A DNA stretch of 43,696 bases from Clostridia bacterium. Lineage in GTDB: Bacteria; Bacillota; Clostridia; Oscillospirales; Acutalibacteraceae. Position numbers and translations under genes: made by a program. The stretch lies in NCBI GenBank assembly GCA_017439545.1, contig JAFSIW010000065.1:1-43696 (forward strand), in the 5' to 3' direction. The notes beneath the pieces were generated by a model. That model did no database searches and was not told the origin of the DNA. It saw nothing but the letters and a program-made list of their open reading frames with translations. Shown one piece after another: positions 1-43,696 of the stretch (its first letter is position 1; the number at the start of each line of letters is the position of its first letter).

Positions 1-168
1 GGCATGCGGTCTGCCGATCGCTTCCCGAATCTTTTGTTTGGCAGACAGGGTATACTCGTCCTGCCCATAGCCGGGTTGCTTGGTATCGTTGGCAGAAACA
101 AGCGCCTGCAACACAGCGGGATGCGCGCCGTTATTGTAATCGCATTCAAAGGATAACACAATCATCAT
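1..168 (-). CDS. Threonine aldolase / beta-eliminating lyase family, N-terminal fragment
   Basis: The first 56 codons of a leftward gene run off the left edge. The peptide begins MMIVLSFECDYNNGAHPAVL and continues with a P-G-Y-G-x-D-E-Y-T motif, the usual N-terminus of low-specificity L-threonine aldolases. These are PLP enzymes that cleave threonine or allo-threonine to glycine and acetaldehyde. The PLP lysine and the rest of the fold lie outside the window. The start could be either of two adjacent ATGs (168 or 165). An AAGAGGA sequence lies directly upstream and gives better spacing to the second ATG. The gene is divergent from the phosphate cotransporter gene across about 175 bp. The family call is from remembered motif resemblance; substrate specificity cannot be judged. 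Confidence 0.75.
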   Translation of the reverse strand, partial: MMIVLSFECDYNNGAHPAVLQALVSANDTKQPGYGQDEYTLSAKQKIREAIGRPHA

Positions 169-232
169 TCCTCTTACTGATAATACATTCATCTTACAAC
201 AAAACGGTTCGTTTGTAAAGGAGCAAACAGAT

Positions 233-303
233 TTAACAAACATTTAACAAAATAATTCTTCCCTTTTCCGACAAAATAGTGTATTGTTAAAATAGTGTTA
301 AAT
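233..303 (+). promoter_or_regulatory. Candidate Pho-box-like direct repeats upstream of the Na/Pi cotransporter
   Basis: TTAACA occurs at 233-238 and again at 244-249, an 11 bp period (6 + 5). A second pair of TTAAA-type hexamers starts at 287 and 298, also 11 bp apart. Direct TTHACA repeats with 5 bp spacers are the known PhoP-binding pattern in Bacillus. The location upstream of a phosphate transporter fits, but the match is inferred from two short repeats in AT-rich DNA. Confidence 0.4.
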
Positions 304-343
304 TGAAAACTCTGCTCTTCGGGAGCCGATGGGAGTCATTGTT

Positions 344-2113
344 ATGAACATCAATTACGTGCAAATGATCACCTTCCTGTGCGGCGGTCTTGCCTTCTTC
401 CTGTATGGGATGAACGTGATGTCCTCCGGATTGGAAAAAATGGCAGGCGGTAAGCTGGAAAGTATGCTCCGCAAATCCACCTCCAACAAACTGATGAGTC
501 TGTTATTGGGGGCAGGCATTACCATTGCCATTCAGTCCTCCTCCGCTATGACGGTTATGCTGGTGGGTCTGGTAAACTCCGGCATTATGCAGTTGGGTCA
601 AACCGTAGGGGTCATTATGGGCTCTAACATCGGTACTACCCTCACCGCTTGGATTTTGGCTCTCAACGGAATGGAAAGCGAAAACGTATTCCTCTCCCTG
701 TTAAAGCCCGAGGCATTTTCTTTGCTGTTCGCTCTGCTCGGTATCGCACTGATCATGATGAGCAAAAAAGAGAAAAGCAAAAGCATCGGTTCCGTTTTGG
801 TAGGCTTCGCCGTCCTCATTTACGGGATGGAGCTGATGGGTGACGCCGTAGCCGATCTCAAGAACAATCCTCAATTTTCCGAACTCCTCACCGCCTTCAA
901 CAATCCCCTGCTGGGTGTGCTGGTTGGCGCGGTGTTCACCGGCGTCATTCAATCCTCTGCCGCCAGCGTTGGTATTTTGATGGGCTTTGCCAACACGGGA
1001 CTCATCACCTTTAATATGGCCGCTCCCATTGTTATGGGGCAAAATATCGGTACCTGCGTGACCGCGCTGATCTCCAGTATCGGGGTCAACAAAAACGCCA
1101 AGCGGGTTGCGGTGGTACATATCTCCTTCAACCTGATCGGTACCGGCATCTTTTTGATCCTTTACTTTTTGGCGGATTGGCTGTTGGGCGCCATGTTTGA
1201 CAATTTTACAAACACCGTGGTGGACTCGGTATGGATCGCCGCTTTCCACACCGTGTTTAACGTGGTGACTACTGTTCTGCTGCTCCCCTTCTCTAAACTG
1301 TTGGAGAAGTTCGCCAACTTCTGCGTACGGGACAAAGCCGAAGTGACAGAAGAATATTCCTTTATTGACCAACGTCTGCTGGCTACTCCCTCGGTTGCCA
1401 TTGCCGAGTGCGACCGCAAAACCCGCGAGATGGCTCGCATTGCCAAGGATACCATTTTCTCCTCTCTTGCTCTGCTGTCAAGTTACGATGAGGAAAAAGC
1501 CAAGAAGTTGATCGCCGCCGAAGACGAGTTGGACTTTTATGAGGACAAGCTGGGCACCGTTTTGGTACAGCTTTCCAGCAAGGCCATTTCGGATGAGGAC
1601 AGCAAACGGGTTGCCAAGCAGTTGCACACCATTGACGACTTTGAGCGCATCGGCGACCACGCCATCAACCTGCTGAAGGCCGCGCAGGAAATGCACGAAA
1701 AGAACATCACCTTCTCGTCGGATGCGGCCGCCGAGCTGAGTGTTGCCACCGCCGCTCTGACCGAGATCCTAGAGATCACCACCGAGTCCTTCTGCAAGGA
1801 AGATCTGGTTCTTGCCGCACAGGTAGAACCGTTGGAACAGGTCATCGACCATATTATGGACAAGATGAAAACGCGTCACGTAGAACGTCTGCAAAGCGGC
1901 AAATGCACCATCCAACTGGGCTTTGTGCTGTCAGATATTCTCAATAACTTTGAACGGATCTCCGACCATTGCTCCAACATTGCGGTAGCACTGATCGAAA
2001 CCAAGCAAAACGCCTTTGAAGCTCACGAATACTTAAACGGCATAAAACAAGAAGGCAATCCCGAATATCAGACCGCCTACTTAAATTTCCGACAAAAATA
2101 CGCAATCAAATAA
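344..2113 (+). CDS. Na/Pi cotransporter family protein with C-terminal PhoU-like domain
   Basis: 589-residue membrane protein, probably a sodium-coupled phosphate importer or exporter. The N-terminal half is hydrophobic and carries the duplicated family signature: Q-S-S-S-A near residue 64 and Q-S-S-A-A near residue 203, each in an inverted repeat of membrane helices. The C-terminal ~230 residues are soluble and helical, with the D-D-F-E-R-I-G-D-H-A pattern near residues 425-435 and a second E-R-I-S-D-H copy, as in PhoU domains. The length is normal for the NptA-like fusion class. ATG 344 is preferred because GGGAG lies 8 bases upstream. An in-frame ATG at 329 has GGGAG only 3 bases away. A strong terminator follows at 2127. 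Possible Pho-box repeats upstream suggest control by phosphate. Confidence 0.9.
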   Translation: MNINYVQMITFLCGGLAFFLYGMNVMSSGLEKMAGGKLESMLRKSTSNKLMSLLLGAGITIAIQSSSAMTVMLVGLVNSGIMQLGQTVGVIMGSNIGTTLTAWILALNGMESENVFLSLLKPEAFSLLFALLGIALIMMSKKEKSKSIGSVLVGFAVLIYGMELMGDAVADLKNNPQFSELLTAFNNPLLGVLVGAVFTGVIQSSAASVGILMGFANTGLITFNMAAPIVMGQNIGTCVTALISSIGVNKNAKRVAVVHISFNLIGTGIFLILYFLADWLLGAMFDNFTNTVVDSVWIAAFHTVFNVVTTVLLLPFSKLLEKFANFCVRDKAEVTEEYSFIDQRLLATPSVAIAECDRKTREMARIAKDTIFSSLALLSSYDEEKAKKLIAAEDELDFYEDKLGTVLVQLSSKAISDEDSKRVAKQLHTIDDFERIGDHAINLLKAAQEMHEKNITFSSDAAAELSVATAALTEILEITTESFCKEDLVLAAQVEPLEQVIDHIMDKMKTRHVERLQSGKCTIQLGFVLSDILNNFERISDHCSNIAVALIETKQNAFEAHEYLNGIKQEGNPEYQTAYLNFRQKYAIK

Positions 2114-2126
2114 GTACCATAAAAAG

Positions 2127-2155
2127 GCACCGCTTGTTGAACCAACAAGCGGTGC
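2127..2155. terminator. Bidirectional rho-independent terminator
   Basis: A perfect 13 bp stem (GCACCGCTTGTTG pairing with its complement) has a 3-base loop. It is followed by TTCTTT on the plus strand and by a T-run on the minus strand (AAAAA at 2121-2125). It lies between two convergent genes, the cotransporter and galM, and can end both. Confidence 0.9.
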
Positions 2156-2159
2156 TTCT

Positions 2160-3146
2160 TTATGTTTTTGAAAATTCGTATCGGGTAACCGAATGGAAGG
2201 GCTGTTCCGCCTTGACGATGCAAGAGGGGAATTGAGGCTTGTTGGGGGTATCGGGGAAAAACTGGGTCTCCAGACAAAAGGCGCGATGCTTATATAGCGC
2301 CTCTCCTCCTTTGCCCGCGGGCTCATCCAACACATTGGAGGTATACAGTTGCACACCGGGCAGATCGGTGGAACAGGTCAACGTAATGCCATTTTCGAGG
2401 TTTTCGGCAACAATAACCCCTTCACGCCACTGCTTGGTTTGTCCCAGCACAAAGTTGTGGTCGTAGCCGCCCCCCAATGTCAGTTGAGGATGGGCTTCGG
2501 TGATATCCTGCCCAATGGCTTTCCCTTCACGAAAATCGAAGGGAGTGTCGGTCACGTCCAACAGTTCCCCCGCGGGGATGAGAAGATCGTCTACGGGCGT
2601 GATGGCATCCGCCTTCATTTGCAACCGAATGTTAAGGCAAGAAGCCGCTCCCAAATGAAAATACGCGTGATTGGTAAAGTTCATCACCGTATCCCTGTCA
2701 GACATCCCATCATAGGTTATGGTCACGCCGTTTTTTTCTACCGTAAAGGTGACGGTCAGATGCAGATTGCCGGGGTATCCCCCCTCTAAATGAGGAGAAA
2801 ACAAGGTGAACGCTACGCTGTTTTCGTCCACCGCTTCGCCGTTAAAAACCTGCCCATAAAAGCCAACCTTGCCTCCGTGGAGGGAGTTGACGGCGTTGTC
2901 GTTGGCATCCACGTGATAGGTTTCGCCGTTCAGCGTAAAAGCCGCTCCGCCGATGCGATTGGCGTATCGCCCTACGGTTGCCCCCTGAAAGGAATCTCCC
3001 CGGCAATAGCCATCCAGCGTATCGTAGCCTGCTACGCAATCCACGCCCTGATAGGTCAAGGTATGTACCGTGGCACCATATTCCATTACCTGCAAAGTCA
3101 CGTCCCCGTTTTGAACGGTGAACTCATAAATATCACGGTCTCCCAT
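2160..3146 (-). CDS. galM: Aldose 1-epimerase (mutarotase)
   Basis: 328 residues. The enzyme interconverts alpha and beta anomers of hexoses, mainly galactose and glucose, in the cytoplasm. The family's conserved residues are present: N-S-L-H-G-G with His90, F-T-N-H-A-Y-F with His160 (catalytic acid in known GalM proteins), G-G-Y-D-H-N-F with Asp229, and C-L-E-T-Q with Glu293 (catalytic base). The length matches the family. No clear Shine-Dalgarno precedes ATG 3146. The phosphoesterase stop is only 23 bp upstream, so translation may be coupled. No other Leloir-pathway gene is adjacent, so the sugar served is unknown. Confidence 0.93.
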   Translation of the reverse strand: MGDRDIYEFTVQNGDVTLQVMEYGATVHTLTYQGVDCVAGYDTLDGYCRGDSFQGATVGRYANRIGGAAFTLNGETYHVDANDNAVNSLHGGKVGFYGQVFNGEAVDENSVAFTLFSPHLEGGYPGNLHLTVTFTVEKNGVTITYDGMSDRDTVMNFTNHAYFHLGAASCLNIRLQMKADAITPVDDLLIPAGELLDVTDTPFDFREGKAIGQDITEAHPQLTLGGGYDHNFVLGQTKQWREGVIVAENLENGITLTCSTDLPGVQLYTSNVLDEPAGKGGEALYKHRAFCLETQFFPDTPNKPQFPSCIVKAEQPFHSVTRYEFSKT

Positions 3147-3169
3147 ACGACCGCAAACTTGCTTTGTAA

Positions 3170-3919
3170 TTATAAGGATTCCCCTTTCTTGCGGTAAAAC
3201 GCCCGTGCCAATCGAGCGGCTTCGGGATTGGTAAATTGTTGGCCTTGATGATACAAATGGGTGGTATCAAAATTCACGTGGCGCAAGCCAAAGTCTCCAT
3301 CCTGCCACACCATATAGTCGGCGCAGCGCACCGGCTCAAAGGACCCAAAGCGATACGAAAGACTACCGGGATTGGCGATCCATCGCCCCTGACCTGCCGA
3401 TGCCACCCATTGCAGGTGACTATGTCCGTACAACAGCAGTTTTTTGTCCTTTTGTCCCTGGGGATACTTGGTGGCAAACCGTTCTTCTACAAAACCTGCC
3501 ATTTGCAGATTGCTCATTTGTTGCTCGGCAAAAAACACCTCGTTCGACAATTCGTCGGGAGTGTGGCACATATACACGTCCATATCCCCCAAGGTAAAGG
3601 CAGTCTCGTGGGGAAGGGATGCCAAAAAGTCATATTCCTCCCGCCCTAACTGAGAAAAGGTCAGGGTTTGAAAATTGGTCAGCGGTTCTTTTGGTTTTGG
3701 GTCATCCCGATGGGTCAAAATCCACTCATCGTGATTCCCCCGCACCGCAAACAGTTTCTCCTTGCGGTCCATAAACCAGCGCACCGTTTCTTTGGGATAC
3801 AAGCCGTAATCCACCATATCTCCCAAAAACAGAATATAATCGCAATCCTTTTCTTTTTCCCACACCGCCTGCAATGCGTCAATATTGGCGTGGCAATCAG
3901 ATATAATCAGCAACTTCAT
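3170..3919 (-). CDS. Calcineurin-like metallophosphoesterase
   Basis: 249 residues with the dimetal phosphoesterase motifs in order: D-C-H at residues 8-10, G-D-M-V-D-Y-G near 33-39, G-N-H-D near 61-64 and G-H-S-H near 165-168. These residues coordinate two metal ions in the family. The compact domain and position resemble YfcE/MJ0936-type phosphodiesterases, but the natural substrate cannot be told. AGGAG lies 8 bases before ATG 3919. The gene is first of a two-gene leftward unit with galM. No transport or sugar kinase gene nearby suggests a pathway. Confidence 0.85.
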   Translation of the reverse strand: MKLLIISDCHANIDALQAVWEKEKDCDYILFLGDMVDYGLYPKETVRWFMDRKEKLFAVRGNHDEWILTHRDDPKPKEPLTNFQTLTFSQLGREEYDFLASLPHETAFTLGDMDVYMCHTPDELSNEVFFAEQQMSNLQMAGFVEERFATKYPQGQKDKKLLLYGHSHLQWVASAGQGRWIANPGSLSYRFGSFEPVRCADYMVWQDGDFGLRHVNFDTTHLYHQGQQFTNPEAARLARAFYRKKGESL

Positions 3920-3941
3920 GCAAACAACTCCTAAATAAACA

Positions 3942-3965
3942 GGCGCAGTAGTCCCCTACCGCGCC
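3942..3965 (-). terminator. Probable rho-independent terminator of the E2-like gene
   Basis: On the minus strand GGCGCGGTAG pairs with CTACTGCGCC (one G-U pair) around a 4-base loop, followed by TGTTTATTT. It sits in the 54 bp between the E2-like gene stop and the phosphoesterase start, and separates the two transcripts. Confidence 0.7.
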
Positions 3966-3973
3966 CAAATATA

Positions 3974-4921
3974 TCAGATTTCATCGGGAAGTTCTTCGGG
4001 AGGCAATTCCAACCGCTCGGGATGCTTCATATAATGACGGAACTGCTTAATGGACGAAGCATAATAATGCCCGTCGCAAATGCGCTCATCCAACACAAAG
4101 CGGAAGGTCAGCACCTTGCGCCGCCGCAGGTTCCCTTCTTCATCAAAAAACTGCTCGGTCTTCTTTTTGCCCAAGGCAATAAAACAAGAGGTGGTACCGA
4201 ACTCATACAAATGATGGAAAATGGAGTCAATACCCAAGCTTCCCACGTCAGTAATATAAAAACTGGAATGGAAAGGACTTGCCTTGTAAATAATTTTTGG
4301 CATCAGACCGACCTTGTCCAGATTGCGCAGTACGAATACCACAAAGCTTTTCAGCCAAGTGGGGATAAACCCAATGGCGCGAATCACGTTATCGGTCACA
4401 TTGTCGTCTTTGGTTTCTTCGGCAACCGCAGCCTTCCACTCGTTATTAAAGCGAGTGGTTACGTCTTTTAAAGTATCATAGGGAGAAAAAATGGGCATAA
4501 TTTCGGTTTCTTCCCCATCATCGGTCAAGGAACGCTTTACAGTCATAGACGCGCGGATGTTGTTGTGGGCGTAGATCTTTTTGCCCGCCACAAACCGATT
4601 GAGTCGGGGACGCTGAGCGAACATACGCACCACCGCCGCCAGCACCACGTGCATCAAGCGCAATTCGGGCATATCGGTAGCCCGTTTTTCACGAACGTAC
4701 CGCTCCAGCGCGGTAATATCAATGGTTTCTTCAAAAAAGATCTGACTATCCAGCCGAGAGCGCATAATGTTGGGAATAATATAAAAGGGAAGATCCATTT
4801 TGCGCACACGGTATCCATCGTACCGATCGCCAAACCGCCGTTTGCGTTTTTCGGGCAACGGGGGCAATTGGTAATCAGCCTCAGTTACAATTTGCAGGGG
4901 TTCGTTCATCAATTCCGGCAT
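3974..4921 (-). CDS. Lipoyl-less 2-oxoacid dehydrogenase E2-like acyltransferase domain protein
   Basis: 315 residues resembling the catalytic (CAT-like) domain of dihydrolipoyl acyltransferases, without any lipoyl or E1/E3-binding domain. The C-terminal signature reads D-E-R-I-C-D-G-H-Y-Y-A (residues about 277-288), matching the D-H-R-x-x-D-G active-site segment except that Glu replaces the catalytic His. A hydrophobic stretch occurs near the middle (I-P-T-W-L-K-S-F-V-V-F-V). No E1 or E3 subunit gene is nearby, so a classical dehydrogenase complex is unlikely. AAGGAGG lies 6 bases before ATG 4921; an ATG 30 bases upstream lacks a site. The family assignment is from motif resemblance; the function is unknown. 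Confidence 0.75.
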   Translation of the reverse strand: MPELMNEPLQIVTEADYQLPPLPEKRKRRFGDRYDGYRVRKMDLPFYIIPNIMRSRLDSQIFFEETIDITALERYVREKRATDMPELRLMHVVLAAVVRMFAQRPRLNRFVAGKKIYAHNNIRASMTVKRSLTDDGEETEIMPIFSPYDTLKDVTTRFNNEWKAAVAEETKDDNVTDNVIRAIGFIPTWLKSFVVFVLRNLDKVGLMPKIIYKASPFHSSFYITDVGSLGIDSIFHHLYEFGTTSCFIALGKKKTEQFFDEEGNLRRRKVLTFRFVLDERICDGHYYASSIKQFRHYMKHPERLELPPEELPDEI

Positions 4922-4975
4922 AATACCCTCCTTTTTCGGTAAACAAATCATCCGTCATTTTTACCGAACAAAGAT

Positions 4976-5004
4976 AGTATACACTATTTTTTTGAAAAAC
5001 ACAA
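4976..5004 (-). promoter_or_regulatory. Sigma-A promoter for the E2-like gene
   Basis: Minus strand -35 TTGTGT (4999-5004), 17-base spacer, -10 TATACT (4976-4981), about 55 bp upstream of the start codon at 4921. Confidence 0.55.
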
Positions 5005-5050
5005 GCATTTTATAAACCGATTGTAAACAAAACGTTGATGAATCAACAAA

Positions 5051-5084
5051 AACGCCCTTCCTTGTTTACCCAAGGAAGGGCGTT
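5051..5084 (-). terminator. Rho-independent terminator of the zinc-protein transcript
   Basis: A 14 bp stem (AACGCCCTTCCTTG and its complement) with a 6-base loop. On the minus strand it is followed by TTTTTGTTG. It lies 100 bp downstream of the zinc-protein stop. Confidence 0.88.
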
Positions 5085-5184
5085 TTCGGAAATCCAATCT
5101 ACATTACAAACCGCGAGGGGTAAAATCAGGTACGATTTGCAGCATTGCTTTTTACGGTGTTCTTACGAACGGTAAACAACTTGA

Positions 5185-5463
5185 TTAGGCTTCTTCTTTT
5201 TGCTTTGCAAAGCATTCGCTGCAATAAACAGGGCGGTCCTCACGGGGTTGGAAAGGAACCTTTGCTTCGCCACCGCAAGCTGCGCAAGTGGCAGTGAACC
5301 ACTCTCTTTCGCTTCTGGCGGCGTTTTTGCGAGCATCACGACAGGCTTTGCAGCGTTGGGGTTCGTTTACGAAACCTTTTTCTGCATAAAATTCCTGTTC
5401 GCCGGCTGTGAATACGAATTCATTGCCGCATTCTTTGCAGGTGAGAGTTTTGTCTTCGTACAT
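5185..5463 (-). CDS. Small zinc-ribbon protein with CxxC-x17-CxxC domain
   Basis: 92 residues with two four-cysteine clusters. The N-terminal cluster is C9-x2-C12 and C38-x2-C41. The C-terminal cluster is C60-x2-C63, exactly 17 residues, then C81-x2-C84, matching the widespread CxxC-x17-CxxC putative zinc-binding domain. Many charged residues follow (RKNAARSERE). Such proteins are common and uncharacterised in Firmicutes; nucleic-acid binding is a guess. GCGAGG lies 8 bases before ATG 5463. The gene follows the SigH-like gene, with a tRNA-like element between them, and ends at a strong terminator. It may share the sigma factor's transcript. Confidence 0.8.
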   Translation of the reverse strand: MYEDKTLTCKECGNEFVFTAGEQEFYAEKGFVNEPQRCKACRDARKNAARSEREWFTATCAACGGEAKVPFQPREDRPVYCSECFAKQKEEA

Positions 5464-5491
5464 GTTTTTTTACCTCGCTTGATAATTTTCT

Positions 5492-5558
5492 TGCCCTAGG
5501 GCGGATTTGCACCGCCACCTTTGAAATCAACGCTCTTCTGACATAAGCTACTAAGAGC
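5492..5558 (-). other. tRNA-like element with a reduced anticodon arm (tRNA pseudogene?)
   Basis: Read on the minus strand, 67 bases fold like a tRNA. The acceptor arm GCTCT(T)AG pairs with CTAGGGC, with one bulged T. Then come TA and a D-stem GCTT/GAGC with a 9-base loop. The T-arm GGCGG/CCGCC has the 7-base loop TGCAAAT, one base from a canonical T-loop. The anticodon region is only TTGATTTCAA, too short for a 5 bp stem and 7-base loop, and no CCA follows. It lies between the sigma factor stop and the zinc-protein start, where some clostridia carry tRNA genes near sigH. It could be a decayed tRNA or a transcript structure that mimics one. Confidence 0.4.
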
Positions 5559-5561
5559 ACA

Positions 5562-6146
5562 TTATAACCGTATGGAGCGGATCTTGCTTCTGGCACGGCA
5601 CAAGGCATTGTCCACCGCTTTGGGGGAGATCTGTAACCTGCCTGCAATATCCTCATACTCACAGCCGCCGAGATATAAAAAGAATACCCGCCATTCCAAC
5701 GCAGATAACACCTGCTGCATTTTTGCGGTCAGCAAATGAGCGCTCTCATTGGCTACCACAATGTCTTCAGGGTTATCGTCCCGTGGAGATTCAGCCTCGA
5801 AATCCTCCAACGGTACTAAGGTGGAACGGGGGATTTTTTTGGCGGCAAGAGAAGCGCGTACCACCGAGATCACACTACGGTCAATACACAACAGCGCAAA
5901 GGTGTGAAAGGATGCGCCCCGATCGGGATCATAAAAATCAATAGCTCCCATCAGGCCGATCATACCTTCTTGCGCCAGATCCTCCGGCTCCAACCCACTG
6001 TCGGCATAGCCCGAAACTCTGGCCTTGACCACCGGAATGTAACGGGTGATCAGTTGTAAACGACAACCATCGTCGCCGCCTTGAGCACCAAGGGCCAATT
6101 GTTCGTCGGTTGGATTGGGATGATTTTCTTGCCAATGTTGTGACAT
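5562..6146 (-). CDS. SigH-like RNA polymerase sigma factor
   Basis: 194-residue sigma-70 family protein. Region 2 is recognisable (L-E-P-E-D-L-A-Q-E-G-M-I-G-L-M-G-A-I-D-F, then F-H-T-F-A-L-L-C-I-D-R for core binding and -10 melting). A C-terminal region 4 helix-turn-helix reads Y-E-D-I-A-G-R-L-Q-I-S-P-K-A-V-D-N-A-L-C-R-A. This arrangement, with a short linker, resembles SigH of endospore formers, which controls the transition to stationary phase and early sporulation; the symbol is withheld because synteny is not conclusive. Start 6146 is chosen because AGGAG lies 10 bases upstream. An in-frame ATG at 6188 falls between the -35 and -10 of a consensus promoter and would not be in the mRNA. Confidence 0.85.
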   Translation of the reverse strand: MSQHWQENHPNPTDEQLALGAQGGDDGCRLQLITRYIPVVKARVSGYADSGLEPEDLAQEGMIGLMGAIDFYDPDRGASFHTFALLCIDRSVISVVRASLAAKKIPRSTLVPLEDFEAESPRDDNPEDIVVANESAHLLTAKMQQVLSALEWRVFFLYLGGCEYEDIAGRLQISPKAVDNALCRARSKIRSIRL

Positions 6147-6179
6147 AATACGTAAACTCCTGCTTCTGTAAGCATCCTC

Positions 6180-6208
6180 ATTATACATCTTTTGGAAATG
6201 TAAGTCAA
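6180..6208 (-). promoter_or_regulatory. Consensus sigma-A promoter of the SigH-like gene
   Basis: Minus strand TTGACT (6203-6208), 17-base spacer, TATAAT (6180-6185). Transcription should begin near 6173, leaving a leader of about 27 bases before ATG 6146. This decides the start codon of the sigma gene. Confidence 0.85.
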
Positions 6209-6335
6209 TGAATTTTTTGAAATTTGATAATTTTGCACTATGGTGTACGACATTTTTTGTGCAAAGCGTACATCATTCGACCGAGTATGACAAAAAGCCG
6301 GTGACTTTTTTGTGTAATTCGCTCATCTTTTGGGC

Positions 6336-6374
6336 ACAAAAACAGCGCAGATCCTACCCACGTAAGACCTGCGC
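6336..6374 (-). terminator. Rho-independent terminator of the nucleotidyltransferase gene
   Basis: Minus strand GCGCAGGTC pairs with GATCTGCGC (one G-U pair) across a 12-base loop, followed by TGTTTTTG. It lies 16 bp past the stop codon. Confidence 0.75.
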
Positions 6375-6389
6375 CTTGCCGTTTCTGAG

Positions 6390-7295
6390 TTAATCCCACA
6401 AAGAATCGGGGTACATTCCGCCTCGCACCAGATTGCGGATGGCGTTGGTAACCGGTTCCCGATCCTCGGGATAGGTCACCCCGTACCAACGGTCGTCGGT
6501 GGGGATCACGGTAACCGAGCAGTACCCTGCCCGCAACAGATTTTCCACTTCTTCGGGCAACAGATATTCCCGTTTTAAGGGATCGTCGGTAGGGGTGTTC
6601 ATAAATTTGACCATCCCCTGCTCCAGCTTTTCAAATACGTCGGGGGTAAAGCCCCAGAAGTTCATAGAAACCACCGAATCCAGCGGCAGCTTGTTGACCG
6701 AGCCGTCGGGTTGATAGGATTCGGCAAAATCCAGCCCCTTAACGATCTTTTTATTCTCTTCAATGGAGCACAGCTTGCCGTTTTGCACCTGGCATACCCC
6801 GCGGGAAACACTGCCGTTGTCGGTCAGGGTGTTTTTCAGCACGTAGCCTGCCATAATGTAGTCGATCCCGTCGTGGTCGGCGGTAATGTGATCGTGTACG
6901 ATCTGAAAGGCCTTGGGACCGTAGTAGTCGTCGGCATTGATCACCGCAAAGGGACCGTCCACCACGTTGCGGCAGCACCAGATGGCGTGCCCCGTGCCCC
7001 AGGGCTTGGTGCGCTCAGGCAACACCTCACAGCCCTCAGGCAGATCGGTGGTGGATTGGAAGGCATATGCCACTTCAATATGCTTAGAAACAGCATCGCC
7101 GATCTCTTGCTTGAACAATTGCAGGTTTTCTTCTTTGATTAAAAAAACCACCCGATCAAAGCCTGCCTTTTTGGCATCGTAAATGCTGTAATCAATGAGT
7201 TTTTCATGGTTGGGGCCGATTTTTTCCAGTTGCTTAAGGCCGCCGTAACGACTGCCCATACCGCCCGCCATAATAACAAGTGTGGTTTTTGCCAT
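6390..7295 (-). CDS. Sugar-nucleotidyltransferase-like protein (NTP transferase family)
   Basis: 301 residues starting with the nucleotide-binding signature A-G-G-M-G-S-R-Y-G-G-L-K-Q-L (residues 10-23), where family members read GGxGTRLxPLT. A metal/nucleotide site follows: V-I-N-A-D-D-Y-Y-G near residues 118-126. The Rossmann-like GT-A core fits enzymes that join NTP and sugar-1-phosphate. The T-R-L-x-P-L-T segment is altered, so the substrate is unclear. An orphan nucleotidyltransferase of this type is common in clostridial genomes. AAGGAG lies 10 bases before ATG 7295. The gene stands alone between two terminators. Confidence 0.8.
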   Translation of the reverse strand: MAKTTLVIMAGGMGSRYGGLKQLEKIGPNHEKLIDYSIYDAKKAGFDRVVFLIKEENLQLFKQEIGDAVSKHIEVAYAFQSTTDLPEGCEVLPERTKPWGTGHAIWCCRNVVDGPFAVINADDYYGPKAFQIVHDHITADHDGIDYIMAGYVLKNTLTDNGSVSRGVCQVQNGKLCSIEENKKIVKGLDFAESYQPDGSVNKLPLDSVVSMNFWGFTPDVFEKLEQGMVKFMNTPTDDPLKREYLLPEEVENLLRAGYCSVTVIPTDDRWYGVTYPEDREPVTNAIRNLVRGGMYPDSLWD

Positions 7296-7407
7296 AACAA
7301 ATACACTCCTTTATCATAAAAGAAAGGCAAAGCCTTTTCGTTTACTATATTATAGTTGTATCCCCCAAAAAAATCAAGGGGTATCTTGGGATTCGACCAA
7401 AGACTGC

Positions 7408-7446
7408 AAAAAAAGACAGTATGGCACAGATGCCACACTGTCTTTT
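7408..7446. terminator. Strong terminator hairpin after the small membrane protein gene
   Basis: AAAAGACAGT and ACTGTCTTTT flank an inner TGGCA/TGCCA stem with an A/C mismatch between. T-runs are present on both strands. It ends the leftward gene at 7461 and insulates the nucleotidyltransferase gene. Confidence 0.85.
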
Positions 7447-7460
7447 CAGTAACCTACAGA

Positions 7461-7658
7461 TTATTCGGCAACCGGTTCGCAGTCACAATCGCAATCATAA
7501 TCCTCATAATCGTCATAATCATAATCGCAATAGTCTTCTAAGATTTCTTCGCATTTTTGTGCGCGGAGATAGCGGGTCACAAAATAGGCAACGGCGGCCG
7601 AAACTGCAGCCAGAGCAACGATTACGGCAACGATCCAAAATACTTTCTTTCCATCCAT
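7461..7658 (-). CDS. Small single-pass membrane protein with Asp/Tyr/Cys-rich tail
   Basis: 65 residues. After MDGKK comes one membrane helix (residues about 6-30), then a short basic turn and a strongly acidic tail DYDYDDYEDYDCDCDC before EPVAE. The tail carries alternating Asp-Cys, which could bind metal; this is inference. AGGAGG lies 9 bases before ATG 7658; an in-frame ATG 33 bases upstream has no site. No family was recognised. The gene is monocistronic and ends at a strong hairpin. Confidence 0.65.
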   Translation of the reverse strand: MDGKKVFWIVAVIVALAAVSAAVAYFVTRYLRAQKCEEILEDYCDYDYDDYEDYDCDCDCEPVAE

Positions 7659-7798
7659 GGTGATATACCTCCTAAAAATAATAGAGTTCACTTATAGAAT
7701 ACCCAATTTTCACGAATCTGTCAATAGTTTTTCAAAAAAAGACTGAAAAACTCCCCTGCTCCGCCTAAAATGTTTTCAAAAGTTTTTTGCAAAAAGTG

Positions 7799-7827
7799 TT
7801 GACATTCCAATCTAAGATGAGTATAAT
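7799..7827 (+). promoter_or_regulatory. Perfect consensus promoter for tRNA-Ser
   Basis: TTGACA (7799-7804), 17-base spacer, TATAAT (7822-7827), about 54 bp upstream of the mature tRNA 5' end. Both hexamers match consensus exactly, as expected for a stable RNA gene. Confidence 0.9.
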
Positions 7828-7880
7828 ACTTAGGCGGACGAAAATCCGCCAAATGAATATGCGTAACAAACGCTACCAAT

Positions 7881-7971
7881 GGAGAAGTACTCAAGTTGGT
7901 GACGAGGCGCCCCTGCTAAGGGCGTAGGTCGGGTAACCGGCGCGAGGGTTCGAGTCCCTCCTTCTCCGCCA
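7881..7971 (+). tRNA. tRNA-Ser (anticodon GCU)
   Basis: Class II tRNA of 91 bases with encoded CCA. The acceptor GGAGAAG (7881-7887) pairs with CTTCTCC (7961-7967), followed by discriminator G and CCA. The anticodon loop CTGCTAA gives GCU, reading AGC/AGU serine codons. A long variable arm (GTCGGGTAACCGGC region) and a T-loop TTCGAGT are present. A terminator follows directly. The last 20 bases of the tRNA plus the terminator are duplicated 228 bp downstream. Confidence 0.95.
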
Positions 7972-7974
7972 AAC

Positions 7975-8009
7975 AAAACAGCACCCCGTGTGGGTGCTGT
8001 TTTTGTTTT
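7975..8009 (+). terminator. Terminator of tRNA-Ser
   Basis: AAAACAGCACCC pairs with GGGTGCTGTTTT around a 5-base loop, followed by TGTTTT. It begins 4 bp after the CCA end. Confidence 0.9.
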
Positions 8010-8202
8010 GATGGGGACGAGAACCCGAGCGACGGTTCCGGCGCGGGTAACGAGCCCGAGCGCCGCCTGTGGCGGATACAGCGAGGGCGCAGTTGGTGCC
8101 GCGGTCGAAAAAACCGAGGAGCCGTGCGGAGCACCCGACGGTTTTTTCGGGCACCGCAAACGGGGTTGCGAAGCAACGAGAGTCCCTCCTTCTCCGCCAA
8201 AC

Positions 8203-8237
8203 AAAACAGCACCCCGTGTGGGTGCTGTTTTTGTTTT
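8203..8237 (+). terminator. Second copy of the tRNA-Ser terminator
   Basis: An exact copy of the hairpin at 7975-8009. It stands 7 bp from the stop codon of the convergent membrane-protein gene and could also end that transcript. Confidence 0.8.
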
Positions 8238-8243
8238 TCTATT

Positions 8244-8561
8244 CTATTTAACAGTTCCGGCATTCTCTTTTCTTCCCGCTTTGGTAAAAAACAAACCATT
8301 CGTCAAAGCACCTGCCCCCGACAACGCAATCAGACCGATACCGGTTACGTTGGCAGGAAGCACCAGCATACAGATGCCGGCGATCAATCCCCAAAAGCTG
8401 ATGGGGTTGGGAAGCAAAATCCCAAAGCATATACTCAGACAGATTATAACGATGGCTGTCGTGATAGCCATTGGTGTTTTTAGTAACAATATCACCAATC
8501 CCGTCAGCAGACCAACGGCGCACATGATGCCAATTCCGTATGCCCAAAATTTTTCCTTCAT
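8244..8561 (-). CDS. Small integral membrane protein, divergent from a TetR regulator
   Basis: 105 residues with three or four hydrophobic segments (about 9-28, 31-51, 55-70 and 73-92) and charged ends. No family was recognised. GAGGTGG lies 4-6 bases before ATG 8561. It diverges from the TetR gene over a 115 bp region that holds a promoter and an inverted repeat, so it is the likely regulated target. A role in small-molecule export or stress is possible but not shown. Confidence 0.65.
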   Translation of the reverse strand: MKEKFWAYGIGIMCAVGLLTGLVILLLKTPMAITTAIVIICLSICFGILLPNPISFWGLIAGICMLVLPANVTGIGLIALSGAGALTNGLFFTKAGRKENAGTVK

Positions 8562-8585
8562 AAAACCACCTCATTAATTCAACAG

Positions 8586-8644
8586 TTGACTATTTATTCT
8601 GTTTTTATTATAATTGTCGGTGGGAACAGAAGTCAATCGACAAT
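8586..8644 (+). promoter_or_regulatory. tetR promoter with candidate operator
   Basis: TTGACT (8586-8591), 17-base spacer, TATAAT (8609-8614). The inverted repeat ATTGTCG (8613-8619) / CGACAAT (8638-8644) starts inside the -10 and spans the likely transcription start. This is a typical place for TetR autorepression; binding is inferred. Confidence 0.65.
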
Positions 8645-8676
8645 CCTTTTTTATCTGTTCAATTAAAGGAGTTATC

Positions 8677-9216
8677 ATGAATACATACTTCAACAAACGC
8701 AGACAAGAAACGATCCAACGAATCCGAGCCGCTTTCTTAGAGCAACTGTATGAGCGAGAACTCTCTCAGATCAACGTATCTCAGTTGTGCAAGCGTGCGG
8801 ATATCAACCGTGGGACCTTTTACGCCAATTTTGATGATATATATCATCTGGCTGATCATGTATTACAACAGTTAGAGCAAGAGGTTGGCGCATTATTGGA
8901 ACGGGATATACAAAAGGCATACAGCGAAGCGGATTTTTTGAAACTCTTTGAGCATATTCGCAAGAATCAAGCGCTGTATCAAGCATACTTTAAGCTGGGG
9001 AATGATCGTTTCAAAAGTTCATCCCTGTTTTCTATTCCCTTTGAAGGATCGCAAACGGAGCAGGATTTATTGGATTTGCATATCACCTTTTTTGCCAGCG
9101 GGTTTAACGGAATGGTGAAAAAATGGTTGGAAAACGATTGCAAGCAAACGCCGGAACAAATGTTGTCAATTTTGATACGGGAATACCAAGGGCGTTTAGG
9201 CTGGCGGTTGCCATAA
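8677..9216 (+). CDS. TetR/AcrR family transcriptional regulator
   Basis: 179 residues. The N-terminal helix-turn-helix (about residues 9-50) reads I-N-V-S-Q-L-C-K-R-A-D-I-N-R-G-T-F-Y-A-N-F, the classic TetR recognition region. The C-terminal domain ends in a hydrophobic F-F-A-S-G-F-N-G-M-V-K-K-W-L stretch like the TetR_C_8 type found in Firmicutes. AAAGGAG lies 5 bases before ATG 8677. It likely represses itself and the divergent membrane-protein gene through the inverted repeat at 8613-8644. The ligand is unknown. Confidence 0.88.
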   Translation: MNTYFNKRRQETIQRIRAAFLEQLYERELSQINVSQLCKRADINRGTFYANFDDIYHLADHVLQQLEQEVGALLERDIQKAYSEADFLKLFEHIRKNQALYQAYFKLGNDRFKSSSLFSIPFEGSQTEQDLLDLHITFFASGFNGMVKKWLENDCKQTPEQMLSILIREYQGRLGWRLP

Positions 9217-9233
9217 ATCATCATTGTGTCAAA

Positions 9234-9272
9234 CAAAAAAAGAGAGTGCAGAGTTCACACTCTGTACTCTCT
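9234..9272 (-). terminator. Terminator hairpin closing the rpsR-side repeat array
   Basis: A 14 bp stem (9241-9254 with 9259-9272, one G-U) and loop TCAC. On the minus strand it is followed by a T-run (9234-9240 complement). It lies 18 bases past the third conserved box of the array. It may also weaken plus-strand transcription leaving tetR, although no T-run follows in that direction. Confidence 0.75.
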
Positions 9273-9490
9273 TACTCTTCCTAAACAGATTCGCTTTTGT
9301 TCTGCGCCAAAACCCGTATCAACAAAAGCTCGACGGACACACTCGTTGCCAAGCGTGGCGGGGGGAGGGTTTTGGATGCAGAAGTCGTCCCCCCCACCGA
9401 CGCCGGTCATAGTAAAGTTGGTTTGTGCAACCAAGGGGATTTTGGCGTATAACAAAAGCGAGATAAAATCATCCGCGTAGCGGATACCTT

Positions 9491-9532
9491 AAAAAAGGTG
9501 CCCTGCAATCAAAAATCGTTGCAAGACACCTT
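9491..9532 (-). terminator. Second terminator hairpin of the rpsR-side array
   Basis: Minus strand AAGGTGTCTTGCAA pairs with TTGCAGGGCACCTT (with wobbles), followed by TTTT. It matches the second hairpin of the ackA-side array at 22279. Confidence 0.75.
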
Positions 9533-9742
9533 ATTCATTGATTCAGCTAAAAACTGTTTCTTTTGTTCTGCGCCGTGTGAGGCGCACACAACCGTCCGTG
9601 CGGGAGGCGGGGGAGGGTTTTGGATGCAGAAACTGTTTTCTCCGACCCGATGGCGTACATTGGTACGTCGAGAGGGAGGAAAAACAGTTAAAAGCGAATT
9701 TGTAATCATCCGCGAAGCGGATACCTTAAACAGACATCGCAC

Positions 9743-9784
9743 CAAAACAAAAGTTGTGCGCAAAGGTGATCCTTCGCACACAAC
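9743..9784 (-). terminator. Terminator of the rpsF-ssb-rpsR operon
   Basis: Minus strand GTTGTGTGCGAAGG pairs with CCTTTGCGCACAAC around ATCA, then TTTTGTTTT. It begins 48 bases after the rpsR stop, just past the first conserved box. It has the same shape as the hairpins after pnp and ackA. Confidence 0.85.
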
Positions 9785-9832
9785 TCATCTTTAAAACGTA
9801 TTCGCTTTGTTCTGCGCCAAAACCCGTATCAA

Positions 9833-10087
9833 TTAGTCGTTAACGTAGGGCATCAGAGCAACGTAGCGTGCGCGTTTGATCGCAGTGGTCAAAGCGCGTT
9901 GATGACGGGCACAGGTGCCGGTCACACGACGGGGCAGAATCTTAGCACGTTCGGAAGTGAACTTGCGCAAACGGGCAACATCTTTGTAATCGATGGTTTC
10001 TACCTTATCTACACAAAAAGCGCAAACTTTTTTACGACCTTTCCGTACGGGACGGGCGGGGCGTTCAGTTCTTTCGGTTTTTTCCAT
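9833..10087 (-). CDS. rpsR: 30S ribosomal protein S18
   Basis: 84 residues with a charged N-terminal tail, then [30 protein letters not shown] and H-Q-R-x-L-T-x-A-I-K-R-A-R, all hallmark S18 segments. The CxxC plus later Cys and His mark the zinc-containing form. S18 binds 16S rRNA with S6 in the platform of the small subunit. ATG 10087 is preferred (AAGGAG 9 bases upstream); an ATG at 10096 overlaps the ribosome site. Last gene of rpsF-ssb-rpsR, followed by a repeat-type terminator. Confidence 0.97.
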
Positions 10088-10122
10088 TACAGACATCTCC
10101 TTATCTTATTATAGTGCCGTTA

Positions 10123-10566
10123 TTAAAACGGAAGATCGTCGTCTACCGCGTCGATCTCACGGAAGCCGTCGCCGCCAACGTTATCAAAGGCGGGAGGGAT
10201 CTGGGAGCCGCCGTCATAAGTATTGGCGGGCGCGGAATTGCTGTCCTTTTTAGAATCAGCAAAATGCAGACTGTCGGCCACGATGGTATAGGCTTTACGA
10301 CGGACACCGTTACGGTCGTCGTAGGTGCGGGTTTCCAAGCGGCCCTGCACGGCGATCATTTGACCTTTGCGGAAGAAGCGGCTGACAAAATCAGCTTGCC
10401 CTCTCCAGGCAACTACGTCAAAAAAGTCTGCTTGCCGTTGTTCCCCTTGCTTGACAAAGGAACGGTCTACCGCGATGGTAAAAGAGCAAACGTTTACACC
10501 CTGAGGCGTTTGACGCAGTTCGGGGTCGGCGGTCAGACGACCCATCATAATGACGGAATTCAACAT
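10123..10566 (-). CDS. ssb: Single-stranded DNA-binding protein
   Basis: 147 residues. The N-terminal OB fold (residues 1-105) begins M-L-N-S-V-I-M-M-G-R-L-T-A-D-P-E-L-R and includes the W-R-G-Q-A-D-F segment. A Gly/Asn/Pro-rich flexible linker follows, then the acidic tip D-D-D-L-P-F that recruits partner proteins in replication and repair. It lies between rpsF and rpsR as in most Firmicutes. The ribosome site is modest (GGGTGA). The rpsF stop is 16 bp upstream. Confidence 0.97.
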   Translation of the reverse strand: MLNSVIMMGRLTADPELRQTPQGVNVCSFTIAVDRSFVKQGEQRQADFFDVVAWRGQADFVSRFFRKGQMIAVQGRLETRTYDDRNGVRRKAYTIVADSLHFADSKKDSNSAPANTYDGGSQIPPAFDNVGGDGFREIDAVDDDLPF

Positions 10567-10582
10567 TCTTGTTCACCCAGCC

Positions 10583-10864
10583 TTACTTTTTAATGATCAT
10601 GGTACGCAACACACCATCGGTGATTTTGAACACACGGTCCAATTCAGCGGGGAATTCGGTGTTAGCAGAGAAGTTCACCAGCACGTAGTAGCCTTCGGCT
10701 TCATCGTTGATGAGATAAGCCAAGCGACGCTTGCCCCACTCGTCTACGCTGTCGATGGTTCCGTTGGCTTCGATCATGGCGGTGAATTTGTCTTTCAGAG
10801 CAACAGCGGCTTCTTCACCGTTGGCTACCGAAAACACCATCATAACTTCATAATTTCCGGTCAT
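10583..10864 (-). CDS. rpsF: 30S ribosomal protein S6
   Basis: 93 residues starting M-T-G-N-Y-E-V-M-M-V-F and containing W-G-K-R-R-L-A-Y and E-G-Y-Y-V-L-V-N-F, the core S6 motifs. S6 pairs with S18 on 16S rRNA. Start 10864 has AGGAGG 9 bases upstream; a longer upstream reading frame has no ribosome site and crosses the promoter. First gene of the operon, with a leader of about 80 bases holding a 9 bp hairpin. Confidence 0.96.
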   Translation of the reverse strand: MTGNYEVMMVFSVANGEEAAVALKDKFTAMIEANGTIDSVDEWGKRRLAYLINDEAEGYYVLVNFSANTEFPAELDRVFKITDGVLRTMIIKK

Positions 10865-10891
10865 TTTACAGCACCTCCTTTTGGTCGTCAG

Positions 10892-10913
10892 GCCCCGAAG
10901 CCTCCTTCGGAGC
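10892..10913 (-). promoter_or_regulatory. rpsF leader hairpin, possible S6:S18 autoregulatory site
   Basis: In the mRNA, GCTCCGAAG pairs with CTTCGGGGC (9 bp, one G-U) around loop GAGG, 28 bases before the S6 start codon. Bacterial rpsF leaders often carry a structure bound by the S6:S18 complex. This hairpin is in the right place, but I cannot confirm the consensus bulge by eye. Confidence 0.4.
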
Positions 10914-10952
10914 AAGGAGCAGATAGGATTCAGATTTATCTGCGCATCGGCT

Positions 10953-10981
10953 ATTATACCATCCCCTTTGGCAGAAGTCAA
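10953..10981 (-). promoter_or_regulatory. Promoter of rpsF-ssb-rpsR
   Basis: Minus strand TTGACT (10976-10981), 17-base spacer, TATAAT (10953-10958). Predicted transcription start near 10946. Confidence 0.88.
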
Positions 10982-11166
10982 TCTTTTTTTGCAGGAATTT
11001 GCAAAACGGCAAAATCCACGGCAAAGGATTTCCCTTTTGGTTGACAAGCCCCTCTCCACCCACTAATATGGTAGCAGTATCATTTTTTTGTAACAACTGT
11101 GAGGTTTTGTCTGTTTTGGTTGTGTAATAAGTGAAACAGGAAAAACCGGGAGAAAGGAGCAAGTCG

Positions 11167-11727
11167 ATGGATAACGGTGCAAGTAGCTACCGCCGTTTCC
11201 GTGACCAAGGGGACGAAAGCGGATTAGCCGAAATCATACGGGATTACCGTGACGGGCTGATTTTGTATTTGAACGGATTCGTTCGGAATATTCAGTTGGC
11301 CGAGGAGCTGGCCGAAGACACCTTTGTAATTCTCGGCACAAAAAAGCCCAAGGATAAAGGCATCGGCTCGTTCAAAACCTGGCTTTACACAATCGGACGA
11401 AACACGGCGATCAACGCGCTGAAACGCCGCGCAAGACGGTGGGAGATCTCGATTGATGACTGTAAGGAACTGACGCGTGAAGAAGAAAATCTGGAAACAG
11501 CTTACATTGAAAAAGAGCAAAAGATCACGGTACACCGAGCGCTCAAAAAACTGAAGCCGGAATACCATCAGATCCTTTGGCTGGTATACTTTGAGGAGTT
11601 CAGCCACAAAGAGGCCGCCGCCGTGATGAAAAAATCGGTACATAACGTGGATACCCTTGTATATCGCGCCCGCAAATCCCTGAAAACCCAGTTAGAAACG
11701 GAGGGCTTTGTCTATGAAGAATTATGA
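11167..11727 (+). CDS. ECF-type RNA polymerase sigma factor
   Basis: 186 residues with sigma region 2 (A-E-E-L-A-E-D-T-F-V-I-L then F-K-T-W-L-Y-T-I-G-R-N-T-A-I-N) and region 4 (H-Q-I-L-W-L-V-Y-F-E-E-F-S-H-K-E-A-A-A-V-M-K-K-S-V). No region 1 or 3 is present, as usual for extracytoplasmic-function sigmas. AGGAG lies 7 bases before ATG 11167. The next gene overlaps by 14 bp and encodes a membrane protein that probably restrains it. A GTAACAA sequence near 11091, followed about 16 bases later by GTCTG, could be an autoregulated ECF promoter. Confidence 0.9.
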   Translation: MDNGASSYRRFRDQGDESGLAEIIRDYRDGLILYLNGFVRNIQLAEELAEDTFVILGTKKPKDKGIGSFKTWLYTIGRNTAINALKRRARRWEISIDDCKELTREEENLETAYIEKEQKITVHRALKKLKPEYHQILWLVYFEEFSHKEAAAVMKKSVHNVDTLVYRARKSLKTQLETEGFVYEEL

Positions 11728-12607
11728 AGAAACGATTCAAACGGTTTTAGAACGAATCCATAAGAAAACCGCGCAAAAAAAGCGAAGAAGAAAAACGGTG
11801 ATTCAAACTGCGGTATATTTGGGTTGCTTGTGCCTTGTTTTGTTGATGGGCGCAGGCATTTGGCAAAGCAGGTTGCCTGATGTGCCTACTGATGTGACGC
11901 CCACTGAGGTGCAAAACAACGCTGTTCAAAGCGAGTCGCAAACGGAGAGTTTCTTACAGCGAGAACAAGGATCAAAGGAAACAGAATCTACCACACAAGA
12001 AGAAGTAACCACGCAATCCAAACCCAAAGAAGAACAAAAACCGGAAATAGACCCCGTGAAAATCCACGGAGATATTGCTCAAAACAACCCCACTTTTGTT
12101 TCGGAACAAGCCTTGCAAACTTGGTTACAATACGGTAGCGGCGCTTATGAAAGCGAACGGTCTCAATATTTGGCACAATCAAAGCAAGCCGGTAAGAGCG
12201 ATTTTTACAGATTGTCAAAGGGGATTCCTCCTTTTTTGAATTTAGAGAAAATTGAACTTTCCGGTTCATCGGGCGATTATACTTATTTTTGTCATTTTGA
12301 AGACGGAAGTTTTTGCAATATTGCCATTGATTCCGGCACTACCTCAGAACTGGAAGAAAAGTTGTATAATCATACTATTGAATTGTGTCAGAATAAGAAT
12401 GAAGGCAGTGGTGTCATTTCAATAAAAGGTATCAACTTTTATTATGACGAAAAAGCTGAACAATCAATGCAAATCCATTGGAAACAATTTGATAAGTTTC
12501 ACTCTGTTTCTTTTAAAGGAAATCGAGATTTATTAGATGACTTCGTCTCATACTTGGTCTTAGAACAAGTCACCGTACCCCTCAACTCCGACCACGTAAC
12601 CGAGTAA
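11714..12607 (+). CDS. Putative membrane anti-sigma factor paired with the ECF sigma
   Basis: 297 residues. A short cytoplasmic N-terminus with a very basic patch (about residues 18-28) precedes one membrane helix (about 29-50). A Glu/Thr/Gln-rich low-complexity linker (about 65-115) follows, then an extracellular domain of about 180 residues with Cys residues in the latter half. The layout and 14 bp overlap with the sigma gene suggest an anti-sigma or signal-sensing partner. No zinc-finger motif of the ZAS type is visible, so this is inference. ATG 11714 has GGAGG 9 bases upstream. A terminator follows at 12616. Confidence 0.65.
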   Translation: MKNYEETIQTVLERIHKKTAQKKRRRKTVIQTAVYLGCLCLVLLMGAGIWQSRLPDVPTDVTPTEVQNNAVQSESQTESFLQREQGSKETESTTQEEVTTQSKPKEEQKPEIDPVKIHGDIAQNNPTFVSEQALQTWLQYGSGAYESERSQYLAQSKQAGKSDFYRLSKGIPPFLNLEKIELSGSSGDYTYFCHFEDGSFCNIAIDSGTTSELEEKLYNHTIELCQNKNEGSGVISIKGINFYYDEKAEQSMQIHWKQFDKFHSVSFKGNRDLLDDFVSYLVLEQVTVPLNSDHVTE

Positions 12608-12615
12608 CCCACTCC

Positions 12616-12642
12616 GCCCCCGACTTTGGTCGGGGGCTTTTT
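12616..12642 (+). terminator. Rho-independent terminator of the ECF operon
   Basis: GCCCCCGAC pairs with GTCGGGGGC around TTTG, then TTTTT. Confidence 0.93.
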
Positions 12643-12684
12643 GCGGTTTTTCAAAATCTTCTCCCCTTTTTTCAAAATCAGGTG

Positions 12685-12713
12685 TAGACATTTGCCTTTT
12701 TTTGGTGTATAAT
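12685..12713 (+). promoter_or_regulatory. Promoter of the lipoprotein gene
   Basis: TAGACA (12685-12690), 17-base spacer, TATAAT (12708-12713), 43 bp before the start codon. Confidence 0.75.
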
Positions 12714-12756
12714 AATTGCAACTGTTTATTTTGCATCAAATTTGGAGGTAATTCCT

Positions 12757-13911
12757 ATGAAACGATCCACAAGACTGATCGCCCTGCTGTTGATCGCCGT
12801 TATGGCGCTGACTCTGGCAGGCTGTCACAAAAAGAACGAAACGGTTATGACCGTGGGTGATACCGCTATCCCCTCCGGTCTGTATCTGGCATTCCAGTTA
12901 GAAGCCTACTCCGAGCTCATCGGCGGCGTGAACGAACAGGTCGCCGAAACAAGCGACGCTTCTCAACCCCAGAACTATGCCGATTACTTTAACTTTGAAT
13001 ACGAAGGCAAAAAGGCCGAGACCTTCGTTGCCGACCGCACCAAGGCGCTGGCCATCGAATACGCCGTTGTGCAAGACCTGTTTGCCAAGTACGAGCTGGA
13101 GCTGACCAAAGAGGATTCCGACTACATTGACACCTACGCCGAATATTATTGGGAACAAAACATCGGCGCAATGTACGAGCCCAACGGTGTCAGCCTTGCC
13201 ACCTACACCGAGCTGATGTCTTATCAATATAAAAAGAGCAAGGTATTCGACTATTACTACGACAAAAAGGACGAAACCACCGGTAAGGGCGGTCTGCAAA
13301 CCGTTGCCGACAGCGAGATCATTGCCAAGCTGGCTTCGGATTACGTGCTTGCCGACATGATGCCCGGCTCGCTGACCACCACCGGCGCAGACGGCTCCAC
13401 TTCTTCTATCACTGCCGACGCCAAAACCCAACTGAAGGCCAAGTTTGACGCATACGCCGACAAGCTGAACAAGGGCGGCAACTACAGCGAGATCTATAAG
13501 GAATACACCGGCAGTGCTCCTCAAAACACCGCCGTTAACACCGAAGAAGGTCCCAACACCATCTACTCCGCCACCGCCAACGTGTTCTCTGCCGGCGACA
13601 GCGATGCCACCATCTACAATATGCTCAAAACCCAGCGGGACAGTGACGGTTTTGCCTACGGCAAGGCCTACGTGCTGGGGGGCGACACCCAAGGCGCTTA
13701 TTATCTCACCATGATGTACGAGATCGCAAAGGACGCTTATTACGTTGACCAATACCGCTCCGCTATTCTGCACGAGTTGAAGGACGACGAGTTTGACAAG
13801 CTGTTGGCCGACGAAGGCGCCAAGCTGACCTACTCTGCCAGCAAGGGTCTGTTGAAATACTACAAGCCCACCAACATCGATTTTGATGCCGCTACCGCAG
13901 CCGCACAATAA
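12757..13911 (+). CDS. Surface lipoprotein, possibly PrsA/SurA-like foldase without a clear PPIase domain
   Basis: 384 residues. A lipoprotein signal peptide (M-K-R-S-T-R-L-I then hydrophobic core) ends in L-A-G-C with the lipid-modified Cys at 23. The mature start ([14 protein letters not shown]) resembles the chaperone N-domain start of PrsA/SurA proteins. The rest is acidic, helical and rich in Tyr, Lys and Asp, with no parvulin motif I can recognise. GGAGG lies 8 bases before ATG 12757. The gene is monocistronic upstream of rpsO. A role in folding secreted proteins is inferred only from the N-terminal resemblance. Confidence 0.7.
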
Positions 13912-13935
13912 TTCCAAACTTTTTTAAAAAAAGTC

Positions 13936-13964
13936 TTTACAAACGAAACCAGCCGTGCTATAAT
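13936..13964 (+). promoter_or_regulatory. Promoter of rpsO
   Basis: TTTACA (13936-13941), 17-base spacer, TATAAT (13959-13964). The leader before the start codon is about 75 bases. Confidence 0.85.
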
Positions 13965-14048
13965 AGCCGATGGCTTCCCGTTTCCGGGCTCTTGGCACTC
14001 ACCGGCCTCTGCGCAGATTCGGGAGAAATATTAAATGAGGTGAATAAA
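13965..14048 (+). promoter_or_regulatory. rpsO leader with candidate S15 autoregulatory structure
   Basis: The leader carries a CCCG-TTTC-CGGG hairpin near 13978-13989 and GC-rich segments that can pair further downstream (GGC and GCC runs). Many rpsO leaders fold into structures that bind S15 to repress translation. The place and structure fit, but the exact class cannot be assigned by eye. Confidence 0.35.
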
Positions 14049-14312
14049 ATGACCAACGAACTGAAACAACAAATCATGAAAGAATATGCGAAGCACGAGG
14101 GCGACACCGGTTCTCCCGAAGTACAAATCGCTGTTCTGACCGCTCGCATCAACGAACTGACCGAACATCTGAAGATCCATAAAAAGGACCATCACTCCCG
14201 TCGCGGTCTGCTGATGATGGTAGGTCGTCGTCGTAACCTGTTGGCTTATCTGCAAAAGAAAGATATCGAACGGTATCGTTCTATCGTTGCCAGACTGGGC
14301 TTGCGTAAATAA
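14049..14312 (+). CDS. rpsO: 30S ribosomal protein S15
   Basis: 87 residues with [14 protein letters not shown][20 protein letters not shown] and [11 protein letters not shown], the universal S15 signature. S15 binds 16S rRNA early in assembly. Start 14049 follows GAGGTGAATAAA. It precedes pnp, the standard bacterial order, but a strong terminator (14330) lies between them. Confidence 0.98.
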
Positions 14313-14329
14313 TTTTGTTGTAAAAAAAT

Positions 14330-14362
14330 CGGGCGGACTTTTTCATATTGTCCGCCCGTTTT
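14330..14362 (+). terminator. Terminator between rpsO and pnp
   Basis: CGGGCGGAC pairs with GTCCGCCCG around an 11-base loop, then TTTT. Confidence 0.88.
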
Positions 14363-14483
14363 AACCATCTAACAGGGAGTTGCCGTTATTTTAGCAGTGA
14401 ACAGATATTCCGTTTTTCGGGGTATGTGTTTATTGCTAAAAATGGTATTCTCCCACGATATAAAGATAAAGGAGAATGTAAAA

Positions 14484-16670
14484 ATGTTCGAACAAGCAAG
14501 AGTATTTGAAACCGAACTGGCCGGCCGCAAACTGATTGTGGAAACCGGCAAACTGGCACAACTTGCCAGCGGCGAATGTATGGTTCGCTACGGCGATACC
14601 GCCGTGCACTGCACCGCCACCATTTCTGACAAACCCCGCGACGGCGTGGACTTCTTCCCCCTTTCGGTGGACTATGAAGAAAAACTGTACGCCGTAGGTC
14701 GCATTCCCGGCTCTTTTCTGCGCCGTGAAGGTCGTCCCACCGAAAAGGCCATCCTGTCCTCCCGTGTGATCGACCGCCCCATGCGTCCCCTGTTCCCCAA
14801 GGATATGCGTAACGATGTGTCCATCGTTTGCACCGTGATGTCGGTTGACCCCGATTGCCCTCCCGAAACCGTGGCTATGATCGGTGCTTCCATCGCCGTT
14901 ACCATTTCCAAGATCCCCTTTAACGGCCCCATTTCCGGTGTGAGCGTTGGTATGATCGACGGCGAGTTTGTCATCAACCCCTCTTATGCCGACCAAAAGA
15001 AATCCCGCATGGCTGTGACCGTGGCTTCTACCGACACTTTGGTTGCCATGATCGAAGCAGGCGCTGACCGTGTAACCGACGAAGAAATGTTCGATGCCAT
15101 TATGTTTGGTCACGAAGCCAACCAAAAGGTGATCGCATTCATTAAAGAGATCCAAAAAGAGATCGGCGTAGAAAAGATGGAATTCGTTTCCAACGATCCC
15201 GATCCAGCCATGTACGAAGCGGTGAAAGAAATCGCTTTGGAACAACTGCGCTACGCTATGGATACTGACGACAAGCGGATTCGTGACGAACGCTTGCTGC
15301 CCATCTATGACGAAGTACACGAAAAATTGGCAGAAGCGTATCCCGAACAAGAAATGAAGTTGGATGAATGCCTGTACAAACTGCAAAAATACGTAGTTCG
15401 TCGTTGGCTGTTGGACGATGGCAAACGGGTTGACGGTCGTGGCATTAACGAAATCCGTCCTTTGGCTGCCGAAGTAGGTTTGTTGCCTCGTGTACACGGT
15501 ACCGGTTTGTTCACCCGTGGTCAAACCCAGGTAATGACCGCTCTGACTTTGGGTCAGATCAGCGATGCTCAGATTTTAGACGGTTTGGATGATGAAGAAA
15601 CCAAACGCTATATGCACCAATACAACTTCCCCTCCTACTCGGTGGGTGAAACCCGTCCCAGCCGCGGCCCCGGCCGTCGTGAGATCGGTCACGGTGCTTT
15701 GGCGGAACGTGCTTTGTTGCCCGTCATCCCCAGCGTGGAAGAATTCCCCTACACCTTGCGTTTGGTGTCCGAAGTATTGTCCTCCAACGGCTCTACTTCT
15801 CAAGGTTCTATCTGTGCTTCCACCTTGGCTTTGATGGATGCCGGTGTTCCCATTAAAGAACCCGTAGCCGGTATTTCCTGCGGTCTGGTAACCGAAGGCG
15901 ACCGCTTTATGACCATGGTTGACATTCAAGGGGTAGAAGACTTCTTTGGCGACATGGACTTTAAAGTTGCCGGTACCAAAGACGGTATCACCGCCATTCA
16001 AATGGACTTGAAGATCGACGGTCTGACTCCCGCCATCATTAAAGAAGCCTTGGCAAAGACCCACGAAGCCCGCAACTACATCTTGGATGAAGTGATGCTC
16101 AAAGCCATTGCCGAGCCTCGTGCCGAACTGTCTCCCTATGCTCCCAAGATGCTCACCACCAGCGTAAATCCCGAAAAGATCGGCGATATCATTGGTAAGA
16201 GCGGTAAGGTAATTAAAGAAATCCAAGGTTCTTGCAACGTTGACGTGAACATTGAAGAAGACGGTCAAGTATTCATTGCCGGTCTGGATATTGAAAACTG
16301 CCGCCGTGCGCTCATGATGATCGAAACCATTGCCAACGATCCCGAAATCGGTTCGGTTTACAAGGGCAAGGTTACCCGTCTGATGAGCTTTGGTGCTTTC
16401 GTTGAAATCGCCCCCGGTAAAGAAGGTCTGGTACACATCAGCCATTTGGATATCCGTCGGGTGGAAAGCGTGGAAAGTGTTGTACAAGTAGGCGATGAGA
16501 TCATCGTGCAAGTGCTGGAAATTGACGATCAAGGTCGTATCAACCTTTCTCGCCGCAACGCTTTGATTGAAATCGAAGGCGCTGTACCCGAAAACGAACT
16601 GCCTGCCGCAGGGGATCGTCGTCCCCCCGCACGCAGAGATCATGGCGACCGCAATCGCCGCCGCAGATAA
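14484..16670 (+). CDS. pnp: Polyribonucleotide nucleotidyltransferase (PNPase)
   Basis: 728 residues. Order: first RNase PH domain (about 10-140, with F-F-P-L-S-V-D-Y-E and G-R-I-P-G-S-F-L-R-R-E-G), helical domain (about 145-235), second catalytic RNase PH domain (about 310-545, with F-T-R-G-Q-T-Q and the T-S-Q-G-S-I-C-A-S-T region), KH domain with G-K-S-G (about 555-615), S1 domain (about 620-690), then an Arg-rich tail. It degrades mRNA from the 3' end using phosphate. Length and order are normal. AGGAG lies 9 bases before ATG 14484. The gene ends 3 bp before a repeat-type terminator. Confidence 0.98.
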   Translation: MFEQARVFETELAGRKLIVETGKLAQLASGECMVRYGDTAVHCTATISDKPRDGVDFFPLSVDYEEKLYAVGRIPGSFLRREGRPTEKAILSSRVIDRPMRPLFPKDMRNDVSIVCTVMSVDPDCPPETVAMIGASIAVTISKIPFNGPISGVSVGMIDGEFVINPSYADQKKSRMAVTVASTDTLVAMIEAGADRVTDEEMFDAIMFGHEANQKVIAFIKEIQKEIGVEKMEFVSNDPDPAMYEAVKEIALEQLRYAMDTDDKRIRDERLLPIYDEVHEKLAEAYPEQEMKLDECLYKLQKYVVRRWLLDDGKRVDGRGINEIRPLAAEVGLLPRVHGTGLFTRGQTQVMTALTLGQISDAQILDGLDDEETKRYMHQYNFPSYSVGETRPSRGPGRREIGHGALAERALLPVIPSVEEFPYTLRLVSEVLSSNGSTSQGSICASTLALMDAGVPIKEPVAGISCGLVTEGDRFMTMVDIQGVEDFFGDMDFKVAGTKDGITAIQMDLKIDGLTPAIIKEALAKTHEARNYILDEVMLKAIAEPRAELSPYAPKMLTTSVNPEKIGDIIGKSGKVIKEIQGSCNVDVNIEEDGQVFIAGLDIENCRRALMMIETIANDPEIGSVYKGKVTRLMSFGAFVEIAPGKEGLVHISHLDIRRVESVESVVQVGDEIIVQVLEIDDQGRINLSRRNALIEIEGAVPENELPAAGDRRPPARRDHGDRNRRRR

Positions 16671-16673
16671 TTG

Positions 16674-16763
16674 TAGTCGGAGTTTTGGCGTAGAACAAAG
16701 CGAATAAAGTTATAATGATTGGTTGTGTGCAAAGTTTTAACTTTGCACACAACTTTTGTTTTC
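16674..16763 (+). repeat. Single-box terminator repeat after pnp
   Basis: Starts 3 bp after the pnp stop. An 89 bp unit (16674-16762) matches 21971-22059 after ackA at 88 positions; the one difference is at 16732/22029. It has a conserved box GGCGTAGAACAAAGCG, then AATAAAGTTATAATGATT, then a perfect hairpin GTTGTGTGCAAAGT with TTTTGTTTT. It serves as the pnp terminator. Confidence 0.9.
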
Positions 16764-16774
16764 GTGCAATCAAA

Positions 16775-16800
16775 AAGGCACTTGGTTGACCAAGTGCCTT
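16775..16800 (-). terminator. Terminator of the trkA-comF-glpQ-like operon
   Basis: AAGGCACTTGG pairs with CCAAGTGCCTT around TTGA. On the minus strand TTTTTG follows. It lies 6 bp past the phosphodiesterase stop. Confidence 0.88.
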
Positions 16801-16805
16801 ATCGT

Positions 16806-17534
16806 TTATTCCAGAATATTTGAGGTGATATAATCCACGCCCATTTCCATCAAGGCTCGGGCGGTTTTCTCATCGTCGCAGGTCCAACAGTTGACCGCAA
16901 CTCCCATTTCGTGGGCGTACGCCACCCGTTCCCGATTGAGAGCGCCCATATGAATATCCAAATCCATATGCAACTGTGCCAGCTCGTCTACCCGCTGTTT
17001 TGACCACTCACCGGTTAAAAACTGCATGGACTGTTCGGGCAACAAGCGCCGCAAAATCAGCAGATTTTCAAAGCAAAAGGAAATAAAGACCGTATCGTCC
17101 AAATAGCCATGCTCCCCAATGACCGCCGCGATCTTACGTAAATTCTCCTCGGTCATGGGATTTTTCAGCTCCAGCACCGCTTTCTTTCGGTAGTAGCGGC
17201 AAATAGAGATGTAATCCTGTAACGCGGGAATGGTCAGATCGCTTCGGGTAGTCTTACGGGGAATGGCGTGAGCATCGTACAGCCGCACCTTGGCAAGTTC
17301 TTCCATGGTGCTTTGTTCCACGTTCATGTCAATGGGAGAAACCCGCCCCGTTCGGTCGTCGTGGATCACGGCAAACCCACCGTCGGCGGTAACGTGCACG
17401 TCGGTTTCAATGCCCCAATAGGAGCGGTTGCCTGCGGCCACAAAGGCGGCGCAGGTGTTTTCGGTTTCCAGTCCGCTGACGCCCCGATGGGCGATCATAC
17501 GGGCGGTTTTGTTCTGTAATTCAACCGTGTTCAT
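16806..17534 (-). CDS. Glycerophosphodiester phosphodiesterase
   Basis: 242 residues with the GDPD signature I-A-H-R-G (His16, Arg17), G-x-E-x-E-N-T, I-E-T-D-V-H-V-T-A-D-G-x-F and V-I-H-D-D, the metal- and substrate-binding residues. It hydrolyses glycerophosphodiesters to sn-glycerol 3-phosphate and an alcohol. No signal peptide is seen, so a cytoplasmic UgpQ-like role is likely. AGGAG lies 7 bases before ATG 17534. The start overlaps the comF stop by 14 bp; it is the third gene of trkA-comF-GDPD. Confidence 0.92.
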   Translation of the reverse strand: MNTVELQNKTARMIAHRGVSGLETENTCAAFVAAGNRSYWGIETDVHVTADGGFAVIHDDRTGRVSPIDMNVEQSTMEELAKVRLYDAHAIPRKTTRSDLTIPALQDYISICRYYRKKAVLELKNPMTEENLRKIAAVIGEHGYLDDTVFISFCFENLLILRRLLPEQSMQFLTGEWSKQRVDELAQLHMDLDIHMGALNRERVAYAHEMGVAVNCWTCDDEKTARALMEMGVDYITSNILE

Positions 17535-18231
17535 ATAAACTCTCCTTGGGATTCAGCATAGTAGAAGCGGCGGTCACGCCGCACACCTCTTCGCAGTCGG
17601 CCAGCAACAACATTTTACAACACTCATCCATCGTAGCGCCGGTAGTAATAATATCATCCACCAGCAGCAAATGCTTATGTGCCACCACCGTAGGATCGGC
17701 GGCAAACACCCCGAACACGTTGCCTCTACGCCGTCGCAAACTTGAGCGGTGCTGTTTGTGGGTTTCATATACCCGCGTCAAACCCCCGTCCAGCAATGGG
17801 ATGCCCAGCTCCTTCGCCATTGCTTTTGCCAACAAGCGGCTGTGATTGGTCTCTTGGCTACGGGAATCTGTGGGCACGTATACCACACCGTCAAAGTATT
17901 CTCCGTACCGTTCACGGCAAAGACGAGCCATCTTTTCTCCGAAAAAATCCGCACTGTCCGTCGCATTTCCCTTCTTGAGCCGCAGCAGACCGTGCTTGAC
18001 CACGCCTTGATAAAAGTAAGGGGACACGCACTCCACCGCCGAGCGAGGCTTTCTCACACATTGGCAGTGCTTGTGGGCACAGCCGCAACCGGGGCATATT
18101 CCGTCTTCAATCACGGGCAATGCGCTTTTGCAACCGTCACACAGGCTTTGGTCGTGATGAATCACCCTGCCGCAACAAGCGCAACGGGTAGGAAACAGCC
18201 AATATCGGGACGACCACATCGGCAAGCTCAC
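17521..18231 (-). CDS. ComF family phosphoribosyltransferase-like protein
   Basis: 236 residues. An N-terminal double zinc-finger-like part (C-x2-C, C-x2-C, C-P-G-C-G-C, C-x-C) is followed by a type I PRTase domain with the PRPP-binding loop L-L-L-V-D-D-I-I-T-T-G-A-T. ComF supports DNA uptake in competent bacteria; in Clostridia its role is less clear. The frame opens with GTG at 18231, overlapping the trkA stop (GTGA). ATG 18219 is an alternative, and neither has a strong ribosome site, so coupling to trkA is likely. Its start is therefore uncertain. Confidence 0.88.
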   Translation of the reverse strand: MSLPMWSSRYWLFPTRCACCGRVIHHDQSLCDGCKSALPVIEDGICPGCGCAHKHCQCVRKPRSAVECVSPYFYQGVVKHGLLRLKKGNATDSADFFGEKMARLCRERYGEYFDGVVYVPTDSRSQETNHSRLLAKAMAKELGIPLLDGGLTRVYETHKQHRSSLRRRRGNVFGVFAADPTVVAHKHLLLVDDIITTGATMDECCKMLLLADCEEVCGVTAASTMLNPKESLYEHG

Positions 18232-19580
18232 TGCAGAATATCGCTAATCTCGTTGACCTTTCGGGTAGTCACCAACACAATATTATCTCCGGGCATAATG
18301 CAGTCATCCCCTGTGGGGTGAATGGTCTTACTGCCGCGGGTGATCACAGCAATCAGAATATTCTTTTTCAGTTTCAATTCCTTCAACGGCACGTGATTGC
18401 CGGCAAAGCCCTTGCCCACATGGAACTCAATGGCTTCTGCCCCTTCTCCCGCCAACGAGATGAGGGTCTCAAAGCTGCTGTCCTCGGAATTTTGCAGAGC
18501 GCGCACGTATCGCACAATCCGTTGGGTAGTGATAACGTGGGGCGTGACCACGCAATCGATACCCGCTTTTTCCAGCACACCGCCAAAGGTAATGTGGTTG
18601 ATCTTGGTCACCACTTTTGCCACGCCGCAGGATTGAGCAAACATAGAAATAATCACGTTTTCTTCATCCAGACCGGTCAGAGCCGCCAGTCCGTCGGTTT
18701 CGGCAATATCCTCTTCCATCAGAGCATCCTGCTCGGTACCGTCGCAATGAATCACCGTCACCTTAGGCAACAGGTCGGACAACTTTTCGCACCGTTCCCG
18801 ATCCTTTTCCAGAATCTTGACCTCCATCCCAATATCCTGCAGAATGCGGGCGAGATAATAACCGATGCGTCCGCCGCCTACGATCATCACGGTTTTCACC
18901 TTGCGGCTGGTATAGCCCAGCTTTTTGCAGAATTGGTTTACGTCTCGCAGAGCACCGGTAATATTGATATTGTCCCCTGCCTGCAACACAAAGTCACCGG
19001 TGGGGATGAACACTTCCTCCCCACGCCGCACGGTGCAGATCAGCACCTTAGACTTGAATTTTGCTCCGAAGTCAGCCAGCTTCATCCCAACCAGAGGGCT
19101 GTCATCTTTCAGGCAAAGCTCCACGATCTCCACCCGACCCCGAGAGAAGAACTCGATCTGCAAGGCGGAAGGGAAACGGAACACACGGGAAATTTCTTCA
19201 GCCGCCTCCAACTCGGGGTTGACGTTCATTCCCAACCCCATTTCGGGACGAATCAGTTCCATGGAGCCCATATATTCCGGCTCGCGGATACGGGCAATGG
19301 TATGCCCTGCTCCCATCTTTTTGGCGAGGATGGAGGTAATGATATTCACCTCGTCCGATTGGGTGACCGCAATGACCACCTGGGCGTCGGACACACCGGC
19401 TTCTGCCAGCGCGGCGCGATCCACGCCGCCCCCCACAACGCCTGACACGTTGTTATTGGAAAGGCTGGTGCTCAAGGCTTTTTCGTTATGGTCCACCACC
19501 ACGACCTCGTGACCGTCGTCTGCCAGCTTGCGGGCGATGGATGCCCCTAATTTTCCGTTGCCGACTACTACAATTCTCAT
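18228..19580 (-). CDS. trkA: Trk potassium uptake regulatory protein TrkA (two RCK repeats)
   Basis: 450 residues made of two RCK units. Each has a Rossmann NAD-binding fold (G-N-G-K-L-G-A-S at residues 8-15, and G-G-G-R-I-G-Y-Y near 233-240) and a TrkA-C domain. It binds NAD(H) and gates the TrkH K+ channel. No trkH lies next to it; the only TrkH/KtrB-type gene in the window is 13 kb away with its own KtrA. GAGGAG lies 10 bases before ATG 19580. It heads a three-gene operon with comF and GDPD. Confidence 0.95.
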   Translation of the reverse strand: MRIVVVGNGKLGASIARKLADDGHEVVVVDHNEKALSTSLSNNNVSGVVGGGVDRAALAEAGVSDAQVVIAVTQSDEVNIITSILAKKMGAGHTIARIREPEYMGSMELIRPEMGLGMNVNPELEAAEEISRVFRFPSALQIEFFSRGRVEIVELCLKDDSPLVGMKLADFGAKFKSKVLICTVRRGEEVFIPTGDFVLQAGDNINITGALRDVNQFCKKLGYTSRKVKTVMIVGGGRIGYYLARILQDIGMEVKILEKDRERCEKLSDLLPKVTVIHCDGTEQDALMEEDIAETDGLAALTGLDEENVIISMFAQSCGVAKVVTKINHITFGGVLEKAGIDCVVTPHVITTQRIVRYVRALQNSEDSSFETLISLAGEGAEAIEFHVGKGFAGNHVPLKELKLKKNILIAVITRGSKTIHPTGDDCIMPGDNIVLVTTRKVNEISDILQ

Positions 19581-19614
19581 TGTGTTCTATCTCCTCGACC
19601 CATATAATAGTATT

Positions 19615-19643
19615 ACTATACACCCGAACAGGGAAAATTGCAA
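19615..19643 (-). promoter_or_regulatory. Promoter of the trkA operon
   Basis: Minus strand TTGCAA (19638-19643), 17-base spacer, TATAGT (19615-19620), 35 bp before the trkA start. Confidence 0.75.
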
Positions 19644-19667
19644 GTAGATTGTGGCGCGCGGTTGGTG

Positions 19668-20036
19668 TTATTCGGGTTTTATGGGTATCAGACAAACAGG
19701 CTTGTCCAGCCGCCGTGCGATCTGCATCAAAGAACAGGTACCTTTGCTTTGTCCGTCCCAAAAACAAAGGATATGGTCGGCACGCTGTGCCATTTGTTGA
19801 TTCCGTTTCGGTCCCGCTCCCCGCCCGTAGCGTTCCCATTGAGGCAAATGGTATTCCACGGGGATCCCCTGCTCGACGGCATATCGCTCTCCCAAGGAAT
19901 CGGCGCCACGGCAACCGCCTAACACGAAGGTTACAGCCTGATTGGGATAATGCTCTGCAAGAAAGGCGGCGATTGCCTGTCGCGCCACCGAATAATCGGT
20001 AAAATCCCGACAGCCTGCCACAACGATATATTTCAT
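19668..20036 (-). CDS. DUF2493 / SLOG-family protein
   Basis: 122 residues with V-V-A-G-C-R-D-F near the start, G-G-C-R-G-A-D-S-L-G-E-R-Y-A mid-protein, and R-N-Q-Q-M-A-Q-R-A-D-H-I-L-C-F-W-D-G towards the end. This is the SLOG (cpYpsA/YspA-like) Rossmannoid pattern thought to bind nucleotides or related small ligands. Cellular function is unknown. ATG 20036 has AGGAGG 8 bases upstream; a GTG 9 bases earlier sits inside the ribosome site. It diverges from an XRE repressor, whose operator lies between this gene's -35 and -10. Confidence 0.85.
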   Translation of the reverse strand: MKYIVVAGCRDFTDYSVARQAIAAFLAEHYPNQAVTFVLGGCRGADSLGERYAVEQGIPVEYHLPQWERYGRGAGPKRNQQMAQRADHILCFWDGQSKGTCSLMQIARRLDKPVCLIPIKPE

Positions 20037-20055
20037 TTTTCTCACCTCCTACCCC

Positions 20056-20110
20056 ATTTTACTATTATTCGATAGTAAAATCAATACTATTATTTGATAG
20101 TACATATACT
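20056..20110. promoter_or_regulatory. Divergent control region with two 18 bp XRE operators
   Basis: Operator O1 TACTATTATTCGATAGTA (20060-20077) and O2 TACTATTATTTGATAGTA (20085-20102) have centres 25 bp apart. The SLOG promoter on the minus strand is TTGATT (20079-20084), 17 bases, TAAAAT (20056-20061), so O1 fills its spacer. O2 ends 2 bp before TATACT (20105-20110), a plausible -10 for the XRE gene with a poor -35. This predicts repression of both genes by the XRE protein. Confidence 0.75.
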
Positions 20111-20127
20111 CATATTAGGTGATGAAA

Positions 20128-20340
20128 ATGTATTATCCAAGATTGAGGGATCTGCGAGAAGATCGGGATCTGGTACAAAAAGAGATTGCTGCCTTGTTGC
20201 AGATCGACCAGCGGGTATACAGCAATTACGAAACCGGCAAGCGAGAGATTCCCACCCGCTTTGTGATCCGCTTGGCAGATTTTTACCACACCTCGACCGA
20301 TTATATTCTGGGAAGAACCAACGATCCCAAGCCCTACTAA
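20128..20340 (+). CDS. XRE-family transcriptional repressor (HTH_3)
   Basis: 70 residues, nearly all helix-turn-helix: L-R-D-L-R-E-D-R-D-L-V-Q-K-E-I-A-A-L-L, then Q-R-V-Y-S-N-Y-E-T-G and I-P-T-R-F-V-I-R-L-A-D-F-Y. It is about 56% identical to the XRE protein at 35366 by eye. AGGTGA precedes ATG 20128; a GTG at 20119 and an ATG at 20122 overlap that site. Short stand-alone repressors of this type often control one neighbour. Twin operators upstream support autorepression. Confidence 0.9.
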   Translation: MYYPRLRDLREDRDLVQKEIAALLQIDQRVYSNYETGKREIPTRFVIRLADFYHTSTDYILGRTNDPKPY

Positions 20341-20371
20341 ACGGCACGCTTTCTACGGCGTGTCGTTTTTC
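20341..20371 (+). terminator. Terminator of the XRE gene
   Basis: ACGGCACGC pairs with GCGTGTCGT (one G-U pair), then TTTTT, directly after the stop codon. Confidence 0.82.
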
Positions 20372-20396
20372 CTTTCGGTTAGGGAGTCCTGCCAAC

Positions 20397-20676
20397 TTAA
20401 GGTGATGCGATCCATCCGAATCTGCCCATCAGGTACAGATTTGGTCGCTTTTCACCCGATTCTCTTTTGGAATGCACAAAGCATTCCTGCAATCGCCTCG
20501 GTCAAAAATCAACTAAAATCTGTATCCTACTGGGTCATAGATTTTAAAAAGAGATGATTTTCGGTCAGCCGAGGCACAAAACGCAGTCAATACTTTCGTA
20601 TTGACGAGTATTTTAACAAAGGATGAACGAAAATCCACCTTTTTAAAACAGGTTCGGATGGATTGTATCACCTTAA
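20397..20676. mobile_element. MITE-like 280 bp element with 24 bp terminal inverted repeats
   Basis: The left end TTAAGGTGATGCGATCCATC (20397 onward) and right end (20653-20676) are inverted copies over 24 bp with two mismatches. Internal parts also pair: a GCCTCGG/CCGAGGC pair, GGAATG/CATTCC and GTCAATAC/GTATTGAC hairpins, and an ACAGATTT/AAATCTGT pair. There is no transposase or gene inside. TTAA at each end may be a target duplication or part of the repeat. The right end is 3 bp from the -35 of the ackA promoter. This covers most of the gap between the XRE gene and ackA. Confidence 0.7.
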
Positions 20677-20679
20677 CCC

Positions 20680-20708
20680 TTGACACCGCCCATCATTCGT
20701 GGTATGAT
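20680..20708 (+). promoter_or_regulatory. Promoter of ackA
   Basis: TTGACA (20680-20685), 17-base spacer, TATGAT (20703-20708). It begins 3 bp past the MITE-like element. Confidence 0.82.
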
Positions 20709-20757
20709 AACGGATGGTAAATTATGCAAATTTATTAAAGGATAGGTGTTTTACACA

Positions 20758-21960
20758 ATGAAAATTCTGGTTATCAATGCAGGCAGTTCGTCCATTAAAT
20801 ACCAACTGTTTGACATGGAAAACGAAACCGTTATGGCAAAAGGTCTTTGCGACCGCATCGGGATCGAAGGCGGTAACTTCAAGCACGCTGTTCCCGGTCG
20901 TGACGACTACAAGATCAACGTACAAATGGCCAACCACGGCGAAGCTGTGAAACTGGTTATCGACGTGCTGACCTCCAAAGAACACGGCGTGATCGAATCT
21001 CTGTCCGAGATCTCTGCTGTTGGTCACCGCGTACTCCACGGCGGCGAGAAATTCTCCGGCTCTGTGGTAATCGACGAAAAGGTGATCGAAGCCATTGAAG
21101 AATGCTGTGAACTGGGGCCCTTGCACAACCCCCACAACCTGACCGGTATCCGTGCTTGCGAACAAATGATGCCCGGCGTACCCCAAGTTGCCGTATTTGA
21201 CACCGGTTTCCATCAGACCATGCCCGATTTTGCTTATATGTATGCTCTGCCCTACGAATACTATGAAAAATATCGGATTCGTCGTTACGGCTTCCACGGT
21301 ACTTCTCACCGCTACGTCAGCGCCCGTGCCGCCGCCATGCTGGGTAAAAATCCCGAAGACATCAACATTGTTACCTGCCACTTGGGCAACGGCTCTTCCA
21401 TTGCAGCCGTTAAGGGCGGCAAGTGCTTTGACACCACCATGGGGTTGACTCCTCTGGAAGGCATTATGATGGGTACTCGTTGCGGCTCGATTGACCCCGC
21501 CATCATTCCCCTGATCATGCAAAAAGAGAATATGACTCCGCAAGAAGTGGACACCATGATGAACAAAAAGTCGGGTATTTTGGGTATTTCTCAAAAGACC
21601 AGCGACAACCGCGACATTGAAGAAGGTGCTCGCAACGGTGACGCTCGTTGCCAATTGATCGAATCCATGATCTGCCATCAACTGACCAAATACGTTGGCG
21701 CTTTTGCCGCCGCTATGGGTGGGGTTGACGCTGTGGTATTCACCGGCGGTATCGGCGAAAACAATCCGCAATACCGTGAACGGGTTGCTAAGAACATTGA
21801 ATTTATGGGCGCGAAAATTGACACCGCCAAGAACGATGCCGCCAAACGCACCAGCGATGAAAACAATGTTTCTGCTGCGGATTCCAAGATTCAGTTGTTG
21901 GTGATTCCCACCAATGAAGAGTTGATGATCGCCAAAGACACCATGGAACTGTGCAAATAA
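20758..21960 (+). CDS. ackA: Acetate kinase
   Basis: 400 residues with I-N-A-G-S-S-S-I-K-Y at residues 6-15, H-R-V-L-H-G-G-E, D-T-G-F-H-Q-T-M-P, R-R-Y-G-F-H-G-T-S-H and H-L-G-N-G-S-S, all family signatures. It makes ATP from acetyl phosphate in fermentation. No pta gene is next to it, unlike the usual pair. Start 20758 is where homologues begin (M-K-I-L-V-I-N-A-G); a GG-rich site is only fair. The gene is followed 10 bp later by the terminator-repeat array. Confidence 0.98.
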   Translation: MKILVINAGSSSIKYQLFDMENETVMAKGLCDRIGIEGGNFKHAVPGRDDYKINVQMANHGEAVKLVIDVLTSKEHGVIESLSEISAVGHRVLHGGEKFSGSVVIDEKVIEAIEECCELGPLHNPHNLTGIRACEQMMPGVPQVAVFDTGFHQTMPDFAYMYALPYEYYEKYRIRRYGFHGTSHRYVSARAAAMLGKNPEDINIVTCHLGNGSSIAAVKGGKCFDTTMGLTPLEGIMMGTRCGSIDPAIIPLIMQKENMTPQEVDTMMNKKSGILGISQKTSDNRDIEEGARNGDARCQLIESMICHQLTKYVGAFAAAMGGVDAVVFTGGIGENNPQYRERVAKNIEFMGAKIDTAKNDAAKRTSDENNVSAADSKIQLLVIPTNEELMIAKDTMELCK

Positions 21961-21970
21961 TCAGTTGAAA

Positions 21971-22059
21971 TAGTCGGAGTTTTGGCGTAGAACAAAGCGA
22001 ATAAAGTTATAATGATTGGTTGTGTGCAGAGTTTTAACTTTGCACACAACTTTTGTTTT
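21971..22059 (+). repeat. Box-terminator repeat after ackA (copy of the pnp unit)
   Basis: An 89 bp unit with one difference from 16674-16762. The box GGCGTAGAACAAAGCG is followed by a hairpin (GTTGTGTGC arm) and TTTTGTTTTT. It functions as the ackA terminator and starts the array that continues to 22555. Confidence 0.9.
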
Positions 22060-22555
22060 TTTGCACAAACTGTTTAAGGTATCCGCTTTGCGGATGAATT
22101 TTATATTCGCTTTTAGCCGTTTTTTCGGGATTCGACGTACCATCGTACGCCTATCATCCCGAAGAAAACGGCTTCTACATCCAAACCTCCTCTCTCGTTG
22201 CTCGAACGGTACTCTATATGAATCGGCAACCATTTTGGCGTAGAACAAAAGAAACGATTTTAGAGAAATCAATTGATTAGGTGTCTTGCAACAACTTTGG
22301 TTGCGGGACACCTTTTTTATGGTGCAAATCCTTGCGGATTTGGATTTATACGTTTCTTTTTAGCCGTTTTTCCTCCCTCTCGACGTACCATCGTACGCCT
22401 ATCATCCCGAAGAAAACGGCTTCTACATCCAAACCTCCTCTCTCGTTGCTCGATCGGTACTCTATATGAATCGGCAACCCTTTTGGCGTAGAACAAAGCG
22501 AATAAAGTTATCATGATTGGTTGTGTGCGAAGTTTCGGCTTTGCACACAAACGCA
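22060..22555 (+). repeat. ackA-side array: two palindromic inserts and two further boxes
   Basis: After the first box come an ATCCGCTTTGCGGAT hairpin (22080-22094), a palindrome P1 (22115-22173), a second box (about 22233-22252) with its own terminator (22279-22318), a second insert with AAATCCTTGCGGATTT and palindrome P2 (22362-22421), and a third box (about 22481-22503) with a hairpin at 22521-22550. Positions 22132-22249 and 22380-22497 are direct repeats of 118 bp with two differences. The third hairpin lacks a T-run. No gene is credible in 21961-22749. Confidence 0.85.
22279..22318 (+). terminator. Second terminator of the ackA-side array
   Basis: AGGTGTCTTGCAAC pairs with GTTGCGGGACACCT (one G-U), loop of 7, then TTTTTT. 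It is the counterpart of the hairpin at 9491-9532. Confidence 0.85.
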
Positions 22556-22671
22556 ATAAAAGCCCTTCACCCCATGCCCACCAAAACCTTGCAAGCCAGA
22601 ATATACATGATTTCATCTTTTTTGGCCTGGGATTTTGGTGTATTTTAAACCCTCTTTCTGCCGCCAAACCA

Positions 22672-22700
22672 TTGACATAATCCCTTAATGATGATAAAAT
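22672..22700 (+). promoter_or_regulatory. Promoter of the pilus operon
   Basis: TTGACA (22672-22677), 17-base spacer, TAAAAT (22695-22700), about 50 bp before the first gene. There is no other clear promoter before 31.5 kb, so all seven genes may be one transcript. Confidence 0.8.
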
Positions 22701-22749
22701 AATTGGTACACGGTTTTTAGCATTATAGAAAAATGGGAGAGTTGACAAA

Positions 22750-23067
22750 ATGACGATAAAAGAACTGCGAAGGCTGCGGCGCAACGACTTGTTGGAAATG
22801 CTCCTTTCCCTAAGCAAAGAAAACGAACAACTGCGGCAACAGCTGCAAGAGGCGCAACAGCAACTGGCATATCGGGAGATCGTTTTAAACGATTCCGAAT
22901 CCCTTGCCGAAGCCTGCCTACGGTTGAACGGCGTGGTGGAGGCTTTGCAGGCCGCACGGTTGCAATACAATCGCAACGTAGCAGATCAAATCATCCGCAC
23001 CACCAAGGCCGCTTCTACGGAGGTGCCTGCGTTGCAAGAACAGGATATGACAAATGAGAAAGAATAA
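22750..23067 (+). CDS. Small coiled-coil protein heading the pilus operon
   Basis: 105 residues: a basic N-terminus (L-R-R-L-R-R-N-D-L-L-E-M-L), a Gln/Glu-rich coiled coil (about 18-45), then a second helix and a charged tail. Similar short proteins are often labelled DNA repair protein beside clostridial pilus genes, a name with no functional support that I know of. GGGAGAG lies 8 bases before ATG 22750. Its end overlaps the signal peptidase start by 14 bp, so translation is coupled and a pilus-related role is likely. Confidence 0.75.
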   Translation: MTIKELRRLRRNDLLEMLLSLSKENEQLRQQLQEAQQQLAYREIVLNDSESLAEACLRLNGVVEALQAARLQYNRNVADQIIRTTKAASTEVPALQEQDMTNEKE

Positions 23068-23635
23068 AACCGACCGTCCCACGGTGGAACAGCTGGAAGC
23101 CGAACTAAAGCGGGTACAGCATACCTCTCGGTTTCGCACGGTATTAAAAAGCACCGTTTATACCCTGATTACGGTGGCGGCAATTGCCGTGCTGGTAGTC
23201 ACCCTTTGGCTTCCCGTGTTGCAAATCTACGGCAACTCTATGAGCCCTACCTTTGAGCCGGGGCAAATCGTGGTGACCACAAAAACCAATCATCTGCACA
23301 GTGGCGACATTGTAGCCTTTTATTATAACAATAAGATTTTGGTCAAGCGATACATTGCCGGTTCCGGTCAATGGGTGGATATTGACCGACAAGGCGTGGT
23401 CTCGGTAGACGGAAAGCCCATTCAGGAGCCGTATCTTGACCAACTTCATTACGGCGACAACACCGATATTGATTTTCCCTACCAAGTGCCCGACGGACGC
23501 CTTTTTGTAATGGGTGACAGTCGTCAGACCTCTATGGACTCCCGCAGTGCGGCTGTGGGCTGTATTGCCGAAGAGGAACTGGTAGGTAAAATTCTGATTC
23601 GGGTCTGGCCATTAGGAAAGATCCAAGTCTTTTAA
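23054..23635 (+). CDS. lepB: Signal peptidase I, pilus-associated
   Basis: 193 residues with one N-terminal membrane helix (about 33-55). The catalytic serine motif G-N-S-M-S-P-T has Ser62, and the Lys motif L-V-K-R-Y-I-A has Lys98. A late G-D-S-R-x-T-S-M-D-S-R-S matches box E. It cuts Sec signal peptides outside the membrane. Dedicated signal peptidases occur in several sortase-pilus clusters and may mature the pilins here. It overlaps the upstream gene by 14 bp. The symbol denotes the enzyme class. Confidence 0.93.
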   Translation: MRKNKTDRPTVEQLEAELKRVQHTSRFRTVLKSTVYTLITVAAIAVLVVTLWLPVLQIYGNSMSPTFEPGQIVVTTKTNHLHSGDIVAFYYNNKILVKRYIAGSGQWVDIDRQGVVSVDGKPIQEPYLDQLHYGDNTDIDFPYQVPDGRLFVMGDSRQTSMDSRSAAVGCIAEEELVGKILIRVWPLGKIQVF

Positions 23636-23673
23636 ATCGGGTTGATCCATTTTGAAAGAAAGGAGGAATCCCT

Positions 23674-26600
23674 ATGCACACCGATGCACGGCATCTGGCC
23701 AAGCGGCACACAATAGCACGGCATCTCCGTCGCAAGCGCTGGCAACGCGTGGTAATGATTCTATCTTGCATTGTGCTGTTCTGCACGGTTTACGCGCTGA
23801 TTTTGCCCGCCGTTACCCAAGATGCCAAGGGTAGCACCGGCGCCAACATTTTTCAGGTGCACGGCATTAACGCGAACAATGCCAATATTGACAACCAGAC
23901 CTTTTTGTTTCGCGGTCTCAACGGCAGTGAAGGGCAAAAGGTCCACAACTATATGTCCAATGCCAGCCGAACCGCTACCTGGTACGTGATTCAGTGCGTG
24001 CCTCTGCATACCGGCGCAATCAACGAAAAGCTGGTTGCCCGTAACTGTAGCGTGAAAACCTACGACCAGATTGCCCAAGCAGGGTATTTTGACGGTGGCA
24101 GTGGATTCATCCTTGTAATTCCCACCAGCGTGGGCGCGTTGGGCTTTGACAATGACCCTACCGAGGGAAAAGAAGACTACGTTACCGTCAGCTTTGACTA
24201 TAAAGCACGATCCGGCTATCGCAGTGACGGCTTCGGCTTTGTACACATTGCCGACGATACCAAAGCCGCCAAAGACAACACCAACGAACTCCATGTGGTG
24301 CCGGCGGCTTCTACCCGCGACTTTATTGAAATCAATCTTTACGAGTATTACGACAACATCAACCACTTCTACGATATCAACAACGCCCACGTGGGCTTCC
24401 AGCAAGACGGCGGTACCACCAACGTTGCCAATCTAAACACCCTTGGGCAATACAACTTTAACTTCGGCAATAACATCACCTCTGACCTGCGGGCGGGGCA
24501 CGCCACCATTACCGAAGGCGGTGTCGGACTAAACGCAACGGTAAGCTCTTATAACGGGCAGACCTTTGGGGCAGCCAACCTGCCGCTGACCGGTCAGGTA
24601 AGCAAGCTGATTGGCGCAAATAACCGACCGATGCTGACCAGCGGGTTATCGCTTGACATTTTCTTCCCCTCTAACGAATACACGCCACCGGGACTGAGTT
24701 CTCCCACCGCCAAAAAGGTGAACACCCAAAGCATTGACGGGCTGTTCCAATATGATCCCGTCACAGGGGAATACAGCTATAACAGCCGAGAGAATCACGC
24801 GCAATACAACCGTGCAAACGATACCTTCACCTTATATGAGGAATTCATTTCTTCTAACTTTATGATGTATCCCTTTGGGAACTTCTTGCCCTTTAACGAC
24901 ATTGTGACCCAAACCAAGCAGGCAAGCCAGATCGATCGGGAGTATCTGATTGAAATCGCGGGGGAAGCCGCTTTGCGCCACGGGCGGGGGCAGGACGTTT
25001 TTACCGATGCTGACGGCAGAGAAGGCGAATATTCCCTTTTGGCACAGAACTTGAATCAGTTTATCTTTTTAATGGATAAGCGATACGGTCGCACCAACTG
25101 GACGGGGAAGGATGCCGTAGACAGTTACTTCCAGTTATCCACCCCCCTGCCCTCCTTTGATCCTCCCCAAATCGGCGGACGGGATCTGATGGATCGGGTT
25201 TACTCCATCGACTTTGATGAAAAGACCGACTTCTTCTTTGGTATGAACATCAAGATGGACTTTATGCAACCCAAAAACGGAATGACCGGCACCGACCACG
25301 ATAAGGACGGTCAAGGGGACTACCCCATGGAATATTTCTTCACGGGGGACGACGACGTTCTCATTTACATCGACGGCGTGCTGTTCCTTGACCTTTCGGG
25401 TATTCACCGCCACGTGGGGGGCAAAATCGACTTCAAGAACGGTTTGGTTCACTACTATGCGCTAACCCCGCAAACCGGTGACGTTTCCGAAACGCCTTAC
25501 CGCACCGAAACCTTTGAACAGGTATTCCGCAATGCCTATGCCGAAGGATCCGCCGAGCTGACCAAAGCCTTAGCAGGCTTAAACGACATAGGCACCTTTA
25601 ACGATTACACCACCCACAATTACAACTTCTATTATATGGAGCGGGGTTCAGGTTCGGGCATTTGCCGCATGAACTTTAACTTCCCCACCATTCAAAAGAA
25701 TGCTATTTCCGTTGGGAAAGAAACCACCGTTGCCGATCTGGACACCGACTCCCTCAACGAGCTTGGCGTAAAGGATGAAACCTATTCTTTCCAGATCAAC
25801 AAGGTGGATGCCAACGGCAACAAAACAAACGAACTGCTGATCGCTCCCAACACCCCCTACACCGTAGTGGACCGTGAGGGGCAAGCCGTATCCGGCAACT
25901 TTGTCACCGATGCCAACGGCGTGTTTACCTTAAAGGACGGCCAGCGTGCCACCTTTCACAACATCTCCGAAACGGCAGGTCAGTATTACGTGCGAGAGCT
26001 GATGTCAGAACAAACAGCCTCGCGATACAACAGCGTTTACGTAAACGGTCAGGTATCCGCACGGGGCGGGCCGGTCACCGTTGGCAACAACAGCTACTTC
26101 GCTTTTGACAGTCCCGTTGCCGACCCTTCCTTGGGCGGGATGTCCTTCCAATACGTCAACGACTACTCCTATGAGGTGTTGATGATTGAAAAGAACGCCA
26201 CGTATTTGCCCGAGTCGCTTTACGACCAGCAGGCGCAAGCCGACAACACCTTTACCATGCAGGTAACGGTCAACGGCGAGGCGCTTCCTGTAGGCACCAA
26301 GTACAAGCTGCTTTCGGATGCCGACACCATCTTTACCGTGCACGGCATTAACACCTTCAACCAGAATATGGCCAATCAGGTGTTTATGTTCACCAAAAAC
26401 GATCAAGGGTATCGGGTGCGGGATTACCTCACCGCCGATTCCATGAGCGGCGAGTGGTACGTTTTGCAGTGTCTGGGCAAAGGCGAGCACGTGGTTGCCC
26501 GTGACGGTCAGATTCTCAACTACGCACAGTTAAAGCAAAGCAGCCTGATGGTCAACAGCAAAAAGAACTTTATTTTGCTGATTCCCACCTCCCTGTATCC

Positions 26601-27936
26601 TGACGGACTGCCCTTTGGGGTTGGTGATTCCGACTCAATCGAGGATTACACCGTTCCCGTGTTCGATTATCACGGTAACAGCGGCTACAGCGATCAGGGC
26701 TTTGGCAAGCTGCACGTGCTTTCGGGAGAATCCAACCGTAAAAACGTGACCACCCCCGGTGAAGTGATCGTAAAATCCGGTCAGGTTGCCGTGATTGAAC
26801 ACCTGCTGGTGGGCAGCACCTACACGGTGAACGAAACCCAGCATTCTTCTCAGGGCTTTACCGTTTCGTATACCCTGAACGGACAAAGCGTGCCTCTTCC
26901 CTCGGGCACGGTAGAAAATTCCAACCATTGGATCTCGGTTACGGTCAACAATGCCGAAAAGACCACCTCATCCGATCTTGGCACCTTAGCGTTGGAAAAA
27001 CTGGTAGACGGTGCCGCCAACGGCAGTGAAGAATTCCTGTTTACCCTGCAGGCGGCGGAATTAAAGGGTCAAACCTTTCCCGCTTACCGAAACGGCGCTA
27101 CCATAGCAGGCGGCGTTACCTTTGATGCCAACGGCAAAGCCACGGTATCCTTACGGCACAACGACAAGGTTCGGGTGGTTGATCTGCCGAAAAACACGCA
27201 GGTCACCGTGACCGAAACCGCGCCCGGCTTCTCTACCTCCATACAGGAGAATAACGTATTTACCGTTCACGGGGTGAACACCTTTAACCAGAATTTTAAA
27301 GATCAGATCTTTATGTTCACTTACACCGAAAGCAACAAACAATTGGGTGAGTATCTCACCGATTCGGATATGAACGGTAAGTGGTACGTCATTCAATGCG
27401 TACCGTCCGGAACGCATTTGGTAGCGCGAGACAGTTCCCTGCGAAGCTATCAAGAACTTAAAACCAACGGGTATTACCCCTCCCATCCTGCGGCGGTAAT
27501 CCTTACGGTTCCTCAAGCTTTATACCCCGACGGGTTACCCTATATTCCCTATTCTTCATCCAACCCCAGCGCAGAAGACTATGTTTGGATTCAATTTACA
27601 GCGGAAGACGGGTATTGGTCAGACGGTATCGGGGAGGTCTACATCAATGACGATGCAGAACAATTCACCAAAACGGTAACCACCACCATTGTGGGAGATC
27701 GCACGGTCTCCTTCACAGTGTATAACCACTCGGATTATCAGCTTCCCAAATCCGGCGGTTTCGGCTCCTATTGGTATATTGCAGGAGGGCTGTGCTTGGT
27801 TTTATCGGCTTTTCTGTTATATTTTTTATATATTCGCAAAACAGAGTTTTACGGAAATCTCTGCGTTGCACCAAATTGCCCTTCAGGGCAAAATAAACCT
27901 GCTCATGTAGCAAAAAGAAAGGGAAGAAAAACATGA
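23674..27936 (+). CDS. Pilus tip adhesin-like protein with fibro-slime domain and three nested repeats
   Basis: 1420 residues. Basic N-terminus, membrane/signal segment (about 26-47). A repeat module of about 130-150 residues (V-H-G-I-N, W-Y-V-I-Q-C, I-P-T-S, G-F-G) occurs at about residues 59-205, 886-1020 and 1194-1330. A fibro-slime/PA14-like core carries F-F-T-G-D-D-D-V-L-I-Y-I-D-G (about 552-565). CnaB-like beta domains follow; the second and third repeats look inserted into these. The sorting signal LPKSG (1357-1361) is followed by a membrane helix and an unusual tail of about 35 residues. AGGAGG lies 7 bases before ATG 23674. Tip or ancillary pilin role is inferred from size and gene order. 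It overlaps the next gene by 4 bp. Confidence 0.85.
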   Translation: MHTDARHLAKRHTIARHLRRKRWQRVVMILSCIVLFCTVYALILPAVTQDAKGSTGANIFQVHGINANNANIDNQTFLFRGLNGSEGQKVHNYMSNASRTATWYVIQCVPLHTGAINEKLVARNCSVKTYDQIAQAGYFDGGSGFILVIPTSVGALGFDNDPTEGKEDYVTVSFDYKARSGYRSDGFGFVHIADDTKAAKDNTNELHVVPAASTRDFIEINLYEYYDNINHFYDINNAHVGFQQDGGTTNVANLNTLGQYNFNFGNNITSDLRAGHATITEGGVGLNATVSSYNGQTFGAANLPLTGQVSKLIGANNRPMLTSGLSLDIFFPSNEYTPPGLSSPTAKKVNTQSIDGLFQYDPVTGEYSYNSRENHAQYNRANDTFTLYEEFISSNFMMYPFGNFLPFNDIVTQTKQASQIDREYLIEIAGEAALRHGRGQDVFTDADGREGEYSLLAQNLNQFIFLMDKRYGRTNWTGKDAVDSYFQLSTPLPSFDPPQIGGRDLMDRVYSIDFDEKTDFFFGMNIKMDFMQPKNGMTGTDHDKDGQGDYPMEYFFTGDDDVLIYIDGVLFLDLSGIHRHVGGKIDFKNGLVHYYALTPQTGDVSETPYRTETFEQVFRNAYAEGSAELTKALAGLNDIGTFNDYTTHNYNFYYMERGSGSGICRMNFNFPTIQKNAISVGKETTVADLDTDSLNELGVKDETYSFQINKVDANGNKTNELLIAPNTPYTVVDREGQAVSGNFVTDANGVFTLKDGQRATFHNISETAGQYYVRELMSEQTASRYNSVYVNGQVSARGGPVTVGNNSYFAFDSPVADPSLGGMSFQYVNDYSYEVLMIEKNATYLPESLYDQQAQADNTFTMQVTVNGEALPVGTKYKLLSDADTIFTVHGINTFNQNMANQVFMFTKNDQGYRVRDYLTADSMSGEWYVLQCLGKGEHVVARDGQILNYAQLKQSSLMVNSKKNFILLIPTSLYPDGLPFGVGDSDSIEDYTVPVFDYHGNSGYSDQGFGKLHVLSGESNRKNVTTPGEVIVKSGQVAVIEHLLVGSTYTVNETQHSSQGFTVSYTLNGQSVPLPSGTVENSNHWISVTVNNAEKTTSSDLGTLALEKLVDGAANGSEEFLFTLQAAELKGQTFPAYRNGATIAGGVTFDANGKATVSLRHNDKVRVVDLPKNTQVTVTETAPGFSTSIQENNVFTVHGVNTFNQNFKDQIFMFTYTESNKQLGEYLTDSDMNGKWYVIQCVPSGTHLVARDSSLRSYQELKTNGYYPSHPAAVILTVPQALYPDGLPYIPYSSSNPSAEDYVWIQFTAEDGYWSDGIGEVYINDDAEQFTKTVTTTIVGDRTVSFTVYNHSDYQLPKSGGFGSYWYIAGGLCLVLSAFLLYFLYIRKTEFYGNLCVAPNCPSGQNKPAHVAKRKGRKT
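27876..27891 (+). other. Stem-loop at the tip adhesin / major pilin junction
   Basis: TTGCCC-TTCA-GGGCAA lies in the last 50 bases of the tip gene, 42 bases before the major pilin start. It could mark an mRNA processing point or limit tip translation relative to pilin. No T-run follows closely enough for a clear terminator. Confidence 0.5.
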
Positions 27937-29327
27937 AAATCACGAAAGTCTTATCCATCCTTATGGTAATCGCTATGTTGCTGTCTGTGGCAACCGTAGC
28001 CTTTGCCGATCCCACCACCGGCTCCATCACCGTAAAAGCGGCCTCCGACAACGAAGATTACACCATTTACAAGCTGTTCGACTTAACCTACAGCGGCAAC
28101 AATTACTCCTACACGCTGGACGACAACAGCCCTTGGAAAGCGTTCTTCACCACCGGTGCCGGCAACCAATACGTTACGGTTGATGCTAACAACAACGTTG
28201 TAACCTGGACAGAGGGCAAAGCCGCCGCCGATCTGGCTGCTGCCGCTATTGCCTATGCAAAAGGCGATGATGCTATCAAAGCCGCAGGTACCACCAAAAC
28301 CGGCGCAGGCGCTGATCTGGTATTCGATAACCTGACCTTCGGTTACTACCTGGTAGACTCCACCTTGGGTGCCCTGTGCGCTTTGAACACCAACGCTGCC
28401 GACGTTGATGTGGATGAAAAGAACGTCGAGCCCACCATTACCAAAGAAGTGCAAGAAGATTCCAACAACGCTTGGGAAACCCAAAACGATGCCGCTATCG
28501 GCGAAACCGTAAACTTCAAAGCCACCATCAACATCGGTAAAGGCGCTGAATTGCTCACCATGCACGACGAAATGGACGACGGTCTGACCTACGGAAGCGT
28601 AACCCAAATCACCCTGAACGGTCAACCGGTTGCCGAGGCCAACTACACCGTGAAATCCGGTGCCGATTGCGACGACGATTGCGACTTTGAAATCGTCTTC
28701 GCCAAAGATTACATCACCTCTTTGGCAGAAAACTCTGCTTTGGTTGTAGAATACACCGCAACCGTAAATGAAAATGCTGTGATCCGCGGCACCGGCAACC
28801 AAAACACCGCCAAGCTGCAATACGGTGAAAAACCCAACTTTACCGAAGATACCACCACTACTTACGTTTGGGACTTTGACGTGTTCAAATACACCGGCAA
28901 CGAAAAAACTCCTTTGGCAGGTGCTACCTTTACTCTGTCTGCCAGCGGCACTCCCTTGAAATTCACCGAAATTGAAGAAAACAAATACAAACTGGATAAA
29001 AACGGCGCAGTAACCTCCTTCACCACCGATGCCACCGGTACCATCAAGTTCATCGGTTTGGATTCCGGCACGTATCAACTGACCGAAACCGTCGCCCCCA
29101 CCGGTTACAACAAGCTGGGCGCTCCCATCAACGTAACCATCGCCAACACCGGCGTAGTTACTCCTGCGGAAATTGACAACACCGTTCAAGTAGAAAACAA
29201 AACCGGCTCCGAGCTGCCTGACACCGGTAGCATCGGTACCATCATCTTCTACGTAATCGGCGGTGTGCTGTTCGTAGCTGCTTTGGTTCTGCTGATCACC
29301 AAAAAACGTATGGGCCAAGCCCAATAA
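27933..29327 (+). CDS. Major pilin (isopeptide-forming backbone pilin, LPDTG)
   Basis: 464 residues. Sec signal peptide (cleavage likely after A-F-A near residue 25). An N-terminal domain contains the E-P-T-I-T-K-E-V pilin-like region (about 168-175) whose Lys may be the sortase acceptor. A D2 fimbrial isopeptide domain (about 175-320) and a C-terminal SpaA/CnaB domain (about 322-420, with the E-box Y-Q-L-T-E-T-V-A-P-T-G-Y) follow. LPDTG at 428-432 precedes a membrane helix and K-K-R-M tail. Composition is Thr/Asn/Ala-rich as in pilins. It overlaps the tip gene (ATGA) and is followed by a GC-rich hairpin. Confidence 0.92.
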   Translation: MKITKVLSILMVIAMLLSVATVAFADPTTGSITVKAASDNEDYTIYKLFDLTYSGNNYSYTLDDNSPWKAFFTTGAGNQYVTVDANNNVVTWTEGKAAADLAAAAIAYAKGDDAIKAAGTTKTGAGADLVFDNLTFGYYLVDSTLGALCALNTNAADVDVDEKNVEPTITKEVQEDSNNAWETQNDAAIGETVNFKATINIGKGAELLTMHDEMDDGLTYGSVTQITLNGQPVAEANYTVKSGADCDDDCDFEIVFAKDYITSLAENSALVVEYTATVNENAVIRGTGNQNTAKLQYGEKPNFTEDTTTTYVWDFDVFKYTGNEKTPLAGATFTLSASGTPLKFTEIEENKYKLDKNGAVTSFTTDATGTIKFIGLDSGTYQLTETVAPTGYNKLGAPINVTIANTGVVTPAEIDNTVQVENKTGSELPDTGSIGTIIFYVIGGVLFVAALVLLITKKRMGQAQ

Positions 29328-29349
29328 TCCCATTTAGGATTTCTTTTTC

Positions 29350-29374
29350 CGGCGGGGGGAATCACCCCCCGCCG
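29350..29374 (+). other. Perfect GC-rich stem-loop between major pilin and sortase genes
   Basis: CGGCGGGGGG pairs with CCCCCCGCCG around AATCA, a 10 bp GC stem 22 bases after the pilin stop. No T-run follows. It probably protects the pilin mRNA 3' end or slows reading into the sortase gene. Confidence 0.75.
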
Positions 29375-29403
29375 AATCATTCAACAACGTCAAGGAGAAC
29401 CCT

Positions 29404-30231
29404 ATGAAAAAGCATTGGATCACCATACTTTTATTCGGCATATTGATCATAGGCTTGTCCTTGATGCTGTATCCCACTGCGGCGGATTGGTGGAACTCTT
29501 ACCGCCAGAGTCAGGTGGTTTCCGGCTATATGGATGAAGTAACCAAAATGAGCGACGAGACGTATGAGGCGACGCTCAATCAGGCATTGACCTACAACCA
29601 ATCCCTGCTGGAACACCCCAACGATCTGGAAATGACGCCCCCACAGTGGGAACGCTATGAAAAACTGTTAAATCTCGGCGGCTATGGGGTAATGGGATAT
29701 GTTGACATCCCTAAAATCGGCATTACCGCGCCCATTTATCACGGCACCTCCGAGCAGGTTTGGCAAAGGGCCATCGGTCATTTGGAATGGAGCGCGTTGC
29801 CCGTAGGGGGTGAAGGTACCCATTGCGTGCTTTCGGGTCACCGTGGTCTGCCCAGCGCCCGTTTGTTCACCGATCTGGACGTTATGGCGGTGGGCGATAC
29901 GTTTTCGCTGTGCGTATTAAACGAAGAACTGATTTACGAGGTGGATCAGATCCGCATTGTTAAGCCCGATGAGGTGGAGGAGTTGTTCCCCGTGAAAGGA
30001 CAGGATTACTGCACGCTGACCACCTGCACGCCCTACGGCATCAATTCCCACCGCATTCTGGTGCGGGGACATCGCATTGAAAACCTGCAAAGTAAAAGCC
30101 AGCGGGTTACCGCCGACGCCGTTCAACTGGAGCCCATTCTGGTGGCGCCCTTTGCGGCAATGCCCATGCTGCTCGCTTTGCTCATCGCCATTCTGATTCC
30201 CAAGAAAAAGAACAGGAGGAAAGGTAAATGA
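29404..30231 (+). CDS. Class C (pilus-polymerising) sortase
   Basis: 275 residues with an N-terminal membrane helix (about 6-23) and a C-terminal one (about 246-263), the two-anchor layout of class C sortases. Active-site residues: His146 in L-S-G-H-R-G-L-P-S-A-R-L-F, Cys208 in T-L-T-T-C-T-P-Y-G-I-N-S-H-R, Arg217. These sortases join pilin subunits by lysine isopeptide bonds. A DPF/DPW lid motif is not obvious. AAGGAGAA precedes ATG 29404. It overlaps the minor pilin start (ATGA). Confidence 0.95.
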   Translation: MKKHWITILLFGILIIGLSLMLYPTAADWWNSYRQSQVVSGYMDEVTKMSDETYEATLNQALTYNQSLLEHPNDLEMTPPQWERYEKLLNLGGYGVMGYVDIPKIGITAPIYHGTSEQVWQRAIGHLEWSALPVGGEGTHCVLSGHRGLPSARLFTDLDVMAVGDTFSLCVLNEELIYEVDQIRIVKPDEVEELFPVKGQDYCTLTTCTPYGINSHRILVRGHRIENLQSKSQRVTADAVQLEPILVAPFAAMPMLLALLIAILIPKKKNRRKGK

Positions 30232-30884
30232 AAATCCGTATTTCGGCTTTGTGTATGGCCTTGTTTTTTCTTGGCTGTGTAACGGTTTCTGCCGTCGGGC
30301 ATCCCGTTCCTCAAACCGACAAAACCGATTGCTCTATTAGCGTTGTGTTGCAAAACAAGCAAACCGCCCAAGGCATTACCGACGCTACCTTGGTCTGTCT
30401 GCGAGTGGGCTATGTGGAGGAAGACAACGGCAATTTCGGCTTTTATCACACCCTCACCCATCAACCCATCGACGCCATTGATTCCGCCGCCACCGCCGAA
30501 GCCTTTGACCGCCAAGCGCAAACCACCGCTTTTGAAGCCTTCTCCCCCACCGAGGCGCGTGCCGACGGAACCTATCGTTTTACCAATTTAAAAACCGGCT
30601 TGTATCTGATTCGGCAGCAAAAAGCCGCCGACGGTTACAACGATATGAACTCTTTTTTGGTGAGTGTGCCTTCTTTGGTCAACGGCGAATATTTATATGA
30701 TATCGCCGCCGACGTGAAAACTCAGCTTTATACCCAGATTCCCCCTCAACCAAGCGAGCCCCCCGAAAAACTGCCCCAAACCGGCTTGCTGTATTGGCCT
30801 GTCCCCGTGATGGCGGCGGTAGGATTGGCGTTATTGCTTGTGGGAGTTCTGTTGCTTCGCAAAAGAGAGAGCAATGACCAATGA
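30228..30884 (+). CDS. Minor/basal pilin (LPQTG)
   Basis: 218 residues. Signal peptide (about 1-24), one CnaB-like domain (about 35-165) with G-T-Y-R-F-T-N-L-K-T-G-L-Y-L-I-R near 120-135, a Pro-rich spacer (P-P-Q-P-S-E-P-P-E-K), then LPQTG (182-186), membrane helix and R-K-R tail. The small size and Pro-rich stalk fit a basal pilin that links the shaft to the wall; this is inference. It overlaps the sortase gene on each side by 4 bp. Confidence 0.88.
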   Translation: MKIRISALCMALFFLGCVTVSAVGHPVPQTDKTDCSISVVLQNKQTAQGITDATLVCLRVGYVEEDNGNFGFYHTLTHQPIDAIDSAATAEAFDRQAQTTAFEAFSPTEARADGTYRFTNLKTGLYLIRQQKAADGYNDMNSFLVSVPSLVNGEYLYDIAADVKTQLYTQIPPQPSEPPEKLPQTGLLYWPVPVMAAVGLALLLVGVLLLRKRESNDQ

Positions 30885-31456
30885 GAAACATAGCAGGAAG
30901 AATTCTGATCGTTTTGGGCGCTTTGCTGCTGGCGGCATCGTTGACTCTGCTGGGGTATAATCAATGGCAGAATCAGCAAGCCGAAGCCGCCTCCCGCGCT
31001 CTTTTGGAACAAATGCAACCCCATCTTACCGATTCCGTACAACAACCTCCCCCCGCACAAAATGAAATGCCTACGGTAACGCTGGACGGTCAAACCTACG
31101 TGGGTGTTTTGTCCATTCCCGCGCTGGCGTTGGAACTGCCTGTGATGGAAAATTGGAGTTATCCCGGGCTGAAAATTGCTCCCTGTCGTTTTTACGGCAC
31201 GGTTGCCCAAAACAATCTGGTGGTAATGGCCCACAATTATCGCAAGCATTTTGGCAACATCAACCAACTTCTCGTGGGGGATGCTGTTTCCTTTACCGAC
31301 GCAAACGGTCACACCACCCATTACACGGTGGCAGAAAAGGACGTTTTGAATCCTTATGCGGTAACCGAAGCAACGGCAGGGGATTATGATCTCACCCTGT
31401 TTACCTGTACGTACGGCGGTCGATCCCGTGTTACGGTGTATTGCAACCGTGCATGA
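30881..31456 (+). CDS. Second sortase, possibly housekeeping-type wall anchoring
   Basis: 191 residues with one N-terminal membrane helix, His118 in V-V-M-A-H-N-Y, Cys176 in L-F-T-C-T-Y-G-G and Arg183 in R-S-R-V-T-V-Y-C. It lacks the C-terminal anchor of the class C enzyme. Sequence length and the T-C-T-Y motif suggest class D or B; the class cannot be settled by eye. It may attach the finished pilus to the wall. Last gene of the operon; its stop codon lies inside the first of three GTGCATGATGCA repeats. Confidence 0.9.
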   Translation: MRNIAGRILIVLGALLLAASLTLLGYNQWQNQQAEAASRALLEQMQPHLTDSVQQPPPAQNEMPTVTLDGQTYVGVLSIPALALELPVMENWSYPGLKIAPCRFYGTVAQNNLVVMAHNYRKHFGNINQLLVGDAVSFTDANGHTTHYTVAEKDVLNPYAVTEATAGDYDLTLFTCTYGGRSRVTVYCNRA

Positions 31457-31564
31457 TGCAAAAAAATTTCTGCATGATGCAGAAAACACGGGTGCATGAT
31501 GCAGAAAAAATTCTGCATCATCCTAAATATAAATGTTAATGTGAATGTGAATGTGAATGTTAAT
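31449..31564 (+). repeat. Short repeats after the pilus operon: TGCATGATGCA units and an AATGTG hexamer run
   Basis: TGCATGATGCA occurs at about 31450, 31471 and 31493, and an inverse copy TTCTGCATCATCC at 31511. The middle copy forms TTTCTGCA-TGA-TGCAGAAA. The third pairs with the inverse copy over 11 bp (ATGATGCAGAA/TTCTGCATCAT). Next, 31532-31564 is a run of five AATGTG/AATGTT hexamers. No gene is visible from 31457 to 31811. Confidence 0.8.
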
Positions 31565-31565
31565 A

Positions 31566-31606
31566 CAACAAAACGCTGTGATTTTTAAGATCACAGCGTT
31601 TTGTTG
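31566..31606 (+). terminator. Pilus operon terminator with 17 bp stem
   Basis: CAACAAAACGCTGTGAT pairs perfectly with its complement (31590-31606) around a 7-base loop. The T-run is inside the 3' arm (GTTTTGTTG). Confidence 0.82.
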
Positions 31607-31630
31607 TTAATGAAAATAAAAAATTTTTTT

Positions 31631-31669
31631 AAAAGCGTTGCACAAAATTATGCAACGCTTTTGTTTTTT
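31631..31669. terminator. Second tandem terminator
   Basis: AAAAGCGTTGCA pairs with TGCAACGCTTTT around an 8-base loop, then GTTTTTT. T-runs flank it on both strands. Confidence 0.88.
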
Positions 31670-31811
31670 GGCGGTATAGGTGAGGGGAACGTTTGGGCAC
31701 AAATCCGATACACTGTTAGGGGACGGGCTGTCGGATGAAGATTTTTTGGAATAACCAAAGGCGTGCGGGGCAACACTATTTTTGGAAGATAATCTCAAGG
31801 AGATGAAACCA

Positions 31812-32165
31812 TTGACTGTAAAACGAGGAGACATTTATTATGCAGACCTGAGCCCTGTAGTGGGCTCGGAGCAAGGAGGCATTCGACCGGTGCTGATCGT
31901 GCAAAACGACGTGGGCAATCGCTTCAGTCCCACGGTGATCGCGGCGGCCATCACCAGCCAAAGCGACAAGACCGACCTGCCCACCCATATCAAGGTGAAC
32001 GGGGCGGCATCGGGACTCACCCGCGATTCCATTGTGCTGTTGGAGCAGGTGCGCACCATCGACAAGCGGCGGCTGAAAGAAAAAATGGGAGCATTGGACG
32101 CCCGCGCCATGAATCGCATTGATCAAGCATTGTCTATTAGTTTTGGATTGGGAAATCTTACCTGA
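31812..32165 (+). CDS. mazF: MazF/PemK-type endoribonuclease toxin (NdoA-like)
   Basis: 117 residues if started at TTG 31812, giving L/M-T-V-K-R-G-D-I-Y-Y-A-D-L-S-P-V-V-G-S-E-Q-G-G, close to B. subtilis NdoA (I-V-K-R-G-D-V-Y-F-A-D-L-S-P). AAGGAG lies 9 bases before that TTG. ATG 31803 touches the ribosome site and is less likely. I-R-P-V-L-I-V-Q-N-D, T-H-I-K and L-L-E-Q-V-R-T-I-D-K are conserved. The enzyme cuts mRNA at specific sites. No antitoxin or alr gene lies upstream, where Bacillus has them. It is followed by upp. Confidence 0.93.
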   Translation: MTVKRGDIYYADLSPVVGSEQGGIRPVLIVQNDVGNRFSPTVIAAAITSQSDKTDLPTHIKVNGAASGLTRDSIVLLEQVRTIDKRRLKEKMGALDARAMNRIDQALSISFGLGNLT

Positions 32166-32181
32166 ACCACCAAATAAACAG

Positions 32182-32210
32182 TTGCAATCCCCTTTTGATT
32201 GTGCTAAACT
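32182..32210 (+). promoter_or_regulatory. Promoter of upp
   Basis: TTGCAA (32182-32187), 17-base spacer, TAAACT (32205-32210), 36 bp before the start codon. Confidence 0.6.
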
Positions 32211-32245
32211 ATTTTGTAGAAACTAATCGAAAAGGGGCTATTGCT

Positions 32246-32887
32246 ATGAAACAATATGACAACGTCGTTATTTTTGATCATCCGCTCATTAACCACAAAA
32301 TTGCCATTTTGCGGGACAAACGCACCAGTATGAAAGAGTTCCGGGAACTGATCGAGGAGATCACCACCCTGATGACCTTTGAATGCTTAAAAGAGGGCGT
32401 TCCCACGGTGGAAGTGCAAGTAGAAACCCCCTTGGAGGTTTGCACCCAACGGATGGTGAAAGACAATGCCATCGCCGTAGTGCCCATTCTGCGCGCCGGT
32501 CTTGGTATGGTAAACGGGGTGCACGTGCTGTTCCCCACCGCCCGTGTAGGACATATCGGCATGTATCGGGACGAAGAGACCATGGAGCCCAAAGAATATT
32601 ACTGCAAACTGCCCGACGGCATTGAGGACAAGCTGGTGCTGGTGCTGGATCCCATGCTCGCCACCGGCGGCAGTGCTTGCGACGCCATCGCCTCTTTGAA
32701 AAAACGGGGTTGCAAAAACATCCGCTTTATGGCCATCATCGGCGCACCCGAAGGGGTCAGCCGTGTGGCAGAAGCCCATCCCGACGTTACGGTTTACGTT
32801 TCCACCTTGGATCGGGGGCTGAACGAAAACTGCTACATTCTGCCCGGTCTTGGCGATGCCGGCGACCGCTTGTTGGGAACGAAATAA
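32246..32887 (+). CDS. upp: Uracil phosphoribosyltransferase
   Basis: 213 residues. D-H-P-L-I-x-H-K near the start, V-P-I-L-R-A-G-L-G-M, and the PRPP-binding loop L-D-P-M-L-A-T-G-G-S-A identify UPRTase, which converts uracil and PRPP to UMP for salvage. The C-terminal L-P-G-L-G-D-A-G-D-R-L-L-G-T is the uracil-binding part. Length is normal. AAGGGG lies about 9 bases before ATG 32246. A bidirectional terminator follows. Confidence 0.98.
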   Translation: MKQYDNVVIFDHPLINHKIAILRDKRTSMKEFRELIEEITTLMTFECLKEGVPTVEVQVETPLEVCTQRMVKDNAIAVVPILRAGLGMVNGVHVLFPTARVGHIGMYRDEETMEPKEYYCKLPDGIEDKLVLVLDPMLATGGSACDAIASLKKRGCKNIRFMAIIGAPEGVSRVAEAHPDVTVYVSTLDRGLNENCYILPGLGDAGDRLLGTK

Positions 32888-32901
32888 GCATGGAAAACAA
32901 A

Positions 32902-32934
32902 AAGAAACTCCTCAAACCGAGGAGTTTCTTTTTT
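32902..32934. terminator. Bidirectional terminator between upp and ktrA
   Basis: AAGAAACTCCTC pairs with GAGGAGTTTCTT, then TTTTTT; AAAAC on the other side gives a T-run for the convergent gene. Confidence 0.9.
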
Positions 32935-32946
32935 GCTTATGGGTGT

Positions 32947-33597
32947 CTATTTTAACTTTTGCAGTTTTGCTGTATTGGCAATCACAATCAATTGCATTTC
33001 TTTTTCCAAAGGAACCGCAGGGTCAATGGTGGTATCAATTACCCCGTTTTTACGAATGGCAACCACGTTAATGGTGTATTTTCTTCGCAAGCTCAGTTGC
33101 ATTAGGCTTTTGCCGACCCACTCATCCCGAACGTCAATTTCTACCATAGAGATTTTGTCAGACAGTTCCATCATTTCCGAAAAGCCGGAGGTAAGCAGGT
33201 TATGGGCAAGTCTTGTGCCTGACTCTTTTTCAGGGAATATCACCTTGTCTGCCCCTACCCGCAGGAAAATCTTTTTATGCATTTCATTCGCGCATTTTAC
33301 AATCACGGTTTTAACACCCACTTCTTTGCAAAGGGTGACCGCCATGACGCTGGATTCCAAATTACTGGCCATGGCGACAATGACCACGTCCACATTGCTA
33401 ATACCCAACCGTTTCATATTTTCCGGTTCGGTCACGTCGGCACATTTGCACACGGGAATGGTTTCAATGGCATTATTCACGTTGCTTTGATTGATATCCA
33501 CCGCCAATACCTCGGCGCCGTGATTCACCAACTCTTCCGCAACTGCCTGACCGTATCGACCAAGCCCGAAAACCGCATACGTTTTGTTAATACTCAT
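32947..33597 (-). CDS. ktrA: KtrA-type potassium channel gating protein (RCK)
   Basis: 216 residues with a single RCK unit: Rossmann motif F-G-L-G-R-Y-G-Q near residues 10-17, A-V-D-I binding strand end, then a TrkA-C domain (about 135-215). In Bacillus KtrA forms an octameric ring that binds ATP/ADP and gates KtrB. ATG 33597 has AGG 9 bases upstream; TTG 33606 is an alternative. It lies 10 bp after the ktrB stop, so both are co-transcribed. Confidence 0.93.
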   Translation of the reverse strand: MSINKTYAVFGLGRYGQAVAEELVNHGAEVLAVDINQSNVNNAIETIPVCKCADVTEPENMKRLGISNVDVVIVAMASNLESSVMAVTLCKEVGVKTVIVKCANEMHKKIFLRVGADKVIFPEKESGTRLAHNLLTSGFSEMMELSDKISMVEIDVRDEWVGKSLMQLSLRRKYTINVVAIRKNGVIDTTIDPAVPLEKEMQLIVIANTAKLQKLK

Positions 33598-33607
33598 ATT
33601 CTTCAAC

Positions 33608-34966
33608 CTACCCTACACTAATTTCTTCTATTGGATTGCGAATCATATTCTGATGCTGTTTCTTTTTGTTAAAGGCCACCGCCAGAGAAATGGGACCAAC
33701 CCTGCCAAGATACATGGTAGCAATGATAATCCCCTTACCTACGTTATCAAGAGAGGCGGTCAGATTACGGGTAAGCCCCACCGTTGCGGTGGCACTGACC
33801 GTTTCATAGACGATATCCAAAGCATCGCCTTGGGTAACCGCCGACAAGGCAACCGTAGACAAAAACACAATAATAAATGACATGCAAGTAACCGCAAGCG
33901 CCTTACCGACCGCTTGCTTGGGTATGATTCTGCCAAACAATTCGGTATCTCCCCGATGACGAATGGAAGCAAGCGCCGATGCTACCAGCACGGCAAAGGT
34001 GACGGTTTTAATTCCCCCCGCCGTGCCCACCGGGGAGCCGCCGATAAACATCAGCAACAAACACACGATGGCAGAAGCATTGGAAAGATTCTCTTGGGGC
34101 AAGGTGGCAAATCCTGCTGTTCTTGTGGTAACCGACTGAAAAAGCGAAGCCTGTATTTTTTGCAGCAACGTGTAGTCTTTCATGGTTTGGGGATTCTGAT
34201 ATTCAAACACAAAAATCAGCAAACCACCCACAAAAATCAGCAACAAGGTAGCGGAAACGGCAATTTTACTATGCAGGGTAAGATCACGAAAGGGTCTCAC
34301 TTTTTTCTTGGTTGCCAACTTGCACAGACGAATCACGTCCCACCATACAATATAGCCGATCCCGCCCAAAATAATCAACAAGGCGGTTACCAGGTTAATG
34401 ACAGGATGAAAGGCATAATCACACAAACTGTTTTGGGCGATGATATCAATGCCCGCATTACAAAATGCCGAAACAGCGGTAAACACCGAAATCCATATGC
34501 CTTTGCATCCAAATTGCGGGACAAACACCGTCATATACAACAAAGCCCCTACGGCTTCTATGAACAAGGTACCTGCCACTACTTTTTTTACAAAGCGGAC
34601 AAGTCCCGACAAGGAGTTGAGATTAAAGGCATCTTGCAAAAGCAGGCGGTCGCCGATGCCCATTTTCTTATGCAACACAATCATGAAAGCGGACATGATG
34701 GTAATCACCCCGAGACCGCCGATTTGTATCAGCAATAAAATGACAATTTGCCCGAAAACGCTCCAAGAAGAGACCGTGGGTACCACAACCAACCCCGTTA
34801 CGCAGGTAGAGGTGGTTGCGGTAAACAAAGCATCGATAAAGGGAACCGCTTCTCCCGTTGCCGAACTGATGGGCAACGACAGCAACACCGCTCCCACCAA
34901 TATGGCGATCAAAAAACTCAGTAATATGATATGGGTGGTGGACAACCCTGTCAGTCGTTTTTTCAT
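33608..34966 (-). CDS. ktrB: KtrB/TrkH-type potassium transporter
   Basis: 452 residues, about ten membrane segments in four M1-P-M2 repeats. Selectivity-filter glycines are visible in T-C-V-T-G-L, C-N-A-G-I-D, T-R-T-A-G-F and A-T-V-G-L-T. The length is in the KtrB range and its partner is a single-RCK KtrA, so Ktr is preferred over Trk. AGGTG lies 10 bases before ATG 34966; an in-frame TTG at 34996 has no site. The transporter brings in K+ with Na+. Confidence 0.95.
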   Translation of the reverse strand: MKKRLTGLSTTHIILLSFLIAILVGAVLLSLPISSATGEAVPFIDALFTATTSTCVTGLVVVPTVSSWSVFGQIVILLLIQIGGLGVITIMSAFMIVLHKKMGIGDRLLLQDAFNLNSLSGLVRFVKKVVAGTLFIEAVGALLYMTVFVPQFGCKGIWISVFTAVSAFCNAGIDIIAQNSLCDYAFHPVINLVTALLIILGGIGYIVWWDVIRLCKLATKKKVRPFRDLTLHSKIAVSATLLLIFVGGLLIFVFEYQNPQTMKDYTLLQKIQASLFQSVTTRTAGFATLPQENLSNASAIVCLLLMFIGGSPVGTAGGIKTVTFAVLVASALASIRHRGDTELFGRIIPKQAVGKALAVTCMSFIIVFLSTVALSAVTQGDALDIVYETVSATATVGLTRNLTASLDNVGKGIIIATMYLGRVGPISLAVAFNKKKQHQNMIRNPIEEISVG

Positions 34967-35013
34967 AACCGCTTCACACCTGCCGTTCGATTCCAAAATA
35001 TCGTCACTTTTTT

Positions 35014-35042
35014 ACTATAACACAAGAATTCGATTTTTTCAA
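35014..35042 (-). promoter_or_regulatory. Promoter of ktrBA
   Basis: Minus strand TTGAAA (35037-35042), 17-base spacer, TATAGT (35014-35019), 48 bp before the ktrB start. Confidence 0.7.
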
Positions 35043-35068
35043 CTACACAATGAAAACAACGACTGCAT

Positions 35069-35251
35069 TTATTGGTCACACAAGGACAAGAAATCCTCAC
35101 TTTTCCAACATAGGGTATCATCCAACAAACATTTCAATTTGTCAATGGAATCAACCAACTCACTATTACATTTTTGGTATGCACTTCCCTTTCGGATCAT
35201 TCTTGCTGACGGGTCAATATTCCCGTAATACAGTTCATCAAGTATGGACAT
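35069..35251 (-). CDS. DUF6809-like small protein, short form
   Basis: 60 residues starting M-S-I-L-D-E-L-Y-Y-G-N-I-D-P, the characteristic start of DUF6809 proteins, which in my recollection are usually longer (about 80-110). The end C-D-Q is followed by TAA, so this copy may be shortened. AGGAGG lies 7 bases before ATG 35251. Function is unknown. It diverges from an XRE repressor, and an operator fills the spacer of its promoter. Confidence 0.7.
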   Translation of the reverse strand: MSILDELYYGNIDPSARMIRKGSAYQKCNSELVDSIDKLKCLLDDTLCWKSEDFLSLCDQ

Positions 35252-35278
35252 AGCCATCCCTCCTATCAATTTGCCTTT

Positions 35279-35333
35279 ATTTTAGCGGATTATCCGCTAA
35301 AAGTCAATAGCGAATTTTCCGCTAAGGTATACT
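35279..35333. promoter_or_regulatory. Divergent control region with two XRE operators
   Basis: Operator O1 TTAGCGGATTATCCGCTAA (35282-35300) and O2 ATAGCGAATTTTCCGCTAA (35307-35325) have centres 25 bp apart. The minus-strand promoter of the DUF6809-like gene is TTGACT (35302-35307), 17 bases, TAAAAT (35279-35284), so O1 fills its spacer. O2 ends 2 bp before TATACT (35328-35333), a plausible -10 for the XRE gene. The layout is the same as at 20056-20110, with different operator bases. Confidence 0.78.
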
Positions 35334-35365
35334 AAGCAATGAAATCAAGTAACGAGGTGATTGGG

Positions 35366-35575
35366 ATGTTATACCAAAGAATACGGGATCTGCGGGAAGA
35401 TAAAGACCTGACCCAGCAAAACATGGGCGAAATTCTCTCTTGCAGTCAGCGGGTTTACAGCAATTACGAGCGGGGAGAATTGGACATTCCCACCGAAATC
35501 CTCATAAAATTAGCGGATTTTCATGGAGTTTCAGTGGATTACATTTTGAATCGCACCGATAAAAAGGAGTTGTGA
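35366..35575 (+). CDS. XRE-family transcriptional repressor (paralogue of 20128)
   Basis: 69 residues: I-R-D-L-R-E-D-K-D-L-T-Q-Q-N-M-G-E-I-L, then Q-R-V-Y-S-N-Y-E-R-G and I-P-T-E-I-L-I-K-L-A-D-F-H. GAGGTG precedes ATG 35366; an earlier ATG at 35339 has no ribosome site. About 37 of 66 residues match the XRE protein at 20128. The likely targets are itself and the divergent DUF6809-like gene. The stop codon lies within the terminator stem. Confidence 0.9.
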   Translation: MLYQRIRDLREDKDLTQQNMGEILSCSQRVYSNYERGELDIPTEILIKLADFHGVSVDYILNRTDKKEL

Positions 35576-35594
35576 AACCACAACTCCTTTTGAT
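35562..35594 (+). terminator. Terminator overlapping the XRE stop codon
   Basis: AAAAGGAGTTGTG pairs with CACAACTCCTTTT around AAAC, then GATTTT. It may also end the convergent dockerin gene. Confidence 0.82.
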
Positions 35595-35603
35595 TTTGTT
35601 GTT

Positions 35604-35996
35604 TTATACGTCGGTGGGGGTTTCAGGCTGATAATACACAGGCTGACGGGCAAACCCATCTACCTTGCCCACTACGTATTTCAGCACTTCCAAGGCATCT
35701 TCGGCGTTGATGTATTGATCATTATTCACGTCTGCCACAAAAATAGAGGGGCAAATAATGCCTTCGGTATAAATAGGCATGGACGAAGGCAACCGACCGA
35801 TACACAGTTTCAAAATTCTCAAAGCATCATATGAATCCGCTTTGCCGTCCCGATTGGTATCCCCCGGGGTGTATGGCATTGAGCCGTCTAAGTGTTCGGC
35901 GCACCAACAAGTCTTGGTATGAACGGTAGTCGCTTGCGCTGCAAAAGGCATCATCAACATTGCTGAAACCAACAACAAACATAGAACTTTTTTCAT
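35604..35996 (-). CDS. Secreted dockerin-type protein
   Basis: 130 residues. Sec signal peptide (about 1-23, ending A-A-Q-A). Two F-hand repeats of a type I dockerin follow: D-T-N-R-D-G-K-A-D-S-Y-D-A near 46-58 and D-V-N-N-D-Q-Y-I-N-A-E-D-A near 89-101. Each has the calcium-binding Asp/Asn pattern, and the repeats are separated by an unusually long spacer. There is no catalytic module: the dockerin is almost the whole mature protein. Dockerins bind cohesins on scaffold proteins, but none is in the window. AAGGAGGG precedes ATG 35996. Confidence 0.9.
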   Translation of the reverse strand: MKKVLCLLLVSAMLMMPFAAQATTVHTKTCWCAEHLDGSMPYTPGDTNRDGKADSYDALRILKLCIGRLPSSMPIYTEGIICPSIFVADVNNDQYINAEDALEVLKYVVGKVDGFARQPVYYQPETPTDV

Positions 35997-36025
35997 AATA
36001 TGCCCTCCTTAAATTTGATATATTT

Positions 36026-36054
36026 ATTATACCATAAACAGGGAAGTCTGTCCA
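36026..36054 (-). promoter_or_regulatory. Promoter of the dockerin gene
   Basis: Minus strand TGGACA (36049-36054), 17-base spacer, TATAAT (36026-36031), 30 bp before the start. Confidence 0.8.
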
Positions 36055-36101
36055 TTGACGGATTGCACATTATTATTATTATGTGCACCTTCAACAAAGT
36101 A

Positions 36102-36956
36102 TCAAAGGCGCAACCCATTGGCAAGGGCGGCAAGCTGTGCCAGATCCAACTGTTCCACCCGTGCGGTGGCGGGCAAGCCCATCTCTGCCAGCACGGCGGC
36201 GGTCCGGTCTTTGGTTATTCCCAATCCCGCCTGCAAGGCGTTGGTCAAGGTCTTGCGGCGTTGGTTGAAGCCCGCTTTGACCACCTTGAAAAACCAACCT
36301 TCATCGGTCACCGGCACGGGAGGGGTTTCGTAAGGGGTCAGGCGCATCACGGTACTGTCCACCTTAGGGGGCGGCAAAAAAGAGCCCGCCGACACGGTAA
36401 ACATTTTCTCGCACTTGGCACGGTAAGCCGCGCCCACCGTGACCGCGCCGCTTTCTCTACTGCCCACGGGGGCGCACAAGCGGTTGGCGAACTCCTTTTG
36501 CACCATAACGGTGATAGAAGCAAAGGGCAGACCGCTTTCCAACAGCATCATAAGAATATCGGTGGTGATATAATAGGGCAGATTGGCGCAAACCGCTACC
36601 TTCATTCCTGCAAAATGCTCGTCAAGCAACCGCTTGACGTCGGTTTTCAGGATATCCCCCTCGATCACCGTGACGTTGTCAAAGTCCGCAAGGGTCTCGG
36701 CCAGCACGGGCGGCAGACCTTTGTCGATCTCCACACTGACCACCTTGCCCGCCACCTTGGCAAGCTCGGCGGTGAGCACCCCCACGCCGGGGCCGATCTC
36801 TAACACACCGTCGGCTTTGGTGGCGCCGCACACCTGCGCCATACGGGGGCAAACGGAGGGGTTAATGAGAAAATTCTGCCCTCTCGCCTTACTCAGCACA
36901 ATGCCGTGGCGCGCCAGAATTTGTTTTACGGTTTTTTCGTTGGTCAGATCGTACAC
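36102..36956 (-). CDS. rsmA: 16S rRNA dimethyladenosine transferase RsmA (KsgA)
   Basis: 284 residues when started at GTG 36956 (GAGGAG 7 bases upstream). A longer frame from 37016 has no site. Motifs: G-Q-N-F-L near the start, E-I-G-P-G-V-G-V-L-T (SAM binding), E-I-D-K, and N-L-P-Y-Y-I-T (catalytic motif IV). F-N-Q-R-R-K-T-L marks the C-terminal helix domain. It methylates two adjacent adenines at the 3' end of 16S rRNA as a late assembly step. A weak hairpin around 36064-36090 without a T-run follows. Confidence 0.97.
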   Translation of the reverse strand: MYDLTNEKTVKQILARHGIVLSKARGQNFLINPSVCPRMAQVCGATKADGVLEIGPGVGVLTAELAKVAGKVVSVEIDKGLPPVLAETLADFDNVTVIEGDILKTDVKRLLDEHFAGMKVAVCANLPYYITTDILMMLLESGLPFASITVMVQKEFANRLCAPVGSRESGAVTVGAAYRAKCEKMFTVSAGSFLPPPKVDSTVMRLTPYETPPVPVTDEGWFFKVVKAGFNQRRKTLTNALQAGLGITKDRTAAVLAEMGLPATARVEQLDLAQLAALANGLRL

Positions 36957-37060
36957 AATGGGACTCCTCTCAGTCTTCTTGTGTTCATTATACGGCAATC
37001 CCTGCGGGTAAGTCAAGCAAAAGGTATGCCACGGTTTTTGGAATAATTGAAAGAAAAATT

Positions 37061-37101
37061 CCGCCGACTAAGCAGTCTGCTTAGGACATGGCGGTTTTTT
37101 T
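37061..37101 (+). terminator. Orphan hairpin followed by T-run in the rsmA / Mor-like intergenic region
   Basis: An outer CCGCC/GGCGG stem and inner CTAAGCA-GTC-TGCTTAG stem are followed by seven Ts on the plus strand. No plus-strand gene ends here. The rest of 36957-37273 holds a promoter at 37203 but no other gene I trust. It may end a short unannotated RNA. Confidence 0.55.
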
Positions 37102-37202
37102 GGGTTACAATGAGAATAAACAACAATTTCACATGCGCTTTCGTCCTTTCTATTTATGCCAAAAGGGAATTTTACAAGAAAGTGTTCAAGGAAGCGGAAC
37201 AC

Positions 37203-37231
37203 TACACAATTCCGATGGAAAACGATATAAT
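37203..37231 (+). promoter_or_regulatory. Promoter of the Mor-like gene
   Basis: TACACA (37203-37208), 17-base spacer, TATAAT (37226-37231), 43 bp before the start codon at 37274. Confidence 0.6.
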
Positions 37232-37273
37232 CCAAAGGGAGTATGGAAAAACAAGGGTAACAGGAGAATGGCT

Positions 37274-37549
37274 ATGGATCTGAAAACAATCAAGGGCGAA
37301 TACTTGAACTCCGCGTATGGCGAGCTCGCCAATTTAATCGGGATTGACGCCGTATTAAAGATCCATGCCACCTACCGAGGTCAGCAGGTGTTTTTTCCCG
37401 TGGATTTGTTCAGCAAGGATTTCATCCGAAAGCAGATCGTGGAAGAATACGACGGCAACAACGTGAAACAGCTGGCGCTGAAATACGGGTATACCGAAAA
37501 GTGGATCAAGAAGATTTTGAAGGAAGGTATCGATACCCGTAAAGAGTGA
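37274..37549 (+). CDS. Mor transcription activator family protein
   Basis: 91 residues: an N-terminal helical part (Y-G-E-L-A-N-L-I-G-I-D-A-V-L-K-I-H), a short R-G-Q-Q-V-F-F-P strand, and a C-terminal helix-turn-helix I-R-K-Q-I-V-E-E-Y-D-G-N-N-V-K-Q-L-A-L-K-Y-G-Y-T-E-K-W-I. This is the pattern of the phage Mu Mor / middle operon regulator family that is spread in Firmicutes chromosomes. ATG 37274 has AGGAG 7 bases upstream; an ATG at 37268 is too close. It precedes a group of PH-like-domain genes and may regulate them, which is inference. No other phage gene is nearby. Confidence 0.85.
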   Translation: MDLKTIKGEYLNSAYGELANLIGIDAVLKIHATYRGQQVFFPVDLFSKDFIRKQIVEEYDGNNVKQLALKYGYTEKWIKKILKEGIDTRKE

Positions 37550-37586
37550 AAAAACAAGCTGAAATACTGTTAGAAGAGGGATTGTT

Positions 37587-39068
37587 TTGACGGAAAAAAG
37601 AATTGCTTTGATTGAGAAGTATTTAAAACAGGAAGGCAACGCAATGTTATTGAGTGAAATGCCAAAAGGGATGATTCGTCAACTTTGTGACGATTTTTAT
37701 GTCGATCGCTCCGAAATCGTTGGATTTTATGAGGACGTAATGCAATTGGGAGGCGCAATTTTTGCCTCCCTTCGTTCAAGATACAATACCCGCGGCGTAC
37801 TCTTTTTAAAGGATAGATTTCTGTATAACAAGGGATTCCTTTACGGTATCATTGAAATGCCTTACGATAATATAAAATTTGTGAAACGAAATATGGCAAG
37901 CACGGTAATCTATACAGGCGAATACAACGAAGACGGCACAAACAAAACGTTGAAACTGAGCGGGCTCTCTTTTGAAGAATCCAGTCCCGTTCCTATGCTG
38001 ATAGAAGATCTGCGCAATCTCAATGAAGACGTGATCGAAATCGGTTTTTCCGAAAAATTTGATGATGCCAGAATACGGGCAACAAAATTTTTGGATTTTC
38101 TCGCGGAAGAAGGAAGGAAAACCTACGCCAAAGCCGAGGCAGAAGCAGAAGCCATGGCGGATGAGATCATTGCGCGCGAACCACCCAAATACACACCGGT
38201 AGGCAATCAAGAAGCCGAGGAAAAACTGCGACGCCAACGGGAAGCAGTTGAAAAAGCAAAGGCGTTCAAAGAAAAACAGGAAGCAAATCGAGAAAGAGCT
38301 TACACCATTGCAATGGAAAGAGCCGAAGCGGCAAAAGAAGAAGAGGAAGAACGCCGAAAAGCGCAACGGGAAGAAGATGCTTGGGAATACGAAGATGACG
38401 ACGAAGACGATTGCTACGAGGAAGAGGATGTAGACGACTCCTACGACGAGGAGGACGAAGATTCCTGCGAGGATGAGCAAGAGCACACGCAGGAAGCGTG
38501 CCATTACCATACAAATAGAGAACAATCAACAATCAACAGCCAACCAAAAAAGGAAACCAATACGGCGGACAATCCTTTTGCTCAGCTCATAGAACAGTTC
38601 GCGCGCAATCCTCTGCCAGATGAGATTCCGACAACATCCTTCTCTGCCCAAACCATAGCATCCGATATATGGATGTATCTGAATCGCACCTATGACTGCC
38701 CCGAGGAATGCTTTTTTGATTATTGTATGACCTTGCGCATTCAAAACAAAGCGCTGCATGACGCTTGCAATCATGATTTTCGTGTTCCCAACGAACTCAT
38801 ATATTTCGGTTTTGCTCAACATGGCGTCAAGAACTTTCAAAGTGGATTTGCCGTGACAAAGAATTATCTTTTGTATAAGCTCCCCGGGGAAAAAGCGTCC
38901 AATATTCCCTTGCGGAGAATTCATTCGATTTCTCATCACGAACGATCCGTTTTCATCAACGGGGAAATCGAATTTGATACGTCGAATTTTTCATACCCAC
39001 CAAAATTGATCGCCGATATCCTGAATTTTTTTGTTGTGAAATACTTGAAAAGGGAGTATTTGATCTAA
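37587..39068 (+). CDS. Large protein with two PH-like domains joined by a coiled coil and acidic segment
   Basis: 493 residues. A first bacterial PH-like domain (about 60-155, with G-V-L-F-L-K-D-R-F-L-Y, a typical strand pattern) is followed by a Lys/Glu/Ala-rich coiled coil (about 180-265). A very acidic Asp/Glu/Cys/Tyr stretch follows (about 270-310), then a Gln/Asn linker. A second PH-like domain (about 395-485) carries F-A-V-T-K-N-Y-L-L-Y-K. No catalytic motif is visible. The start is TTG 37587 (GAGGG upstream), 37 bp after the Mor-like gene. It is probably a cytosolic protein of unknown role, perhaps protein-protein contact. Confidence 0.75.
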   Translation: MTEKRIALIEKYLKQEGNAMLLSEMPKGMIRQLCDDFYVDRSEIVGFYEDVMQLGGAIFASLRSRYNTRGVLFLKDRFLYNKGFLYGIIEMPYDNIKFVKRNMASTVIYTGEYNEDGTNKTLKLSGLSFEESSPVPMLIEDLRNLNEDVIEIGFSEKFDDARIRATKFLDFLAEEGRKTYAKAEAEAEAMADEIIAREPPKYTPVGNQEAEEKLRRQREAVEKAKAFKEKQEANRERAYTIAMERAEAAKEEEEERRKAQREEDAWEYEDDDEDDCYEEEDVDDSYDEEDEDSCEDEQEHTQEACHYHTNREQSTINSQPKKETNTADNPFAQLIEQFARNPLPDEIPTTSFSAQTIASDIWMYLNRTYDCPEECFFDYCMTLRIQNKALHDACNHDFRVPNELIYFGFAQHGVKNFQSGFAVTKNYLLYKLPGEKASNIPLRRIHSISHHERSVFINGEIEFDTSNFSYPPKLIADILNFFVVKYLKREYLI

Positions 39069-39146
39069 CAGCCCCGCGAAACGGCAAAACAATAAAACCG
39101 ATTCCTTATTCGGCTTAAAAAAAGATTCCATAAGGAGGTGTTAACG

Positions 39147-39323
39147 ATGTCCATTCTTTTTAATAGCGATAAATGGGTAGAATACAGGTGTTCTCAATGC
39201 GGAGCCATTTCCAGAAGACACGAAGGCACGGGAAAACCCTCGCCCGGTAACTGTCCGAGAAAGAATCCCTTGCGAAACGGCGCTCCCAGACCCCACACTT
39301 GGGTGGTTAATCGCAAATACTGA
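39147..39323 (+). CDS. Small zinc-ribbon-like protein
   Basis: 58 residues with C-S-Q-C near 15-18 and a third Cys near 36, plus His at 25 and 50: a small metal-binding knuckle seems likely. Basic and Gly/Pro-rich: R-R-H-E-G-T-G-K-P-S-P-G-N. AGGAGG lies 8 bases before ATG 39147. An upstream TCCTTAT (39100-39106) can pair with ATAAGGA at 39130-39136, hiding the ribosome site. No family name was recognised. Confidence 0.65.
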   Translation: MSILFNSDKWVEYRCSQCGAISRRHEGTGKPSPGNCPRKNPLRNGAPRPHTWVVNRKY

Positions 39324-39342
39324 TTGAAAAGGAGTTTTTACC

Positions 39343-40572
39343 ATGGCATTCAATGATTTTTTAAAAAAGGCAAAGGATGCGGCTGCTTCCGCCGCTGATT
39401 CCGCCAAAACCGCCGCAGGCAACGCCAAGGCTGTGCTGGATGAGAAAAAGCAAGCCGCCGACGCCAAAAAAGCCGAGCAAGAACGCATCGCCGCCGAGCA
39501 ACAAGCCGCCGCCGATGCCCGTGCCGCCGCTTTATTGGAGCAAATGGCAGGTCAGGGCGGTCTGCTGGACATTGACGGGCAAACCCTGTTGAGTTTTACC
39601 GCCGATTATTACGATCGGCTGTATCTGCCCGCTCACAGCGTTTCCGCCAGCAAATGGGTGTTGCATCCCTTGGACAAAAAGCTGGAAAAATACGCCAAAA
39701 AGGATTTTCCCGAATGTGCTCTTGATGCCGAAACGCCCGTGTTTTTGCTCATCGGCAAGGCAGGGGCGCGGATCCTTTTGACCACACGGCACCTGTGGTT
39801 TAAGTCCCCCTTTGAGGACACCGCCTGTTACGTGGCAGGCAAGCTGCCCATCGCTCAGGTCGGCACCATGGCTTACACCTGCGACGACCAAGGCAACTAT
39901 ATCTTTACCTGCAACGGGGTGGAACTGATAAACACCCATCACGGCTTTGAAATGGATCCCCAATCCTTTGCCGCTTATGCAGACCGTCTTGCCCGCAAGG
40001 ATTTTGTCATCACCGACGAGCAGGTGGATGCGCTGATCCAACAAAAGATCGGGGATAAGATCCTGAAGAACGTGCGGGAGTACGCTTTTGAGGACGAACT
40101 GTTACTGTATTTTGCTTGGGGATGCGACTCCATTACCGCCAAGGACTTTGTGGTGTGTACCAACAAGCAACTGGTGGTGCTGGATCGGGAAGCCTTCGGT
40201 CTGACCAAAAACGTGAAGCAATTCTATTACGAAGATGTGACCTCTATGTCCACCCTGCAGGAGACCAGCGGTCTGCTGGATCTGGCTCTTACGGCGGCGT
40301 TGAGTTTGTGCACGTTGCAGATCACCGTAGCAGGCAATTTCGCCAACCTGCAAAACCTGTATACCTATGAGGCGGAAAAGGCGGTAAAGGTCTATCGGGA
40401 ATGCCGCAGAAGCCAAAAAGAAGCCGACAAGCAACCCCAGGTGGTGATCCAACAGGCCGCCGCCGAGGATCCGCTGGCTCAATTGGAAAAACTCAACAAG
40501 CTGAAAGAGATGGGCGTGATCAGCGACGAGGAATTCGCCGCCAAAAAAGCCGATCTGCTGGCAAAACTGTAG
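39343..40572 (+). CDS. PH-like-domain protein with C-terminal SHOCT motif
   Basis: 409 residues. An Ala/Lys/Gln-rich helix (about 5-68) resembles a coiled coil. A central region (about 95-230) and a PH-like domain (about 240-345, with F-V-V-C-T-N-K-Q-L-V-V-L) follow. The C-terminal D-P-L-A-Q-L-E-K-L-N-K-L-K-E-M-G-V-I-S-D-E-E-F-A-A-K-K is the SHOCT (short C-terminal) motif of oligomerising proteins. It starts 19 bp after the small zinc gene and ends at a strong terminator. Its PH-like domain parallels the gene at 37587; both may act together. Confidence 0.8.
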   Translation: MAFNDFLKKAKDAAASAADSAKTAAGNAKAVLDEKKQAADAKKAEQERIAAEQQAAADARAAALLEQMAGQGGLLDIDGQTLLSFTADYYDRLYLPAHSVSASKWVLHPLDKKLEKYAKKDFPECALDAETPVFLLIGKAGARILLTTRHLWFKSPFEDTACYVAGKLPIAQVGTMAYTCDDQGNYIFTCNGVELINTHHGFEMDPQSFAAYADRLARKDFVITDEQVDALIQQKIGDKILKNVREYAFEDELLLYFAWGCDSITAKDFVVCTNKQLVVLDREAFGLTKNVKQFYYEDVTSMSTLQETSGLLDLALTAALSLCTLQITVAGNFANLQNLYTYEAEKAVKVYRECRRSQKEADKQPQVVIQQAAAEDPLAQLEKLNKLKEMGVISDEEFAAKKADLLAKL

Positions 40573-40591
40573 GTCTTTTTCACAAATGCTT

Positions 40592-40620
40592 GCCCGATGC
40601 CCTTGCGCGTCGGGCTTTTT
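40592..40620 (+). terminator. Terminator of the PH-like gene group
   Basis: GCCCGATGC pairs with GCGTCGGGC (one G-U pair) around CCTTGC, then TTTTT. Confidence 0.9.
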
Positions 40621-40652
40621 GCTTGATATTTCGGTGTTTTCGCAACTTTTTC

Positions 40653-40681
40653 TTGCAATTTACGGCAAAATCCTATATAGT
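40653..40681 (+). promoter_or_regulatory. Promoter of comEB
   Basis: TTGCAA (40653-40658), 17-base spacer, TATAGT (40676-40681), 41 bp before the start. Confidence 0.75.
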
Positions 40682-40722
40682 AGAAATAGAACCATCAAGT
40701 AATTTTCGGAAGGAGCGTTTTT

Positions 40723-41223
40723 ATGACAAAACCCGCCCAACGTACCGACAAAAACAACTATTATTTGGATATTGCCGAAACCGTTTTAGAGCGTGGCACT
40801 TGCCTGCGGCGTAATTTCGGCGCCATCATTGTGCGCAACGATCAGATCATCTCCACCGGCTACACCGGCGCACCCCGCGGTCGCAAAAACTGTCTGGATA
40901 TGGGGGTCTGCCTGCGGGAAAGTATGAACATTCCCCGCGGGGAACGCTATGAACTGTGCCGCTCGGTCCACGCCGAAGCCAACGCCATTATTTCCGCCGC
41001 CCGTAATGATATGATCGGCAGTGTGCTGTTTCTGGTAGGTCGGGAAATGGAGTCCGGCAAGCTGGTAGAAAACGCCTGTTCCTGCTCTATGTGCAAACGA
41101 CTGATCATCAACGCCGGTATTGACAAGGTCATTATTCGCAACACCCCTACCGAATACACCGTGGTTCACGTGCGGGATTGGATCTTTAACGACGAATCCC
41201 TGATGGGCAAATTCGGATATTAA
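40723..41223 (+). CDS. comEB: Deoxycytidylate deaminase (ComEB-like)
   Basis: 166 residues. Zinc-binding H-A-E-A-N-A (His83, Glu85) and C-S-M-C (Cys121, Cys124), with the T-G-Y-T-G-A-P-R-G substrate loop, mark a dCMP deaminase. It makes dUMP from dCMP for thymidylate synthesis. C-L-R-R-N-F-G-A-I-I-V also matches the family. AGGAG lies 7 bases before ATG 40723. A weak hairpin separates it from ybaK. Confidence 0.95.
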   Translation: MTKPAQRTDKNNYYLDIAETVLERGTCLRRNFGAIIVRNDQIISTGYTGAPRGRKNCLDMGVCLRESMNIPRGERYELCRSVHAEANAIISAARNDMIGSVLFLVGREMESGKLVENACSCSMCKRLIINAGIDKVIIRNTPTEYTVVHVRDWIFNDESLMGKFGY

Positions 41224-41230
41224 TAACCCC

Positions 41231-41259
41231 TTCCCCGAGGAGTTTTCTTCGGGGAATTT
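41231..41259 (+). terminator. Weak terminator or attenuator between comEB and ybaK
   Basis: TTCCCCGA pairs with TCGGGGAA around a 10-base loop, then TTTGATT. The T-run is short, so some read-through to ybaK is likely. Confidence 0.55.
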
Positions 41260-41278
41260 GATTGCAAGAGGAAGATTT

Positions 41279-41794
41279 ATGGCCAAAGAAAAAGACGTGC
41301 GCACCAACGCTATGCGCATGTTAGACAAAGCAAACATCCCCTATCGGGTCAACACCTACGAGTGCGACGAGTTTGTGGACGCCCTTCACATTTCGGATAT
41401 GCTGGGACAGCCCTATGACAACGTGCTGAAAACCTTGGTGCTCACCGGCAAATCGGGAGCAAATTACGTGTTTGTCATTCCCATCGCAAAAGAGCTGGAT
41501 ATGAAAAAAGCCGCCCGCGCGGTGGGAGAAAAATCGGTGCAGATGCTCCCCACCCGCCTGCTGCAAGCCACCACCGGCTATATTCGGGGCGGTTGCACCT
41601 CCATTGGGATGAAAAAGCAACTCACCACCGTGATCGACGCTTCTGCGATGGCGTTTGATGAAGTCATCATCAGCGGCGGGCGCATCGGCAGTCAGATCAT
41701 CCTCTCCCCCGCCGATCTGCTGGCGGTCACCCGCGCCACGGCGCAAGATGTGCTTGCAATTTCGTCATCCTTCTGTTATACTGAATTATTATGA
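41279..41794 (+). CDS. ybaK: YbaK/EbsC family Cys-tRNA(Pro) deacylase
   Basis: 171 residues with I-P-Y-R-V-N-T-Y-E, V-L-K-T-L-V-L-T-G (conserved Lys), and G-Y-I-R-G-G-C-T-S-I-G-M-K-K. This is the YbaK subgroup that hydrolyses Cys-tRNA(Pro) made by mistake by prolyl-tRNA synthetase. The last residues (S-S-S-F-C-Y-T-E-L-L) are an unusual hydrophobic end. GAGGA lies 6 bases before ATG 41279. The comEB stop is 55 bp upstream. Confidence 0.93.
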   Translation: MAKEKDVRTNAMRMLDKANIPYRVNTYECDEFVDALHISDMLGQPYDNVLKTLVLTGKSGANYVFVIPIAKELDMKKAARAVGEKSVQMLPTRLLQATTGYIRGGCTSIGMKKQLTTVIDASAMAFDEVIISGGRIGSQIILSPADLLAVTRATAQDVLAISSSFCYTELL

Positions 41795-41819
41795 TAGAAC
41801 TGATAAGGAGGCGTTCGTT

Positions 41820-42263
41820 ATGTCTGAACAACGTCCTTTAACCGAAGAAGAATTGTTGGCCGCCGCCGAAGCGGCTTACGCCAACGCTTTGCAGGAAGAA
41901 CCTGCTCCTGTAGAAGAAGCTACCCCCGCGCAAGAAACCGCTCCCACCGAGGAAGCCGTTCCTGCCGAGGAAGCCGCTCCTGCCGATGAAGCCGCGCCCG
42001 CCGAAGAAGTCCCCGCCAAAAAAGCGGTATCGACCGTAGGCATTGCGGTGGGTGTGACCGTCGGCTTGCTGATGGGTGCTGTGGCAGGCTTTTTGACCGC
42101 CTCGGTTCCTGCTTGCCTGATCGCAGGCATTCTCATCGGCGTGCTGGTCGGTCTGCTGTTTGACCTAAAGCGTGACGGTAAGCTGACCCCGCCTAAAAAG
42201 CAGGATGATACCGCTACCCTGCTCCCTCAAGACCAGACAAAGGAGAACCAAACGGATGAATAA
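41820..42263 (+). CDS. Membrane protein with Ala/Glu/Pro repeat N-terminus and glycine-zipper helices
   Basis: 147 residues. An N-terminal cytoplasmic part has repeating (A/P)-A-E-E/P-A-D-E-A units (about 27-65). Two membrane helices follow (about 72-92 and 94-115) with G-x3-G spacing ([10 protein letters not shown]). A short hydrophilic tail ends the protein. AAGGAGG lies 8 bases before ATG 41820. It ends 8 bp inside metK, so both are coupled. No family was recognised. Confidence 0.72.
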
Positions 42264-43434
42264 CTACTTATTTACCTCCGAATCGGTGACCGAAGGGCAT
42301 CCCGACAAGGTTTGCGACCAGATCTCCGACGGAATTTTAGATGCCATTCTCGCCAATGACCCTGCCGCCCGTGTGGCTTGCGAAAGTTTTTGCACCACCG
42401 ACCGTCTGGTGATTATGGGCGAGATCACCACCACCGCGCAGGTGGATTATGAAGCCATTGCCCGCAAGGTGATCTGTGATATCGGCTACGACCGAGAGGA
42501 GTTGGGCTTTAACGGTCACACCTGCGATATCAGCATTGCCGTACATACCCAATCCCCCGACATTGCCATGGGGGTGGATCGCTCACTGGAGCTGAAGGCA
42601 GGTCAAGAGGACGAGCTGAACTTGCACGGCGCAGGAGATCAAGGGATGATGTTCGGCTACGCCTGCAACGAAACCGACGAGTTGATGCCTCTTTCGGCCT
42701 CTCTTGCCCACGCCCTTTCTAAAAAACTGGCGGCGGTACGCAAAAGCGGTCAGCTCGGCTATCTGCGTCCCGACGGCAAATCCCAAGTCACCATTGAATA
42801 CAAAGACGGCAAGCCTGCCCGTGTGGAAGCGGTGGTTGTTTCTACCCAACACGACGAGGGTGTGGATTTGGCAACCATCCGTAAGGACGTGACCGAGCAG
42901 ATCATCCGCCCTGTGATCCCCGCCCATTTAATGGACGAGCATACCAAGATCTTTGTCAACCCCACCGGTAACTTTGTGGTGGGCGGTCCTGCCGGCGATA
43001 CGGGGCTGACCGGTCGCAAGATCATTGTGGACACCTACGGCGGGGTAGCCCGTCACGGCGGCGGCGCTTTTTCGGGGAAAGACCCCACCAAGGTTGACCG
43101 CTCTGCCGCTTATGCCGCCCGCTGGGTGGCCAAAAACGTGGTTGCCGCCGGTTTGGCAGACAAGTGCGAGGTGCAGCTCGCCTACGCCATTGGGGTGGCC
43201 AAGCCTGTTTCGGTGATGGTGGACACCTTTGGCACTGCCAAGGTGGCTGAGGACGCCATTGAAGCGGCGGTGAACAAGGTGTTTGACCTGCGCCCCGAAG
43301 CCATTATCCGCGCTCTCAGCCTGCGCAATCCCATTTACAAGCAAATTGCCGCTTACGGTCATATGGGACGGGAAGAACTGAACCTGCCTTGGGAACAGAC
43401 CAATATGGTGGATGCGCTGAAAGCCGCTGTGTAA
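42256..43434 (+). CDS. metK: S-adenosylmethionine synthetase
   Basis: 392 residues with [12 protein letters not shown] at the start, [11 protein letters not shown] and [16 protein letters not shown], the three MetK signatures for ATP, Mg/K and triphosphate binding. It makes SAM from methionine and ATP. AGGAG lies 10 bases before ATG 42256. No SAM riboswitch is possible directly upstream because the gene is coupled to the membrane-protein gene. A terminator hairpin and repeat array follow. Confidence 0.98.
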
Positions 43435-43506
43435 TATTGCTGTTAAGACCTTGCCTGTTTGCAAAAGGTCATAGTTTTCTCTAAATAAATGTTGCCCCGA
43501 AGGACA

Positions 43507-43546
43507 TTTGGGAAATGCTCTTAGCGAACATTTCCCAAAAGTTTTA
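43507..43546 (+). terminator. metK terminator
   Basis: TTTGGGAAATG pairs with CATTTCCCAAA around an 11-base loop, then AGTTTTATT. It leads directly into the hairpin array. Confidence 0.72.
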
Positions 43547-43696
43547 TTCGCCTGACGGCGAGTTATATTGCTTCGCAGTGATATTTGGCTTTCAGCCAAG
43601 TGTTATTCGCTTCGCGAGTTTTAGAGGCGAATAAAATATCACTGAAACCGTAAGGTTTCAATATCACTTTTGCTTAGCAAAAATATCACTCCGACA
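43543..43696 (+). repeat. Array of short hairpins with (A)GTGATATT / AATATCAC(T) spacers, runs off the window
   Basis: Successive small stems with different sequences (TCGCC/GGCGA, TGC/GCA, TTGGCT/AGCCAA, TCGC/GCGA) are separated by GTTATATT, GTGATATT and GTGTTATT. After a central turn, stems GAAACC/GGTTTC and TTTTGC/GCAAAA are separated by AATATCACT, the reverse complement of the left spacer. TTTTATTCGCC (43543-43553) pairs with GGCGAATAAAA (43625-43635). No gene is seen in 43435-43696. Confidence 0.8.

Follow-up and report, generated by a model that had tools for sequence, protein, structure and literature searches.

The window, which is the whole 43,696-nucleotide stretch analysed (contig JAFSIW010000065.1 of the Clostridia bacterium assembly GCA_017439545.1), carries repeated units downstream of rpsR, ackA and pnp (Table 1). 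The rpsR array occupies positions 9236-9832 of the minus strand, with boxes at 9804-9818, 9560-9574 and 9294-9308; the ackA array occupies 21970-22551 of the plus strand, with boxes at 21984-21998, 22237-22251 and 22485-22499. These are the parallel three-box arrays of the preliminary description, and their parts follow one another in the order given there. The single-box copy that it placed after pnp is also present (box at 16687-16701) and is a truncated element, nearly identical to ackA unit 1. The orientation of the units had been described as always following that of the upstream gene, which holds for the main units in the window and does not hold for an inverted fragment within rpsR unit 2.

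Allowing for 2 or fewer mismatches, the box sequence GGCGYAGAACAAARG has eight matches in the window, compared with 0.45 ± 0.61 in 100 shuffles (largest 2). The eighth is the inverted fragment. In the genome to which the window belongs (G000, a 1.88-Mb draft) there are 18 exact 13-base boxes and none of the reversed pattern. One of these 18 reads as being within a coding sequence, and the same stretch is present in the sister species G002.

The P3 hairpins listed in Table 1 were called as terminator-like. Five terminator-like sites were called in the rpsR stretch and three in the ackA stretch, against 1.1 and 0.7, respectively, in shuffled sequence. Two hairpins are missing from these calls, namely that of rpsR unit 2 and, at 22519-22551, the last of the ackA array, which has no T-run. 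Some units are mosaic. The second rpsR unit is a chimera with a B-type 5' half, an A-type small hairpin and a foreign insert replacing the long palindrome, P5, and the second halves of ackA units 1 and 2 are nearly identical.

Table 1. Positions of the elements and of their parts in the window. R1 is the full-unit model, built from five units, and R2 is the P5 model, built from 25 sequences.
Feature	Position	Strand	Basis
Complete element, rpsR unit 1: P1 5' arm carrying the box, P2, P3, P4, P5, P1 3' arm	9610-9832	-	R1 248.3 bits (one of the model's five source units)
P3 of rpsR unit 1, terminator-like hairpin with T-rich tail	9751-9786	-	Terminator calling
P4 of rpsR unit 1, small ATCCGC/GCGGAT hairpin	9708-9722	-	Sequence reading
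P5 long palindrome and P1 3' arm, rpsR unit 1	9614-9694	-	R2 89.5 bits (in the model's own set)
Chimeric rpsR unit 2: box and hairpin of type B, small hairpin of type A, insert for P5, P1 3' arm	9374-9574	-	R1 41.2 bits
Inverted box/P1 fragment in rpsR unit 2	9444-9458	+	Box scan
Partial rpsR unit 3 (left end): P1 5' arm carrying the box, then a different terminator-like hairpin	9236-9322	-	Sequence reading, terminator calling
ackA unit 1, complete type-A element	21970-22194	+	R1 235.9 bits (in the model's own set)
P3 terminator-like hairpin, ackA unit 1	22018-22051	+	Terminator calling
P5 and P1 3' arm, ackA unit 1	22110-22190	+	R2 92.6 bits (in the model's own set)
Complete ackA unit 2, type B	22223-22442	+	R1 114.9 bits
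P3 terminator-like hairpin, ackA unit 2	22279-22313	+	Terminator calling
P5 and P1 3' arm, ackA unit 2	22357-22438	+	R2 85.8 bits (in the model's own set)
Partial ackA unit 3 (left end): box, then a hairpin lacking a T-run	22471-22551	+	R1 match 22471-22673, 39.9 bits
Half element after pnp (left half): P1 5' arm carrying the box, P3 hairpin	16673-16763	+	R1 match 16673-16863, 73.5 bits

Structure of the element and paired sequence change

The box, the terminator hairpin, the small hairpin, P5 and the CATCC stretch are a single element of about 220 bp, since the parts of a unit pair with one another. The box had been taken for a conserved motif in its own right; instead it forms the 5' arm of P1, a stem with long-range pairing, and co-varies with its 3' partner, the CATCCAAAACC stretch. 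In P1, GGGTTTTGG-C-GCAGAA pairs with TTCTGC-AT-CCAAAACCC at the far end of the unit, leaving a C/AT internal loop. In the ackA array the CATCC stretch is CATCCAAACC, one A shorter than in the rpsR array. The second helix, P2, is formed by AAAGCGAAT and ATTCGCTTT, or in B-type units by AAAGAAACG and CGTTTCTTT, and has two hairpins inside it, the terminator-like P3 and the small P4. The long palindrome P5 follows P4 and has a nearly invariant tip, TCGnCGTA...TACGnCT. A protein-binding signal was considered for the box and rejected, because changes in the box are matched by changes in the CATCC arm, as in the box/partner variants GGCGCAGAA/TTCTGC, GGCGTAGAA/TTCTAC and GGCGAAAAA/TTTTTC.

The helices are kept while their sequences change. 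In five type-A units with 58 pairs, 99.0% of the cells are paired compared with 90.1 ± 1.1% when shuffled, there are 16 two-sided pair changes compared with 5.8 (reached in none of 500 shuffles), and slid controls are only 34-51% paired. Across 112 distinct copies of P5, 263 two-sided changes are found against 75.3 ± 6.7 in shuffles (0 of 500). For P1, 60 elements were entered into an arm-swap comparison and 49 used, 11 being dropped for want of an anchor; the arms pair with their own partners at 670 of 784 positions and with swapped partners at 499 ± 12.5 (0 of 5000). P1 arms therefore fit their own partner far better than those of other elements, and both arms change together. Arm copying, by way of a hairpin intermediate or a template switch, would explain this.

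The mismatches that remain differ between the helices. As a control, 22 tRNA acceptor stems from the same loci have 15 G-U and 1 A-C mismatches in 154 cells, in a stem register chosen for the most pairs including G-U, which favours G-U somewhat. P1 has 22 G-U and 34 A-C in 784 cells, and the P1 arms of recent copies have 9 and 18 in 442. P5 has 62 G-U and 60 A-C in 2209 cells, 36 of the 62 being at one poorly kept pair, without which the ratio is 26:60. P3 has 8 G-U and no A-C in 70 cells. The excess of G-U over A-C that marks a structured RNA is thus absent from P1 and P5 and present in P3 alone. It seems that P1 and P5 are palindromes kept at the DNA level, because unlike tRNA stems they have no excess of G-U over A-C, and P3 behaves like an RNA hairpin, as expected of a terminator.

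The outer arm of P1 differs between loci, which prompted the idea that it is the split stem of a host terminator. This was rejected for the window, where the arm travels with the element, since the pnp and ackA copies share one arm and the rpsR copy shares another with that at C5 elsewhere in the genome. The flanks of recent copies are complementary to each other at chance level (100 of 260 positions, against 99.6 shuffled).

Other forms of the element occur. At L078 (C47 of the own genome) and L102 (ackA of the sister species) a different repeat of about 110 bases (GCGTCGGAACAAGGCTACG...GGGGACCCCATT) is in the P5 tip, as if another element had entered or replaced the tip. Very short members of about 100-130 bases, in which P2 is a small hairpin or absent, are found at L085, L098 and L081. 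A diverged subfamily in both species (L080, L084, L095, L100, L101) has CACAGGA for the box, facing TCCTGC. Terminator-like hairpins made of the P1 arms only are present in genome G141, 5 bases after a stop codon (L349, position 2996, GGGGCTGTTGCAGTAAGTGCAACAGCCCC), and in G751 after ackA (L347, position 3053, GGGACTGTTGCATTAAAATGCAACAGCCCC). These solo hairpins may be deletion products, or may be the kind of terminator that gave rise to the element ends.

Copies in other genomes and their position relative to genes

Units of this one architecture are present in many copies. With the full-unit model at E < 1e-6, at least 26 matches are found in the own genome and at least 14 in its sister species, many with diverged boxes. 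The arrays are also seen in this independent assembly, where both the ackA and the rpsR ends carry two-box arrays. Three other genomes, G001, G003 and G004, have plain hairpin terminators directly after rpsR and ackA and are too diverged from the own genome to reveal the exact target. There is no R1 match in G003, and the best matches in G001 and G004 (E 0.0036 and 0.024) are on reading unlike the element. One weak P5 match in G001 (L107, about 1500-1580, E 0.0011) directly follows a stop codon and is perhaps a decayed member of small size.

When the inner parts of units are compared between the own genome and its sister species, two pairs, C40b/C189 (93% alike) and C47/C29 (92%), look like true counterparts. 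The inner parts are 74% alike at rpsR, 75-82% at ackA, 84% at hydA and 85% at gapA, and this identity is a coarse measure because units of different loci are 69 to 91% alike. The first ackA unit is type A in the own genome and type B in the sister species, and the two seem to hold different subfamilies at their rpsR and ackA ends. At the C40 gene end there is one unit in the sister species, and in the own genome there is that unit (93% alike) together with a different one on its gene side. The extra gene-side unit and the mixed types of neighbouring units suggest serial insertion as well as exchange. Recombination at the box, as first proposed for the multiplication of the units, can therefore be at most part of array growth, with neighbouring units often of different types. 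Five of the 19 element loci of the own genome (C22, C47, C56, C74 and C13) are less than 500 bases from a contig end, where 4.5% would be expected, so that copy numbers from the assemblies are lower bounds.

Beyond these species P5 is found patchily across the order. Its model has matches at E <= 0.001 in 56 of 398 genomes of the family (21 of 135 genera) and at E <= 1e-5 in 24 of 394 genomes of the order, from 12 of 169 genera and six families. A pattern scan of named genomes gave at least 119 stretches; the 80 listed come mainly from Oscillospiraceae, Ruminococcaceae and metagenome assemblies of unclassified Clostridia and include chance hits in other phyla, and R2 matches 66 of the 80 (73 matches). 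One exact P5-P1 pattern has no hits in viral contigs. The box is nearly confined to the genus: its 15-base form is present in 6 of 150 family genomes, and the five box-bearing genomes outside the genus have one box each, none of which is the element on reading. In other genera, too, units stand in tandem at a spacing of about 100-160 bases, in rows of up to three (L152, L154, L155). This is a family of terminator-site mini-elements spread over an order, and it is larger than first described. Judged by titles and the openings of abstracts, no paper listed by keyword searches of an open-licence literature collection describes it.

Near-identical copies with fixed ends are numerous in three genomes, G141, G752 (SIG583) and G751 (RGIG3036). 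From 37 left ends with the core motif in the stretches examined from them, the 26 copies with both ends were kept, and 11 for which no right end was recognised were dropped. These 26 are 207-239 bp and end in GGGGCTGTTGCATTAAG-C-GCAGACC and TCTGC-AT-CTTAATGCAACAGCCCC, or close to this. Their terminal inverted repeats have a 17-bp outer and a 5-bp inner arm, with the usual C/AT internal loop. In the three genomes there is no pair of element ends with 3 or fewer mismatches that encloses an ORF, and there are no autonomous copies among the loci examined; two long pairs are one stretch of L241 seen on both strands, consisting of a left end with unrelated sequence. None of the 26 has a direct repeat of 5 or more bases at its edges, and 4-base repeats are found in 3, compared with 1.5 with shuffled flanks. 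The 12 nucleotides to the left are 51% A and the 12 to the right 54% T, compared with 33% each at 28-40 nucleotides. Flanks that are A-rich on the left and T-rich on the right are what would be expected to remain around an intrinsic terminator.

The copies are found where genes end and hardly ever in a gap upstream of two genes. From 135 matches, 66 elements were hand-picked, leaving out recent copies, repeats and the inner units of arrays, and were placed against genes from a simple ORF picker. Convergent gaps hold 29, tandem gaps 29 (22 sense and 7 antisense) and a divergent gap 1; the other 7 are inside called ORFs (3) or cut (4). As background, 132 gaps of at least 50 bases in the same loci are 25 convergent, 60 tandem and 47 divergent. 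The divergent share is therefore 1 of 59 for the elements and 47 of 132 for the background (Fisher p = 4e-8). The 30 elements of the own genome and its sister species (10 convergent, 6 sense and 4 antisense tandem, 1 divergent, 9 other) do not show the bias by themselves, because their background of 40 gaps has only 6 divergent.

The 26 recent copies are 14 convergent, 9 tandem (3 sense and 6 antisense), 1 divergent, 1 within an ORF and 1 unclassified. By the preliminary description, many copies close to stop codons and in sense orientation would support a gene-end module. Many recent copies are 3-30 bases from a stop codon, and orientation is mixed. With nearly half of the 66 elements in convergent gaps and antisense copies in both sets, orientation with the upstream gene is not a rule of the family. 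One recent copy lies between two converging genes whose stop codons are 5 and 7 bases away, so that another terminator would not fit.

Probable mobility and origin of the element

The best explanation, to which we give a probability of about 0.7, is that the units belong to a MITE-like, non-autonomous transposable element, some 200-240 bp long, which replaces intrinsic terminators. Taken by itself, mobility with a preference for terminator sites is highly probable. The features of a MITE are present: the copies are short and numerous, have fixed ends and terminal inverted repeats, and, where read, have no transposase ORF. Each complete unit carries a terminator-like hairpin at which transcription is predicted to end. 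The earlier suggestion of a gene-end module resembling a small mobile element with its own terminator is supported.

The mover is rather likely to belong to the IS1182 family. Members of this family in staphylococci, TnSha1 and IS1272, are described as inserting into hairpins, several of which are terminators confirmed by RNA-seq, in both orientations, with part of the hairpin deleted, no target duplication and some targets reused (PMC4923244). For IS1272, replacement of inverted repeats and a form with a 25-bp tandem duplication of the left end are described (PMC5678879). In genome G161 (L378) there is a 1.92-kb IS with an IS1182-family transposase (NF033551, 315.5 bits; cut-off 270), and its end, GGGGCTGTCGCACTAAG, differs by one base from that on the left of a half element in G141. 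Each of the 26 recent copies has, at its better end, a sequence within 2-4 of 17 bases of this IS end. Among 49 P1 left arms compared with it over 16 bases, 28 are within 4, 1 is at 5 and 20 are at 7 or more. Further IS copies in G255 and G022 score 272 bits and 263 bits with NF033551, the latter just below the cut-off. The IS1182-type copies at L289 (G022) and L290 (G255) have GGGGCTGT-like ends and are flanked by an A-run and a T-run, and a second G255 copy (L297) has a 30-bp tandem duplication of its left end, as in the IS1272 form. In genome G007 a short remnant with a transposase fragment (PF13751, 23.5 bits) has the left end GGGACTGTCGCACTAAGCGAAG, and its continuation is the sequence that comes next in the element. 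At C5 of the own genome (L002, about 1456-1510) a gene end and the left element end are repeated in a 31-bp tandem duplication, likewise as in the IS1272 form.

PF13751, a domain that also occurs outside IS1182, was detected in 19 of the 56 genomes with the element and in 39 of 342 others (p = 6e-5, uncorrected for kinship and genome size and treating two draws of 398 genomes as the same). The other 37 element-bearing genomes are without it; it was not found in the own genome, in its sister species or in G141 with its many recent copies. Genome G161, which has the best-matching IS, has no P5 match in the family R2 search. The P1 ends of the own genome do not start with GGGGCTGT, being GGGTTTTGG, GGAGTTTTGG, GTAGATTTGG and others, and the copies in the window have diverged ends.

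In such a system the outer stem of P1 would be the terminal inverted repeat, read in trans by an IS1182-family transposase. Insertion would replace the stem-loop of the old terminator, whose A-run and T-run would remain on either side, with no target duplication. The P3 hairpin would then end transcription of the host gene, as might, among recent copies, the P1 stem followed by the T-run of the old terminator. Being itself a terminator hairpin, the element would be a target for more copies, and arrays would grow in this way, followed by exchange between units. P5 would be a palindrome acting at the DNA level, perhaps as a transposase site. With one genome per species, no empty site with the original terminator was seen at the same locus.

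The element shares with IS1272 and TnSha1 the terminator hairpin sites, both orientations, the lack of target duplication, the reuse of one target and the left-end tandem duplication (PMC4923244, PMC5678879), and its recent ends match an IS of that family. It differs in being about 220 bp and without transposase, in its internal P5 and P3, in its mixed arrays and in the ends found in the window. Pneumococcal RUP and SPRITE are among the MITEs described as short, folded and without transposase, with terminal inverted repeats, and as over-represented between convergent genes (PMC3049150). Here, in contrast, there is no target duplication of 5 or more bases, the positions are those of terminators with A-run and T-run flanks, and there is a multi-helix plan in which P5 is kept across six families with compensatory change. 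The pneumococcal BOX is likewise described as modular, with variable tandem arrays and predicted long-range folding (PMC3049150). Compared by description, the present arrays repeat whole units, not an inner module, and neighbours can be of different types. The closest filing is with MITEs that have IS1182-like ends and behaviour, with a mover and a replacement step that we infer.

A wider reading, which is possible and is held only tentatively, is that an order-wide superfamily of terminator-replacing mini-transposons turns over the terminators of its hosts while the palindrome arms are rewritten in concert. Each move would swap a host terminator for an element, which would then be both the terminator and the next target. 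A hairpin or cruciform stage in transposition or repair would let one arm serve as template for the other, and such copying would give strict Watson-Crick covariation without selection on RNA.

It is unlikely that the element is a single-strand DNA element moved by an HUH transposase (IS200/IS605 or a REP-associated Y1) that reads the P5 hairpin. This would agree with the lack of target duplication and with a conserved hairpin with a nearly invariant tip. REP and BIME elements, which are associated with REP-associated transposases, are also palindromes at gene 3' ends that form arrays, as the present units do. However, long terminal inverted repeats are not known to be a feature of IS200/IS605 elements, and the recent copies have them, with ends that match an IS1182-family IS; such repeats and the IS1182-like ends also set the element apart from REP and BIME.

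A conserved structured RNA, either a 3'-UTR element or a trans-acting RNA with its fold selected in transcripts, is quite improbable and was rejected as the main reading on the mismatch spectrum of P1 and P5 compared with tRNA. The covariation is strong, the folding energies of three units are low (z-scores -8.4 to -8.9) and P3 is RNA-like. However, real RNA helices tolerate G-U far above A-C, the T-run after P3 would halt transcription before P5 and the P1 3' arm, and orientation relative to genes varies. In addition, the window and eight related loci have no Rfam match at the gathering score; at E up to 1, two microRNA models match the rpsR array below threshold and none matches the ackA array.

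That the units do not move at all, and are ordinary terminators altered by tandem duplication, gene conversion and template-switch repair with mutual correction of the arms, is very unlikely: it would account for the mosaic rpsR unit 2, the near-identical second halves of ackA units 1 and 2, the left-end tandem repeats and the almost purely Watson-Crick covariation, but near-identical fixed-end copies at unrelated gene ends and a patchy presence in 21 of 135 genera of the family need dispersal.

If the reading as a terminator-replacing transposable element is true, many gut Clostridia have had gene terminators replaced by a parasitic element that does the same job, and the 3' ends of their genes are shaped by transposition. 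Strong covariation of helices is usually taken as proof of a functional RNA and here seems to be of DNA-level origin. The ratio of G-U to A-C mismatches is a simple discriminator between covariation selected in RNA and covariation at the DNA level.
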